The position numbers and the translations under genes were made by a program. 35,809 bases of DNA, taken from positions 1-35,809 of the IMG/VR virus record IMGVR_UViG_3300023196_003104. One strand, given 5' to 3'. The notes under the pieces were generated by a model. The model saw only the letters and a program-made list of their open reading frames with translations. It had not been told where the DNA came from and made no database searches. Of the stretch, positions 1 through 35,809 are shown one piece after another (within the stretch, counting starts at the first letter, position 1; each line of letters starts with the position of its first letter). This DNA is from a virus.

Positions 1-267
1 ATGAAAATACCTCTTTTAAAACAATCTGACGGTCGCCCATCTGCTTCGTTTACAATGATGATAATAGGATTTATCGTAGTAACCCTATGGCTTCTTGTAT
101 CTATTGTAGAAGAAGCTTTTGGCATTCAAATAAGAGAATTTTCTGGTTCAGAAGCAATGAGCTATCTGACACCACTTTGCACACTTTACTTCTCACGCAG
201 ATGGACAGATAGAGCCTCTGGTGGTTCAACAACATCAGCCGGGGCTGAAGAAAAAACGGAAGAATGA
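1..267 (+). CDS. Small single-pass membrane protein, unknown function
   Basis: Predicts 88 residues. One hydrophobic segment at about residues 17-39 (TMMIIGFIVVTLWLLVSIV) looks like a transmembrane helix. The N-terminus is short and basic, and the C-terminal tail is polar and Glu/Ser/Thr rich. The size and topology would fit a holin-like or other small inner-membrane phage protein, but no family motif is visible, so function is left open. The ORF begins at the first base of the window, so its upstream signals cannot be inspected and a longer N-terminus cannot be excluded. Its stop lies 2 bases before the preferred start of the next gene, so the two are probably co-transcribed. Confidence 0.7.
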   Translation: MKIPLLKQSDGRPSASFTMMIIGFIVVTLWLLVSIVEEAFGIQIREFSGSEAMSYLTPLCTLYFSRRWTDRASGGSTTSAGAEEKTEE

Positions 268-269
268 AT

Positions 270-1157
270 ATGAAAATCTCAATAAATAAACTTAAATCTT
301 TAATTCTTGAAACTGTAAAAGAACAAGTAGCAGCAAATCAAGGTCGCTCTGGTATACGTAAAGATCAATCAATTTCTCTCGTTTCTGCAACAAATCTTCG
401 TAATGCCGAAGCTGTCCTTAAATTGCTTGCTCGCCAAACTGAAGGAGATATCTCTCCAGATCAAAAGCGTTATCTCTCAAAGCTTACCGGACGCACTTCA
501 AAAGATGAACTCAAAGCAATCCTTGATAAGCTATATGTTGATGGTCTTAATGGTAAGTCAATTCTTGGTTATAAAGCAATGACACCAAATAAGCTTAAGG
601 ATCTTATAAACAATATGAAATCTACTAAAGCTTTAATGGGCAGCGAAGAAACACCAACGTCTGCTGAAGAAGTTGATGCTGGCGAAGAAGAGGAAGCTGG
701 AAAGAAATATCAAACAAAGGGTATGACTGGCGGCGCTTCTCTTGAAGATATTGCAAAAGAACTGGGCGTATCCGTTCAAAGAGCAGCAGAACTTGAAAAG
801 AAGGGATTAGAACGTTTTAAAAAGAACGTCGGTTCCATGAAGGGCTTTGAAACAAAAGAAAGTCTTAAAGCTATAGCAGTTCCAGCCGCTAAACAATTCG
901 TTGAACAACTTGGCGAAAAAGGCGTTGAAGATTTCGTAATGGACGTTCTTAAAATGCCAAGAGCAACTGAAAAGGATATTGAACTTCTTGTTGACCTTCA
1001 AGCAATGGCTGAAGAAGGTGCAGAAGAAGAGGCAGCAGCAGAACTTATCAGATTGTATCTTCAAGGTTCCAATCTACCAGTCATTGCTCGCTTTGCAGAC
1101 GCTTTAAGAGCCAAAGAAACTGCTGGTCGTCCTTCAAAAGTAACCAAATATTTCTGA
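270..1157 (+). CDS. Protein with sigma-region-4-like HTH and N-terminal amphipathic tag
   Basis: Predicts 295 residues from the ATG at 270, chosen because GGAAG (258-262) sits 7 bases upstream; the ATG at 264 is too close to it. Three parts are visible. An N-terminal amphipathic helix (MKISINKLKSLILETVKEQV) closely resembles the start of the protein at 31723. An acidic linker follows at about residues 125-145. Then a segment at about 153-187 (DIAKELGVS...ELEKKGLERF) matches the pattern of sigma-70 region 4, the helix-turn-helix that reads -35 boxes. No region 2 is evident, so this is not a full sigma factor. It could be a transcription regulator or a packaged DNA-binding protein. The tail contains GRPSK, weakly AT-hook-like. 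The HTH resemblance is seen in sequence; the role is inference. Confidence 0.75.
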   Translation: MKISINKLKSLILETVKEQVAANQGRSGIRKDQSISLVSATNLRNAEAVLKLLARQTEGDISPDQKRYLSKLTGRTSKDELKAILDKLYVDGLNGKSILGYKAMTPNKLKDLINNMKSTKALMGSEETPTSAEEVDAGEEEEAGKKYQTKGMTGGASLEDIAKELGVSVQRAAELEKKGLERFKKNVGSMKGFETKESLKAIAVPAAKQFVEQLGEKGVEDFVMDVLKMPRATEKDIELLVDLQAMAEEGAEEEAAAELIRLYLQGSNLPVIARFADALRAKETAGRPSKVTKYF

Positions 1158-1201
1158 AAAGTTCAATGATATCAAGGGGTTAGATTTATTAATTTAATTC
1201 C

Positions 1202-1233
1202 TTGATTTTTGTCTCCGGATATGTCATTATAAT
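1202..1233 (+). promoter_or_regulatory. Putative promoter for the 1261 gene
   Basis: A perfect -10 box TATAAT lies at 1228-1233. The best upstream -35-like element is TTGATT at 1202-1207, with a 20-base gap that is longer than ideal. Transcription would start near 1240, leaving about 20 bases of leader containing the Shine-Dalgarno GGAG at 1252-1255. Unlike several other promoters in this window, this one would give a normal leadered mRNA. Confidence 0.45.
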
Positions 1234-1260
1234 AAAGTTATAAAGCAACCTGGAGAACAA

Positions 1261-2037
1261 ATGACGAACATGAAGATCAATCCCGAGAACGTTAGTCCCC
1301 TTTTCGCTCGCCTACGTGATAGGGCGAAGCTTTCCGAATGGCTTATGAGCTATTATTTTAGTGATGCAAAGCGGGATCGGGTTTGGTTTAATTCCAGCGT
1401 TAACAGCGACAATGTATTGTCGTATATTTCGGATCCCCGTTCTGGTTTCCCTCTTTCGCCTTCCGACGTGTGCGACGATTGGAACATTAAGAAGTCGCTT
1501 AAGGGCGATTTTGCAAATATTGATTTTGACGGTATTGCAAAGCCTGTGAAGGGTAAGAAGGAAGCGATCTATAACACGGGCGATATTAGTCTTAAGGATA
1601 TCGGTCAGGAGCTTCATGGTATTACCGCAATGATGGCTCTTAAGCTTGAAACGTCTGGTACCGCTAAGATGCAGCTTATGACGGGAAAGAACCGTGATGG
1701 TATGGAAGCTGCTATGGAGCGGATTAACGAAGCGCATAAGACAGTTGCAGCGGCATTTACTACGCTTCTTAAGGCAAGCGGTAAGAATACCAATAAGTTC
1801 CTTGAAGCAATCAAGAAGGCTTATCAGATTACGCCGCTGGAAATGGAAGATATTAAGACTAACCGGGAACTTAAGATGATTACATTCCTCATGGATCAGG
1901 ATGATATTGATATCATCGATTATCTCCGTGGGGATATTCTTAAGCAGGATAACCGGATGAAGAGTTTTCAGACGATGATTAGCAAGCACGTCTATCCGAG
2001 CAAGAAGCGTGGTCGTCCGAAGAAGAATGCAAATTGA
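1261..2037 (+). CDS. Putative DNA-binding protein with C-terminal AT-hook
   Basis: Predicts 258 residues. GGAG at 1252-1255 lies 5 bases before the ATG. The body is mostly helical with no family I recognise. The extreme C-terminus, SKKRGRPKKNAN, contains the RGRP core of an AT-hook, a minor-groove binding motif, so binding to AT-rich DNA is likely (inference). Lysine codons are almost all AAG and arginine codons mostly CGT/CGG, in contrast to the AAA-rich genes around it. That bias suggests high expression or a different origin, and also produces a long open frame on the opposite strand that is not a gene. It has its own promoter, is preceded by a roughly 100-base gap, and is followed 3 bases later by the next ORF. 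Confidence 0.8.
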   Translation: MTNMKINPENVSPLFARLRDRAKLSEWLMSYYFSDAKRDRVWFNSSVNSDNVLSYISDPRSGFPLSPSDVCDDWNIKKSLKGDFANIDFDGIAKPVKGKKEAIYNTGDISLKDIGQELHGITAMMALKLETSGTAKMQLMTGKNRDGMEAAMERINEAHKTVAAAFTTLLKASGKNTNKFLEAIKKAYQITPLEMEDIKTNRELKMITFLMDQDDIDIIDYLRGDILKQDNRMKSFQTMISKHVYPSKKRGRPKKNAN

Positions 2038-2040
2038 TTT

Positions 2041-2358
2041 ATGCCACAATCAGAAATAACAAGTCACCCTTTATATAACTCTTTCCCAGAGGGCTGGATT
2101 ACCAAAACGGTAGGTCCGGTCCTTATCGCATATAGAGAACCTAAAAATATACGAATTGAGGATTATAGCTATATAACATTAGGCGTTTTAAAATTAGATC
2201 ATCAGCAAGGTATCGTCGTCACTCTTGAAGAAAAAGAGGACGGCGATTTTGCTTTTGTATCTTGCAATATACAAGCCGAAAATGGTAGATATTTTATTCG
2301 TGAATGCTATGATATAGCATTGAAGATTGATCGCTTCTTTGAAGGATTAGAAATATGA
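2041..2358 (+). CDS. Hypothetical protein, 105 aa
   Basis: Unrecognised soluble protein, rich in beta-type residues and acidic overall. It starts 3 bases after the preceding stop with no clear Shine-Dalgarno sequence, suggesting translational coupling, and its stop overlaps the next start by 4 bases (ATGA). Lysine codons are largely AAA, unlike the gene before it. No catalytic motif, membrane segment or signal peptide is visible. The tight spacing with the 2355 gene suggests the two are made together. Confidence 0.65.
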   Translation: MPQSEITSHPLYNSFPEGWITKTVGPVLIAYREPKNIRIEDYSYITLGVLKLDHQQGIVVTLEEKEDGDFAFVSCNIQAENGRYFIRECYDIALKIDRFFEGLEI

Positions 2359-2975
2359 GTAAAATAATCACTACTGAGGAACCCGATATAGAATTAGATC
2401 CCGAAAGCATGACAGATAATCTTGATATGTTTGAAGCCTTATCTGTTAACAAAAATAAAATGTTAGAAGCCATTAGAGATTTAGATCACATTATTGAAAA
2501 TGGGGATACGGCCTCTTATGCAGAAACATCAGCGGCTCCTAAAAAAAAAGAAAAAAGCATCAATTGTTTCATACGTATTGAAAGCAAATTTACAAACAAC
2601 TCTTTCAATATGAATTTTAAATTAATTGGATTAAATCAGAATGTCGTAGAACGTTCTGCAACCGAATTAGAATTAGAAGCTGACGAGAAAAAACTCGTTA
2701 AGCTTTTTTCTTTTTATCAATCAAACGTCTATAAGCAAAAGTTGCAAATAGGAAATCAATTCAAAGTCCTACTAGGGAAGACTAAGATGATAAAACGCAA
2801 AAAGAAACTAATAACAAAAAATGACGTGTTCTTAACAAAACTATATGCCAATATTGATGGGAAAAGAGTAAATTTAATCAATTGCGTTAATCAAGCTTGG
2901 CGTATTAATGAAATGAAATACGCTTTTGATAATAATCGTTCAACAATTAAGGTTCTTTTCGTAAGAAACAAATAA
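2355..2975 (+). CDS. Hypothetical protein, 206 aa
   Basis: Unrecognised. AAGGA lies about 8 bases before the ATG, and the start overlaps the preceding stop (ATGA). The N-terminal third (residues 1-70) is acidic and probably helical or disordered. The C-terminal two thirds (from about residue 72, CFIRIESKF) is basic and beta-rich, with repeated Lys clusters such as KMIKRKKKL, which could bind nucleic acid (inference). There is no enzymatic motif and no membrane segment. It belongs to the same co-directional cluster as its neighbours. Confidence 0.65.
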   Translation: MSKIITTEEPDIELDPESMTDNLDMFEALSVNKNKMLEAIRDLDHIIENGDTASYAETSAAPKKKEKSINCFIRIESKFTNNSFNMNFKLIGLNQNVVERSATELELEADEKKLVKLFSFYQSNVYKQKLQIGNQFKVLLGKTKMIKRKKKLITKNDVFLTKLYANIDGKRVNLINCVNQAWRINEMKYAFDNNRSTIKVLFVRNK

Positions 2976-2993
2976 TTAGGTTTGAGGAAATAT

Positions 2994-3473
2994 ATGTCAA
3001 CATCATTACGTAAAGCTTTAACTGAAGATCGGCGCAAGAAATATCTATCTGGACTAATCAACGAAGCAATCGTTCAAATCATTTCTGAACAAGATGCCGC
3101 TCCTGCTCCAGTTGGTATGCCAGCTCCCGCTGCTCCGCCAGTTGATGCTTCCGCTCCTGCTGAACCAACAACCAATACAACCGAATTCACGGTTGATGAT
3201 ATGATTGAACGTCTTAACGTTGTTCGTGGCGGCAGATCATTCACAGATCCAGAAGTATATGGACAACTCGTTACATTCTTTAAAACTCTTAATGATGAAC
3301 AAAAATCTTCTATGCAAAAGTTCCTAATGGATCTTGGAAAAATTGTTATTAACGTTAACGATCAAGAAGCTCCTCCAGGCGGCGAAACTTCATCCGTTCC
3401 TCCAGCTATGCCTCCCGCTCCAGCAGCAGCACCGGTTCCTGCCACTCCCGTCGCTCCTCCTCCAACAGCCTGA
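2994..3473 (+). CDS. Ala/Pro-rich hypothetical protein with amphipathic N-terminus
   Basis: Predicts 159 residues from the ATG at 2994, which has GAGG (2984-2987) 6 bases upstream; an in-frame TTG at 2982 is rejected because it overlaps that site. The first 35 residues form basic amphipathic helices ending in LINEAIVQIISEQ. A Pro/Ala linker, a compact helical domain at about 64-120, and a Pro/Ala-rich tail follow. The linker-domain-linker layout is common in virion or scaffold proteins, but no family is recognised. The (L/I)-x-E helix at the N-terminus is one of several in this window. Confidence 0.7.
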   Translation: MSTSLRKALTEDRRKKYLSGLINEAIVQIISEQDAAPAPVGMPAPAAPPVDASAPAEPTTNTTEFTVDDMIERLNVVRGGRSFTDPEVYGQLVTFFKTLNDEQKSSMQKFLMDLGKIVINVNDQEAPPGGETSSVPPAMPPAPAAAPVPATPVAPPPTA

Positions 3474-3494
3474 TAATATAACACAATATATATA

Positions 3495-3523
3495 TTGAAA
3501 TTTTAATATATATTTGCTATACT
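3495..3523 (+). promoter_or_regulatory. Strong sigma70-like promoter, leaderless type
   Basis: TTGAAA (3495-3500), a 17-base spacer, then TATACT (3518-3523). The ATG of the next gene is at 3530, just 6 bases after the -10 box, so transcription should begin at or next to the A of the ATG. No ribosome-binding site is present between them. Confidence 0.7.
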
Positions 3524-3529
3524 AAGAAT

Positions 3530-3841
3530 ATGGCTGGACAAACTAATACCCCCAAATTTAATTGGCATGAACAACGCCAAGTTAACGTACATGATATTCC
3601 CGGTGTCCGTTATCTACCATGTATGCCTGTGGTCGGTTCTTCTCATGGTGTCACTCGAATTGAAAATGGAACCTTTATCATGTATGTTCGTGATATTGAT
3701 GGGGGACCAAGGGGCGAAGATAAAGCGTGGATCTTCTCTCTAACAGAAAAGCCTGAAATTGAATTCGTTGTGCCCGCTGCTTGTGCCCCGTATCTTTGGA
3801 AAGCAAAACAACAAATTAAACCCGGTATGCGACGTAGATGA
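3530..3841 (+). CDS. Hypothetical protein, 103 aa, predicted leaderless mRNA
   Basis: Unrecognised small soluble protein with a mixed alpha/beta composition and a basic C-terminus (GMRRR). It has its own promoter and its own terminator, so it is a single-gene transcription unit. The -10 box ends 6 bases before the ATG and there is no Shine-Dalgarno sequence, so translation probably starts from a leaderless message. No catalytic motif or membrane segment is visible. Confidence 0.7.
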   Translation: MAGQTNTPKFNWHEQRQVNVHDIPGVRYLPCMPVVGSSHGVTRIENGTFIMYVRDIDGGPRGEDKAWIFSLTEKPEIEFVVPAACAPYLWKAKQQIKPGMRRR

Positions 3842-3843
3842 TT

Positions 3844-3871
3844 AAAAGCCCTTGGAAACAAGGGCTTTTTT
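3844..3871 (+). terminator. Rho-independent terminator
   Basis: An 11-base-pair perfect stem (AAAAGCCCTTG with CAAGGGCTTTT) closed by a GAAA tetraloop at 3855-3858, running into six T at 3866-3871. It lies 2 bases after the 3530 gene. Confidence 0.9.
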
Positions 3872-3876
3872 ATTAC

Positions 3877-3905
3877 TTGAAATATGTCCTTTTATCTGTT
3901 ATTCT
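3877..3905 (+). promoter_or_regulatory. Sigma70-like promoter for the 3923 gene
   Basis: TTGAAA (3877-3882), a 17-base spacer, then TATTCT (3900-3905), directly after the preceding terminator. Expected transcription start is near 3912, about 10 bases before the ATG, with a purine-rich GAGAAAAAG just upstream of the start codon. Confidence 0.6.
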
Positions 3906-3922
3906 TATTATAAGAGAAAAAG

Positions 3923-5008
3923 ATGACTACTAGAAATCGTAACCAGCTTGTCACCGATAACACCCCCCGTCATTGCAGCCGTTGTGGCGATGCCTTGACC
4001 GATCCCGCCAGCCGTGAGTGTGGTGTCGGACCCGTGTGCCGCAAGAAGGATACCCATCTTTACGCTAAGACCATCGCTGTAAACTTTGGTATTGCCACCA
4101 TCCGTGCCATGAGCGTGCGTGATGATATGCTCGCTCCGGAGGTTCGTGACACTTGGAAGGCGGCGTATAATCGGCTACTTAAGGCGGCTGAAAAGGTCGC
4201 TAATCTTACAGACGATGTGACGATCATGCGCCGTGCCGGTGCGGATCTCCGTGAGGTTGTCCGTGCCTGTGACCTTGTGTGCTCGTATGAGAATCCTAGT
4301 CATGATGTTCGCAATGCAATGATCGATGTGGTTCACGCTTGCGGTTATGTCGGTCTGGCAGCGGTTCTAGCGGGACAGGCTTCTACTTCCCCCAGCCGTG
4401 TCTGGTTTGAAAACGGGCGGGTGTTTATGAGCGGTCTTGGCAATAAGTCGGGTTGGGCTGCGATGCGCCAGATCCCCGGCATTGTTACCCCTCGATATCG
4501 TGGTGATCGTTCGCCCTACTCTGCCCCGGCTGCTAACGCTGTTGCCTTCCTCACTAACGTTCGCCGTTATTGGCCGATGTATGAGGGTGATATCGTTGCC
4601 CTTTCGACCGAGGCGGCTACTTGGGTTCAGAATAACACGGTGATCGCCGCTGCTACCGCAGCTTCCACCGCTCCGGTTCATGCCTTTGTGGCTACCGTTC
4701 GCACGGGGGATTTTACGGTTTCGTTCCCATGGGTTCGTAACGCTAACATGACGGGCTTTGTTAACCAGCTTAAGACGATCACGGCGAGCGAGCGTAGCTA
4801 TGATGCTGCTAACCGCACGTGGTCGTTCACCCTTGCCAACGTTGATCGGGTCATGGATATGGCTCGTAGCAGCAATATCTTTGGGGAGGTTCGTAAGGCT
4901 GATAGCACCGCTACCACTCCGGAAGGTCTTTATAATCGGCAGTCGGTTCAGAGGCGATATCCTAACCTTGGGCGGGCAGCTTATTACCGTGGCGGTTGGC
5001 GTATGTAA
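3923..5008 (+). CDS. Zn-finger protein with HARP-like C-terminal domain
   Basis: Predicts 361 residues. Residues 17-40 hold a four-cysteine zinc motif (CSRCGDAL then CGVGPVC), a pattern found at the N-terminus of phage and plasmid DNA-associated proteins (DUF6011-type). The middle is helical. Residues about 255-310 (FTVSFPW...RSYDAANRTWSFTL) resemble the HARP domain of SMARCAL1-type annealing helicases, though no helicase motor is present, so this would be a stand-alone HARP-like module. A role in single-strand/double-strand DNA handling is inferred. Codon use is G/C-ending (CGT, GCT, AAG), unlike the neighbouring AAA-rich genes. It is a monocistronic unit with its own promoter and terminator. 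Confidence 0.75.
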   Translation: MTTRNRNQLVTDNTPRHCSRCGDALTDPASRECGVGPVCRKKDTHLYAKTIAVNFGIATIRAMSVRDDMLAPEVRDTWKAAYNRLLKAAEKVANLTDDVTIMRRAGADLREVVRACDLVCSYENPSHDVRNAMIDVVHACGYVGLAAVLAGQASTSPSRVWFENGRVFMSGLGNKSGWAAMRQIPGIVTPRYRGDRSPYSAPAANAVAFLTNVRRYWPMYEGDIVALSTEAATWVQNNTVIAAATAASTAPVHAFVATVRTGDFTVSFPWVRNANMTGFVNQLKTITASERSYDAANRTWSFTLANVDRVMDMARSSNIFGEVRKADSTATTPEGLYNRQSVQRRYPNLGRAAYYRGGWRM

Positions 5009-5035
5009 GCCATTATAATAATCTAAGCTAAATGG

Positions 5036-5063
5036 ACCCTGGCTTCTGCCGGGGTTTTTTTTT
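5036..5063 (+). terminator. Rho-independent terminator
   Basis: An 8-base-pair stem (ACCCTGGC with GCCGGGGT, one G-T pair) around a TTCT loop at 5044-5047, followed by nine T at 5055-5063. It terminates the 3923 gene. The T tract overlaps the last codon of the convergent gene at 5062. Confidence 0.88.
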
Positions 5064-5958
5064 AAAGATCTAATCCACCATCATCATAATCACCCTTTTG
5101 CATTAATTTAGCGAGGGTTTCTTCATATCCAAGCTTTATACCGGCTTGGATTTTGTCTTTATGAAAGTTCATGCTGTTTTGGTTTGGTGACTTTGCTGGA
5201 ATGAATATATTAATCTTTACATTTTGTAGCGTCTTAGCGGCTCTTAGAACGGTATAGCAGTCCATGAGGTAAATCTGGTCGCTCATTATTTCGGAGGCTC
5301 TTAAAGCCACTCTAGGGGCGCTTGTTAGATTGGTTGTGGGCAATACACGATCACGGATTGCAATAGGAGAAGTGAGTACAACGTCGATTTCATCTGGACG
5401 TTCTTTAAGAGCTTCAAGAATTGGAATTTGGTGACGTATACCACCATCTACCCATTTCTCTTCATGTAAAGATATAGGTTCGAACACTAAAGGAAGATGA
5501 CTACTTGCCAATATACATTCTTTGATATGAGTATGATTACCTTCAATAACTGTATATTCGCTATTATTGAGATTAACACAACCAACCGTTAGTTTAACGC
5601 CGCTTGTTTGTATTTTTTTGATATCCAAAAACTTATCAACAAGAAGACGAAGAGGTTGTCCGCTATGCAGAGAACCTTTCCACATTGAATAGAGATAGTT
5701 TATAGGTTTGATAGAATTCCAAGGGGCGTATATATCATCAGAAGTATTAATATTATTCCAAATATCTAATAAACCTTGACCACAATGTTTTTGTTCGTCT
5801 GGAGAATGCATTGCAATCCAAGAGGCATTAAGAGCGCCCACAGATATGCCATGAACATTATCCCAACTTCTTCCCGCTTCTAATAACGCTTGTATAGCAC
5901 CAACTTGCCAGGATCCCCTACTTCCACCACCACTTAATACAAGCGCCCTCTTTGTCAT
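5062..5958 (-). CDS. Patatin-like phospholipase
   Basis: Predicts 298 residues with the three hallmarks of the patatin fold: an oxyanion loop near residue 9 (LSGGGSRGSW), a nucleophile elbow near residue 39 (GISVGAL, GxSxG), and a DGG motif near residue 176 (WVDGGIRHQIP) giving the Asp of the Ser-Asp dyad. Family members hydrolyse acyl esters of membrane lipids. There is no signal peptide, so it acts from the cytoplasm or needs lysis or virion delivery (inference). GAGG lies 6 bases before the ATG. It is the last gene of a minus-strand cluster with three structural-type ORFs and starts 8 bases after the previous stop, so it could be a late gene that weakens membranes at lysis. Confidence 0.9.
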   Translation of the reverse strand: MTKRALVLSGGGSRGSWQVGAIQALLEAGRSWDNVHGISVGALNASWIAMHSPDEQKHCGQGLLDIWNNINTSDDIYAPWNSIKPINYLYSMWKGSLHSGQPLRLLVDKFLDIKKIQTSGVKLTVGCVNLNNSEYTVIEGNHTHIKECILASSHLPLVFEPISLHEEKWVDGGIRHQIPILEALKERPDEIDVVLTSPIAIRDRVLPTTNLTSAPRVALRASEIMSDQIYLMDCYTVLRAAKTLQNVKINIFIPAKSPNQNSMNFHKDKIQAGIKLGYEETLAKLMQKGDYDDGGLDL

Positions 5959-5966
5959 ATGTTACC

Positions 5967-6458
5967 TCAACCCTTTAATAAGCTTTTACCGCCATATGAT
6001 ATATTATTTCCGCCGCCATTTACTATTGCGGAACGTTCAACCAATAAATCTCCCGCAAACGGCGCTCGGACACGAACCAATTGCATCATTCTCTGAGGCT
6101 GCTCATTGATTTTAGATAAATCAACGCTCGATAAGTTATCTACGCAGTAAGCTCGCAGCTCTCCCATTATAGCAAACTCTTTATTGGCTACTCCGCTCAA
6201 TTCTCCCACGCTACGGATAAGCGGAGTAGTAGTGCCAAAACCATCACTATTCTGTATTTGACGATAATAGTTTGCACCTTCACGAAGATATACAGCACCA
6301 GAAGAGGTTGGTTGTTGCGTCATAGCTCTTTGCATAAGCATACCAGCTACGTCTACTTCCGGAACTTGAGGACGTGTTGGTTGTTGATATTGAGGACGTT
6401 GCTGTTGTTGCAACTGTGCCGCTCTATTGCTCCAATACTTATTTTCCCAATCATCCAT
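5967..6458 (-). CDS. Hypothetical protein, Gln-rich N-terminus
   Basis: Predicts 163 residues. Residues about 15-32 are a Gln/Pro-rich low-complexity stretch, followed by a mixed domain with no recognised motif and a Gly/Asn-rich C-terminus (VNGGGNNISYGG). No signal peptide or membrane segment is visible. It starts 3 bases after the stop of the 6462 gene, with only a weak GAAAG upstream, so it is probably translated by coupling. The neighbours suggest a late or virion-associated role, but this is only context. Confidence 0.6.
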   Translation of the reverse strand: MDDWENKYWSNRAAQLQQQQRPQYQQPTRPQVPEVDVAGMLMQRAMTQQPTSSGAVYLREGANYYRQIQNSDGFGTTTPLIRSVGELSGVANKEFAIMGELRAYCVDNLSSVDLSKINEQPQRMMQLVRVRAPFAGDLLVERSAIVNGGGNNISYGGKSLLKG

Positions 6459-6461
6459 ATA

Positions 6462-7709
6462 TCATTTACTTTCTTTTAATACTTTAATCAAAACGTTTTC
6501 CATTAAGGCATGAACATCGTTTTCGTTTCTAATATTATAACGCTTTATTACGGCATATGTTTGAGCTTCGTTAAGTCCAAAATAACCTTTAATTTTTTGA
6601 AACACGGATTGTTCTTCTGGCGTTATCTTTGGTGGACCGAGATAACGAGGATCCAATCCGCTAATCGTAGACGCTGCTATGTCGGGATAGTTTGGGTCAA
6701 TTATTCCTCCCAAGTCAGCAATCTTTTTAGAAATTTCTGGACTTGAAACTCCTGCGGCTTTCAACTTTCCAATATATCCTTGAATTGCATCTTGAACTTC
6801 TTTTGATTTTAAAACTTCAACAGTTTTTGTCACGTTAACACTTTGTTGTTTTGGAGATTCGGCACCTTTAATACCACCAGAAACAGGTTGTGCAAGTCCG
6901 GTTAACGCTCTCTTTCCATCATATAGTTCTATAGCACTATATATCTGACCACCCTTCTCTGTTAAGTTTGATATTTCATCATTTATTATTTTTGTAAAGT
7001 TTGGATAACCAAATATATCAGTTAGTCTGTTCAAATCTTCTTCTTTATACATTGGATTTTTCTTAGTTCCAATAGTTTTATATGCATATATCACAACAAA
7101 GCTTTCTAAGTCTTTAATTTGTTCTGGGGTCAAATCTTTTTGATCTCTGTTCAAAAGAGCTATAGCATCATCAATATTATCGATATTTTGTTGTTTTGGT
7201 TGATTTGGATCCTGTGCAGCCGCTGCTGCACTGATTGCCATTGGTCTAGCCGGAACTGTTTTTTCTGCTAAAACTTCTTTGACAATAACATTAATCATCT
7301 CTTTTAGTTGAGCCAATACTTCTTCACGGCTTTTTTCAAATGCTACTGCGCCGCCCATAGGCTTTGCATCTTTTGGTGCATTATTACTTGGAACTCCATC
7401 AGAATAAACTTCCTTTTTAGAAGCTTTCCACTTCTCCCAGTTTTCTTTTTGAACATCAGTCTTAACGTTATCTGGAGATCCAGGTTTATTTGGAACTCGG
7501 CGCTTTCTTGCAACCGCACTCTTTTTTTCTTTTTTGCTCATATTCTTAGCCTTGGTTGCCGGAACACATTTTGGATATTTGCGTGAGCTATCCTTTGCTC
7601 TTACACCTTTATCGGCAGAAGCGCCACAAGCTGGGTGTCCACCGCCTTTTTTCTTGCGGCTAATATCTTTCCAGTCTTGAGAAAACCATTTCCGTAAGTC
7701 TTCGTTCAT
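6462..7709 (-). CDS. Multidomain virion-type protein with basic Cys-containing N-terminus
   Basis: Predicts 415 residues. The first 75 residues (LRKWFSQDWKDISRKKKGGG, then ACGA, YPKC and a Lys/Arg-rich stretch) belong to a small basic domain that I associate with tailed-phage proteins of unknown function. An amphipathic helix follows at about 129-150 (VLAQLKEMINVIVKEVLAEK), then helical segments up to a C-terminal helix (ALMENVLIKVLKESK). No enzyme motif is visible. Its start overlaps the stop of the upstream intein-bearing gene by 4 bases (ATGA), so the two are coupled and probably work together, perhaps inside the head. Function is inferred from layout only. Confidence 0.65.
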   Translation of the reverse strand: MNEDLRKWFSQDWKDISRKKKGGGHPACGASADKGVRAKDSSRKYPKCVPATKAKNMSKKEKKSAVARKRRVPNKPGSPDNVKTDVQKENWEKWKASKKEVYSDGVPSNNAPKDAKPMGGAVAFEKSREEVLAQLKEMINVIVKEVLAEKTVPARPMAISAAAAAQDPNQPKQQNIDNIDDAIALLNRDQKDLTPEQIKDLESFVVIYAYKTIGTKKNPMYKEEDLNRLTDIFGYPNFTKIINDEISNLTEKGGQIYSAIELYDGKRALTGLAQPVSGGIKGAESPKQQSVNVTKTVEVLKSKEVQDAIQGYIGKLKAAGVSSPEISKKIADLGGIIDPNYPDIAASTISGLDPRYLGPPKITPEEQSVFQKIKGYFGLNEAQTYAVIKRYNIRNENDVHALMENVLIKVLKESK

Positions 7710-9796
7710 TTCTTCTTACCTTTCTTACGCCAGCCGCCGCCCTTACCCTTATACCATTTAGCTGCCCAACCATTAGCATAAGCAGAATTACCGGTAACAG
7801 TTATCATGCCATTTTGTTTCATAACCCATGTTCCGTTGACGGTTGTCGGACACCATACATCCATGTTTTCGTAGGTTTCTTTTTGAACGTTCTGACTAGA
7901 TTGAATAGTCCTTTTGCTCATAGACCAGTCACGCATAAACAAATTGTGCGACTTGTTTCTGAAACTGACTCTGTAGCCTAACAAAACAGCGCAGATTTCT
8001 AGAGCGTCCCCGTGATTCTGGTTTTTCTGGCTAAATCCATACCGATTATCTCTACCTTCGTACTTTTCGCTCAACACCTTTTCGTGTCCGTCATATATGA
8101 TGGCTGATGCAAAGAACGCTTCTCTTTGAGCATTGTTCATTGCAATCACTTTTTCGACCCAATTATCTTGATATTTGCTAAAGCTTGCTAGATGCAGAGG
8201 TTCATTTGTATCTTTGATTTTGGCGTTGGTAATGATTCTCATTCTTTTGTTGATATCGCTCGCCTTTACCATGCAACTATCATTCCAATATCTGTAGCAT
8301 CTTGAGTCTATTTCTCCGCTCTTGGTAAATTTTTCATTGTCCCAGTTTTTTTCTAACACCCATTTGTGATCTGGAGTACAAACAAAGTCAAAGTTTGTTT
8401 GTGGTGTCCTGAGACGAATAGTTTCTGCATTTTCGTAGAAGTGTATGTATTCTACCAGTTGCCATTCGGTGTATCCGCTTTGTATGTTGTAGGTTAGAAT
8501 CTCATCATTTATCTTTACATCATGATAAGATTTCCATCCTTTTTTGGTCAGGGCTTGAGAATCAAGTGGCACGCAAGGGTACACGTCGAATTTAGCTCTG
8601 GCAGCAGCCTTAGCTCGGCTCCAAAGGCTTGGATTAGTTGGAGCATTCTCCCCTTCATCTATTCCTTCGTTAAATGTTTCTTCATTTAAAAGATATTCTA
8701 ATAAAGTTTCTATATTCATTTTATTCTCTCTTATACTTGCATTAACACCAACACGATCATCATCTGTAGGAGATTGTCTTAGCCTTCTGGAACCAAGAGG
8801 ATCCTCTCCAAAACTTTCGTAATCTGGATTTACCACTTCATAATCTTGTGGCACAAATTGTTTTGGCCAACCAATAGCGCCAAAACCACCTAATGGACTT
8901 TTTTGTGCTGGAACATAATCTACAGAAGGATTTTGTTCTTCATTCTCACCAAACTGTGGACGCCATGTTTCAGTAGGTGGTTGATCTGGATTAATATGAT
9001 TTCTCCAGGCAGCTAATGAATTAGTTCTGGTATTATTCCATCCTAAACGATCTGGAGTTGTAGCTCTAGGTGCTCCCAATAGTTCCATCAAATATTCATT
9101 AACAACTTCTTGAACTAAATCATAAAAAATTATATCCGAAGCATCTTGTTTATGTTTGATATCAGAACTTATATCAGGATCGGGACCAATAAGCTTATTT
9201 AGTTTTTTATCGATAGGATTTTCGTCTTCAGAAAGTTCTAAAGCTAAAGCACTTGAGTTGCCGGTGACATCATCCATAGGAACCCCATTAAGAGTTGGTC
9301 CAAGATATTCTGCTGGACGTCCATCAATTAGATTTTCATAATCCGCACCGGCATTCATAGGTGTAAAGTTTTGTGGATTTACAAGAGTATTCATTGCAGG
9401 AAAACCTGGCAAATCTCTCATACGGGAAGTGGAATTATCAAAGGCTGCATTTTCTGCAACAGTTTCTACAGAACCATTTCTACCATTCCAATGTGGAACC
9501 GTATCTTTAAAGGCTCTTCCAACTAATCCTTTACCATTAATCCATTCTTGATCTGAGATGTTTTCTTCTGCTTCCTTTTCAGTTTTTTTTCTTATATCTT
9601 CTGTAGCTGGATTAAGACCGAAATGAGCAAGTTGTTTATACCCGCCAACACCATAATTTCCAGTTCCACCAAATGATGGATTGCCCATAAAGTTTGGTCC
9701 GGTATATTCAAGTAACTTTTCTAAATTGGTTTTATTTTTAGGCATGACAATCTTTTTCTTAATTAGCTTCTCTTCTTCTAATTGGTAGGGTTCCAC
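7706..9796 (-). CDS. Phage protein with PSAYANG-type C-terminus, interrupted by an intein
   Basis: Predicts 696 residues from a GTG at 9796; an in-frame ATG at 9745 (MPKNKTNLEKLLEYTG) is an equally plausible start, as neither has a clear ribosome-binding site. Residues 1-407 are acidic and probably largely disordered, with amphipathic helices such as MNIETLLEYLLNEETF near residue 360. Residues 408-670 are an intein. After splicing the host sequence would read FDVYP-SAYANGWAAKWYKGKGG, a short basic domain that recurs at the ends of many tailed-phage proteins of unknown function. The C-extein is only 26 residues, so the intein sits almost at the C-terminus. It is the first gene of a four-gene minus-strand cluster and is divergent from the exonuclease gene at 9847. 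Confidence 0.75.
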   Translation of the reverse strand: MEPYQLEEEKLIKKKIVMPKNKTNLEKLLEYTGPNFMGNPSFGGTGNYGVGGYKQLAHFGLNPATEDIRKKTEKEAEENISDQEWINGKGLVGRAFKDTVPHWNGRNGSVETVAENAAFDNSTSRMRDLPGFPAMNTLVNPQNFTPMNAGADYENLIDGRPAEYLGPTLNGVPMDDVTGNSSALALELSEDENPIDKKLNKLIGPDPDISSDIKHKQDASDIIFYDLVQEVVNEYLMELLGAPRATTPDRLGWNNTRTNSLAAWRNHINPDQPPTETWRPQFGENEEQNPSVDYVPAQKSPLGGFGAIGWPKQFVPQDYEVVNPDYESFGEDPLGSRRLRQSPTDDDRVGVNASIRENKMNIETLLEYLLNEETFNEGIDEGENAPTNPSLWSRAKAAARAKFDVYPCVPLDSQALTKKGWKSYHDVKINDEILTYNIQSGYTEWQLVEYIHFYENAETIRLRTPQTNFDFVCTPDHKWVLEKNWDNEKFTKSGEIDSRCYRYWNDSCMVKASDINKRMRIITNAKIKDTNEPLHLASFSKYQDNWVEKVIAMNNAQREAFFASAIIYDGHEKVLSEKYEGRDNRYGFSQKNQNHGDALEICAVLLGYRVSFRNKSHNLFMRDWSMSKRTIQSSQNVQKETYENMDVWCPTTVNGTWVMKQNGMITVTGNSAYANGWAAKWYKGKGGGWRKKGKKK
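7787..8575 (-). mobile_element. Cis-splicing intein, 263 aa, with degenerate endonuclease region
   Basis: Starts at Cys408 of the host protein (block A, CVPLDSQALTKKGWKSYHDV), has a block B TxxH (CTPDHKW), and ends MITVTGN before the +1 Ser. The penultimate residue is Gly rather than His, a variant seen in some active inteins. At 263 residues it is larger than a minimal intein. The middle contains FFASAIIYDGHE and later GYRVSF, a pattern like a decayed LAGLIDADG endonuclease with only one recognisable motif, so homing activity is probably lost (inference). The boundaries are precise because the exteins join into the PSAYANG motif. Confidence 0.88.
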
Positions 9797-9811
9797 AAAA
9801 GAGAAATGTTC

Positions 9812-9840
9812 TTTATAATTTAAACGTCATCTGATATGAT
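9812..9840 (+). promoter_or_regulatory. Sigma70-like promoter, leaderless type
   Basis: TTTATA (9812-9817), a 17-base spacer, then TATGAT (9835-9840). The ATG is at 9847, 6 bases later, with no ribosome-binding site between. Confidence 0.6.
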
Positions 9841-9846
9841 GAATAT

Positions 9847-10428
9847 ATGGCAATCGATAATCCTAAATATTTTCTATTTGATACGGAAACTGGCGGCGTC
9901 CGAAAAGAAATGAGCCTTCTAACTCTTTATGGACATATTCTTGATGAAAATCTGAACATTTTGGATACTATTGATCTTAAGATTAAACCTGATGATGGAG
10001 TTTATCACGTTAATGCTCAAGGTTTAGAAATTAATAAAATCAACATTGTAGATCATGATAGAGTTGCAAAACCTCTATCTGAGGTAAAAACCCGTTTTAA
10101 GAATTATATATGTGGATGGTCACTTAATCAAAAACTTACACCAATTGGTCATAATGTCCGTTTTGATGTAAAGTTTGTTAAAACCCATCTACTTGAAGAT
10201 TGGGACCGCTATTTTGATCGTAGGCATATTGATACTGCATCTATTGGTAAGTTTCTTGCTCTATCTGGTATTGTCCCAAAGCTCAAAACATACAGTCTAT
10301 CAGAAATGGCGCAAGCATTGATGATTGATGTAAATGAAGATAGTAGGCATGAAGCAAGATTTGATGCAGATTTAACATTAAACGTTTTACGTAACATGAC
10401 ACAATTAATTAAAGGAAGTAACAAATGA
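9847..10428 (+). CDS. DnaQ/RNase T-like 3'-5' exonuclease (DEDDh)
   Basis: Predicts 193 residues with the full set of DEDDh exonuclease motifs: ExoI near residue 11 (FDTETGG, Asp and Glu metal ligands), ExoII near 99 (GHNVRFDVKF), and ExoIII near 163 (HEARFDADLT, with the general-base His and the last Asp). It would remove nucleotides from 3' ends, either as a proofreading subunit or in RNA/DNA turnover; no polymerase is in this window. The -10 box ends 6 bases before the ATG, so the mRNA should be leaderless. The stop overlaps the start of the ClpP-like protease (ATGA), so both proteins are made from one message. Confidence 0.9.
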   Translation: MAIDNPKYFLFDTETGGVRKEMSLLTLYGHILDENLNILDTIDLKIKPDDGVYHVNAQGLEINKINIVDHDRVAKPLSEVKTRFKNYICGWSLNQKLTPIGHNVRFDVKFVKTHLLEDWDRYFDRRHIDTASIGKFLALSGIVPKLKTYSLSEMAQALMIDVNEDSRHEARFDADLTLNVLRNMTQLIKGSNK

Positions 10429-11075
10429 GATATACAGTTAACGTAGATGATAGGGTCAGAGTTAAGGATATTGATGCGGCGTGTTATATGCCCATCTATA
10501 TCAAGTTCTCCGGTGCCTTCACAGAAGTAACCGCTAATAAGTTCTGTGAAGAACTGGAAGCTGCCGAAGACCATTGCACAAAGGCAAAACAAGAAATCCT
10601 GCCAATCGTTATTGATAGCTACGGTGGAGAAGTATATTCTCTCCTTGCTATGGTCGATATGATTAATGCTTGCAAGGTTAAGGTTGCTACCATCGTAGAA
10701 GGTAAGGCTATGTCATGTGGCGCTGTTCTTCTTACCTGTGGTGCAGAAGGATATCGTTTCTGTGCTCCATCAGCTACCGTAATGATCCATGAAGTTTCCA
10801 GCATGGGTTGGGGTAAGAACGAAGAAATTAAGTCTAATGCCGCCGAAACAGATCGTTTGAATGAAGCCATTCTTCGAACAATGGCAAAGAACTGCGGACA
10901 CAAGGAAGACTATTTCCTTGATTTAGTTCACCAGAAGAAGCACGCCGATTGGTTCATTGACGCTAATGAGGCTCTTAAGCACAATCTCGTTAATCATATA
11001 GGGATCCCAAGCTTCCATGCGGAATTCAAGATTGAAACTGAATTCCGTCTACCAAACGGTAAAAAGTTGCTCTGA
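10425..11075 (+). CDS. ClpP-like serine protease (S14 family)
   Basis: Predicts 216 residues with the ClpP/crotonase fold: the Gly-rich segment IDSYGGEVYS near residue 65, the nucleophilic Ser in GKAMSCGAVLL near 100, the catalytic His in VMIHEVSS near 124, and an Asp in WFIDANEAL near 177. In phages such proteins are often head maturation proteases, but here there is no portal or capsid gene beside it. Pairing with an exonuclease points instead to an intracellular self-compartmentalised protease acting early (inference). Translation is coupled to the upstream gene by a 4-base overlap. A strong bidirectional terminator follows. Confidence 0.88.
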   Translation: MRYTVNVDDRVRVKDIDAACYMPIYIKFSGAFTEVTANKFCEELEAAEDHCTKAKQEILPIVIDSYGGEVYSLLAMVDMINACKVKVATIVEGKAMSCGAVLLTCGAEGYRFCAPSATVMIHEVSSMGWGKNEEIKSNAAETDRLNEAILRTMAKNCGHKEDYFLDLVHQKKHADWFIDANEALKHNLVNHIGIPSFHAEFKIETEFRLPNGKKLL

Positions 11076-11093
11076 AATCTAAAAAAGATAATA

Positions 11094-11125
11094 AAAAGGG
11101 AAGGTCTTACGACCTTCCCTTTTTG
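11094..11125. terminator. Bidirectional rho-independent terminator
   Basis: A perfect 14-base-pair stem (AAAAAGGGAAGGTC with GACCTTCCCTTTTT) around a TTAC loop at 11108-11111, T-rich on both strands. It separates the convergent ClpP-like gene and the 11149 gene. Confidence 0.93.
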
Positions 11126-11148
11126 CGTTTATACCACAGGGATATAAA

Positions 11149-11544
11149 TCAGACTACGCTACCAGACACGATTGCCCAGCCAGCAGCACTACCATTCAAG
11201 CCAGAAACCCCAACTGCTTGAACAACGTTCCATTGGGAAGCAACAAGGCTTTTTGTCCACGTGCCGCCATTGATTGGATTAGAGGCAGTAAGGAAAAATG
11301 CATTGTTTGAAGCAAGAACAAGCTGTACAACTAAACCATCTGCTACAGTTCCATCTGCTGATGCTGTAGAGCTGATAGCTGGTAAAACCGCTGTTACGCC
11401 AGAACCAGAAAGAACAACTAGACCGGTAGCTACTGAGCCTGAACCAGAAGATACAACTTGTTGTTCAATTGCAAAAAAACCAACATCACCATCTACTGTA
11501 GTGCTTAAAAAACCATCTTTTGTTACTTTATTTCTGATACCCAT
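11149..11544 (-). CDS. Hypothetical Ser/Gly/Val-rich protein, probably virion surface
   Basis: Predicts 131 residues, strongly enriched in Ser, Gly, Val, Ala and Thr with alternating hydrophobic residues, as in beta-sandwich decoration or fibre proteins (for example SSGSGSVATGLVVLSGSGV near residue 32). No family is recognised. GAAGG lies about 9 bases before the ATG. It is a single-gene unit between a promoter at 11587-11614 and a terminator. The composition resembles the product at 19720, another small beta-rich monocistronic gene, so both may be abundant virion components (inference). Confidence 0.65.
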   Translation of the reverse strand: MGIRNKVTKDGFLSTTVDGDVGFFAIEQQVVSSGSGSVATGLVVLSGSGVTAVLPAISSTASADGTVADGLVVQLVLASNNAFFLTASNPINGGTWTKSLVASQWNVVQAVGVSGLNGSAAGWAIVSGSVV

Positions 11545-11586
11545 ATTAATTTACCTTCTTCCTGTGGTAGCTATAAATATTATCGT

Positions 11587-11614
11587 ATTATATAATATTC
11601 ATTTAAATCATCAA
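11587..11614 (-). promoter_or_regulatory. Putative promoter for the 11149-11544 gene
   Basis: On the minus strand: TTGATG (11609-11614), a 16-base spacer, then TATAAT (11587-11592). The leader is about 35 bases and contains the ribosome-binding site. It is divergent from, and partly interleaved with, the promoter at 11627. Confidence 0.55.
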
Positions 11615-11626
11615 AATTTACTAATG

Positions 11627-11655
11627 TTAAGTTATTATTAAATAGTTATTAATAT
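11627..11655 (+). promoter_or_regulatory. Sigma70-like promoter, leaderless type
   Basis: TTAAGT (11627-11632), a 17-base spacer, then TAATAT (11650-11655). The ATG is at 11662, 6 bases later, with no ribosome-binding site. Confidence 0.6.
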
Positions 11656-11661
11656 TCGCAT

Positions 11662-12156
11662 ATGCAAAATATTAGTTGGAAAGATCCATTACCCGTAGTT
11701 TGTTGGAGCTTACCTATCGGCAAGTATCATCCGGCAGGATTTGGTTATTCAAAATATAGCAATATTCATTCGGGTGTAGACCTATATGTTCCACAACATA
11801 CTCCAGTTCATTCTGTTGAAACTGGAACGGTTGTTAATATTCTTAATTTCACCGGACCATTTTCTTTCTACCCATCTTTAAACCCAACACAACTGTTAAT
11901 GATAGAAGGTGTTTCTGGTGTAGTTCTATATGGAGCAATAGAAGTTTTAGAAGATATCAAGGTTGGACAATTAATTGAAACCGGTTGTAAAATAGCTCAT
12001 GTAATATCTGCTATTGAAGAACAACCAATGCTTCATATTGAGTTACATAAAAATGGAACCAAGCTTCCATCTGCATGGAAACAAGGACACTCACAACCTA
12101 AATCCCTCCTTGATCCAACTTCTTATCTTCTTTCCCTAAAGACATATAGACGATGA
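11662..12156 (+). CDS. M23-like (LytM fold) peptidase-type protein
   Basis: Predicts 164 residues. HSGVDLYVP near residue 37 matches the HxxxD zinc-binding motif of M23 metallopeptidases, and HIELHKNG near residue 128 matches the HxH motif that supplies the remaining ligand. The biotinyl/lipoyl-like loop between them (LEDIKVGQLIETGCKI) is also typical of this fold. These enzymes cut peptidoglycan peptide cross-bridges, so this may be a lysis or entry enzyme. There is no signal peptide. It heads a three-gene unit with the methyltransferase (4-base overlap) and a small ORF, and its message should be leaderless. Confidence 0.8.
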   Translation: MQNISWKDPLPVVCWSLPIGKYHPAGFGYSKYSNIHSGVDLYVPQHTPVHSVETGTVVNILNFTGPFSFYPSLNPTQLLMIEGVSGVVLYGAIEVLEDIKVGQLIETGCKIAHVISAIEEQPMLHIELHKNGTKLPSAWKQGHSQPKSLLDPTSYLLSLKTYRR

Positions 12157-12776
12157 CTACAAATGTAATTCTTCCACCATCCCATCCCCTAAAAGGGAAA
12201 AGATACGATATTTTATACATAGACGTTCCGTGGGCGCATTTTGGCAATCCAAACAAGGATGCTGCCGCTGGAAAACATTACCAACTTATGACCGATACAG
12301 ATGTTAATAACCTGCCCCTAAAGAAAATCTTAAAGAAGGATGCATACGTCTTTGTCTGGGCTACTACACCACGTTTAAACGCCGCTATAGACGCCATTAA
12401 GGCTTGGGGACTGCACTACCGAGGCGTAGGTCATATATGGGTTAAGACACGCAAGGACGGCGGTATAATCCATGCACAAGGCATTCCTCCAACCTATAGC
12501 AAACCTACTACAGAAGTTCTATTAGTTGCCACGACCAAAAAAGCTGGCAGACCTATCAAACTTATCAATTCAAAACTTCCACAAGTTGTATTGGCTCCAA
12601 GAGAAGGACATTCTACAAAACCAGAAGTGTTTCGTGAATTGATTGAAAGTGCTTTTGGAACCGGTTATGATAGGATCGAGGTCTTCGCTCGTAAACAAGT
12701 TCCTGGCTGGGATGCTATAGGAAACGCAGTTTGCAATGGAGAAGATATTAGAGATACCATAGCCAATATTATATGA
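12153..12776 (+). CDS. MT-A70 family adenine methyltransferase
   Basis: Predicts 207 residues. DILYIDVPWAHFG near residue 18 contains the catalytic motif in the form DVPW (usual DPPW). The rest follows the MT-A70 pattern: VFVWATTPRL near 66, WGLHYRG near 84, IWVKTRKDG near 94, and the C-terminal REGHSTKPEVFRELIE and RIEVFARK. Family members transfer methyl from S-adenosylmethionine to N6 of adenine; in phages the usual role is protection of the genome from host restriction (inference). The start overlaps the previous stop by 4 bases and the stop overlaps the next start by 4 bases. Confidence 0.9.
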   Translation: MTTNVILPPSHPLKGKRYDILYIDVPWAHFGNPNKDAAAGKHYQLMTDTDVNNLPLKKILKKDAYVFVWATTPRLNAAIDAIKAWGLHYRGVGHIWVKTRKDGGIIHAQGIPPTYSKPTTEVLLVATTKKAGRPIKLINSKLPQVVLAPREGHSTKPEVFRELIESAFGTGYDRIEVFARKQVPGWDAIGNAVCNGEDIRDTIANII

Positions 12777-13069
12777 ATTCTAAATCCTCTCATTCCAGTC
12801 TTAGACGGGCAAAAAAGAAAAAAGTAAAAATCTGGTGGCGTATACCAGATTTAGATAACATTCCAACAGCAGATGCAAGAGATATGATATATCGCTCTAT
12901 GGTAGTCGCTTCTATAGCCTTGCAAGAATATCATAACGTTAAAGAAGATCCAGATTTCTTCAGAACGTTCTGGCTTATGACAGAAGCAGAACATATGCCT
13001 GGAATGCTAAACTTTATAAAAAAAGAAATGAACGATCAAAGAGTTCATTATTTCGCAGAAGTTAAATAA
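12773..13069 (+). CDS. Hypothetical protein, 98 aa, basic N-terminus
   Basis: Unrecognised. The first 24 residues are Ser/Lys/Arg-rich (RRAKKKKVKIWW) and may contact nucleic acid; the rest is helical and acidic. It overlaps the methyltransferase gene by 4 bases and ends 2 bases before a strong terminator, so it is the last gene of the 11662 unit. The coupling suggests a small partner of the methyltransferase, but nothing in the sequence proves this. Confidence 0.65.
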   Translation: MNSKSSHSSLRRAKKKKVKIWWRIPDLDNIPTADARDMIYRSMVVASIALQEYHNVKEDPDFFRTFWLMTEAEHMPGMLNFIKKEMNDQRVHYFAEVK

Positions 13070-13070
13070 A

Positions 13071-13098
13071 AAAAGAGCGGCGTTTAAGCCGCTCTTTT
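13071..13098. terminator. Bidirectional rho-independent terminator
   Basis: An 11-base-pair stem (AAAAGAGCGGC with GCCGCTCTTTT) around a GTTTAA loop at 13082-13087, lying between convergent genes. Confidence 0.92.
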
Positions 13099-13126
13099 CA
13101 GTTAATGAACTATCAAAAAAAACTCA

Positions 13127-13888
13127 TTATGCTCCAGCGCCATAAATAGAATATTCCCTTGCCGCCTTTACTTGCACTACCTCCCGAGCGTAAGGCATAT
13201 CCGGATCAAGGATCATTGCAGATAGATGACCACCAAACACGCATCCGGTGTCAATACCATAGCAGCGTGCTCCACTAGGGGCATCCCAATCCTTAATCCA
13301 CTCCCGTCCAACAACGGTATGCCCAAAGATAACATCCTGCTTACCATCCCAAATCTCTGCCCAAAATACACTTCCTTCGGGTTGTAGAAAGCCGGGAACG
13401 ACAAGCGACATCATGTTAAGACTATCCGGTTTAACAAAACGAACCATTGTAAGAATTTCCTTACTCTGTTCCGCTACCGTTTTGCCAGGAACCAATCCAG
13501 CATGAACAATAATCGTATTAAACTCAGGTACTTCAATATAATTGGGTAGACCAGCTAGCCATGCAATCTCAATATCAGTAAGCTCAGAAATAGTATGTTC
13601 TTGATCCGGATCCGGATACATTGGGTTCCTGTAATCCGGATTAACACCAGCCTTAAGCATATGTCCCCGACGACGAAGAAGCTTTGCATCATGGTTACCA
13701 TGAATTGCTTCTGCCCCGATCTGCATAGCATAACGCACCACACCAGCACTATCCGGACCACGATCCACTAGATCCCCGGCGCACACTAGACGATCCTCTC
13801 CCTGCCGATATCCAACACGATCCACAATTGCCCGAAACTCGTCCAGGCACCCGTGAATATCTCCCACAACAATTGTCCGCTTGATCAT
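13127..13888 (-). CDS. Calcineurin-like metallophosphatase (lambda PP/ApaH type)
   Basis: Predicts 253 residues from the ATG at 13888 (MIKRTIVVGDIHG); a longer frame from 13906 is rejected because a -10 box lies between the two starts. The binuclear metal signature is complete: GDIHGC, GDLVDRG, GNHD, and later HAGLVPG and GHTVVG, each with its metal-binding Asp, Asn or His. The closest known type is the lambda protein phosphatase / diadenosine tetraphosphatase group; protein or nucleotide substrate cannot be told apart here. It has its own promoter with the -10 box 8 bases before the ATG and no ribosome-binding site. Confidence 0.88.
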   Translation of the reverse strand: MIKRTIVVGDIHGCLDEFRAIVDRVGYRQGEDRLVCAGDLVDRGPDSAGVVRYAMQIGAEAIHGNHDAKLLRRRGHMLKAGVNPDYRNPMYPDPDQEHTISELTDIEIAWLAGLPNYIEVPEFNTIIVHAGLVPGKTVAEQSKEILTMVRFVKPDSLNMMSLVVPGFLQPEGSVFWAEIWDGKQDVIFGHTVVGREWIKDWDAPSGARCYGIDTGCVFGGHLSAMILDPDMPYAREVVQVKAAREYSIYGAGA

Positions 13889-13896
13889 ATTGTAAT

Positions 13897-13925
13897 ATAT
13901 TAACAAAAAACCCCTGATTTCTTAA
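13897..13925 (-). promoter_or_regulatory. Sigma70-like promoter, leaderless type
   Basis: On the minus strand: TTAAGA (13920-13925), a 17-base spacer, then TAATAT (13897-13902). The ATG is 8 bases downstream. The -35 box lies within the weak terminator that follows the UvsE gene. Confidence 0.6.
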
Positions 13926-13930
13926 GGGTT
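13905..13930 (-). terminator. Weak terminator after the UV endonuclease gene
   Basis: On the minus strand, AACCC pairs with GGGTT over a 12-base loop (13909-13930) and runs into six T (13905-13910). The stem is short, so read-through into the phosphatase gene is possible. Confidence 0.5.
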
Positions 13931-13955
13931 AATATTTTTTTTAAAAAAAGTTAGT

Positions 13956-14885
13956 TCAACATGAAATATTGAACTTTTGACGGATATCAAGGAGCGCCAG
14001 GTTTTTATGCTTGGCTTCTACATCAACGTCAATAGTATTTTCACGCATTGCTTCAAGCTGCATATCTGGAATACGATGAATATATTGAGAATGAGCCCGT
14101 CGTTGATTGAACGCTGCGTTCTCCTGTCCAGGCTCTGTATTGCTTAGATGCTGCAAAGGCTTAATAGTACCCCAGGTTGAACGTGTATCATCAAAAGCCT
14201 GAATAAAAGACATATTACCGGTATTAAACGTATAGTGGTGGCTATCAAACACTACCGGCACTCCACAACGATCATACACGTCCATTAGCTGACTAACGTT
14301 ATAACACTTCTCATCATTCTCTAGCGTAAGACGCAAGCGAATATTATCGGGTAGCGACTTATATACTTTTACGAGACTGTCTGACCGATTAGTCTTACCA
14401 CCATGAATATTGATAGCTGCATAGCTTGATAGGGGAAGACCCATAGTATCAAAAACCCATGCATGATATTCTAGCTCTGTAATGGAATTCTTAACCACGT
14501 TTGCATTATCGCTGGATAGGACAGTAAACTGACCGGGATGCGATGTAACACGGATACCATTATCAATAAATAGCCTACCTAGCTTTGCAAGCTTGCCGAC
14601 AAGGCAATCATCATCCTTAATCATCTGGCTATTCAGATCCCACAAGGGAAGCAAACCGGATGATAGACGAAATGAACGGATATTAAGACCAGCAATACGA
14701 GGCACAAGCTTAATATGTTGAGCAACGTTATGATGATAGGTGGAGCGTATACGATTACTGGGATACTTGCCAGCTTGGAAGGCACCTAGCTGCAAGGTCT
14801 TTTCCTCAATGATATTCTTATAAACAATATTTCCGGTGCGCTTACGAACCGGCTCGATGAATTGACAGCACAATCCTAATGACAT
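13956..14885 (-). CDS. uvsE: UV DNA damage endonuclease (UvsE/UVDE)
   Basis: Predicts 309 residues, the usual length for bacterial UvsE. The TIM-barrel family motifs are in order: LGLCCQF at the N-terminus, FRLSSGLLPL near 72, VTSHPGQFTVLSS near 114, NIHGGKTNRSDS near 158, LTLENDEKCY near 186, and VVFDSHHYTFN near 211. These carry the His/Glu/Asp ligands of the metal centre. The enzyme nicks DNA 5' to UV photoproducts and starts alternative excision repair. Having it on a phage suggests protection of the viral genome in sunlit habitats (inference). The promoter is of the leaderless type, with the -10 box ending 6 bases before the ATG. Confidence 0.93.
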   Translation of the reverse strand: MSLGLCCQFIEPVRKRTGNIVYKNIIEEKTLQLGAFQAGKYPSNRIRSTYHHNVAQHIKLVPRIAGLNIRSFRLSSGLLPLWDLNSQMIKDDDCLVGKLAKLGRLFIDNGIRVTSHPGQFTVLSSDNANVVKNSITELEYHAWVFDTMGLPLSSYAAINIHGGKTNRSDSLVKVYKSLPDNIRLRLTLENDEKCYNVSQLMDVYDRCGVPVVFDSHHYTFNTGNMSFIQAFDDTRSTWGTIKPLQHLSNTEPGQENAAFNQRRAHSQYIHRIPDMQLEAMRENTIDVDVEAKHKNLALLDIRQKFNISC

Positions 14886-14891
14886 ATTCTT

Positions 14892-14920
14892 ATATTACCC
14901 GATTTCTTTGTTTGTTTAAA
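14892..14920 (-). promoter_or_regulatory. Sigma70-like promoter, leaderless type
   Basis: On the minus strand: TTTAAA (14915-14920), a 17-base spacer, then TAATAT (14892-14897), then AAGAAT and the ATG of uvsE. There is no ribosome-binding site. Confidence 0.62.
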
Positions 14921-14925
14921 CTCTA

Positions 14926-15159
14926 TTATTCTTTTACGGGAACAAGCTCTATATCCGCTTCATCGGCGGCACATTTAACATCACCTATTATAATGTGGGC
15001 AATTTGATAAGCACCATTAAGCTTTGAACCGCCCCATGAAAGATAAAGGGCAACTTCATCAGGCTTAAACTCATACCAATCAGCGGTATGAAGATTAACG
15101 CACCGGACAAAAGGTAAAGCCCGGCGAATTCTTACCAAATTCCCAGGCTTAAAATGCAT
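14926..15159 (-). CDS. Hypothetical small protein, SH3/KOW-like composition
   Basis: Predicts 77 residues. Starts with MHFKPGNLVRIRRALPFVR, a Gly-Val-basic pattern like small beta-barrel (KOW or SH3-like) domains, and ends in an acidic tail. AAAGG lies about 8 bases before the ATG. No function can be assigned. It follows the 15172 gene by 12 bases and likely shares its transcript. Confidence 0.6.
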   Translation of the reverse strand: MHFKPGNLVRIRRALPFVRCVNLHTADWYEFKPDEVALYLSWGGSKLNGAYQIAHIIIGDVKCAADEADIELVPVKE

Positions 15160-15171
15160 TCTTTATACCTT

Positions 15172-15360
15172 TCAATAAGGAAGATCGTCGCAGTTATCGG
15201 TGCAAAACATATACGGGGGCACATCACCAAAACTATCGCCAGCGAACACCGCCATTTCATCAAATCCGTTGCAATCCGAACAAGCCTCCCAATGCCAAGG
15301 CGAACCATTCTCCTCACGGACCATCACACGACCCTCACCGGAACACTTCGGGCAATGCAT
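15172..15360 (-). CDS. Small zinc-ribbon protein, 62 aa
   Basis: Contains two CxxC knuckles, CPKCSGEGRV near residue 3 and CSDCNGFDE near residue 32, with the CxxCxGxG spacing known from DnaJ-type zinc domains, plus two further cysteines near the C-terminus (FCTDNC). It is a likely Zn-binding adaptor; the partner is unknown. GGGAG lies 7 bases before the ATG. It has a clear promoter and heads a short unit with the 14926 gene. Other open frames across this stretch, on both strands, are shadows. Confidence 0.7.
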   Translation of the reverse strand: MHCPKCSGEGRVMVREENGSPWHWEACSDCNGFDEMAVFAGDSFGDVPPYMFCTDNCDDLPY

Positions 15361-15383
15361 CTTAGTTCTCCCTATCTATATAC

Positions 15384-15413
15384 AGAATAGCAGGGAAGGG
15401 TAGGTTTTTTCAA
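15384..15413 (-). promoter_or_regulatory. Sigma70-like promoter for the 15172-15360 gene
   Basis: On the minus strand: TTGAAA (15408-15413), an 18-base spacer, then TATTCT (15384-15389), leaving a leader of about 16 bases with a good ribosome-binding site. Confidence 0.6.
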
Positions 15414-15443
15414 GTAATAAAAAGAAAAATAAAACCTTTATTT

Positions 15444-15788
15444 TTATAGGCGAATGGGATTAATTGGAGCAAAATCATATCTCCGGTCCAAACGTACAGG
15501 ATATATTAGCCACCGGACCTGATCTCCGAACAGGATACGAAATGCGTCGTAATGATCCGGACAACTTTGGCGACCACCAAGATACATGAAGATATCTCCA
15601 TGCTTCAACGTTAAAGTTGGCATAGGGTATATACGTTCATGGGGTCTATTATAACCTCTTGAATTAATCAACGTAGGACTTTGATTAATAAAGAAACCTG
15701 CGCTGTCATAGCTACGATAAAGCCGTCCTGCTGTGGGGTTCCACGTGCATTTCTTAATAACGAAATCTTTATCGTAGTTATAAGACAT
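15444..15788 (-). CDS. Hypothetical protein, 114 aa
   Basis: Unrecognised. Rich in Tyr, Arg and Pro, with GDIFMYLGGRQSCPDHYDAF near residue 64. There is no membrane segment, signal peptide or catalytic motif. It starts 3 bases after the stop of the 15792 gene and lacks an obvious ribosome-binding site, so translational coupling is likely. It lies in a run of small minus-strand ORFs, typical of early host-takeover regions of phages (inference). Confidence 0.6.
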   Translation of the reverse strand: MSYNYDKDFVIKKCTWNPTAGRLYRSYDSAGFFINQSPTLINSRGYNRPHERIYPMPTLTLKHGDIFMYLGGRQSCPDHYDAFRILFGDQVRWLIYPVRLDRRYDFAPINPIRL

Positions 15789-15791
15789 TAA

Positions 15792-16019
15792 TCAATCAAT
15801 AAGATTTAGATTATATAGCTCTAGCACCGCTGCACGAAGAGAAATACCTTGACTGTTTGCATATGCCTGAGCGGCATTAATCTGAGCTACAGTAAGAACG
15901 ACGTTTTCCCCGCTACTGCTATCATCATCAATACTATCAGCCGCTTTACGCAAACCGGCTTCTGCCAGCCTAAGAGCTACACCCGCTGCGAACAACTTAC
16001 CTGCCCATGATAGACGCAT
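15792..16019 (-). CDS. Hypothetical protein, 75 aa, helical
   Basis: Unrecognised. The N-terminal 28 residues are Ala/Leu-rich (LSWAGKLFAAGVALRLAEAG) and may be membrane-interacting, followed by an acidic linker (DSIDDDSSSGEN) and a C-terminal helix pair. GAAAG upstream is a weak ribosome-binding site. It probably belongs to one transcription unit with the 15444 gene. Confidence 0.55.
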   Translation of the reverse strand: MRLSWAGKLFAAGVALRLAEAGLRKAADSIDDDSSSGENVVLTVAQINAAQAYANSQGISLRAAVLELYNLNLID

Positions 16020-16050
16020 ATATATCTACTTTCTTCTGTTTCAATAATTA

Positions 16051-16251
16051 TCAGTTTGTGAATTTAAACTGACGAACAATCGTATTATTAATCCACTTTG
16101 TATCCCCCGGCTTATTGGAGAATGCAATTAGATATCGCCGTTCATATTCCGTAACATCAATTTCACGGACTTCAACCTCATAAGGCTTTCCGAGAACATT
16201 CATATTAAGCTTATCGCCCTTATTCAGTAGCTTTTCAAGATCGCCAACCAT
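16051..16251 (-). CDS. Hypothetical protein, 66 aa
   Basis: Unrecognised small soluble protein with mixed helix and strand. A strong ribosome-binding site (AGGAGATAGGA) precedes the ATG at 16251, which supports this as a real gene. No motif, membrane segment or signal is visible. Confidence 0.6.
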   Translation of the reverse strand: MVGDLEKLLNKGDKLNMNVLGKPYEVEVREIDVTEYERRYLIAFSNKPGDTKWINNTIVRQFKFTN

Positions 16252-16323
16252 ATTCCTATCTCCTATCGGTTTTCCGCAATAAATTAGAGATTAGACTTGT
16301 GACTTAAGATAATCGTTTTGATA

Positions 16324-16467
16324 TCAAGCCGCAAAAATATCAAGCACCGTGAGGAAATTATGGTTTTGTGATCTAAAACGACGACGTGCATCTGCAACGG
16401 ACGATGCCCTAATCGTCTCCCAAACAACCGATCCATTAAACGAGTAGATAATTGTGTAGTTCGTCAT
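16324..16467 (-). CDS. Small ORF, 47 aa, with its own promoter
   Basis: Reads MTNYTIIYSFNGSVVWETIR and ends LDIFAA, then TGA. It fills an otherwise empty gap between the 16051 and 16579 genes. Beta strand followed by a basic helix (ADARRRFRSQ) is a layout I associate with small phage proteins. The promoter at 16475-16503 has its -10 box 7 bases before the ATG, with no ribosome-binding site, matching the leaderless pattern of other genes here and supporting expression. Codon use (CGT, ACG, TCG) matches the neighbouring genes. Function unknown. Confidence 0.62.
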   Translation of the reverse strand: MTNYTIIYSFNGSVVWETIRASSVADARRRFRSQNHNFLTVLDIFAA

Positions 16468-16474
16468 ATGATTA

Positions 16475-16503
16475 AATATAGCAAACTCGGCTAACAATTT
16501 AAA
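16475..16503 (-). promoter_or_regulatory. Sigma70-like promoter, leaderless type
   Basis: On the minus strand: TTTAAA (16498-16503), a 17-base spacer, then TATATT (16475-16480). The ATG of the 47-aa ORF is 7 bases further on. Confidence 0.58.
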
Positions 16504-16504
16504 C

Positions 16505-16544
16505 CAATAAAAAAACTCCGGAAATATGGGGATTTCCGGAGTTT
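16505..16544 (-). terminator. Rho-independent terminator after the 16579 gene
   Basis: A perfect 13-base-pair stem (AAACTCCGGAAAT at 16513-16525 with ATTTCCGGAGTTT at 16532-16544) around ATGGGG, followed on the minus strand by a T-rich tract. Confidence 0.9.
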
Positions 16545-16578
16545 CAGTTTTTGGAGGAAGAAGTACAGGACTATATGA

Positions 16579-16887
16579 TCAATCAAGTAACGAAGGTGTG
16601 GTAGGTTCCGTATCAGCAAGTTTTTGTTCATTCTCTTGCATCTGCGTCTCAGCTTGCTTGTTAAGACCTTCAACCATCTTGTTATAGCTCTCAACGTATT
16701 CTGGACAGAGAGTAAGATATCTCTTGTCCTCTGGATGAACCTCGAGAACTACTGAGCGAAGATGATCAATAATGTTAGTTCCAGTAAGTAGAGAAAGTTG
16801 AACCAGCTCTCTTACCATGCCGATGATGTTATCATCAACTTTATAAAGCATTCTGTTAGTTTCAGTTGTTGTTGTTTCTTCAGACAT
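16579..16887 (-). CDS. Hypothetical protein, 102 aa
   Basis: Starts at the ATG at 16887 (MSEETTTTE), which has AAGGA 6 bases upstream; the ATG at 16893 is too close to that site. Helical throughout, with an acidic, Gln-rich C-terminal third (KQAETQMQENEQKL). No recognised family. A strong terminator follows, so this is the end of a transcription unit. Low-complexity acidic tails like this are common in small phage regulators, but no role can be assigned. Confidence 0.65.
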   Translation of the reverse strand: MSEETTTTETNRMLYKVDDNIIGMVRELVQLSLLTGTNIIDHLRSVVLEVHPEDKRYLTLCPEYVESYNKMVEGLNKQAETQMQENEQKLADTEPTTPSLLD

Positions 16888-17006
16888 AACCATTCCTTTA
16901 AGAAGAAGTTTAGGGAATGTAACCCAAAACGTATAAGAAAAAACAACAGAAGATTAAAACCATACCAGGGATGGGATCATATTCTTCAAACATTATTTAC
17001 CTCTTT

Positions 17007-17405
17007 TCAACGCATATATTCTATGGCAAGATTTTCTTTAACAAGTGTGTCATTGAGAGATACGGTTTCTTTTGTAAATCCTACCGGATATATTTCTACC
17101 AACCATCTACCATATTTTTCTTGTTTAAGTTCTTTGCCATTATGACTACGAATAATAATATCACCTGTAGGTGCATTATCTTTAAACCAAGCTTCTACAT
17201 GAGTTTTTGTTTCCAAGCCCCGCATCAACTCTTCTTCATCTTTTGGATGTGAAATTTCTGGAGCATTAATACCCCAAAGACGAGCATGAACGCTCTTTAA
17301 TAGACCAAAGCCAAGATCAATTAGAATATCAACAGTATCTCCGTCAATTACTCTATTAATCTTGGCTTTGTAGAAATAAACCAGATGTTCTGTTTCGGTC
17401 AACAT
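17007..17405 (-). CDS. Staphylococcal nuclease-like (SNase/TNase) protein
   Basis: Predicts 132 residues, close to the size of a minimal SNase domain. The family signatures are present: NRVIDGDTVDI near residue 17 (metal-binding Asp), RLWGINAPE near 42 (Arg and Glu of the active site region), and KYGRWLVEI near 105 (second Arg). SNases cut DNA and RNA. There is no signal peptide, so it would act inside the cell, perhaps on host nucleic acid (inference). The start codon directly abuts a perfect inverted repeat, described separately. Confidence 0.87.
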   Translation of the reverse strand: MLTETEHLVYFYKAKINRVIDGDTVDILIDLGFGLLKSVHARLWGINAPEISHPKDEEELMRGLETKTHVEAWFKDNAPTGDIIIRSHNGKELKQEKYGRWLVEIYPVGFTKETVSLNDTLVKENLAIEYMR

Positions 17406-17426
17406 ATGGTTAAATATTAACCATAT
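17404..17426. promoter_or_regulatory. Perfect inverted repeat at the SNase start codon
   Basis: ATATGGTTAA, ATA, TTAACCATAT: two 10-base arms around a 3-base centre. It overlaps the ATG of the SNase-like gene and includes a TAATAT -10-like box on the minus strand. It could be an operator for a dimeric repressor or an mRNA hairpin hiding the start codon. Confidence 0.55.
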
Positions 17427-17467
17427 ACAATTATATTTTTATAATATTTATCTGCTAAATCTGCGGA

Positions 17468-18559
17468 TTATAATATAGAGGCAGCGATAAGACAACCTCT
17501 AGCAACGGCGTGTAGGGGATCGGCGGCGTGTCTTACTTCTTTAAGAGGAACTGGGAATTCATTATCTTCAAGCTTTTGAGCAAACATACGAACGAAACCC
17601 TTTGCTTGAGTGGTACCACCGCCTACTACTACAGGTAGAGGGTCTTTGAACTTTGGAAGATCCTTATGATCTGATAGGGCAGCGGCAAGTTGCTTGGTGG
17701 TATAATCAATAAGCCGCTCATAGTAAGAAGATACGGCAGCAAGAACTTGATTTTCATTTGGCTTGCCAATTGTAAATTCTCCACCTTCCTTTTCAGCTTG
17801 AACTACGCTATCAGTTTGACCAGTAGCTACCGCAGACATACGATCAATCCAATCGCCGCTCTTGGTAGTAGAGAAGGTCAATACAGGTTCACCATTAAGC
17901 ATTACACAGACGTTAACCATGCCAGCGCCCCATGATAAGCATATGCCAGTATAGTCGTCCTTCTCAAGCTCTGAATAACAAAGAGCTTCTGCCTCGTTAA
18001 TAGCTTTTGGAGTGTATCCGATATCTGTTAGAACCTTCTTAACAACGTCTTCATGATATCCAACGTCGAACTCGTCATCTTCTTGATCAATCGGTTGAGC
18101 AGGAATACAGAATACAATCTTTTCACCGGGTTCAGAAGGCTTACCAGCTACTTCTTTAAGAATATAGGACAGAACTCTACGAGCATCTTTTTCTTTACTT
18201 GAAACTACTCCCTTATACATGGGACGTTTAGCACTATCGTTACGCTCTACAGCCTTTTCAATTGCATCCTTACCAAGAATAACAAATGAACCATCAGCAT
18301 CCTTAACGAAAATCTTTCCAGCAAGACCCTTTTCAATCATCTTTGTAGCAATTGGAGTTGCGGGTTTGATTACATAGAATGCATCACGGAAATCTTTATA
18401 TTGAACCGTTCCTTCTTCTTGTTCAGATGCTAACACAACAAATGAGGTGCCAACGTCTAAACCCTTTCCTAACTTAGTCATATTTTTATTCCTTTTTTCT
18501 TTAGTCTTTTTGCCCTGCATTGTTTCTAATTCTTCTATTGATAAGATTTTAAATCCCAC
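17468..18559 (-). CDS. Actin-like ATPase (actin/Hsp70 superfamily)
   Basis: Predicts 363 residues from a GTG at 18559, which has AGAGG 8 bases upstream; an internal ATG at 18481 (MTKLGKGLDVGTSF) with AAGGA upstream would give 337 residues, and both may be used. The five nucleotide-binding motifs of the actin fold are visible: phosphate-1 (GLDVGTSFVVLA), connect-1 (INEAEALCYSEL), phosphate-2 (LSWGAGMVNVCVM), adenosine (VVVGGGTTQAKGF) and connect-2 (AVARGCLIAASIL). Length fits ParM/MreB-like filament proteins rather than Hsp70, as there is no substrate-binding domain. Likely roles are DNA segregation or positioning of phage structures (inference). It is downstream of a membrane-anchored protein in the same operon. 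Confidence 0.87.
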   Translation of the reverse strand: MGFKILSIEELETMQGKKTKEKRNKNMTKLGKGLDVGTSFVVLASEQEEGTVQYKDFRDAFYVIKPATPIATKMIEKGLAGKIFVKDADGSFVILGKDAIEKAVERNDSAKRPMYKGVVSSKEKDARRVLSYILKEVAGKPSEPGEKIVFCIPAQPIDQEDDEFDVGYHEDVVKKVLTDIGYTPKAINEAEALCYSELEKDDYTGICLSWGAGMVNVCVMLNGEPVLTFSTTKSGDWIDRMSAVATGQTDSVVQAEKEGGEFTIGKPNENQVLAAVSSYYERLIDYTTKQLAAALSDHKDLPKFKDPLPVVVGGGTTQAKGFVRMFAQKLEDNEFPVPLKEVRHAADPLHAVARGCLIAASIL

Positions 18560-18572
18560 TGTTCAGTCCTCT

Positions 18573-18938
18573 TTAGACTTTTTTTAATGAAGCGAGTTTG
18601 TTGACATTAGCACTTAAACTTTCGTCTTTGGCTACTGTAGTGTTACCAAGATCATCAAATTTCTTCTCAAGACTATCAGTTTTGACTTCTGTTATAAACT
18701 TGCTATCATCAATTTCAATCTTACGAACACCTCCATAGACAGGCTTTTGTTCTGTTCTATTGAAAAAACTAATTGGTTTTTCCATATTTGATGATGCATT
18801 AATAGTTTGTACTACGGGCGTTTGAGTTATAGGATTATGTACTGTAACTGCTATTGGAGCAGGAGTATTCATTCTGGATATTATATAACCCATACTAAAG
18901 ACTATAAAGTAGCTTGAAACTATTATAAAGATTTCCAT
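18573..18938 (-). CDS. Membrane-anchored protein, 121 aa, next to actin-like gene
   Basis: Residues 2-21 (EIFIIVSSYFIVFSMGYII) form a single N-terminal transmembrane helix; the remaining 100 residues are polar and probably cytoplasmic or periplasmic, with a Pro/Thr/Val linker and a helical C-terminus. It starts 1 base after the 18940 gene and ends 13 bases before the actin-like gene, so all three are made together. A membrane anchor for the filament protein is an attractive guess from position only. No family is recognised. Confidence 0.65.
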   Translation of the reverse strand: MEIFIIVSSYFIVFSMGYIISRMNTPAPIAVTVHNPITQTPVVQTINASSNMEKPISFFNRTEQKPVYGGVRKIEIDDSKFITEVKTDSLEKKFDDLGNTTVAKDESLSANVNKLASLKKV

Positions 18939-18939
18939 A

Positions 18940-19587
18940 TCAAGTATTTGCCTTTACCTTTTGTTCCCTCAAATACTTGCTGTAACAATCATTATGAACA
19001 ATAGTTTTACCCGCTTTAAGTTCTTCTTCTGGAATTGTGCCTTCTATATCCAAACCACAGATAGCACAATTAGGCTTTTTTACTGGGGCGGCTTCTTCTT
19101 TTTTTAGGGAACTTTGTTCCGTCTCTGCTACCGGTGGAGGAGCTGGCAACACTTCTTTCTTTGTTCCTACGTGCTCTATTACCTTCTGCACGCCCGAGGG
19201 CGGCGATGAAGCAACCGGAGGCACAGGAGCCGGTTGTTCTACTGGCTTAGTCTCAATAAGCTTTGGAAGAGGCGCTACAGGGGGAATAACTTGTTGCTCT
19301 GGTGTTTTCTTTCCAGCAGCTTTGTCCTTTTGTAAACCCAATAACCCATATCCTACGATATCGCCATATGCGCTCTCACCAAATGCATCCTTATTTGTAG
19401 CAATACGTTTGAGCTTATCAAAAATACGAACTACGCATAGCATATCTCCATATGCTTCTGGAGGAATGCCATTTGGATATAGTAGTTTTAAAAACTCTCC
19501 TGCTTGTTCAAAAGAATTTCCATAAGCCATATTCTTTTGTTCTACAAGATTACCAATCTGTTCTGCTAATTCTTTATATTTTCCCAT
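18940..19587 (-). CDS. DUF1599-like domain fused to a C-terminal zinc knuckle
   Basis: Predicts 215 residues. Residues 1-88 (KNMAYGNSFEQ near 18, then RIFDKLKRIA near 54 and GESAYGDIVGYGLLG near 70) match the pattern of DUF1599, an all-helical domain linked to nucleotide modification or NTP pyrophosphohydrolase-like proteins. A long Pro/Val/Glu linker spans about 92-168. The C-terminus has a treble-clef-like zinc motif (CAICG, then HNDC). GAGG lies 5 bases before the ATG. It is the first gene of the operon containing the actin-like ATPase. The enzymatic activity is not proven by the motifs. Confidence 0.68.
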   Translation of the reverse strand: MGKYKELAEQIGNLVEQKNMAYGNSFEQAGEFLKLLYPNGIPPEAYGDMLCVVRIFDKLKRIATNKDAFGESAYGDIVGYGLLGLQKDKAAGKKTPEQQVIPPVAPLPKLIETKPVEQPAPVPPVASSPPSGVQKVIEHVGTKKEVLPAPPPVAETEQSSLKKEEAAPVKKPNCAICGLDIEGTIPEEELKAGKTIVHNDCYSKYLREQKVKANT

Positions 19588-19601
19588 TCTTTCCTCTTTT
19601 G

Positions 19602-19630
19602 ATGTTAGATGATATCTTAACTTGACTTAA
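19602..19630 (-). promoter_or_regulatory. Possible promoter of the actin-like operon
   Basis: On the minus strand: TTAAGT (19625-19630), a 17-base spacer, then TAACAT (19602-19607), followed by a leader containing GAGGAAAGA. The -10 match is imperfect. Confidence 0.4.
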
Positions 19631-19651
19631 TATTGATTTATATTTGTTTAC

Positions 19652-19679
19652 AAAATAAAAAAGACGGATTGCCCGCCTT
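19652..19679 (-). terminator. Rho-independent terminator after the 19720 gene
   Basis: On the minus strand: AAGGCGG pairs with CCGTCTT (one G-T pair) over a 5-base loop (19661-19679), then a run of six T broken by one A. Confidence 0.75.
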
Positions 19680-19719
19680 ATCTATTAAAAACCGAACTTT
19701 TTTTTTCCCGGAGATTACT

Positions 19720-20157
19720 TCAACCTAAACCACCAAATGAACCATACCCTAATCCCTTCAACCCATACTCAAGTAGCTGGGCTTCTGAACCTGAGAAAAC
19801 ATTTAGCGCACCAGTTAGAATGTAGAAATCCTGTCTTGGAATAGTTGTTAGCCCAGCTACCACTTCGCACGTTACCGTTCCAGTATCAGAACGGACGAAT
19901 AAATCAGTTACACGTAGTTTCCCACTATAGGAACCGCTAACAGGTAATGTAAAGAAATTGCTGCCATTTACACCATTTTGCGTAAATCCAATTCTTAATA
20001 ATCCAGCAGTATTATTCTTAACAGTTACCTCATTGGTAACAAATGGAAACTGTATGTTAAATGGCGAAACTGTAACAGCAGATTGGGTTACGTATGGTAA
20101 ACCACTTGCTTGATATTCGCCTACGTTATTTGGACCGGTTTTATAATTAAATGCCAT
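19720..20157 (-). CDS. Beta-rich hypothetical protein, probably virion-associated
   Basis: Predicts 145 residues rich in Val, Thr, Ser, Gly, Asn and Phe in alternating patterns (for example NFFTLPVSGSYSGKLRVTDL near residue 67), as expected for a jelly-roll or sandwich surface protein. The C-terminus is Gly-rich (LKGLGYGSFGGLG). No family recognised. It lies 18 bases after thyX and has its own terminator. A -10-like TAATAT and TATTTA lie just upstream of the ATG, but no convincing -35 was found. It resembles the 11149 gene in composition and in being a short isolated unit. Confidence 0.65.
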   Translation of the reverse strand: MAFNYKTGPNNVGEYQASGLPYVTQSAVTVSPFNIQFPFVTNEVTVKNNTAGLLRIGFTQNGVNGSNFFTLPVSGSYSGKLRVTDLFVRSDTGTVTCEVVAGLTTIPRQDFYILTGALNVFSGSEAQLLEYGLKGLGYGSFGGLG

Positions 20158-20175
20158 ATCCGTTAAATATTAGGC

Positions 20176-20847
20176 TCATTCAAAAGGTTCTCTAATCTTT
20201 CCACTTTCATCGACTAAGTTAAACGCTTTAAGCGTGTGCTGGAATGGATTACCCTCTATATTGATAACCTGTTCTAACATTTGTCTTGCAATGTCCCTAA
20301 TTTCAATCTGTGCATGAGTTGAATATCTCAGCCTTAAGAAATTTGCAAATGAACGAAAGTTAAACATTACATCAGCCGTCAACTGAATACCATATGGCAG
20401 ATATAGTCTGGCGCTTTCTTTTGCACGCTTACGAGATACACCCTTGGCTACAAGGCGATTTAAACATTCATGGTAGCTCTTAAGGTTGTTCTCCATGTAT
20501 TCTACATAAAGATTAACCTCTTCATCATCCCAATCTTGAGGAACATAATACTTGTCGTCTTTAAGTTCCTTATATCGTGCGCTCTCACCATTTACTGAAA
20601 CACCAATACGATGTTTGATGATATGGATATGCGATGCAATATCGGTTGTAACAAGGAAATGTAGACTTGATTTCTCAAATGGAGTTTCGTGATGGTTTTC
20701 TGCAAGCATCTTTAGTAGTGCTGGCATACGTCCAAGCTTGGCTTCATCAATATCACGAACCGTTGAAGTCCAAGCTGACATTGCGTGTTGTAAATCCCCG
20801 CCGTAATGCCCTAAAAGTTCTACTTTATTCTGATGCTGTTCTTTCAT
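20176..20847 (-). CDS. thyX: Flavin-dependent thymidylate synthase
   Basis: Predicts 223 residues from the ATG at 20847, which has GGAG 7 bases upstream and overlaps the previous stop by 4 bases; an in-frame ATG 18 bases earlier lacks a site. The ThyX signature (usual RHRxxSxNExSxRY) is present as KHRIGVSVNGESARY near residue 75, and HETPFEKSSLHFLV near 51 is also typical. The enzyme makes dTMP from dUMP with FAD, NADPH and methylene-tetrahydrofolate. Together with NrdA/NrdB and dUTPase in this window it forms a complete route to dTTP for phage DNA synthesis. The first signature residue is Lys and the Glu is shifted (NGES); both are variants of the family pattern. Confidence 0.93.
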   Translation of the reverse strand: MKEQHQNKVELLGHYGGDLQHAMSAWTSTVRDIDEAKLGRMPALLKMLAENHHETPFEKSSLHFLVTTDIASHIHIIKHRIGVSVNGESARYKELKDDKYYVPQDWDDEEVNLYVEYMENNLKSYHECLNRLVAKGVSRKRAKESARLYLPYGIQLTADVMFNFRSFANFLRLRYSTHAQIEIRDIARQMLEQVINIEGNPFQHTLKAFNLVDESGKIREPFE

Positions 20848-21101
20848 ACACTTTCTCCATCCCATTTATTACAAGACTTATAAGGAAGTTCATCATCTTC
20901 TAATGATGGCTTCATTTGTAGCGTAAGATTATAACATCCTCTATCATGATATTCAACTACAATTGAAATTTCTTTATCTGATTTGCCAGAAGAAATAAGT
21001 TGATTGATAGCTTTTTGAAGGGTTTCTAAACCTTCTCTGGTTCCAATTATATAAGCGGTATCATTTTGATGATGTTGTGAATGAATATGAAGTGTCTTCA
21101 T
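20844..21101 (-). CDS. Hypothetical protein, 85 aa
   Basis: Unrecognised. The N-terminus is His-rich (MKTLHIHSQHHQND), followed by a helix (LETLQKAINQLISSG) and strands. It overlaps thyX by 4 bases and also overlaps the 21098 gene by 4 bases, so three proteins are made from one coupled message. The function may relate to nucleotide supply by position, but no motif supports this. Confidence 0.62.
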   Translation of the reverse strand: MKTLHIHSQHHQNDTAYIIGTREGLETLQKAINQLISSGKSDKEISIVVEYHDRGCYNLTLQMKPSLEDDELPYKSCNKWDGESV

Positions 21102-21436
21102 TTTATTTCCTCTATTTGTTCTATCTCTTCTAACATAAGAGTATATGTTCTTTCAACTCTCATGCCATTTCTCATTTTAAAACAACCAATTTCTAAAAAG
21201 AAAATCCCATTGACAATTCTCTTTGTGAGAAGAGTGCCAATGAGAATTCTTTTTTCCATATCTTCTGGATCATACCTTCTGGTTAAACTTCCAGAAGGAT
21301 CAATAAGACCCAATTTTCTTGGGTCTTTGAACTTGATCTTTAAAGTTATTCCGATTGGAGCATTTTGAACAATCTCAGCTATCGGCGTTTCTTTTTCTTT
21401 CTTACGAGAGAATAGATTTTTTAGCTGTTCAAACAT
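21098..21436 (-). CDS. Hypothetical protein, 112 aa
   Basis: Unrecognised. It starts with a basic amphipathic helix (MFEQLKNLFSRKKEKET), then a beta-rich core (GITLKIKFKDPRKLGLIDPS) and an acidic C-terminal helix (LMLEEIEQIEEIK). It is the first gene of the coupled group that ends in thyX. No catalytic motif or membrane segment is visible. Confidence 0.62.
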   Translation of the reverse strand: MFEQLKNLFSRKKEKETPIAEIVQNAPIGITLKIKFKDPRKLGLIDPSGSLTRRYDPEDMEKRILIGTLLTKRIVNGIFFLEIGCFKMRNGMRVERTYTLMLEEIEQIEEIK

Positions 21437-21483
21437 TCTCTAATGTTAGCATAAAGGTTTAAAAAAGTAAACAGTCAGTTTGA

Positions 21484-22260
21484 TTAATGTGTTCTATTCA
21501 TTTCATATCTAAACAATGCATTTGCGATTTGACGACTTGGAATAAACATAGACAAATGATGCATACTTCCCACATAGGAACTTGCCAAACCAATAACTCT
21601 ACCATTTGGAAGCATTAGAGGACCGCCAGAGAACCCACCAACAAGCGGAATTGAAGCTTGTATTGCGGTTATGCGTCCATGAGAAACAACATTCCGTGAT
21701 ATAATGCCATCCACTAAAGACCAAACTAATTCTAATGGATGTCCTAAAAGATATACTCTTTGAGCCACATTCAGGCTACCAAGTTGTAATGTCATAATAG
21801 CATTAGAAGAAGTAGTTCCTGGTTGCAACTCTAATATAGCTAAATCATTGACTGGATCTACATGAACAACTCTTGCTTCATTAACAATATCATTAATAAA
21901 ACGGCGATCTAACATATCAATATCGCCATATCTTACAAACTGAACAACGTCGCCAACAGGATTTGGTCTTGTTGGAAGTTGAATAGCCATGTTTCCTATA
22001 CGAACAATACGCATTTCTTGAAAACAATGTAATGCACTTACAATTGTTCTATTAGAAATAAAAAATCCGCTGCAAAACACCTGGGCGGTTTGATCAGCGG
22101 ACGTTTCAGCTCTATTATGTATTAATGCAACCGTTGCTCTTATTGCCGTTTCCAGCGGCGGTCGTTCTCTATCTCTGCGGACAGGAACACTACTGTGACA
22201 GCTATTTAATAGCATCACCCCTATTAACAACCCAAACAATATCTTTTTCATAACATACAC
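21484..22260 (-). CDS. Secreted lipoprotein, trypsin-like serine protease (S1)
   Basis: Predicts 258 residues. The N-terminus is a lipoprotein signal peptide (basic MKK, hydrophobic FGLLIGVMLL, lipobox LNSC with Cys near residue 21). The mature part has the chymotrypsin-fold triad: His in VSALHCFQ near 78, Asp in VNDLAILEL near 138, and Ser in GGFSGGPL near 213, with the GxSGGP motif intact. It should be lipid-anchored in the envelope facing the periplasm or outside and cut proteins there. A lipoprotein protease is uncommon on a phage; superinfection exclusion or destruction of envelope proteins are possible roles (inference). ATG at 22260 and ATG at 22251 (MKK) are alternative starts. Confidence 0.9.
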   Translation of the reverse strand: MYVMKKILFGLLIGVMLLNSCHSSVPVRRDRERPPLETAIRATVALIHNRAETSADQTAQVFCSGFFISNRTIVSALHCFQEMRIVRIGNMAIQLPTRPNPVGDVVQFVRYGDIDMLDRRFINDIVNEARVVHVDPVNDLAILELQPGTTSSNAIMTLQLGSLNVAQRVYLLGHPLELVWSLVDGIISRNVVSHGRITAIQASIPLVGGFSGGPLMLPNGRVIGLASSYVGSMHHLSMFIPSRQIANALFRYEMNRTH

Positions 22261-22297
22261 CCATATTAATAAATATAGGTGTCAACCGTGATCTTTG

Positions 22298-22951
22298 TCA
22301 CAATGGTTTAATCAATTTGTTTTCTATAATAAGACCGCCCAAATGACGAGCAAACTCGTGATCTGAACGATAATGAAGACCAATTAGTATCCTAGATAAT
22401 CCTATGTTTTTACCAAGCTTCAATAACCCGGTTGCGTGTTCCGGATATTTTTGAGCTAGAAGTTCTGCTAATATATAACTCTCAAAACTATGACCACTTG
22501 GATAAGATGCTGTATCTGCTGTTTTCGAAGCAATTACTGGATGTAAATCTAAGTCATAATAATAAGCAAGCTGATATGGTCTTGGACGATTATAATGATC
22601 CTTAATCCTTACCAAAAAAGAATATGTCTTGTCAGTAATCATATTTAAATCTTTTTCAGTTATATCGTATATGCCATGACCGTTCAAATAAGATATAAAC
22701 AAAGCCAAGTGATTTTTATCTGCATTTTTGCAAAATTCTAAAACAATGTCAGATATGTTATTGGTATGTTTAACCAAAGCTTTCAATTCTTTTCTGGTTG
22801 TAGTAGATGAGTTGTTGGGCGGTGGCATATCAAACAATTCGTCATATAATTCAAGTTCATAAAGTTTTTTACTTAAATCATCATGTTGTAATGATATTTC
22901 ATGATATTCACGTGCCGAATTGCCATATCTAATTTTATCAATAAAGTTCAT
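22298..22951 (-). CDS. PAP2-family phosphatase (acid phosphatase/lipid phosphatase)
   Basis: Predicts 217 residues with the three-part PAP2 signature: KDHYNRPRPY near residue 110 (KxxxxxxRP), ASYPSGHSFES near 142 (PSGH), and SRILIGLHYRSDHEFA near 183 (SRxxxxxHxxxD). These give the phosphate pocket and the His nucleophile. There is no clear set of transmembrane helices, so it resembles the soluble class A acid phosphatase type rather than the membrane lipid phosphatases, yet no signal peptide is seen either. It overlaps the upstream metallopeptidase gene by 4 bases (ATGA). Substrate unknown. Confidence 0.88.
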   Translation of the reverse strand: MNFIDKIRYGNSAREYHEISLQHDDLSKKLYELELYDELFDMPPPNNSSTTTRKELKALVKHTNNISDIVLEFCKNADKNHLALFISYLNGHGIYDITEKDLNMITDKTYSFLVRIKDHYNRPRPYQLAYYYDLDLHPVIASKTADTASYPSGHSFESYILAELLAQKYPEHATGLLKLGKNIGLSRILIGLHYRSDHEFARHLGGLIIENKLIKPL

Positions 22952-23811
22952 ATATGCCGCTTGTTTTCGTTTAGCTGATATAACTCGTCTTTTGAAACAC
23001 GCTTATACTTACGGCAGAATATCTTTACGATATTTCCAGCTAACGTATAAGCTTCATTCTCATATACGGTGTCTATGTCTCCCATCTCATTCACAGGATC
23101 AACATTTGCTAAATGCTTATCAAGCAATCCTGTCTCGTCTTGTCTACGATGGGTTAACTCATGAGCAATCGTTCTTAAAACATCTACTATAAGACGCTTA
23201 CCAACCAAGATATGCATTGTATTGTTGCTACGATTATACATACCGGTTGTCATTTCCGGTTTCTTAATCATATGAAGATGCATGATTGGCATATCTTCAA
23301 TCTTTAAGATACGATTACAAAACTTAATAAAGTCTATTATTGTTTGATATGATTTTGGATTTAATCTCTTGTCACAAATAATCTTAAGCTTCTTCTTTGT
23401 AACTGGAATATGATTTTCTTCTAAAGCTGTATATGTAGCTTTTGGTAATGTCCCAGGTGTTGAAGAACCACTCCACATTACAGCCACATTAACATTAGGC
23501 ATATTTTTCTTATGTTGGTGTGGTCCTTTAAGATTTTTACTTTCAGGATCACTTAGATCATCTTTTTCTTCTTCTAAAGAAGAACCCAATCCTTCTGAAT
23601 ATCCAATGGCTGAACCATAACTGTTGATTTCTTCTAAACTTTTTTTCTTTTTTATTTTACCGGCAGGTTTAAGCTTACCAGAAAGAGGAGCCGTAAAACC
23701 AGCTATAGCACCAGTTGAAGCCATTCCTCCTCCACCAGTGCTAATCGTAATTTGTTCTTCCAACTCTTCTTCTATAAGATATTCGAGAAGTTTTTTTAAA
23801 TCTTCATACAT
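22948..23811 (-). CDS. HExxH zinc metallopeptidase-like protein with N-terminal tag helix
   Basis: Predicts 287 residues. The N-terminus is a strongly amphipathic helix (MYEDLKKLLEYLIEEELEE) of the kind found on other proteins in this window, followed by a Gly/Lys-rich linker up to about residue 125. The C-terminal domain has the zinc motif AHELTHRRQDE near 219 and a downstream ENEAYTLAGN near 256 that may supply the third ligand (gluzincin-like). No signal peptide. It is coupled to the PAP2 gene and follows the amidase gene, so an envelope or virion function is plausible, and the tag helix suggests packaging in the head (inference). Confidence 0.75.
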   Translation of the reverse strand: MYEDLKKLLEYLIEEELEEQITISTGGGGMASTGAIAGFTAPLSGKLKPAGKIKKKKSLEEINSYGSAIGYSEGLGSSLEEEKDDLSDPESKNLKGPHQHKKNMPNVNVAVMWSGSSTPGTLPKATYTALEENHIPVTKKKLKIICDKRLNPKSYQTIIDFIKFCNRILKIEDMPIMHLHMIKKPEMTTGMYNRSNNTMHILVGKRLIVDVLRTIAHELTHRRQDETGLLDKHLANVDPVNEMGDIDTVYENEAYTLAGNIVKIFCRKYKRVSKDELYQLNENKRHI

Positions 23812-23832
23812 ATCTTTTAAATATTGAGCTGA

Positions 23833-24519
23833 TCAATACTTTCCTGCGCCGTTAGGATCCCATTCAACTGGGATCTTTTTGCCATCTTTCCAGCACTTAT
23901 CTGTTTGGGCTTTTAATCCTAATACTGGAACTCCATACTCTACAACAACCTTTTGCCAGATACCCATGCCAGGATCTGATGGTTTCTGTCCATTGCTCTG
24001 CCTGTGTGCCCAGATATATTCTATAGGCATACCAGCGGCTCTACCGTTCTCAACTAACCACTTGAGAGCGGCTCTAAACGTCTCTATAGCCTTGTCATCC
24101 AATGGAGTTGGATCGCCGCCCCATGTTGTCTTTATGTCTTCTCTAATAGGCGTCTTGGGGTCGTCCAATAAGCCTGGATAATGACCTTCACACTCTAATC
24201 CAAGAGAGAATGAATTAAGGTCATTTCCATGATAAAGATACCAATCTAATGGTGCGGTTATAACATATACGCCGTCTCTATATGCTACTGCATGGGCTGG
24301 AATGCCTAATGCACGTCTATAAGCTTTTTCTCTATCATTTGCTGGTCCGAATACACATGCGGTTTGATGTATGGTTATACCGGTAATTGTTTTTGGATCA
24401 CGACAAACAGTTTTACCTTTAATGGTTTTTGATGTGTTAACAACCTTACCATCTGCTCCTTTTTTTGGAGGAAATGGATTTTTTTGTTCGGCTCTTAAAT
24501 CTAATACTCTTATTGTCAT
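23833..24519 (-). CDS. N-acetylmuramoyl-L-alanine amidase (Amidase_2 endolysin)
   Basis: Predicts 228 residues. ITGITIHQTA near 47 carries the first zinc His of the Amidase_2/PGRP fold, LYHGNDLNSFSLGLECEG near 96 is the substrate-side motif, and YIWAHRQSN then KPSDPG near 170-182 supply the second His and a downstream Asp. The enzyme cuts the bond between muramic acid and the stem peptide, so it is the best endolysin candidate here. It has no signal peptide, so it needs a holin to reach the wall; the small membrane protein at 1-267 is too far away to claim as the partner. GAGGG lies 8 bases before the ATG. Confidence 0.9.
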   Translation of the reverse strand: MTIRVLDLRAEQKNPFPPKKGADGKVVNTSKTIKGKTVCRDPKTITGITIHQTACVFGPANDREKAYRRALGIPAHAVAYRDGVYVITAPLDWYLYHGNDLNSFSLGLECEGHYPGLLDDPKTPIREDIKTTWGGDPTPLDDKAIETFRAALKWLVENGRAAGMPIEYIWAHRQSNGQKPSDPGMGIWQKVVVEYGVPVLGLKAQTDKCWKDGKKIPVEWDPNGAGKY

Positions 24520-24523
24520 ATTA

Positions 24524-27310
24524 TCAGCCCTCGCACCATGTGCATTCTGTTAGTTCTCTCTTGTATACCGCATTACTATTTTGTTCTGCCTTAAGAACAG
24601 ACGTAGAACGAAGATAATAAAGGCTCTTAAGACCGCTTGTAGCTGCTTCCAAATGAACTTGATTGATATACTTTGGATCGCTATTGGCTGGGAAGAATAC
24701 GTTAATGCTCTGCCCTTGATCGATAAACTTTTGTCTTTCAGCGGCTAACTTAATAATAGAGAACTGATTAAGTTCTCTTGCCGTTAGATATACTTCTTTT
24801 TGTTCGGAAGTTAAACATTCTAAATGTTGAACAGAACCATCATTTTTAAGAATAGAACCCCAAACTTCATCGGTATCCTGACCCATACCTTTAAGAAGCT
24901 TCTCAAGTTCTGGATTTCTTCTTACGAATGTTCCTTTTGCACTCTTCTGAGCAAATGCATTAGCAATCCATGGTTCAATACCTTGAGATACATTAGATGC
25001 GATAAGAGAGTTAGATACGGTTGGAGCTATAGCCATAAGAGTAGCATTTCTTCTACCATGACCATTACACCACTCTGGTTCACCATATTCTCTTGCAAGA
25101 TATCCGGTAGCTATTTCAGCTTCTTCTCTAATCTTTTTAAAGATAATCTTATTCTGGAGATAAGCTTGAAGACTATCAAATGCAATCATGTTCTTTTGGA
25201 AGTATGAATGTAGACCAAGGACACCAAGACCAAGAGCACGAGATTTACGAGCAAAACGAAGGGCTTTTTCAAAACCTCTTAAGTTAGCCGCCTTTTGAAT
25301 AAACTCCTCCATAATCCCATCAAGGAACCATACAGATAGTTGAACCGTATCTGTGTCCTTCCATTCATCCCATCTCGCAAGATTAAGAGATGAAAGACAA
25401 CAAACAAATGTATGATCCTTGTCCGTTGGAAGAAATATCTCAGAACAATTTGAAGTTATAAAAGAATTACAAACCCAAACATGTTCTTTTGAATTAACCG
25501 TTGTGCAATATACATCTTGATTGTTTAAGTAAGTTACTGACTTTACTTCGTCATATTTTTTTGTATTATCTCTATATTTTCTTTCTTGAAGAGATTTTCC
25601 TTTATATGCAAGAAATCCTGTAAGTTTATCAAACTTTATTGCATCAGTTTTATTGCTAATATTTAACCGCCAACAGTCTTTTCCGTCAGGCAATAAACTT
25701 TTACCTGCTTTTCTCATTATATATATTTTTGATTCAATTCCGAGATTAGAAAGAATTATTTGTATCTTTCCAAGAAAATCACGATCAATTGAGGCTAGTG
25801 AAAGATATAGAGGATTTCCATGTGATTTGCTGATGTTTATCGTTCCATCTGCGATGTAAAGCCCTCTTAGATATTGAGAAATGGTTTCTTTATCACCTTG
25901 ATAAATCCAGTCTGGCATTACACCTTTTTTAAAACCAAATTGTTTTAACTTATGTGATCCAACACGGATTTTTTGAACAGATGATGATCCAGTATTTTGT
26001 TTAATAAAAGTTGGAATTTTTGTTTTTCTTTTACCAACACTTACGCCAGTTTGATTTTTAACATCATATTCAAGCCAATTCTCTTCAACATAAACTTTCT
26101 TAATTGAATTTTCTATCTCTGAACGAAGTTCAAAATCATTTTCCCAAATATCAATATAAACACATTTGTCGGTCTGTGTGCCATCTGCATGATAAAGACC
26201 TAATAAGAATGCCATTTCCGGCTTGTGTATATTACCAAACAAACCTTCATTGCGTTGAACAAGGATTTTATCTCCAGCTTTAAGCTCCTCGCAAGCAATC
26301 ATTCCACGAGTTGTTTTTACTTTATGATATGATGTAACGTCATGTGTTCGTCCAGATTTTGTAATAATACGATACACAGGAGCATTTTTTTCTATTAGCT
26401 TCATTGGAGAAGCATTTACTTTTTTATTTCCATCAAATAAAGTCAATTCCTCACCAGAAGAAACAAGATCAATGACATTACGTAATCCTTTTGAAGTTAC
26501 AACCATCTGATCTCCGGTTACGCAAAGATTTGAACCCTTAAGTCTTATTCCAGTATTCTTTAATACTTCTGGCGCTTGATCATTCGCATTGTCAGAGAAA
26601 AATATATATGGTTCACCCGTCTCTACACGGCTTTTAACTAATTCCTTCCATCTTCTACGTGCCTCAGTGTCTCCATCCTTAACCTTGGTTATAAAGGCAT
26701 TAGAAACACATACACCGTGATGAAGATTAAGGCATTGACGATTGGTATCGCCAGTTGGTCTACGAGATTGAAGGAACTCGTCAAAATCTCCATGCTCAAT
26801 ATCAATATAAGCGGCACAAGCTCCACGACGAGTAGAACCCTGGGAGATACCAAGAATAACGCTATCTGCCATCTTCATAAATGGAACAACTCCATCTGAA
26901 TGACCACCCTTTGATATCGGCGCTCCCTTTGGACGAATATCATTAATATGTATAGCCGTTCCTCCACCATACTTGGATAGCATTGCTACTTCTTGTAGGG
27001 TTTCAAGGATTTCATATGTGTCATCTGCCATATATGAAGAGAAACAAGAAATAGGAAGACCTCTGTCCGTTCCGGCATTACATAATACTGGCGTAGATGG
27101 ACATAGCCAATTCTTCCATAATATATCAAAAAAACGAGCTTCAAGTTCTGGCTTCTTAAGATAACGAGATACAGTAGATGCTACACGACGATACATCTCT
27201 TTTGGAGTTTCTTCTCCATATAGATAACCGCCACATAAAGTTTGATAAGCAGAGTTTTCAAGCCATTCTGGTGCATCACCAGTAGCTTTTAATTGTTCTA
27301 ATGTCTTCAT
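24524..27310 (-). CDS. nrdA: Class I ribonucleotide reductase large subunit with intein
   Basis: Predicts 928 residues, of which 569 are NrdA after removal of a 359-residue intein. The ATG at 27310 is chosen for its upstream GAAGAG. The extein has the family motifs: ISCFSSYM (first redox Cys), SNL-CSEI (Asn, radical Cys and Glu of the active site), FVCCLSSLNL (second redox Cys), and the C-terminal pair CTWC at residues 923-926 that passes electrons. The N-terminal ATP-cone is missing, so overall activity control by dATP is probably absent. It reduces NDPs to dNDPs with NrdB, whose gene ends 17 bases upstream. Confidence 0.95.
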   Translation of the reverse strand: MKTLEQLKATGDAPEWLENSAYQTLCGGYLYGEETPKEMYRRVASTVSRYLKKPELEARFFDILWKNWLCPSTPVLCNAGTDRGLPISCFSSYMADDTYEILETLQEVAMLSKYGGGTAIHINDIRPKGAPISKGGHSDGVVPFMKMADSVILGISQGSTRRGACAAYIDIEHGDFDEFLQSRRPTGDTNRQCLNLHHGVCVSNAFITKVKDGDTEARRRWKELVKSRVETGEPYIFFSDNANDQAPEVLKNTGIRLKGSNLCVTGDQMVVTSKGLRNVIDLVSSGEELTLFDGNKKVNASPMKLIEKNAPVYRIITKSGRTHDVTSYHKVKTTRGMIACEELKAGDKILVQRNEGLFGNIHKPEMAFLLGLYHADGTQTDKCVYIDIWENDFELRSEIENSIKKVYVEENWLEYDVKNQTGVSVGKRKTKIPTFIKQNTGSSSVQKIRVGSHKLKQFGFKKGVMPDWIYQGDKETISQYLRGLYIADGTINISKSHGNPLYLSLASIDRDFLGKIQIILSNLGIESKIYIMRKAGKSLLPDGKDCWRLNISNKTDAIKFDKLTGFLAYKGKSLQERKYRDNTKKYDEVKSVTYLNNQDVYCTTVNSKEHVWVCNSFITSNCSEIFLPTDKDHTFVCCLSSLNLARWDEWKDTDTVQLSVWFLDGIMEEFIQKAANLRGFEKALRFARKSRALGLGVLGLHSYFQKNMIAFDSLQAYLQNKIIFKKIREEAEIATGYLAREYGEPEWCNGHGRRNATLMAIAPTVSNSLIASNVSQGIEPWIANAFAQKSAKGTFVRRNPELEKLLKGMGQDTDEVWGSILKNDGSVQHLECLTSEQKEVYLTARELNQFSIIKLAAERQKFIDQGQSINVFFPANSDPKYINQVHLEAATSGLKSLYYLRSTSVLKAEQNSNAVYKRELTECTWCEG
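25448..26524 (-). mobile_element. NrdA intein, 359 aa, with LAGLIDADG endonuclease
   Basis: Starts at Cys263 (CVTGDQMVVTSKG, block A), has block B GRTHDVTSYHKV, and ends VWVCNSFITSN before the +1 Cys of the NrdA motif CSEI. Two dodecapeptide motifs, LLGLYHADGT and LRGLYIADGT, lie about 120 residues apart with their Asp residues kept, so the homing endonuclease is probably intact. The +1 residue is the NrdA thiyl-radical cysteine itself. The penultimate residue is Ser instead of His. Confidence 0.93.
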
Positions 27311-27327
27311 ATTATTTTTCTCTTCAA

Positions 27328-28308
27328 TCAAAACATATCATCAAAATTAACAACTCCACGGCTATAATCCGTTGGCTTAACGCTGAAGAAATCATCAAGT
27401 CTTACTCCAGCACCAATAGCATCAAACCATTCCATACGCTTCAATGCATCCTTATCTACATTCTTCCAGTTTTGTTTTAAACCGAGTTTTCCAAGTTGCA
27501 TATTCGTGCGGTGTCTAATAAAGTTTTTAAGATCCTCTTTTGTAAGACCTTCTATATCGCCCTTCTTAAACACATTGTCAATAAAATCATCTTCTAAAGC
27601 CACAGTATCTCGTGCCGCTTGGTAGATATCTTTTTTGAACTCGTCGGTCCAGATTTCCGAATTCTCTTCAATAAAGGTTCTAAACAAATAACAACCAAAC
27701 TCCGAATGTAACGTTTCATCTTTAATGCTCCATGTAACAATCTGGCTCATGCCTTTCATCTTATTATAACGAGAGAAATGCAAAAGAACAGCAAATGAAG
27801 AGAAAAGACTAACGCCTTCCGTAAATCCAGAAAAGACAGCAAGAGACTTAGCCATCATCATCTTCTTTTCTGTTGTCATCTCAGTTGTATCAATATTACC
27901 AGTCTCTACAAGACGATCAATCTTTGCCTTAATAGTAGGTTCAGAAAGAAAAGCCTCGTAATCTTGAAATCCAAGAGTTTCATCAAGTAATGAATAAGCC
28001 TGAGTATGGATGGTTTCAAAAGAAGCCATTGTAGTTGCAGCCATTACGATTTCTGGATGCTGGAACCAACGACCTACTTTATTTGACCAATAATCATTGA
28101 CAAAGATTTCGGTTTGAGTAAACCCCTTTAGAATGCCGCCAATTACCGCCTTTTCTGAAGGCGTAAGGTTCATATTCCAATCAAGAAGATCTTGATTAAG
28201 AGTGACCTCAGAAGAGAGCCAATGTGCCTGCTGTTGCTTAAGCCAATAATCGTAAGCAGGTTGATATAAAAATGGTCGATAATTGATGCGGCGATCTAAT
28301 AGGGACAT
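27328..28308 (-). CDS. nrdB: Class I ribonucleotide reductase small subunit
   Basis: Predicts 326 residues. All ligands of the di-iron centre can be placed with the same spacing as in E. coli NrdB: Glu67, Glu98, His101, Glu163, Glu197 and His200, with the radical Tyr105 in ETIHTQAYSLL. Glu67 replaces the more common Asp, a known variant. The C-terminal tail (VVNFDDMF) fits the acidic/aromatic tail that docks on NrdA. GAGG lies 4 bases before the ATG and overlaps the helicase stop region. It is co-transcribed with helicase (upstream) and nrdA (downstream). Confidence 0.95.
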   Translation of the reverse strand: MSLLDRRINYRPFLYQPAYDYWLKQQQAHWLSSEVTLNQDLLDWNMNLTPSEKAVIGGILKGFTQTEIFVNDYWSNKVGRWFQHPEIVMAATTMASFETIHTQAYSLLDETLGFQDYEAFLSEPTIKAKIDRLVETGNIDTTEMTTEKKMMMAKSLAVFSGFTEGVSLFSSFAVLLHFSRYNKMKGMSQIVTWSIKDETLHSEFGCYLFRTFIEENSEIWTDEFKKDIYQAARDTVALEDDFIDNVFKKGDIEGLTKEDLKNFIRHRTNMQLGKLGLKQNWKNVDKDALKRMEWFDAIGAGVRLDDFFSVKPTDYSRGVVNFDDMF

Positions 28309-28314
28309 ATTACC

Positions 28315-29757
28315 TCAATGATTTTTCTGGAAATCTCTAATCTTTTCACGAAAGAAGTTCTTGAGATTTCCGTCTTCAAGTTCCTCTTGATTGGATTTCG
28401 CACGATTGAATTCTTCTTCAGAAAGAACACGTAGTTTAGAACGAGCAGTATCCAAATGCACTTGGAATTGAACACCATCTACACCAGCTCGGTTCTTTGC
28501 AACGAATACGTTACCATATCCAGTTGACTTTGCCATGCTCTTTCTTGCAAGACCAATAACGAAATCTGCTACGTGAGCTTGACCATATGCTTCTGCCATA
28601 TTGGTAAGATCAACATAATCTTTATTAGCACCTTCCTTATTGGACTGAGAAGCAGTCCATACAGGAATATCTACTTCATTAGCAAAACCACGAAGCTCTT
28701 CATAAATCTTCTTTAACTCAAGACGAAGAAGTTCATATTTCTCCGTAGAACGCATGATACCAGCATAGTCAATAATCAATACGTCCGGACGGAAACCTTC
28801 AATTGTCAACTTATCAATATGCGAACGAAGAGTATTGATCGTTGCGGTCCCAGTTGCATAATATTTAATCTTTAGACGACCAAGAGTTTCCGCATTGTCC
28901 TCATAAAACTTCTTAATCTTCTCTTTGTGCTCAAAACATTCAATACTGTCAATCCCAAGTAGGTGGCTATCATAACGAATGCCAGTCGCTCTTTCATTAA
29001 GCTCAAACGTATAATGAAGAACGTTCTTGCCTTGCAAAAGAGCTTGCGCTCCAAAATGAACTAACAAATGGCTCTTACCTACACCGGTAGGAGCAATGAT
29101 TACACCAAGTTCACCAGCACCAAGACCACCATTAAGGATCCTCTTTTCATCCAACTGAGGAACTCCAGTAGCTACAGTTCTACGGAAGGTTTCACTATAA
29201 CGAGCCTCAACATCATCCCTAAGTTCTAAACCAGGAGAATGCTCATTACCGGCATTGATAGCCGATTTAATAGTCTCTACAACCTTCTCATACTTCTCTG
29301 TCTCAATGAACTCAATAGAGGCTTCAAGAGCCTTCTGGAGCCCGGCACGCTTACAAAAGTCAAGAGACTTCTCCTTAACATAACCAAGATCACCAAGATC
29401 ATGATTTTGCTCTACACGAATAAGAAAATCATGGATCTGAGAACGAAGAATTCCATCCGATGGGTTCTTTAACTCAGAAGCAATGATTTGTGCAAGAAGA
29501 GACATTGATGGAAATTCCTTATATTTCTTATTATAAGACATATAAGTGTCCGCAATCTTTTTGAGATATGCATATTGAAAGAAATTAACATCAAGAACCT
29601 CCGCAAACTGGGATGCCCAGTTTCTGTCTATTAAGAAAGCTTGCACAATCTTCTCTTGGAAGCTCTTGTCAAAAGAGAAATGCTTTCCAGTTTCAGCCTT
29701 CGAAGGCTCTGGTTTAACTTGATCAACGCTCATCGTTTTCATAAATACTACGCTCAT
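28315..29757 (-). CDS. DnaB-type replicative helicase (T4 gp41-like)
   Basis: Predicts 480 residues. An N-terminal helical domain (about 25-170) is followed by a RecA-fold motor with Walker A IAPTGVGKS near 221-229, Walker B PDVLIIDYAG near 324-333, TASQSNK as sensor motif, and a basic motif near the end (VAKNRAGVDG) that matches the arginine-finger region of the DnaB family. It unwinds the parental duplex at the fork as a hexamer. A TATAAT box on the minus strand at 29791-29796, without a good -35, may drive the helicase-nrdB-nrdA unit. GAAAG lies 5 bases before the ATG at 29757; internal ATGs at 29742 and 29733 are alternatives. Confidence 0.92.
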   Translation of the reverse strand: MSVVFMKTMSVDQVKPEPSKAETGKHFSFDKSFQEKIVQAFLIDRNWASQFAEVLDVNFFQYAYLKKIADTYMSYNKKYKEFPSMSLLAQIIASELKNPSDGILRSQIHDFLIRVEQNHDLGDLGYVKEKSLDFCKRAGLQKALEASIEFIETEKYEKVVETIKSAINAGNEHSPGLELRDDVEARYSETFRRTVATGVPQLDEKRILNGGLGAGELGVIIAPTGVGKSHLLVHFGAQALLQGKNVLHYTFELNERATGIRYDSHLLGIDSIECFEHKEKIKKFYEDNAETLGRLKIKYYATGTATINTLRSHIDKLTIEGFRPDVLIIDYAGIMRSTEKYELLRLELKKIYEELRGFANEVDIPVWTASQSNKEGANKDYVDLTNMAEAYGQAHVADFVIGLARKSMAKSTGYGNVFVAKNRAGVDGVQFQVHLDTARSKLRVLSEEEFNRAKSNQEELEDGNLKNFFREKIRDFQKNH

Positions 29758-29811
29758 AGGTTCTTTCTACCTTACCTTACTCAATTTTGAATTATAATTT
29801 AAACTCGCAAA

Positions 29812-30828
29812 TTACCTTATAAAATTACGCATCTGTGAACAAAAACGATCATAATCAAAGGTTGAATTGATCCCGCACTCAATAACTGTCTTAATCAAAC
29901 TTAACTTATCCATCTTGGGTTCGTGATTATCTACAATGTAATTTATCTTGTTAATCTGACTAGCACTCATATTGCTGCTATTCAAATACATCAACTCCCA
30001 ATTCCTCCTTATAATATCTTCGCTCTCAGATATAGCATCATATATGGCAATCTTCTTCTTACCGCTATTACCTTGTTTAGCTTCGCTTATAATGTCGGCT
30101 ATCGTTACGTCTTCGGTGCCACTTGCCATTTTAGGAAATCGTTTAGCTACCGTCTTGAACCCCGCACCGGGAACACCAGATACGTTGTCACTATCATCTC
30201 CAGCTATCGTTTTAGCTAAACAAAAGTTCCTTGCAGATATCCCAAACTTAACCATAACCTCAGTTTCATCAATAATCTTTCGAGTTGCAGGATCATATAT
30301 GTTTATATTTGGATTATGTAATAACTGATAAAAATCTTTATCGTTAGAAACAATAATCTTTTTGGCGTTTACATTACGAAACTTGTCTTGAGCAAGATAT
30401 GCAACAATATCGTCACATTCAGTATCTTGCACATAAATCTGACATACGGGCGTGCTCTTCAATAGAGCTGTTAACATGGTGATCTGTTGAACCCTTGTTT
30501 CATCATCCAATGCTAAAACGTCCCGTATGCTCTCCTTGCCTTGTTGGATTTTCTTCACTTCCTTCATCTTGGCTCTATTCGCCTTGTATTCAGGGGAAAT
30601 GTGTCTGCGTCTTTGGGACGCTCCACCGTTTTCCCAAACAACGTATACACGGGATGGGCAGAAGGTTCCAACAAGATAGTCAACGGATTTCATGAACCCA
30701 ACCACTCCACCAACCGGTTGACTATGGAGATTAATTTCTTGATTAACTAAAAAATGGCGAAGAAAATTGTTCAGACCATCAACTATTATTATTGGTCGCT
30801 CCGCCGTTATTTTTGTTTGATTTGTCAT
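29812..30828 (-). CDS. 5'-3' exonuclease (FEN-like, T4 RNase H type)
   Basis: Predicts 338 residues. The acidic metal-binding positions of the PIN-like 5' nuclease family are visible: IIIVDGLNNFLRHF near 13, QDTECDDIVAYLA near 133, IIVSNDKDFYQLL near 158, and the helix-hairpin-helix region IAGDDSDNVSGVPG near 207, which binds the DNA backbone. It removes RNA primers and 5' flaps during replication. Its first 50 bases overlap the 3' end of an HNH endonuclease gene in another frame, and there is no clear ribosome-binding site, so translation may be coupled to that gene. A diverged copy of its N-terminus lies upstream at 31501-31605. Confidence 0.9.
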   Translation of the reverse strand: MTNQTKITAERPIIIVDGLNNFLRHFLVNQEINLHSQPVGGVVGFMKSVDYLVGTFCPSRVYVVWENGGASQRRRHISPEYKANRAKMKEVKKIQQGKESIRDVLALDDETRVQQITMLTALLKSTPVCQIYVQDTECDDIVAYLAQDKFRNVNAKKIIVSNDKDFYQLLHNPNINIYDPATRKIIDETEVMVKFGISARNFCLAKTIAGDDSDNVSGVPGAGFKTVAKRFPKMASGTEDVTIADIISEAKQGNSGKKKIAIYDAISESEDIIRRNWELMYLNSSNMSASQINKINYIVDNHEPKMDKLSLIKTVIECGINSTFDYDRFCSQMRNFIR

Positions 30829-31504
30829 TTAATTTTCTTATTTTGGTTCCAAATGTTTCTGTATTTTTATGACATTCAAGACAAAGCGTTCTGCCATTTG
30901 ATATGTCCCAAATATTGGGATTATTAATTGCCTCAGTTAATGTCTTAATGTCGTAATCTTTTATTAAGAAATGCAAAGGGTATACATGATCTGCATGAAG
31001 AATTGCTCCACCTCTTTTATTGCAATTTTGACAAGTCCAATTGTCCCTGGTGAAAACAGCTTCTCTCCATTCTTTCATCTCATTTGTTCTTCTTATATTT
31101 TTATTTAAAGTTCCTTTTCTTTCATCAGGCGGAACCCAATTTGGATGCTGATTTCCTTTATATTTGCCAGCATATAAACCATTTTTGGCTTCAGACATTT
31201 TTTTTCTGGTTTCTTCTGTGTGAAGACGACCTTTATATTTCCCTTTCATTTTATCAGAATGATCAGGTCTTTTTTTGCCAAAATTTGGATGAGCAGATCC
31301 TTTTTTAGCTTTTGATTGTTTTTTTTTGGTTCTTTCTGATGGTTCTGTCGCTTTTCTTGCTTTTATATCATATTTTTTAAAGATATTGCAAATCGTCTGC
31401 GAGCAACAATTGTAATACTTTCCAATGTCTTTCATTGACCACAACTCAACCAAATACAATCTTTCAAGTTCTTCTTTTGTTATATTAAATACTTGTTTCG
31501 TCAT
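30779..31504 (-). CDS. Free-standing HNH homing endonuclease
   Basis: Predicts 241 residues. An N-terminal helix-turn-helix (LVELWSMKDIGKYYNC...TICNIFKKY, about 16-45) is followed by repeated basic motifs (FGKKRPDHSDKMKGK and HTEETRKKMSEAK, NUMOD3-like, about 70-115) and a C-terminal HNH nuclease with CQNCNKRGG, LHADHVYPL and NGRTLCLECHKN. Such enzymes cut a target gene and spread with it. The start overlaps the stop of a 34-aa exonuclease fragment (ATGA) and the end overlaps the real exonuclease start by 50 bases, so the gene is wedged precisely at the 5' end of the exonuclease. Confidence 0.9.
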   Translation of the reverse strand: MTKQVFNITKEELERLYLVELWSMKDIGKYYNCCSQTICNIFKKYDIKARKATEPSERTKKKQSKAKKGSAHPNFGKKRPDHSDKMKGKYKGRLHTEETRKKMSEAKNGLYAGKYKGNQHPNWVPPDERKGTLNKNIRRTNEMKEWREAVFTRDNWTCQNCNKRGGAILHADHVYPLHFLIKDYDIKTLTEAINNPNIWDISNGRTLCLECHKNTETFGTKIRKLNDKSNKNNGGATNNNS

Positions 31505-31605
31505 ACATATAAGTATATATCAGGGCAATAAATATATTTAATCCATCCAAAATTGTTAAAAGCGTCGATGATTATAATCGGTCTTTCTTGTGTTGGTTGG
31601 GACAT
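31501..31605 (-). pseudogene. Diverged N-terminal fragment of the 5'-3' exonuclease
   Basis: A 34-codon ORF whose first 19 residues (MSQPTQERPIIIIDAFNNF) align with the start of the exonuclease at 30828 (AERPIIIVDGLNNF). The DNA of the two copies differs at about a third of positions, so it is not a recent duplication. After NNF the similarity stops and 15 unrelated residues lead to a TGA that overlaps the HNH start. A TATATT box ends 5 bases before the ATG. Probably a piece of a donor phage exonuclease carried in with the HNH gene; it may still be translated. Confidence 0.75.
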
Positions 31606-31722
31606 GACTTAATATATACCACGTGGTTTAATTGATATACCAACTTGAGAATTGAATTTTTTAACAATACTTAAAGCTAATCATTAATACTATTTAAAAA
31701 TATTCATAGAAAGGTTTTAAAA

Positions 31723-32478
31723 ATGAAGATTACAATAAAACAACTTAAACATCTTATTCGTGAGCAACTTGAAGAAGTAAGACCTGATCTTCAATCACAA
31801 TGGGACGCAGCCGATTGGGAAAGTTGGGATAAAGAACAAGATGCTAGAAGAGCTGACACCAAATATAAAGATGATCAATATGCTGCTGATCAAAAAGACA
31901 CAGCAGAGCGAGCAAAACAAAAACAAGCAGAACAAGATAAAGTAGATTATCAACAAAGATTAGCAAACGAAAAAGCAGAAGCAAAAGCCAAAGCAGCAGC
32001 AGAAGCAAAAGCTAAAGTAGAAGCAAAAGCCAAAGCAGAAGCAGCAGATAAAAATATAGTCAATTTTGAGGGAGTAAAAACGGCGGCCAATATGATTAAA
32101 ATTGTAAAAAATTTGCAAAGTCAAAAGATGGACGGCTCTTCTATAAAAGATGAAATTGACAAACAGATTTTTTCAAAACTTCGTTCTGATAAAGAAAGGT
32201 TTATAGTATATACACAATTACCAGAAGAAATGATCAGGTATATACCTTCCAAATATAAGATTGTGTATAGTGATTATACCGAAGTTTTGAGTCCGGCAGG
32301 AAATAGAACATATGCGCCATCTTCAGGTAAAAAAGGAAAGTATTACATTGAAGGTATTGATCCGGAACCATCAAGACTTGCATCTGTCGGCGCAGGAATC
32401 AAAGGATTTTTTGGTATGAAAGAAGTTCGCCAATTGGTTCGTGAAGAAGTAGCTCGTCAACGTCGAAACAAACGCTGA
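31723..32478 (+). CDS. Coiled-coil protein with amphipathic tags at both ends
   Basis: Predicts 251 residues. It begins MKITIKQLKHLIREQLEEV, matching the N-terminal helix of the 270 gene. Residues about 25-115 are a charged Ala/Lys/Glu/Gln coiled coil with repeats such as AEAKAKAAAEAKAKVEAKAK. Residues about 115-220 form a small mixed domain of unknown fold. The C-terminus (MKEVRQLVREEVARQRRNKR) is another amphipathic basic helix. AAAGG lies 8 bases before the ATG. It is the only plus-strand gene in this half of the window, with its own terminator. It may be an internal head or scaffold protein (inference). Confidence 0.72.
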   Translation: MKITIKQLKHLIREQLEEVRPDLQSQWDAADWESWDKEQDARRADTKYKDDQYAADQKDTAERAKQKQAEQDKVDYQQRLANEKAEAKAKAAAEAKAKVEAKAKAEAADKNIVNFEGVKTAANMIKIVKNLQSQKMDGSSIKDEIDKQIFSKLRSDKERFIVYTQLPEEMIRYIPSKYKIVYSDYTEVLSPAGNRTYAPSSGKKGKYYIEGIDPEPSRLASVGAGIKGFFGMKEVRQLVREEVARQRRNKR

Positions 32479-32504
32479 AAATAATCTTTTAAATCTAAAA
32501 TTGA

Positions 32505-32547
32505 AAACGCCGCCTGAAAGTTAATTCAAAGCGGCGTTTCTTTTTTC
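32505..32547. terminator. Rho-independent terminator, GCCGC family
   Basis: AAACGCCGC (32505-32513) pairs with GCGGCGTTT (32531-32539), with an inner TGAA/TTCA helix, then TTTCTTTTTT on the plus strand. It ends the 31723 gene and may also act on dut. Nearly the same hairpin occurs at 35761. Confidence 0.88.
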
Positions 32548-32560
32548 TATCTCTTATGTT

Positions 32561-33109
32561 TCACTTGCCAGACGAACCGAACCCAGCAGAACCTCTATTG
32601 GTTTCCGTTATCTTATTTGTTTCACTCATAATCACTTCTCCAGCGGTTGATACCTTATATACAACTAACTGTGCTATTCTATCACCAACGCTAAATATAA
32701 CGTCTTCTGAACCCATATTGACAAGGGTAACGCCTATCTCACCACGATAATTTGGATCTACAATTCCACCAACAGGGAATACTCCCTTACTGGCTAAACC
32801 ACTACGTCCCTCTATCTTCATAAAAATACGATTACGATCCATATCCATTATTGGCATATCTGCAAGTTGAATACCAGTTGCCATCTTTTTTACAGTTCCG
32901 GCTGGAATGGTAACATTCTCAGAACAATAAACATCAAAACCAATATCTCCCTCTCTTACTGCATGAGGGATTTTAGCATCTTCGTTCATTCGCTTGAATT
33001 TAATATCAAGCGTTCTGGATACCTTTGGTATTTGAGGATCATACCAATTTTTATCAACGGTTCTATAAGAACTTTGTGCTATAGATTCACTTATATTATT
33101 ATTACTCAT
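32561..33109 (-). CDS. dut: dUTPase (trimeric type)
   Basis: Predicts 182 residues with all five motifs of trimeric dUTPases in order: GDIGFDVY, EGRSGLASKG, GGIVDPNYRGEIGV (with catalytic Asp and the beta-hairpin Tyr), GDRIAQLVV, and NRGSAGFGSSGK. It hydrolyses dUTP to dUMP and pyrophosphate, keeping uracil out of DNA and feeding ThyX. A 35-residue N-terminal extension is polar and has no recognised role. AGGAG lies close before the ATG. It is separated from the recA C-half by a structured 100-base gap. Confidence 0.95.
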   Translation of the reverse strand: MSNNNISESIAQSSYRTVDKNWYDPQIPKVSRTLDIKFKRMNEDAKIPHAVREGDIGFDVYCSENVTIPAGTVKKMATGIQLADMPIMDMDRNRIFMKIEGRSGLASKGVFPVGGIVDPNYRGEIGVTLVNMGSEDVIFSVGDRIAQLVVYKVSTAGEVIMSETNKITETNRGSAGFGSSGK

Positions 33110-33126
33110 ATTTCTCCTATTAAAGA

Positions 33127-33182
33127 AACAAAGGCGACAACCTTGTAACTCTATCTCTAAAGTTTAGATTACCGCCTTTGTT
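33127..33182 (-). terminator. Long structured hairpin between recA C-half and dut
   Basis: AACAAAGGCG (33127-33136) pairs perfectly with CGCCTTTGTT (33173-33182). The 36-base loop contains smaller self-complementary parts, and the minus strand continues into TTTCTTT. It is probably a terminator with an elaborate loop; a regulatory RNA leader for dut is an alternative. Confidence 0.6.
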
Positions 33183-33211
33183 TTGGGTGTTATGTGTTAG
33201 GTGTTTTTTTT

Positions 33212-34108
33212 TCAGGCGCTTAACTCGTCCGCCGTTCTTACGTCGCCATCCGATATCCCCTCATACGTGAGATGATCCTCTGGCTTGTCATTACCGCTAA
33301 GGATGAGTGCAGCATCCATCAAAGCACTAACATACTCTGAGTATTCTGGCTTGTTCAGAACTTTCTGGGCAAACTCATTTTTATAGAACTTAACTTCGGT
33401 TTCTACTTCGCCAGTCTTAAGATCAGTTACAGTAAAACTCTTCCAAGCCCCATCTCCAGTAATGGATGTGGACTTATCTCCTACAACAACTCCATTCTTT
33501 GTATTTTTGCAATGTTCACGAAGAAGATCAAACGTCTCTTCTTCTTCAAAGATGCCACGTCCAAACAAAATACGGAAACCAACCTTACGGAAAGGTTTTG
33601 CTACCTTGTTTTTAATGGTCTTTGCAGTTACGTTGATCCCAATAACGTTATCGTCTTTATCTTTAATAGCAGAACCACCATCAAGACGAATTCTAACAGA
33701 TGAAGAATATGGAATTGCCATACCTCCAGATGTTGTCGTATTATGATTAATTTGACCTTCAGCAAGGTAACAATGTGTATTTGCAACCTGGCAATCAACA
33801 ACTTGGATTGATTGTTTAACCAACTCAGCCCCTGGATGGTCTGCAAGCCTTACGTAATCTTTTCCAAGAAGGACTTTGTGATCAGCGGTGCCATGTAATG
33901 TGTTCAACTGATAATGTTCAGTTGCATTCTTTTTAACTACGTATGCCTCTAAATCTTGCCACACTTCTTTTCCAGTTTCCTGATCATATGATAAGATTTG
34001 ATATCCTTCATCTCTAATATCATACTCTTCTGGAGTATTTAAATCTTCTATTCCCAATCGTTTTGCTAAAGCTCTAAACGATATTTCTTCTTCTATGTAT
34101 TCTTCCAT
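33212..34108 (-). CDS. recA: RecA C-terminal half with N-terminal split-intein C-fragment
   Basis: Predicts 298 residues. Residues 1-123 are an intein C-fragment ending GQINHN. From residue 124 the sequence is the RecA C-terminal core (TTTSGGMAIPYSSSVRIRLD, then KVAKPFRKVGFRILFGRGI), which follows the Walker-B/L2 region of RecA. This part alone lacks Walker A and cannot be active; it must be joined to the product of 34911-35657. GGGAG lies 7 bases before its ATG inside the HNH gene, whose stop overlaps this start by 16 bases. The C-terminus is acidic, as in RecA. Confidence 0.93.
   Translation of the reverse strand: MEEYIEEEISFRALAKRLGIEDLNTPEEYDIRDEGYQILSYDQETGKEVWQDLEAYVVKKNATEHYQLNTLHGTADHKVLLGKDYVRLADHPGAELVKQSIQVVDCQVANTHCYLAEGQINHNTTTSGGMAIPYSSSVRIRLDGGSAIKDKDDNVIGINVTAKTIKNKVAKPFRKVGFRILFGRGIFEEEETFDLLREHCKNTKNGVVVGDKSTSITGDGAWKSFTVTDLKTGEVETEVKFYKNEFAQKVLNKPEYSEYVSALMDAALILSGNDKPEDHLTYEGISDGDVRTADELSA
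33740..34108 (-). mobile_element. Split intein C-fragment (Int-C), 123 aa
   Basis: Carries block B in the form LHGTADHKVLL (TxxH near residue 74-77), block F VVDCQVANTHCYL, and block G GQINHN with penultimate His and terminal Asn; the +1 residue is Thr. Only the first strand of the intein with Cys1 is missing, and this is supplied by the fragment at 34914-34961. The total intein would be 139 residues, a minimal size without endonuclease. Confidence 0.92.
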
Positions 34109-34914
34109 TTTAAGGCTCCCGTTCCATGTGTTGGTTGTTTATGGTGACATATTTTACAGAGCGTTCTACCATTGTCTCTATTCCATAACTCTCTACACTC
34201 TAAAGCGTTTTCTAATGAAGATATACCGTTTTCTAAAAGAATGACTGAAAATGGTTTTATATGATCTGCCTGTATATCTTCTCTATTTTGACATAGGATA
34301 CATGTAAATTTATCACGCTCAAATATATCAAGTCGCCAAGCTTTATATTTGTCATGCTTTCTTATTGATTCTACGAGTTTTGTTTTGCCGCCCTTCCAGT
34401 TTCCATTTTCTTCACCATACTTTGGATTAATTTTACTGTAAGCACTAAGATTTTTTTTAATTTTTTCTAAATGTTCTCCGGATGGAGAGTATCTTGGTTT
34501 GGATACCGGCACAATATCATAACATGGAGCAAGCTTACAAATGATCTTTCTTACTTGACGACATTCCAAAGCCAAATCCTCTGCGATTGTTTTATAAGGT
34601 ACCTGTTCTTTGCTTCGAGAGATAATCGTCTCAAAAACATCCGGCGACAAGTTCTGTGGCAAAAACCTTATCTGTTCGTGTTTACAATATTCTGTCAAAT
34701 AACGAGAATAGACCTTCTTTGACAGTTCCAGAGTAGATAAAATCCATTTTTCCGGAACATATCTCTTTTCCCAATATTCTTGAAGACGTTTCAAAGTTTC
34801 GGCATCAAGGTGCTTAAGTCGTGCTTTGCCAATATTTCTTCGCCTCTCTTCCGAGTAGCTAAAGATTGGTAGCTTGTCTTTCCTATACCGATTTTTACTC
34901 TCTGTTGTCATCAT
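34093..34914 (-). CDS. Free-standing HNH endonuclease inside the split recA
   Basis: Predicts 273 residues. The N-terminal two thirds are basic and helical, with HTH-like segments (for example YKTIAEDLALECRQVRKIIC near 117) for target recognition. The C-terminus is an HNH domain: FTCILCQ, DIQADHIKPF, and NRDNGRTLCKICHHKQ with zinc-type CxxC pairs. The start overlaps the recA-N stop by 4 bases (ATGA) and the end overlaps the recA-C start by 16 bases. Its position exactly between the intein halves fits a homing enzyme that targets intein-less recA genes (inference). Confidence 0.9.
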   Translation of the reverse strand: MMTTESKNRYRKDKLPIFSYSEERRRNIGKARLKHLDAETLKRLQEYWEKRYVPEKWILSTLELSKKVYSRYLTEYCKHEQIRFLPQNLSPDVFETIISRSKEQVPYKTIAEDLALECRQVRKIICKLAPCYDIVPVSKPRYSPSGEHLEKIKKNLSAYSKINPKYGEENGNWKGGKTKLVESIRKHDKYKAWRLDIFERDKFTCILCQNREDIQADHIKPFSVILLENGISSLENALECRELWNRDNGRTLCKICHHKQPTHGTGALKWKNT

Positions 34915-35657
34915 CCTACGATTTTACGACGGATCTTAATGGTTGTGTCAGGAGTCACGCACGGATCTCCGAACATGACTCCTATCTTTTGTCTCTGCTG
35001 TGATACGAGCACTAACAAAACCTTTTGACCGCCAATAACGTTAGCAATCTTTCTCATACCTTTTGAAAGAACACGTGCTTGAAGACCAATTGTGTTTTGG
35101 TCATAGTCTCCCTCTAACTCAGCCTTTGGGGAAGACTGAGAGACGCTATCCCACATAACAGTTACAGGAACGTCTTTTGTCATTGTGCGAGCTTTTAGGA
35201 TAGTGCTTTCTATTACTGAAAGAATTTCTTCTGTGCAAGCAGATTGAACGAATACAAACTTTTTTGCTACATCAACGCCCATATTAGCAAGAGTATCTGG
35301 ATTTGTAGCATTCTCAGTATCAATATAAACAGCAATGCCACCCATTCTTTGAGTAGAACGGGCTATTTGAGCCATTAGCGTTGATTTACCTATGCCTGGT
35401 GGACCTTGTATTTCTACAATACGTCCTTCTGGTAAACCACCACCTCTGCGATTAGCTATAACATAATCAAGCTGACGAGAACCGGTAGAAATCCAACGAT
35501 GAACATATGTTGGTGCATCATCTACACCAAGATTGAAAGCAATCTTATCATTGTGTTCTTTATTGATTGCTTTGATAAGATCTGACGAGAAATCGTCTAT
35601 TACTCCATCTTGAACAGTTGTTGCTGTATCTCCTGATTTTTTTGTTGGTTTTGCCAT
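34911..35657 (-). CDS. recA: RecA N-terminal half ending in split-intein N-fragment
   Basis: Predicts 248 residues from the ATG at 35657, with AAGGA 5 bases upstream; an in-frame TTG at 35675 overlaps that site and is rejected. Residues 1-232 are RecA: Walker A GPPGIGKS at 85-92, YIDTENATNP near 111, Walker B VTVMWDSVSQ, and LVLVSQQRQKIGVMFGDP leading into the L2 region. Residues 233-248 (CVTPDTTIKIRRKIVG) are the intein N-fragment, then TGA. Trans-splicing with the 33212-34108 product would give a RecA of 407 residues that reads GVMFGDP-TTTSGG. RecA/UvsX proteins drive strand exchange and recombination-dependent replication. Confidence 0.94.
   Translation of the reverse strand: MAKPTKKSGDTATTVQDGVIDDFSSDLIKAINKEHNDKIAFNLGVDDAPTYVHRWISTGSRQLDYVIANRRGGGLPEGRIVEIQGPPGIGKSTLMAQIARSTQRMGGIAVYIDTENATNPDTLANMGVDVAKKFVFVQSACTEEILSVIESTILKARTMTKDVPVTVMWDSVSQSSPKAELEGDYDQNTIGLQARVLSKGMRKIANVIGGQKVLLVLVSQQRQKIGVMFGDPCVTPDTTIKIRRKIVG
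34914..34961 (-). mobile_element. Split intein N-fragment (Int-N), only 16 aa
   Basis: CVTPDTTIKIRRKIVG. Cys1 begins the intein, and VTPDT matches the usual block A start. It ends with a stop codon that overlaps the HNH start. Its continuation is EEYIEEEIS at the start of the Int-C ORF. Confidence 0.9.
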
Positions 35658-35677
35658 GTGTTTCCTTCTTTCCAATC

Positions 35678-35706
35678 ATCATATACCAGCCGCCCCTAAA
35701 CGTAAA
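35678..35706 (-). promoter_or_regulatory. Sigma70-like promoter for recA
   Basis: On the minus strand: TTTACG (35701-35706), a 17-base spacer, then TATGAT (35678-35683), with a normal leader of about 15 bases containing AAGGA. Confidence 0.55.
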
Positions 35707-35760
35707 CTGAAATGTGATGAAAAAAGAATATATATATTGGATAAACAATGTTAAAAGTTA

Positions 35761-35800
35761 AACGCCGCCTGGATTTCTCCAAAGCGGCGTTTCTTTTTTT
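35761..35800. terminator. Rho-independent terminator, GCCGC family
   Basis: AACGCCGC (35761-35768) pairs with GCGGCGTT (35784-35791), with an inner TGGA/TCCA helix, then TTCTTTTTTT on the plus strand. No plus-strand gene lies just before it, so it probably serves a minus-strand gene beyond the window edge, using the weaker T-rich tract on that strand. The 35707-35760 stretch is AT-rich and I see no gene in it. Confidence 0.75.
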
Positions 35801-35809
35801 ATTCTCTCA

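What the first reader, a model, noticed from the sequence alone, without database searches (positions are those of the whole stretch)
33212..35657. RecA is a fractured gene: two ORFs joined by a split intein, with an HNH gene between
Seen directly: recA-N stops after 16 intein residues, and recA-C starts with the rest of the intein. The extein ends (GVMFGDP and TTTSGG) meet exactly where uninterrupted RecA proteins read GVMFGxPETTTGG. The HNH gene lies between the halves and overlaps both. Known: fractured genes with split inteins and free-standing endonucleases have been described in phage-rich metagenomes, for helicase, terminase and nucleotide reductase genes. A RecA example with an HNH enzyme would make an essential recombinase depend on trans-splicing.
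Basis: partly seen in the sequence, partly recalled or inferred. Interest (0 to 1): 0.9.

Follow-up and report, generated by a model that had tools for sequence, protein, structure and literature searches.

The report
Phage RecA gene broken by split intein
In this phage the gene for the DNA-repair protein RecA is broken in two by a mobile self-splicing element that carries its own DNA-cutting enzyme, and relatives show the same spot empty, whole, split, or with the cutter swapped, damaged or lost, so one site seems to show the life cycle of such an element.

Summary
On the minus strand, recA-N (34911-35657) ends with a 16-residue intein N-fragment. recA-C (33212-34108) begins with a 123-residue intein C-fragment. 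A 273-aa HNH gene lies between them and overlaps both. Uninterrupted relatives join the two extein ends exactly at GVMFGDP^TTTSGG. One IMG/VR contig with a related split intein plus HNH gene differs from an empty-site contig by only about 0.4-1.6% over 5 kb, apart from the ~1.23-kb insertion. All intein catalytic residues are present, the intein evolves under strong constraint (dN/dS about 0.1), and a contiguous homologue folds as a Hint/intein domain. No second recA is seen in contigs of 55-172 kb that carry the same or a related split. The best reading is a fractured gene: RecA made by protein trans-splicing, with a free-standing HNH homing endonuclease. The kind is known (fractured genes; atypically split inteins; PolB/HNH in phage MIJ3), so this is a new member. 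The added value is the natural series at one RecA site: empty, contiguous mini-intein, split with HNH, with broken or deleted HNH, with Vsr-like endonuclease. Splicing and cleavage were not shown.

The parts
34962..35657 (-). recA N-extein, 232 aa, with Walker A (GPPGIGKST), ending GVMFGDP in the L2 loop region
   Evidence: Pfam RecA E 2.3e-39, phrog_97 UvsX-like 3.3e-48; 96% identical to uninterrupted relatives
34914..34961 (-). intein N-fragment, 16 aa CVTPDTTIKIRRKIVG (Cys1, block A); stop TGA at 34911-34913
   Evidence: conserved in split relatives (14-18 aa) and as the start of contiguous mini-intein L017; stop codons differ among relatives (TGA, TAG, TAA) so this is not recoding
34093..34914 (-). 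free-standing HNH endonuclease gene, 273 aa: helical N-terminal part that looks like helix-turn-helix, then C-terminal HNH with CxxC...DH...N...CxxCH
   Evidence: phrog_8446 1.2e-10, phrog_589 1.6e-10; Pfam HNH 0.001, below its cut-off; motif invariant in 4 homologues; dN/dS 0.21 overall, 0.08 in the HNH third
33740..34108 (-). intein C-fragment, 123 aa: block B GTADH (T74, H77), D105, C-terminal His122-Asn123
   Evidence: these residues invariant in 10 homologues; dN/dS 0.106 against L003; AlphaFold model of contiguous homologue L017 is an intein fold
33215..33739 (-). recA C-extein, 175 aa, starting Thr+1 (TTTSGG); stop 33212-33214
   Evidence: Pfam RecA 1.8e-11, TIGR02012 1.1e-14; 92% identical to uninterrupted relatives
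34116..34120 (-). GGGAG, likely ribosome-binding site of recA-C, inside the end of the HNH gene
   Evidence: read directly; a near-identical stretch (CAGGAGCC) is kept in L006 although the rest of its HNH gene is deleted

Best explanation
A mini-intein sits in the L2 DNA-binding loop of a phage RecA/UvsX-like recombinase and is split just after its second beta strand (the S1 position) by an HNH endonuclease gene. The three overlapping genes are translated from one message, probably by coupled initiation. The basic 16-aa N-fragment on RecA-N binds the acidic 123-aa C-fragment on RecA-C and completes the Hint fold. Cys1 and Thr+1 are then expected to act as nucleophiles, with block-B His77 and His122-Asn123 finishing excision, giving a 407-aa RecA. 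The HNH protein is expected to cut or nick intein-less recA in co-infecting phages, so repair copies IntN-HNH-IntC into the site. Shown here: anatomy, exact site, mobility of this kind of cassette between recA alleles, constraint, fold of a contiguous homologue, and loss of the endonuclease with the split kept. Inferred: trans-splicing, cleavage specificity, current HNH activity.
For: Exact empty sites. L008 (split plus HNH, 45-46% HNH identity to the window's) against empty L014/L012: 98.4-99.7% nt over about 5 kb, with the breakpoint exactly at the junction. Discordant histories: IntC is 88.8% identical to L003 and 68.7% to L008 (Fisher p 1.7e-10), whereas the adjoining C-extein is 77.5% and 89.5% (p 1.9e-7); protein trees agree in placing the window's intein with L003/L006/L007 (98/98) and its RecA with the empty alleles, the latter with modest support. 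Splicing residues invariant in 10 homologues. dN/dS of IntC about 0.11. Contiguous homologue L017: pLDDT 89, and the leading PDB matches, including all those under E 0.001, are inteins or intein-like Hint domains, best E 4e-6. L006 has lost 724 nt of the HNH gene and L035/L111/L112 carry a TAA stop inside it, yet both recA halves stay open. No second recA in contigs of 55, 123, 137 and 172 kb with the same or a related split.
Against: No ligated product, mRNA or cleavage was seen. Intein models in Pfam do not detect the window's joined intein sequence on its own, and no PDB sequence matches it; the assignment rests on homologues, motifs and the fold of a contiguous relative. The window is a 35.8-kb fragment, so a second recA elsewhere in this phage is not excluded. 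The HNH gene is found only at this site in IMG/VR with the patterns used, so its target is inferred from position.
Confidence: 0.92

Rival explanations
1. Two-piece RecA without splicing: the halves associate and work as a heteromer, as in phage genes split by free-standing endonucleases (Aeh1 nrdA with mobE, T4 topoisomerase with mobA), and the intein ends are inert remnants.
For: Such non-spliced split enzymes exist in T4-like phages (PMC2988022).
Against: All splicing residues are kept and the intein is under purifying selection as strong as the extein's (dN/dS 0.106 against 0.099 for the C-extein in the same pair), also where the endonuclease is lost. The break falls in the conserved L2 loop.
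Confidence: 0.04
2. Decaying or defective gene: recA was broken by the insertion and the phage relies on host RecA.
For: Some relatives carry broken or deleted HNH genes, and the window is a fragment.
Against: Both RecA halves are open and constrained in every complete split copy read here; only the endonuclease decays. The N-extein is 94-97% identical to intact relatives.
Confidence: 0.02
3. RNA-level or translational joining (group I/II intron, frameshift or stop read-through) makes one chain.
For: Overlapping ORFs could in principle allow frameshifting; in L018 the endonuclease is in frame with IntC.
Against: No Rfam match in 32500-35809. Stop codons differ among relatives. The intein part is coding and conserved. 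In L020 an AT-rich gap of about 150 nt separates the halves.
Confidence: 0.02

Closest known systems
Fractured genes with split inteins and free-standing endonucleases (Dassa et al. 2009, doi 10.1093/nar/gkp095; not held here, content from memory and from papers citing it)
   Same: Gene for a DNA-metabolism enzyme broken by a split intein with an endonuclease gene between the halves; phage-like source; Vsr-like endonucleases in sister loci found here (L015, L016; L075 at a neighbouring site).
   Different: The window has an HNH enzyme and a 16-aa N-fragment split. I could not check whether recA/uvsX is among the eight enzyme types of that paper.
Atypically split inteins of the VidaL type (16-aa IntN, S1 site; PMC13014065)
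   Same: Same N-fragment length; split after beta strand 2; Cys1.
   Different: From memory, UvsX split inteins from Lake Vida were among those named.
PolB split intein with HNH gene of Pseudomonas phage MIJ3 (PMC6892783)
   Same: Three-gene layout: N-half, HNH homing endonuclease, C-half, with a split intein.
   Different: Host gene is DNA polymerase B; block A starts with Ser; most of the intein lies on the N-half.
Mycobacterial RecA inteins
   Same: Inteins in RecA.
   Different: Contiguous, with a nested endonuclease domain (general knowledge). The NCBI model for the intein-containing RecA aligns without a break through this site, so that intein lies elsewhere in RecA.

Membership tests
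Fractured gene with split intein and free-standing endonuclease | Conserved enzyme gene broken into two ORFs whose exteins join exactly | tested here: met
   Zero-gap uninterrupted homologues, 92-96% identical
Fractured gene with split intein and free-standing endonuclease | Split intein with N-fragment on one ORF and C-fragment on the other, with splicing residues | tested here: met
   Cys1, T74/H77, H122-N123, Thr+1; invariant in homologues; fold of a contiguous homologue
Fractured gene with split intein and free-standing endonuclease | Separate endonuclease gene between the halves | tested here: met
   HNH ORF with its own start and stop; PHROG HNH families
Fractured gene with split intein and free-standing endonuclease | Protein trans-splicing occurs | not testable with these tools
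   Needs co-expression
Atypically split intein (S1 site) | IntN of about 15-37 aa ending after beta strand 2 | tested here: met
   16 aa; aligned to the L017 model the split falls between strands 7-12 and 15-20
HNH homing endonuclease | Intact HNH motif | tested here: met
   C205..C208, D217-H218, N245/N248, C253, C256-H257 invariant in four homologues
HNH homing endonuclease | Cuts or nicks the empty allele and moves its element | tested here: inconclusive
   Near-isogenic filled/empty contigs (for relative L008) and intein/extein discordance show mobility; cleavage not testable
Vsr-like (EDxHD) homing endonuclease | Vsr/DUF559-like nuclease domain | tested here: not met
   Window enzyme has no such match; sister loci show it, mostly weakly (L015, L016, L075, L089)

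The most novel reading that the evidence does not exclude
Trans-splicing of RecA at its DNA-binding loop acts as a switch: the halves assemble and splice mainly when single-stranded DNA or recombination demand is high, so the phage times its recombinase, and the element times the repair on which its own homing depends. A precedent for ssDNA-stimulated splicing is the recombinase intein of Lennon 2016 (Pyrococcus RadA, from memory; title cited in PMC7765530).
Probability: 0.08. Interest if true: 0.85.

Novelty: new member of a known kind. Interest (0 to 1): 0.5.

Why it matters
It puts a phage recombinase under the control of a selfish element that, in T4-like systems, needs RecA or UvsX to spread (PMC2988022). 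More generally, natural alleles at one RecA codon junction show empty, contiguous, split, HNH-bearing, Vsr-bearing, endonuclease-dead and endonuclease-lost states. How split inteins and broken genes arise and persist can be tested directly with these natural sequences. Short 14-18-aa N-fragments are also useful protein-ligation tags.

Tried and rejected
PDB sequence search with the joined intein: nothing. Pfam on the joined window intein: only a chance hit; only the contiguous homologue L017 gave a sub-threshold Intein_splicing hit. HNH AlphaFold model is weak (mean pLDDT 64), and Foldseek gave no significant match. Rfam: no RNA element. Promoter/terminator scan: only consensus matches, with no support for a dedicated HNH promoter. 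Bacterial and archaeal genomes: no IntC relative with the patterns used. Isolated phages: no IntC match; HNH only by distant C-terminal matches. Dassa 2009, Burton 2020, Carvajal-Vallejos 2012 and Aranko 2014 were not in the library. Net charges (IntN +3 to +5, IntC start -2 to -9) fit electrostatic pairing, but the contiguous L017 intein looks similarly charged there, so charge is not evidence for adaptation to the split state.

Full report
WHAT IS THERE. On the minus strand, recA-N (34911-35657) codes for 232 RecA residues ending in GVMFGDP plus CVTPDTTIKIRRKIVG. The HNH gene (34093-34914) starts on the recA-N stop (ATGA) and runs 16 nt into recA-C. recA-C (33212-34108) codes for 123 intein residues ending in INHN and 175 RecA residues starting TTTSGG. 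Both halves match RecA models at adjoining positions. The window is an IMG/VR virus record of 35,809 bases, without another recA.

EMPTY SITES AND MOBILITY. In 67 of 80 RecA relatives fetched from IMG/VR the two extein parts are directly adjacent; 12 are interrupted and one contig ends. The closest uninterrupted ones are 96% (N) and 92% (C) identical in protein. L008 carries a related split intein with its own HNH gene (intein C-fragment 72%, HNH 45-46% identical to the window's). Outside the ~1.23-kb insertion it is 98.4-99.6% identical to empty L014 over 5 kb, and the alignment breaks exactly at the splice junction. The window's IntC is closest to L003/L006/L007 while its C-extein is closest to L008 and the empty alleles, both differences highly significant and reflected in trees, although the extein grouping that holds the window has only modest support. 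The cassette therefore moves between recA alleles.

THE INTEIN. IntN plus IntC aligns along its length with the contiguous 133-aa mini-intein of L017. Block B Thr and His, the block F Asp and the final His-Asn are invariant in ten homologues. AlphaFold models L017 at pLDDT 89, and Foldseek returns inteins and intein-like Hint domains as the leading PDB matches, best E 4e-6. The split falls in the turn after the second strand, the S1 position of other atypically split inteins, whose known IntN are 15-37 aa, VidaL being 16 (PMC13014065). IntC has dN/dS 0.106, like the C-extein's 0.099 in the same pair. Stop codons ending recA-N differ between relatives (TGA, TAG, TAA), which argues against read-through.

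A SERIES AT ONE SITE. At the same junction I find: empty (L009-L014, L024 and others); contiguous mini-inteins (L017, L119); split with HNH (window, L003, L004, and L005 in part; L007, L008); split with an HNH gene stopped by TAA (L035, L111, L112); split with the HNH gene deleted by 724 nt, leaving its last 25 or so codons and the ribosome-binding site for recA-C (L006); split with a Vsr-like endonuclease (L015, L016); endonuclease fused in frame to IntC (L018); and endonuclease lost (L020). The HNH-bearing inteins form one clade (98/96). The HNH genes look modular: codons 141-172 differ sharply between window and L003 (dN 0.55) while the flanks have dN about 0.03-0.05. The endonuclease can thus be lost or broken while the split persists, and it differs between clades.

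SOLE RECA. Contigs of 55 kb (L006), 137 kb (L016), 172 kb (L018) and 123 kb (L075, a split intein at the neighbouring site) hold the two halves and no intact recA. These are not known to be complete genomes.

MECHANISM. Most likely the genes are co-translated, the fragments assemble, and Cys1/Thr+1 chemistry yields a 407-aa RecA; the HNH protein drives, or drove, homing. Trans-splicing and cleavage are inferred. T4 homing needs RecA or UvsX (PMC2988022), so the element interrupts a function it probably needs, and splicing is a condition for its own spread (inference).

KNOWN OR NEW. The arrangement belongs to the fractured genes of Dassa et al. 2009 (not readable here). An HNH version in PolB of phage MIJ3 is published (PMC6892783). 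From memory, UvsX split inteins of the VidaL group have been named. I therefore call it a new member of a known kind. The same-site series and the near-isogenic filled/empty contigs are the most useful part. No IntC relative was found in the phage isolate collection or in prokaryote genomes with the patterns used.

Noticed in passing
L015:2696-5867 (same contig as L076): RecA with two inteins 7 extein residues apart: a contiguous one at KIG^TMYGDPS, which must splice in cis, and a split one just after it, which must splice in trans, with a Vsr-like endonuclease between the halves.
   Followed up: partly
L119:2840-4879 (also L120): RecA with two contiguous inteins, one inside the Walker A P-loop (GLEA^...^SGKS) and one at the L2 site.
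   Followed up: no
L029, L030, L070, L095 (contiguous); L075 (split plus endonuclease): A second intein family sits about four residues upstream in RecA (KIG^TMFGDP); L075 is a split version with a Vsr/DUF559-like endonuclease gene.
   Followed up: partly
L089:4557-5678: An endonuclease gene (DUF559/Vsr-like, 295 aa) breaks recA a few codons after the L2 site with no visible intein; stand-alone insert or intron.
   Followed up: no
L018:4002-5852: Vsr-like endonuclease in frame with IntC and RecA-C as one long ORF; whether it is translated as a fusion or from an internal start is unknown.
   Followed up: no
window 24524-27331 (-): Ribonucleotide reductase large subunit with a contiguous LAGLIDADG intein.
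   Followed up: partly
window 7706-9796 (-): Protein without a family match that appears to carry a contiguous intein (CVPLDSQ... to ...VTGN^S) with a degraded endonuclease region.
   Followed up: no
window 30779-31504 (-): Second HNH gene (NUMOD3 plus HNH) overlapping the start of the exonuclease gene 29812-30828.
   Followed up: partly
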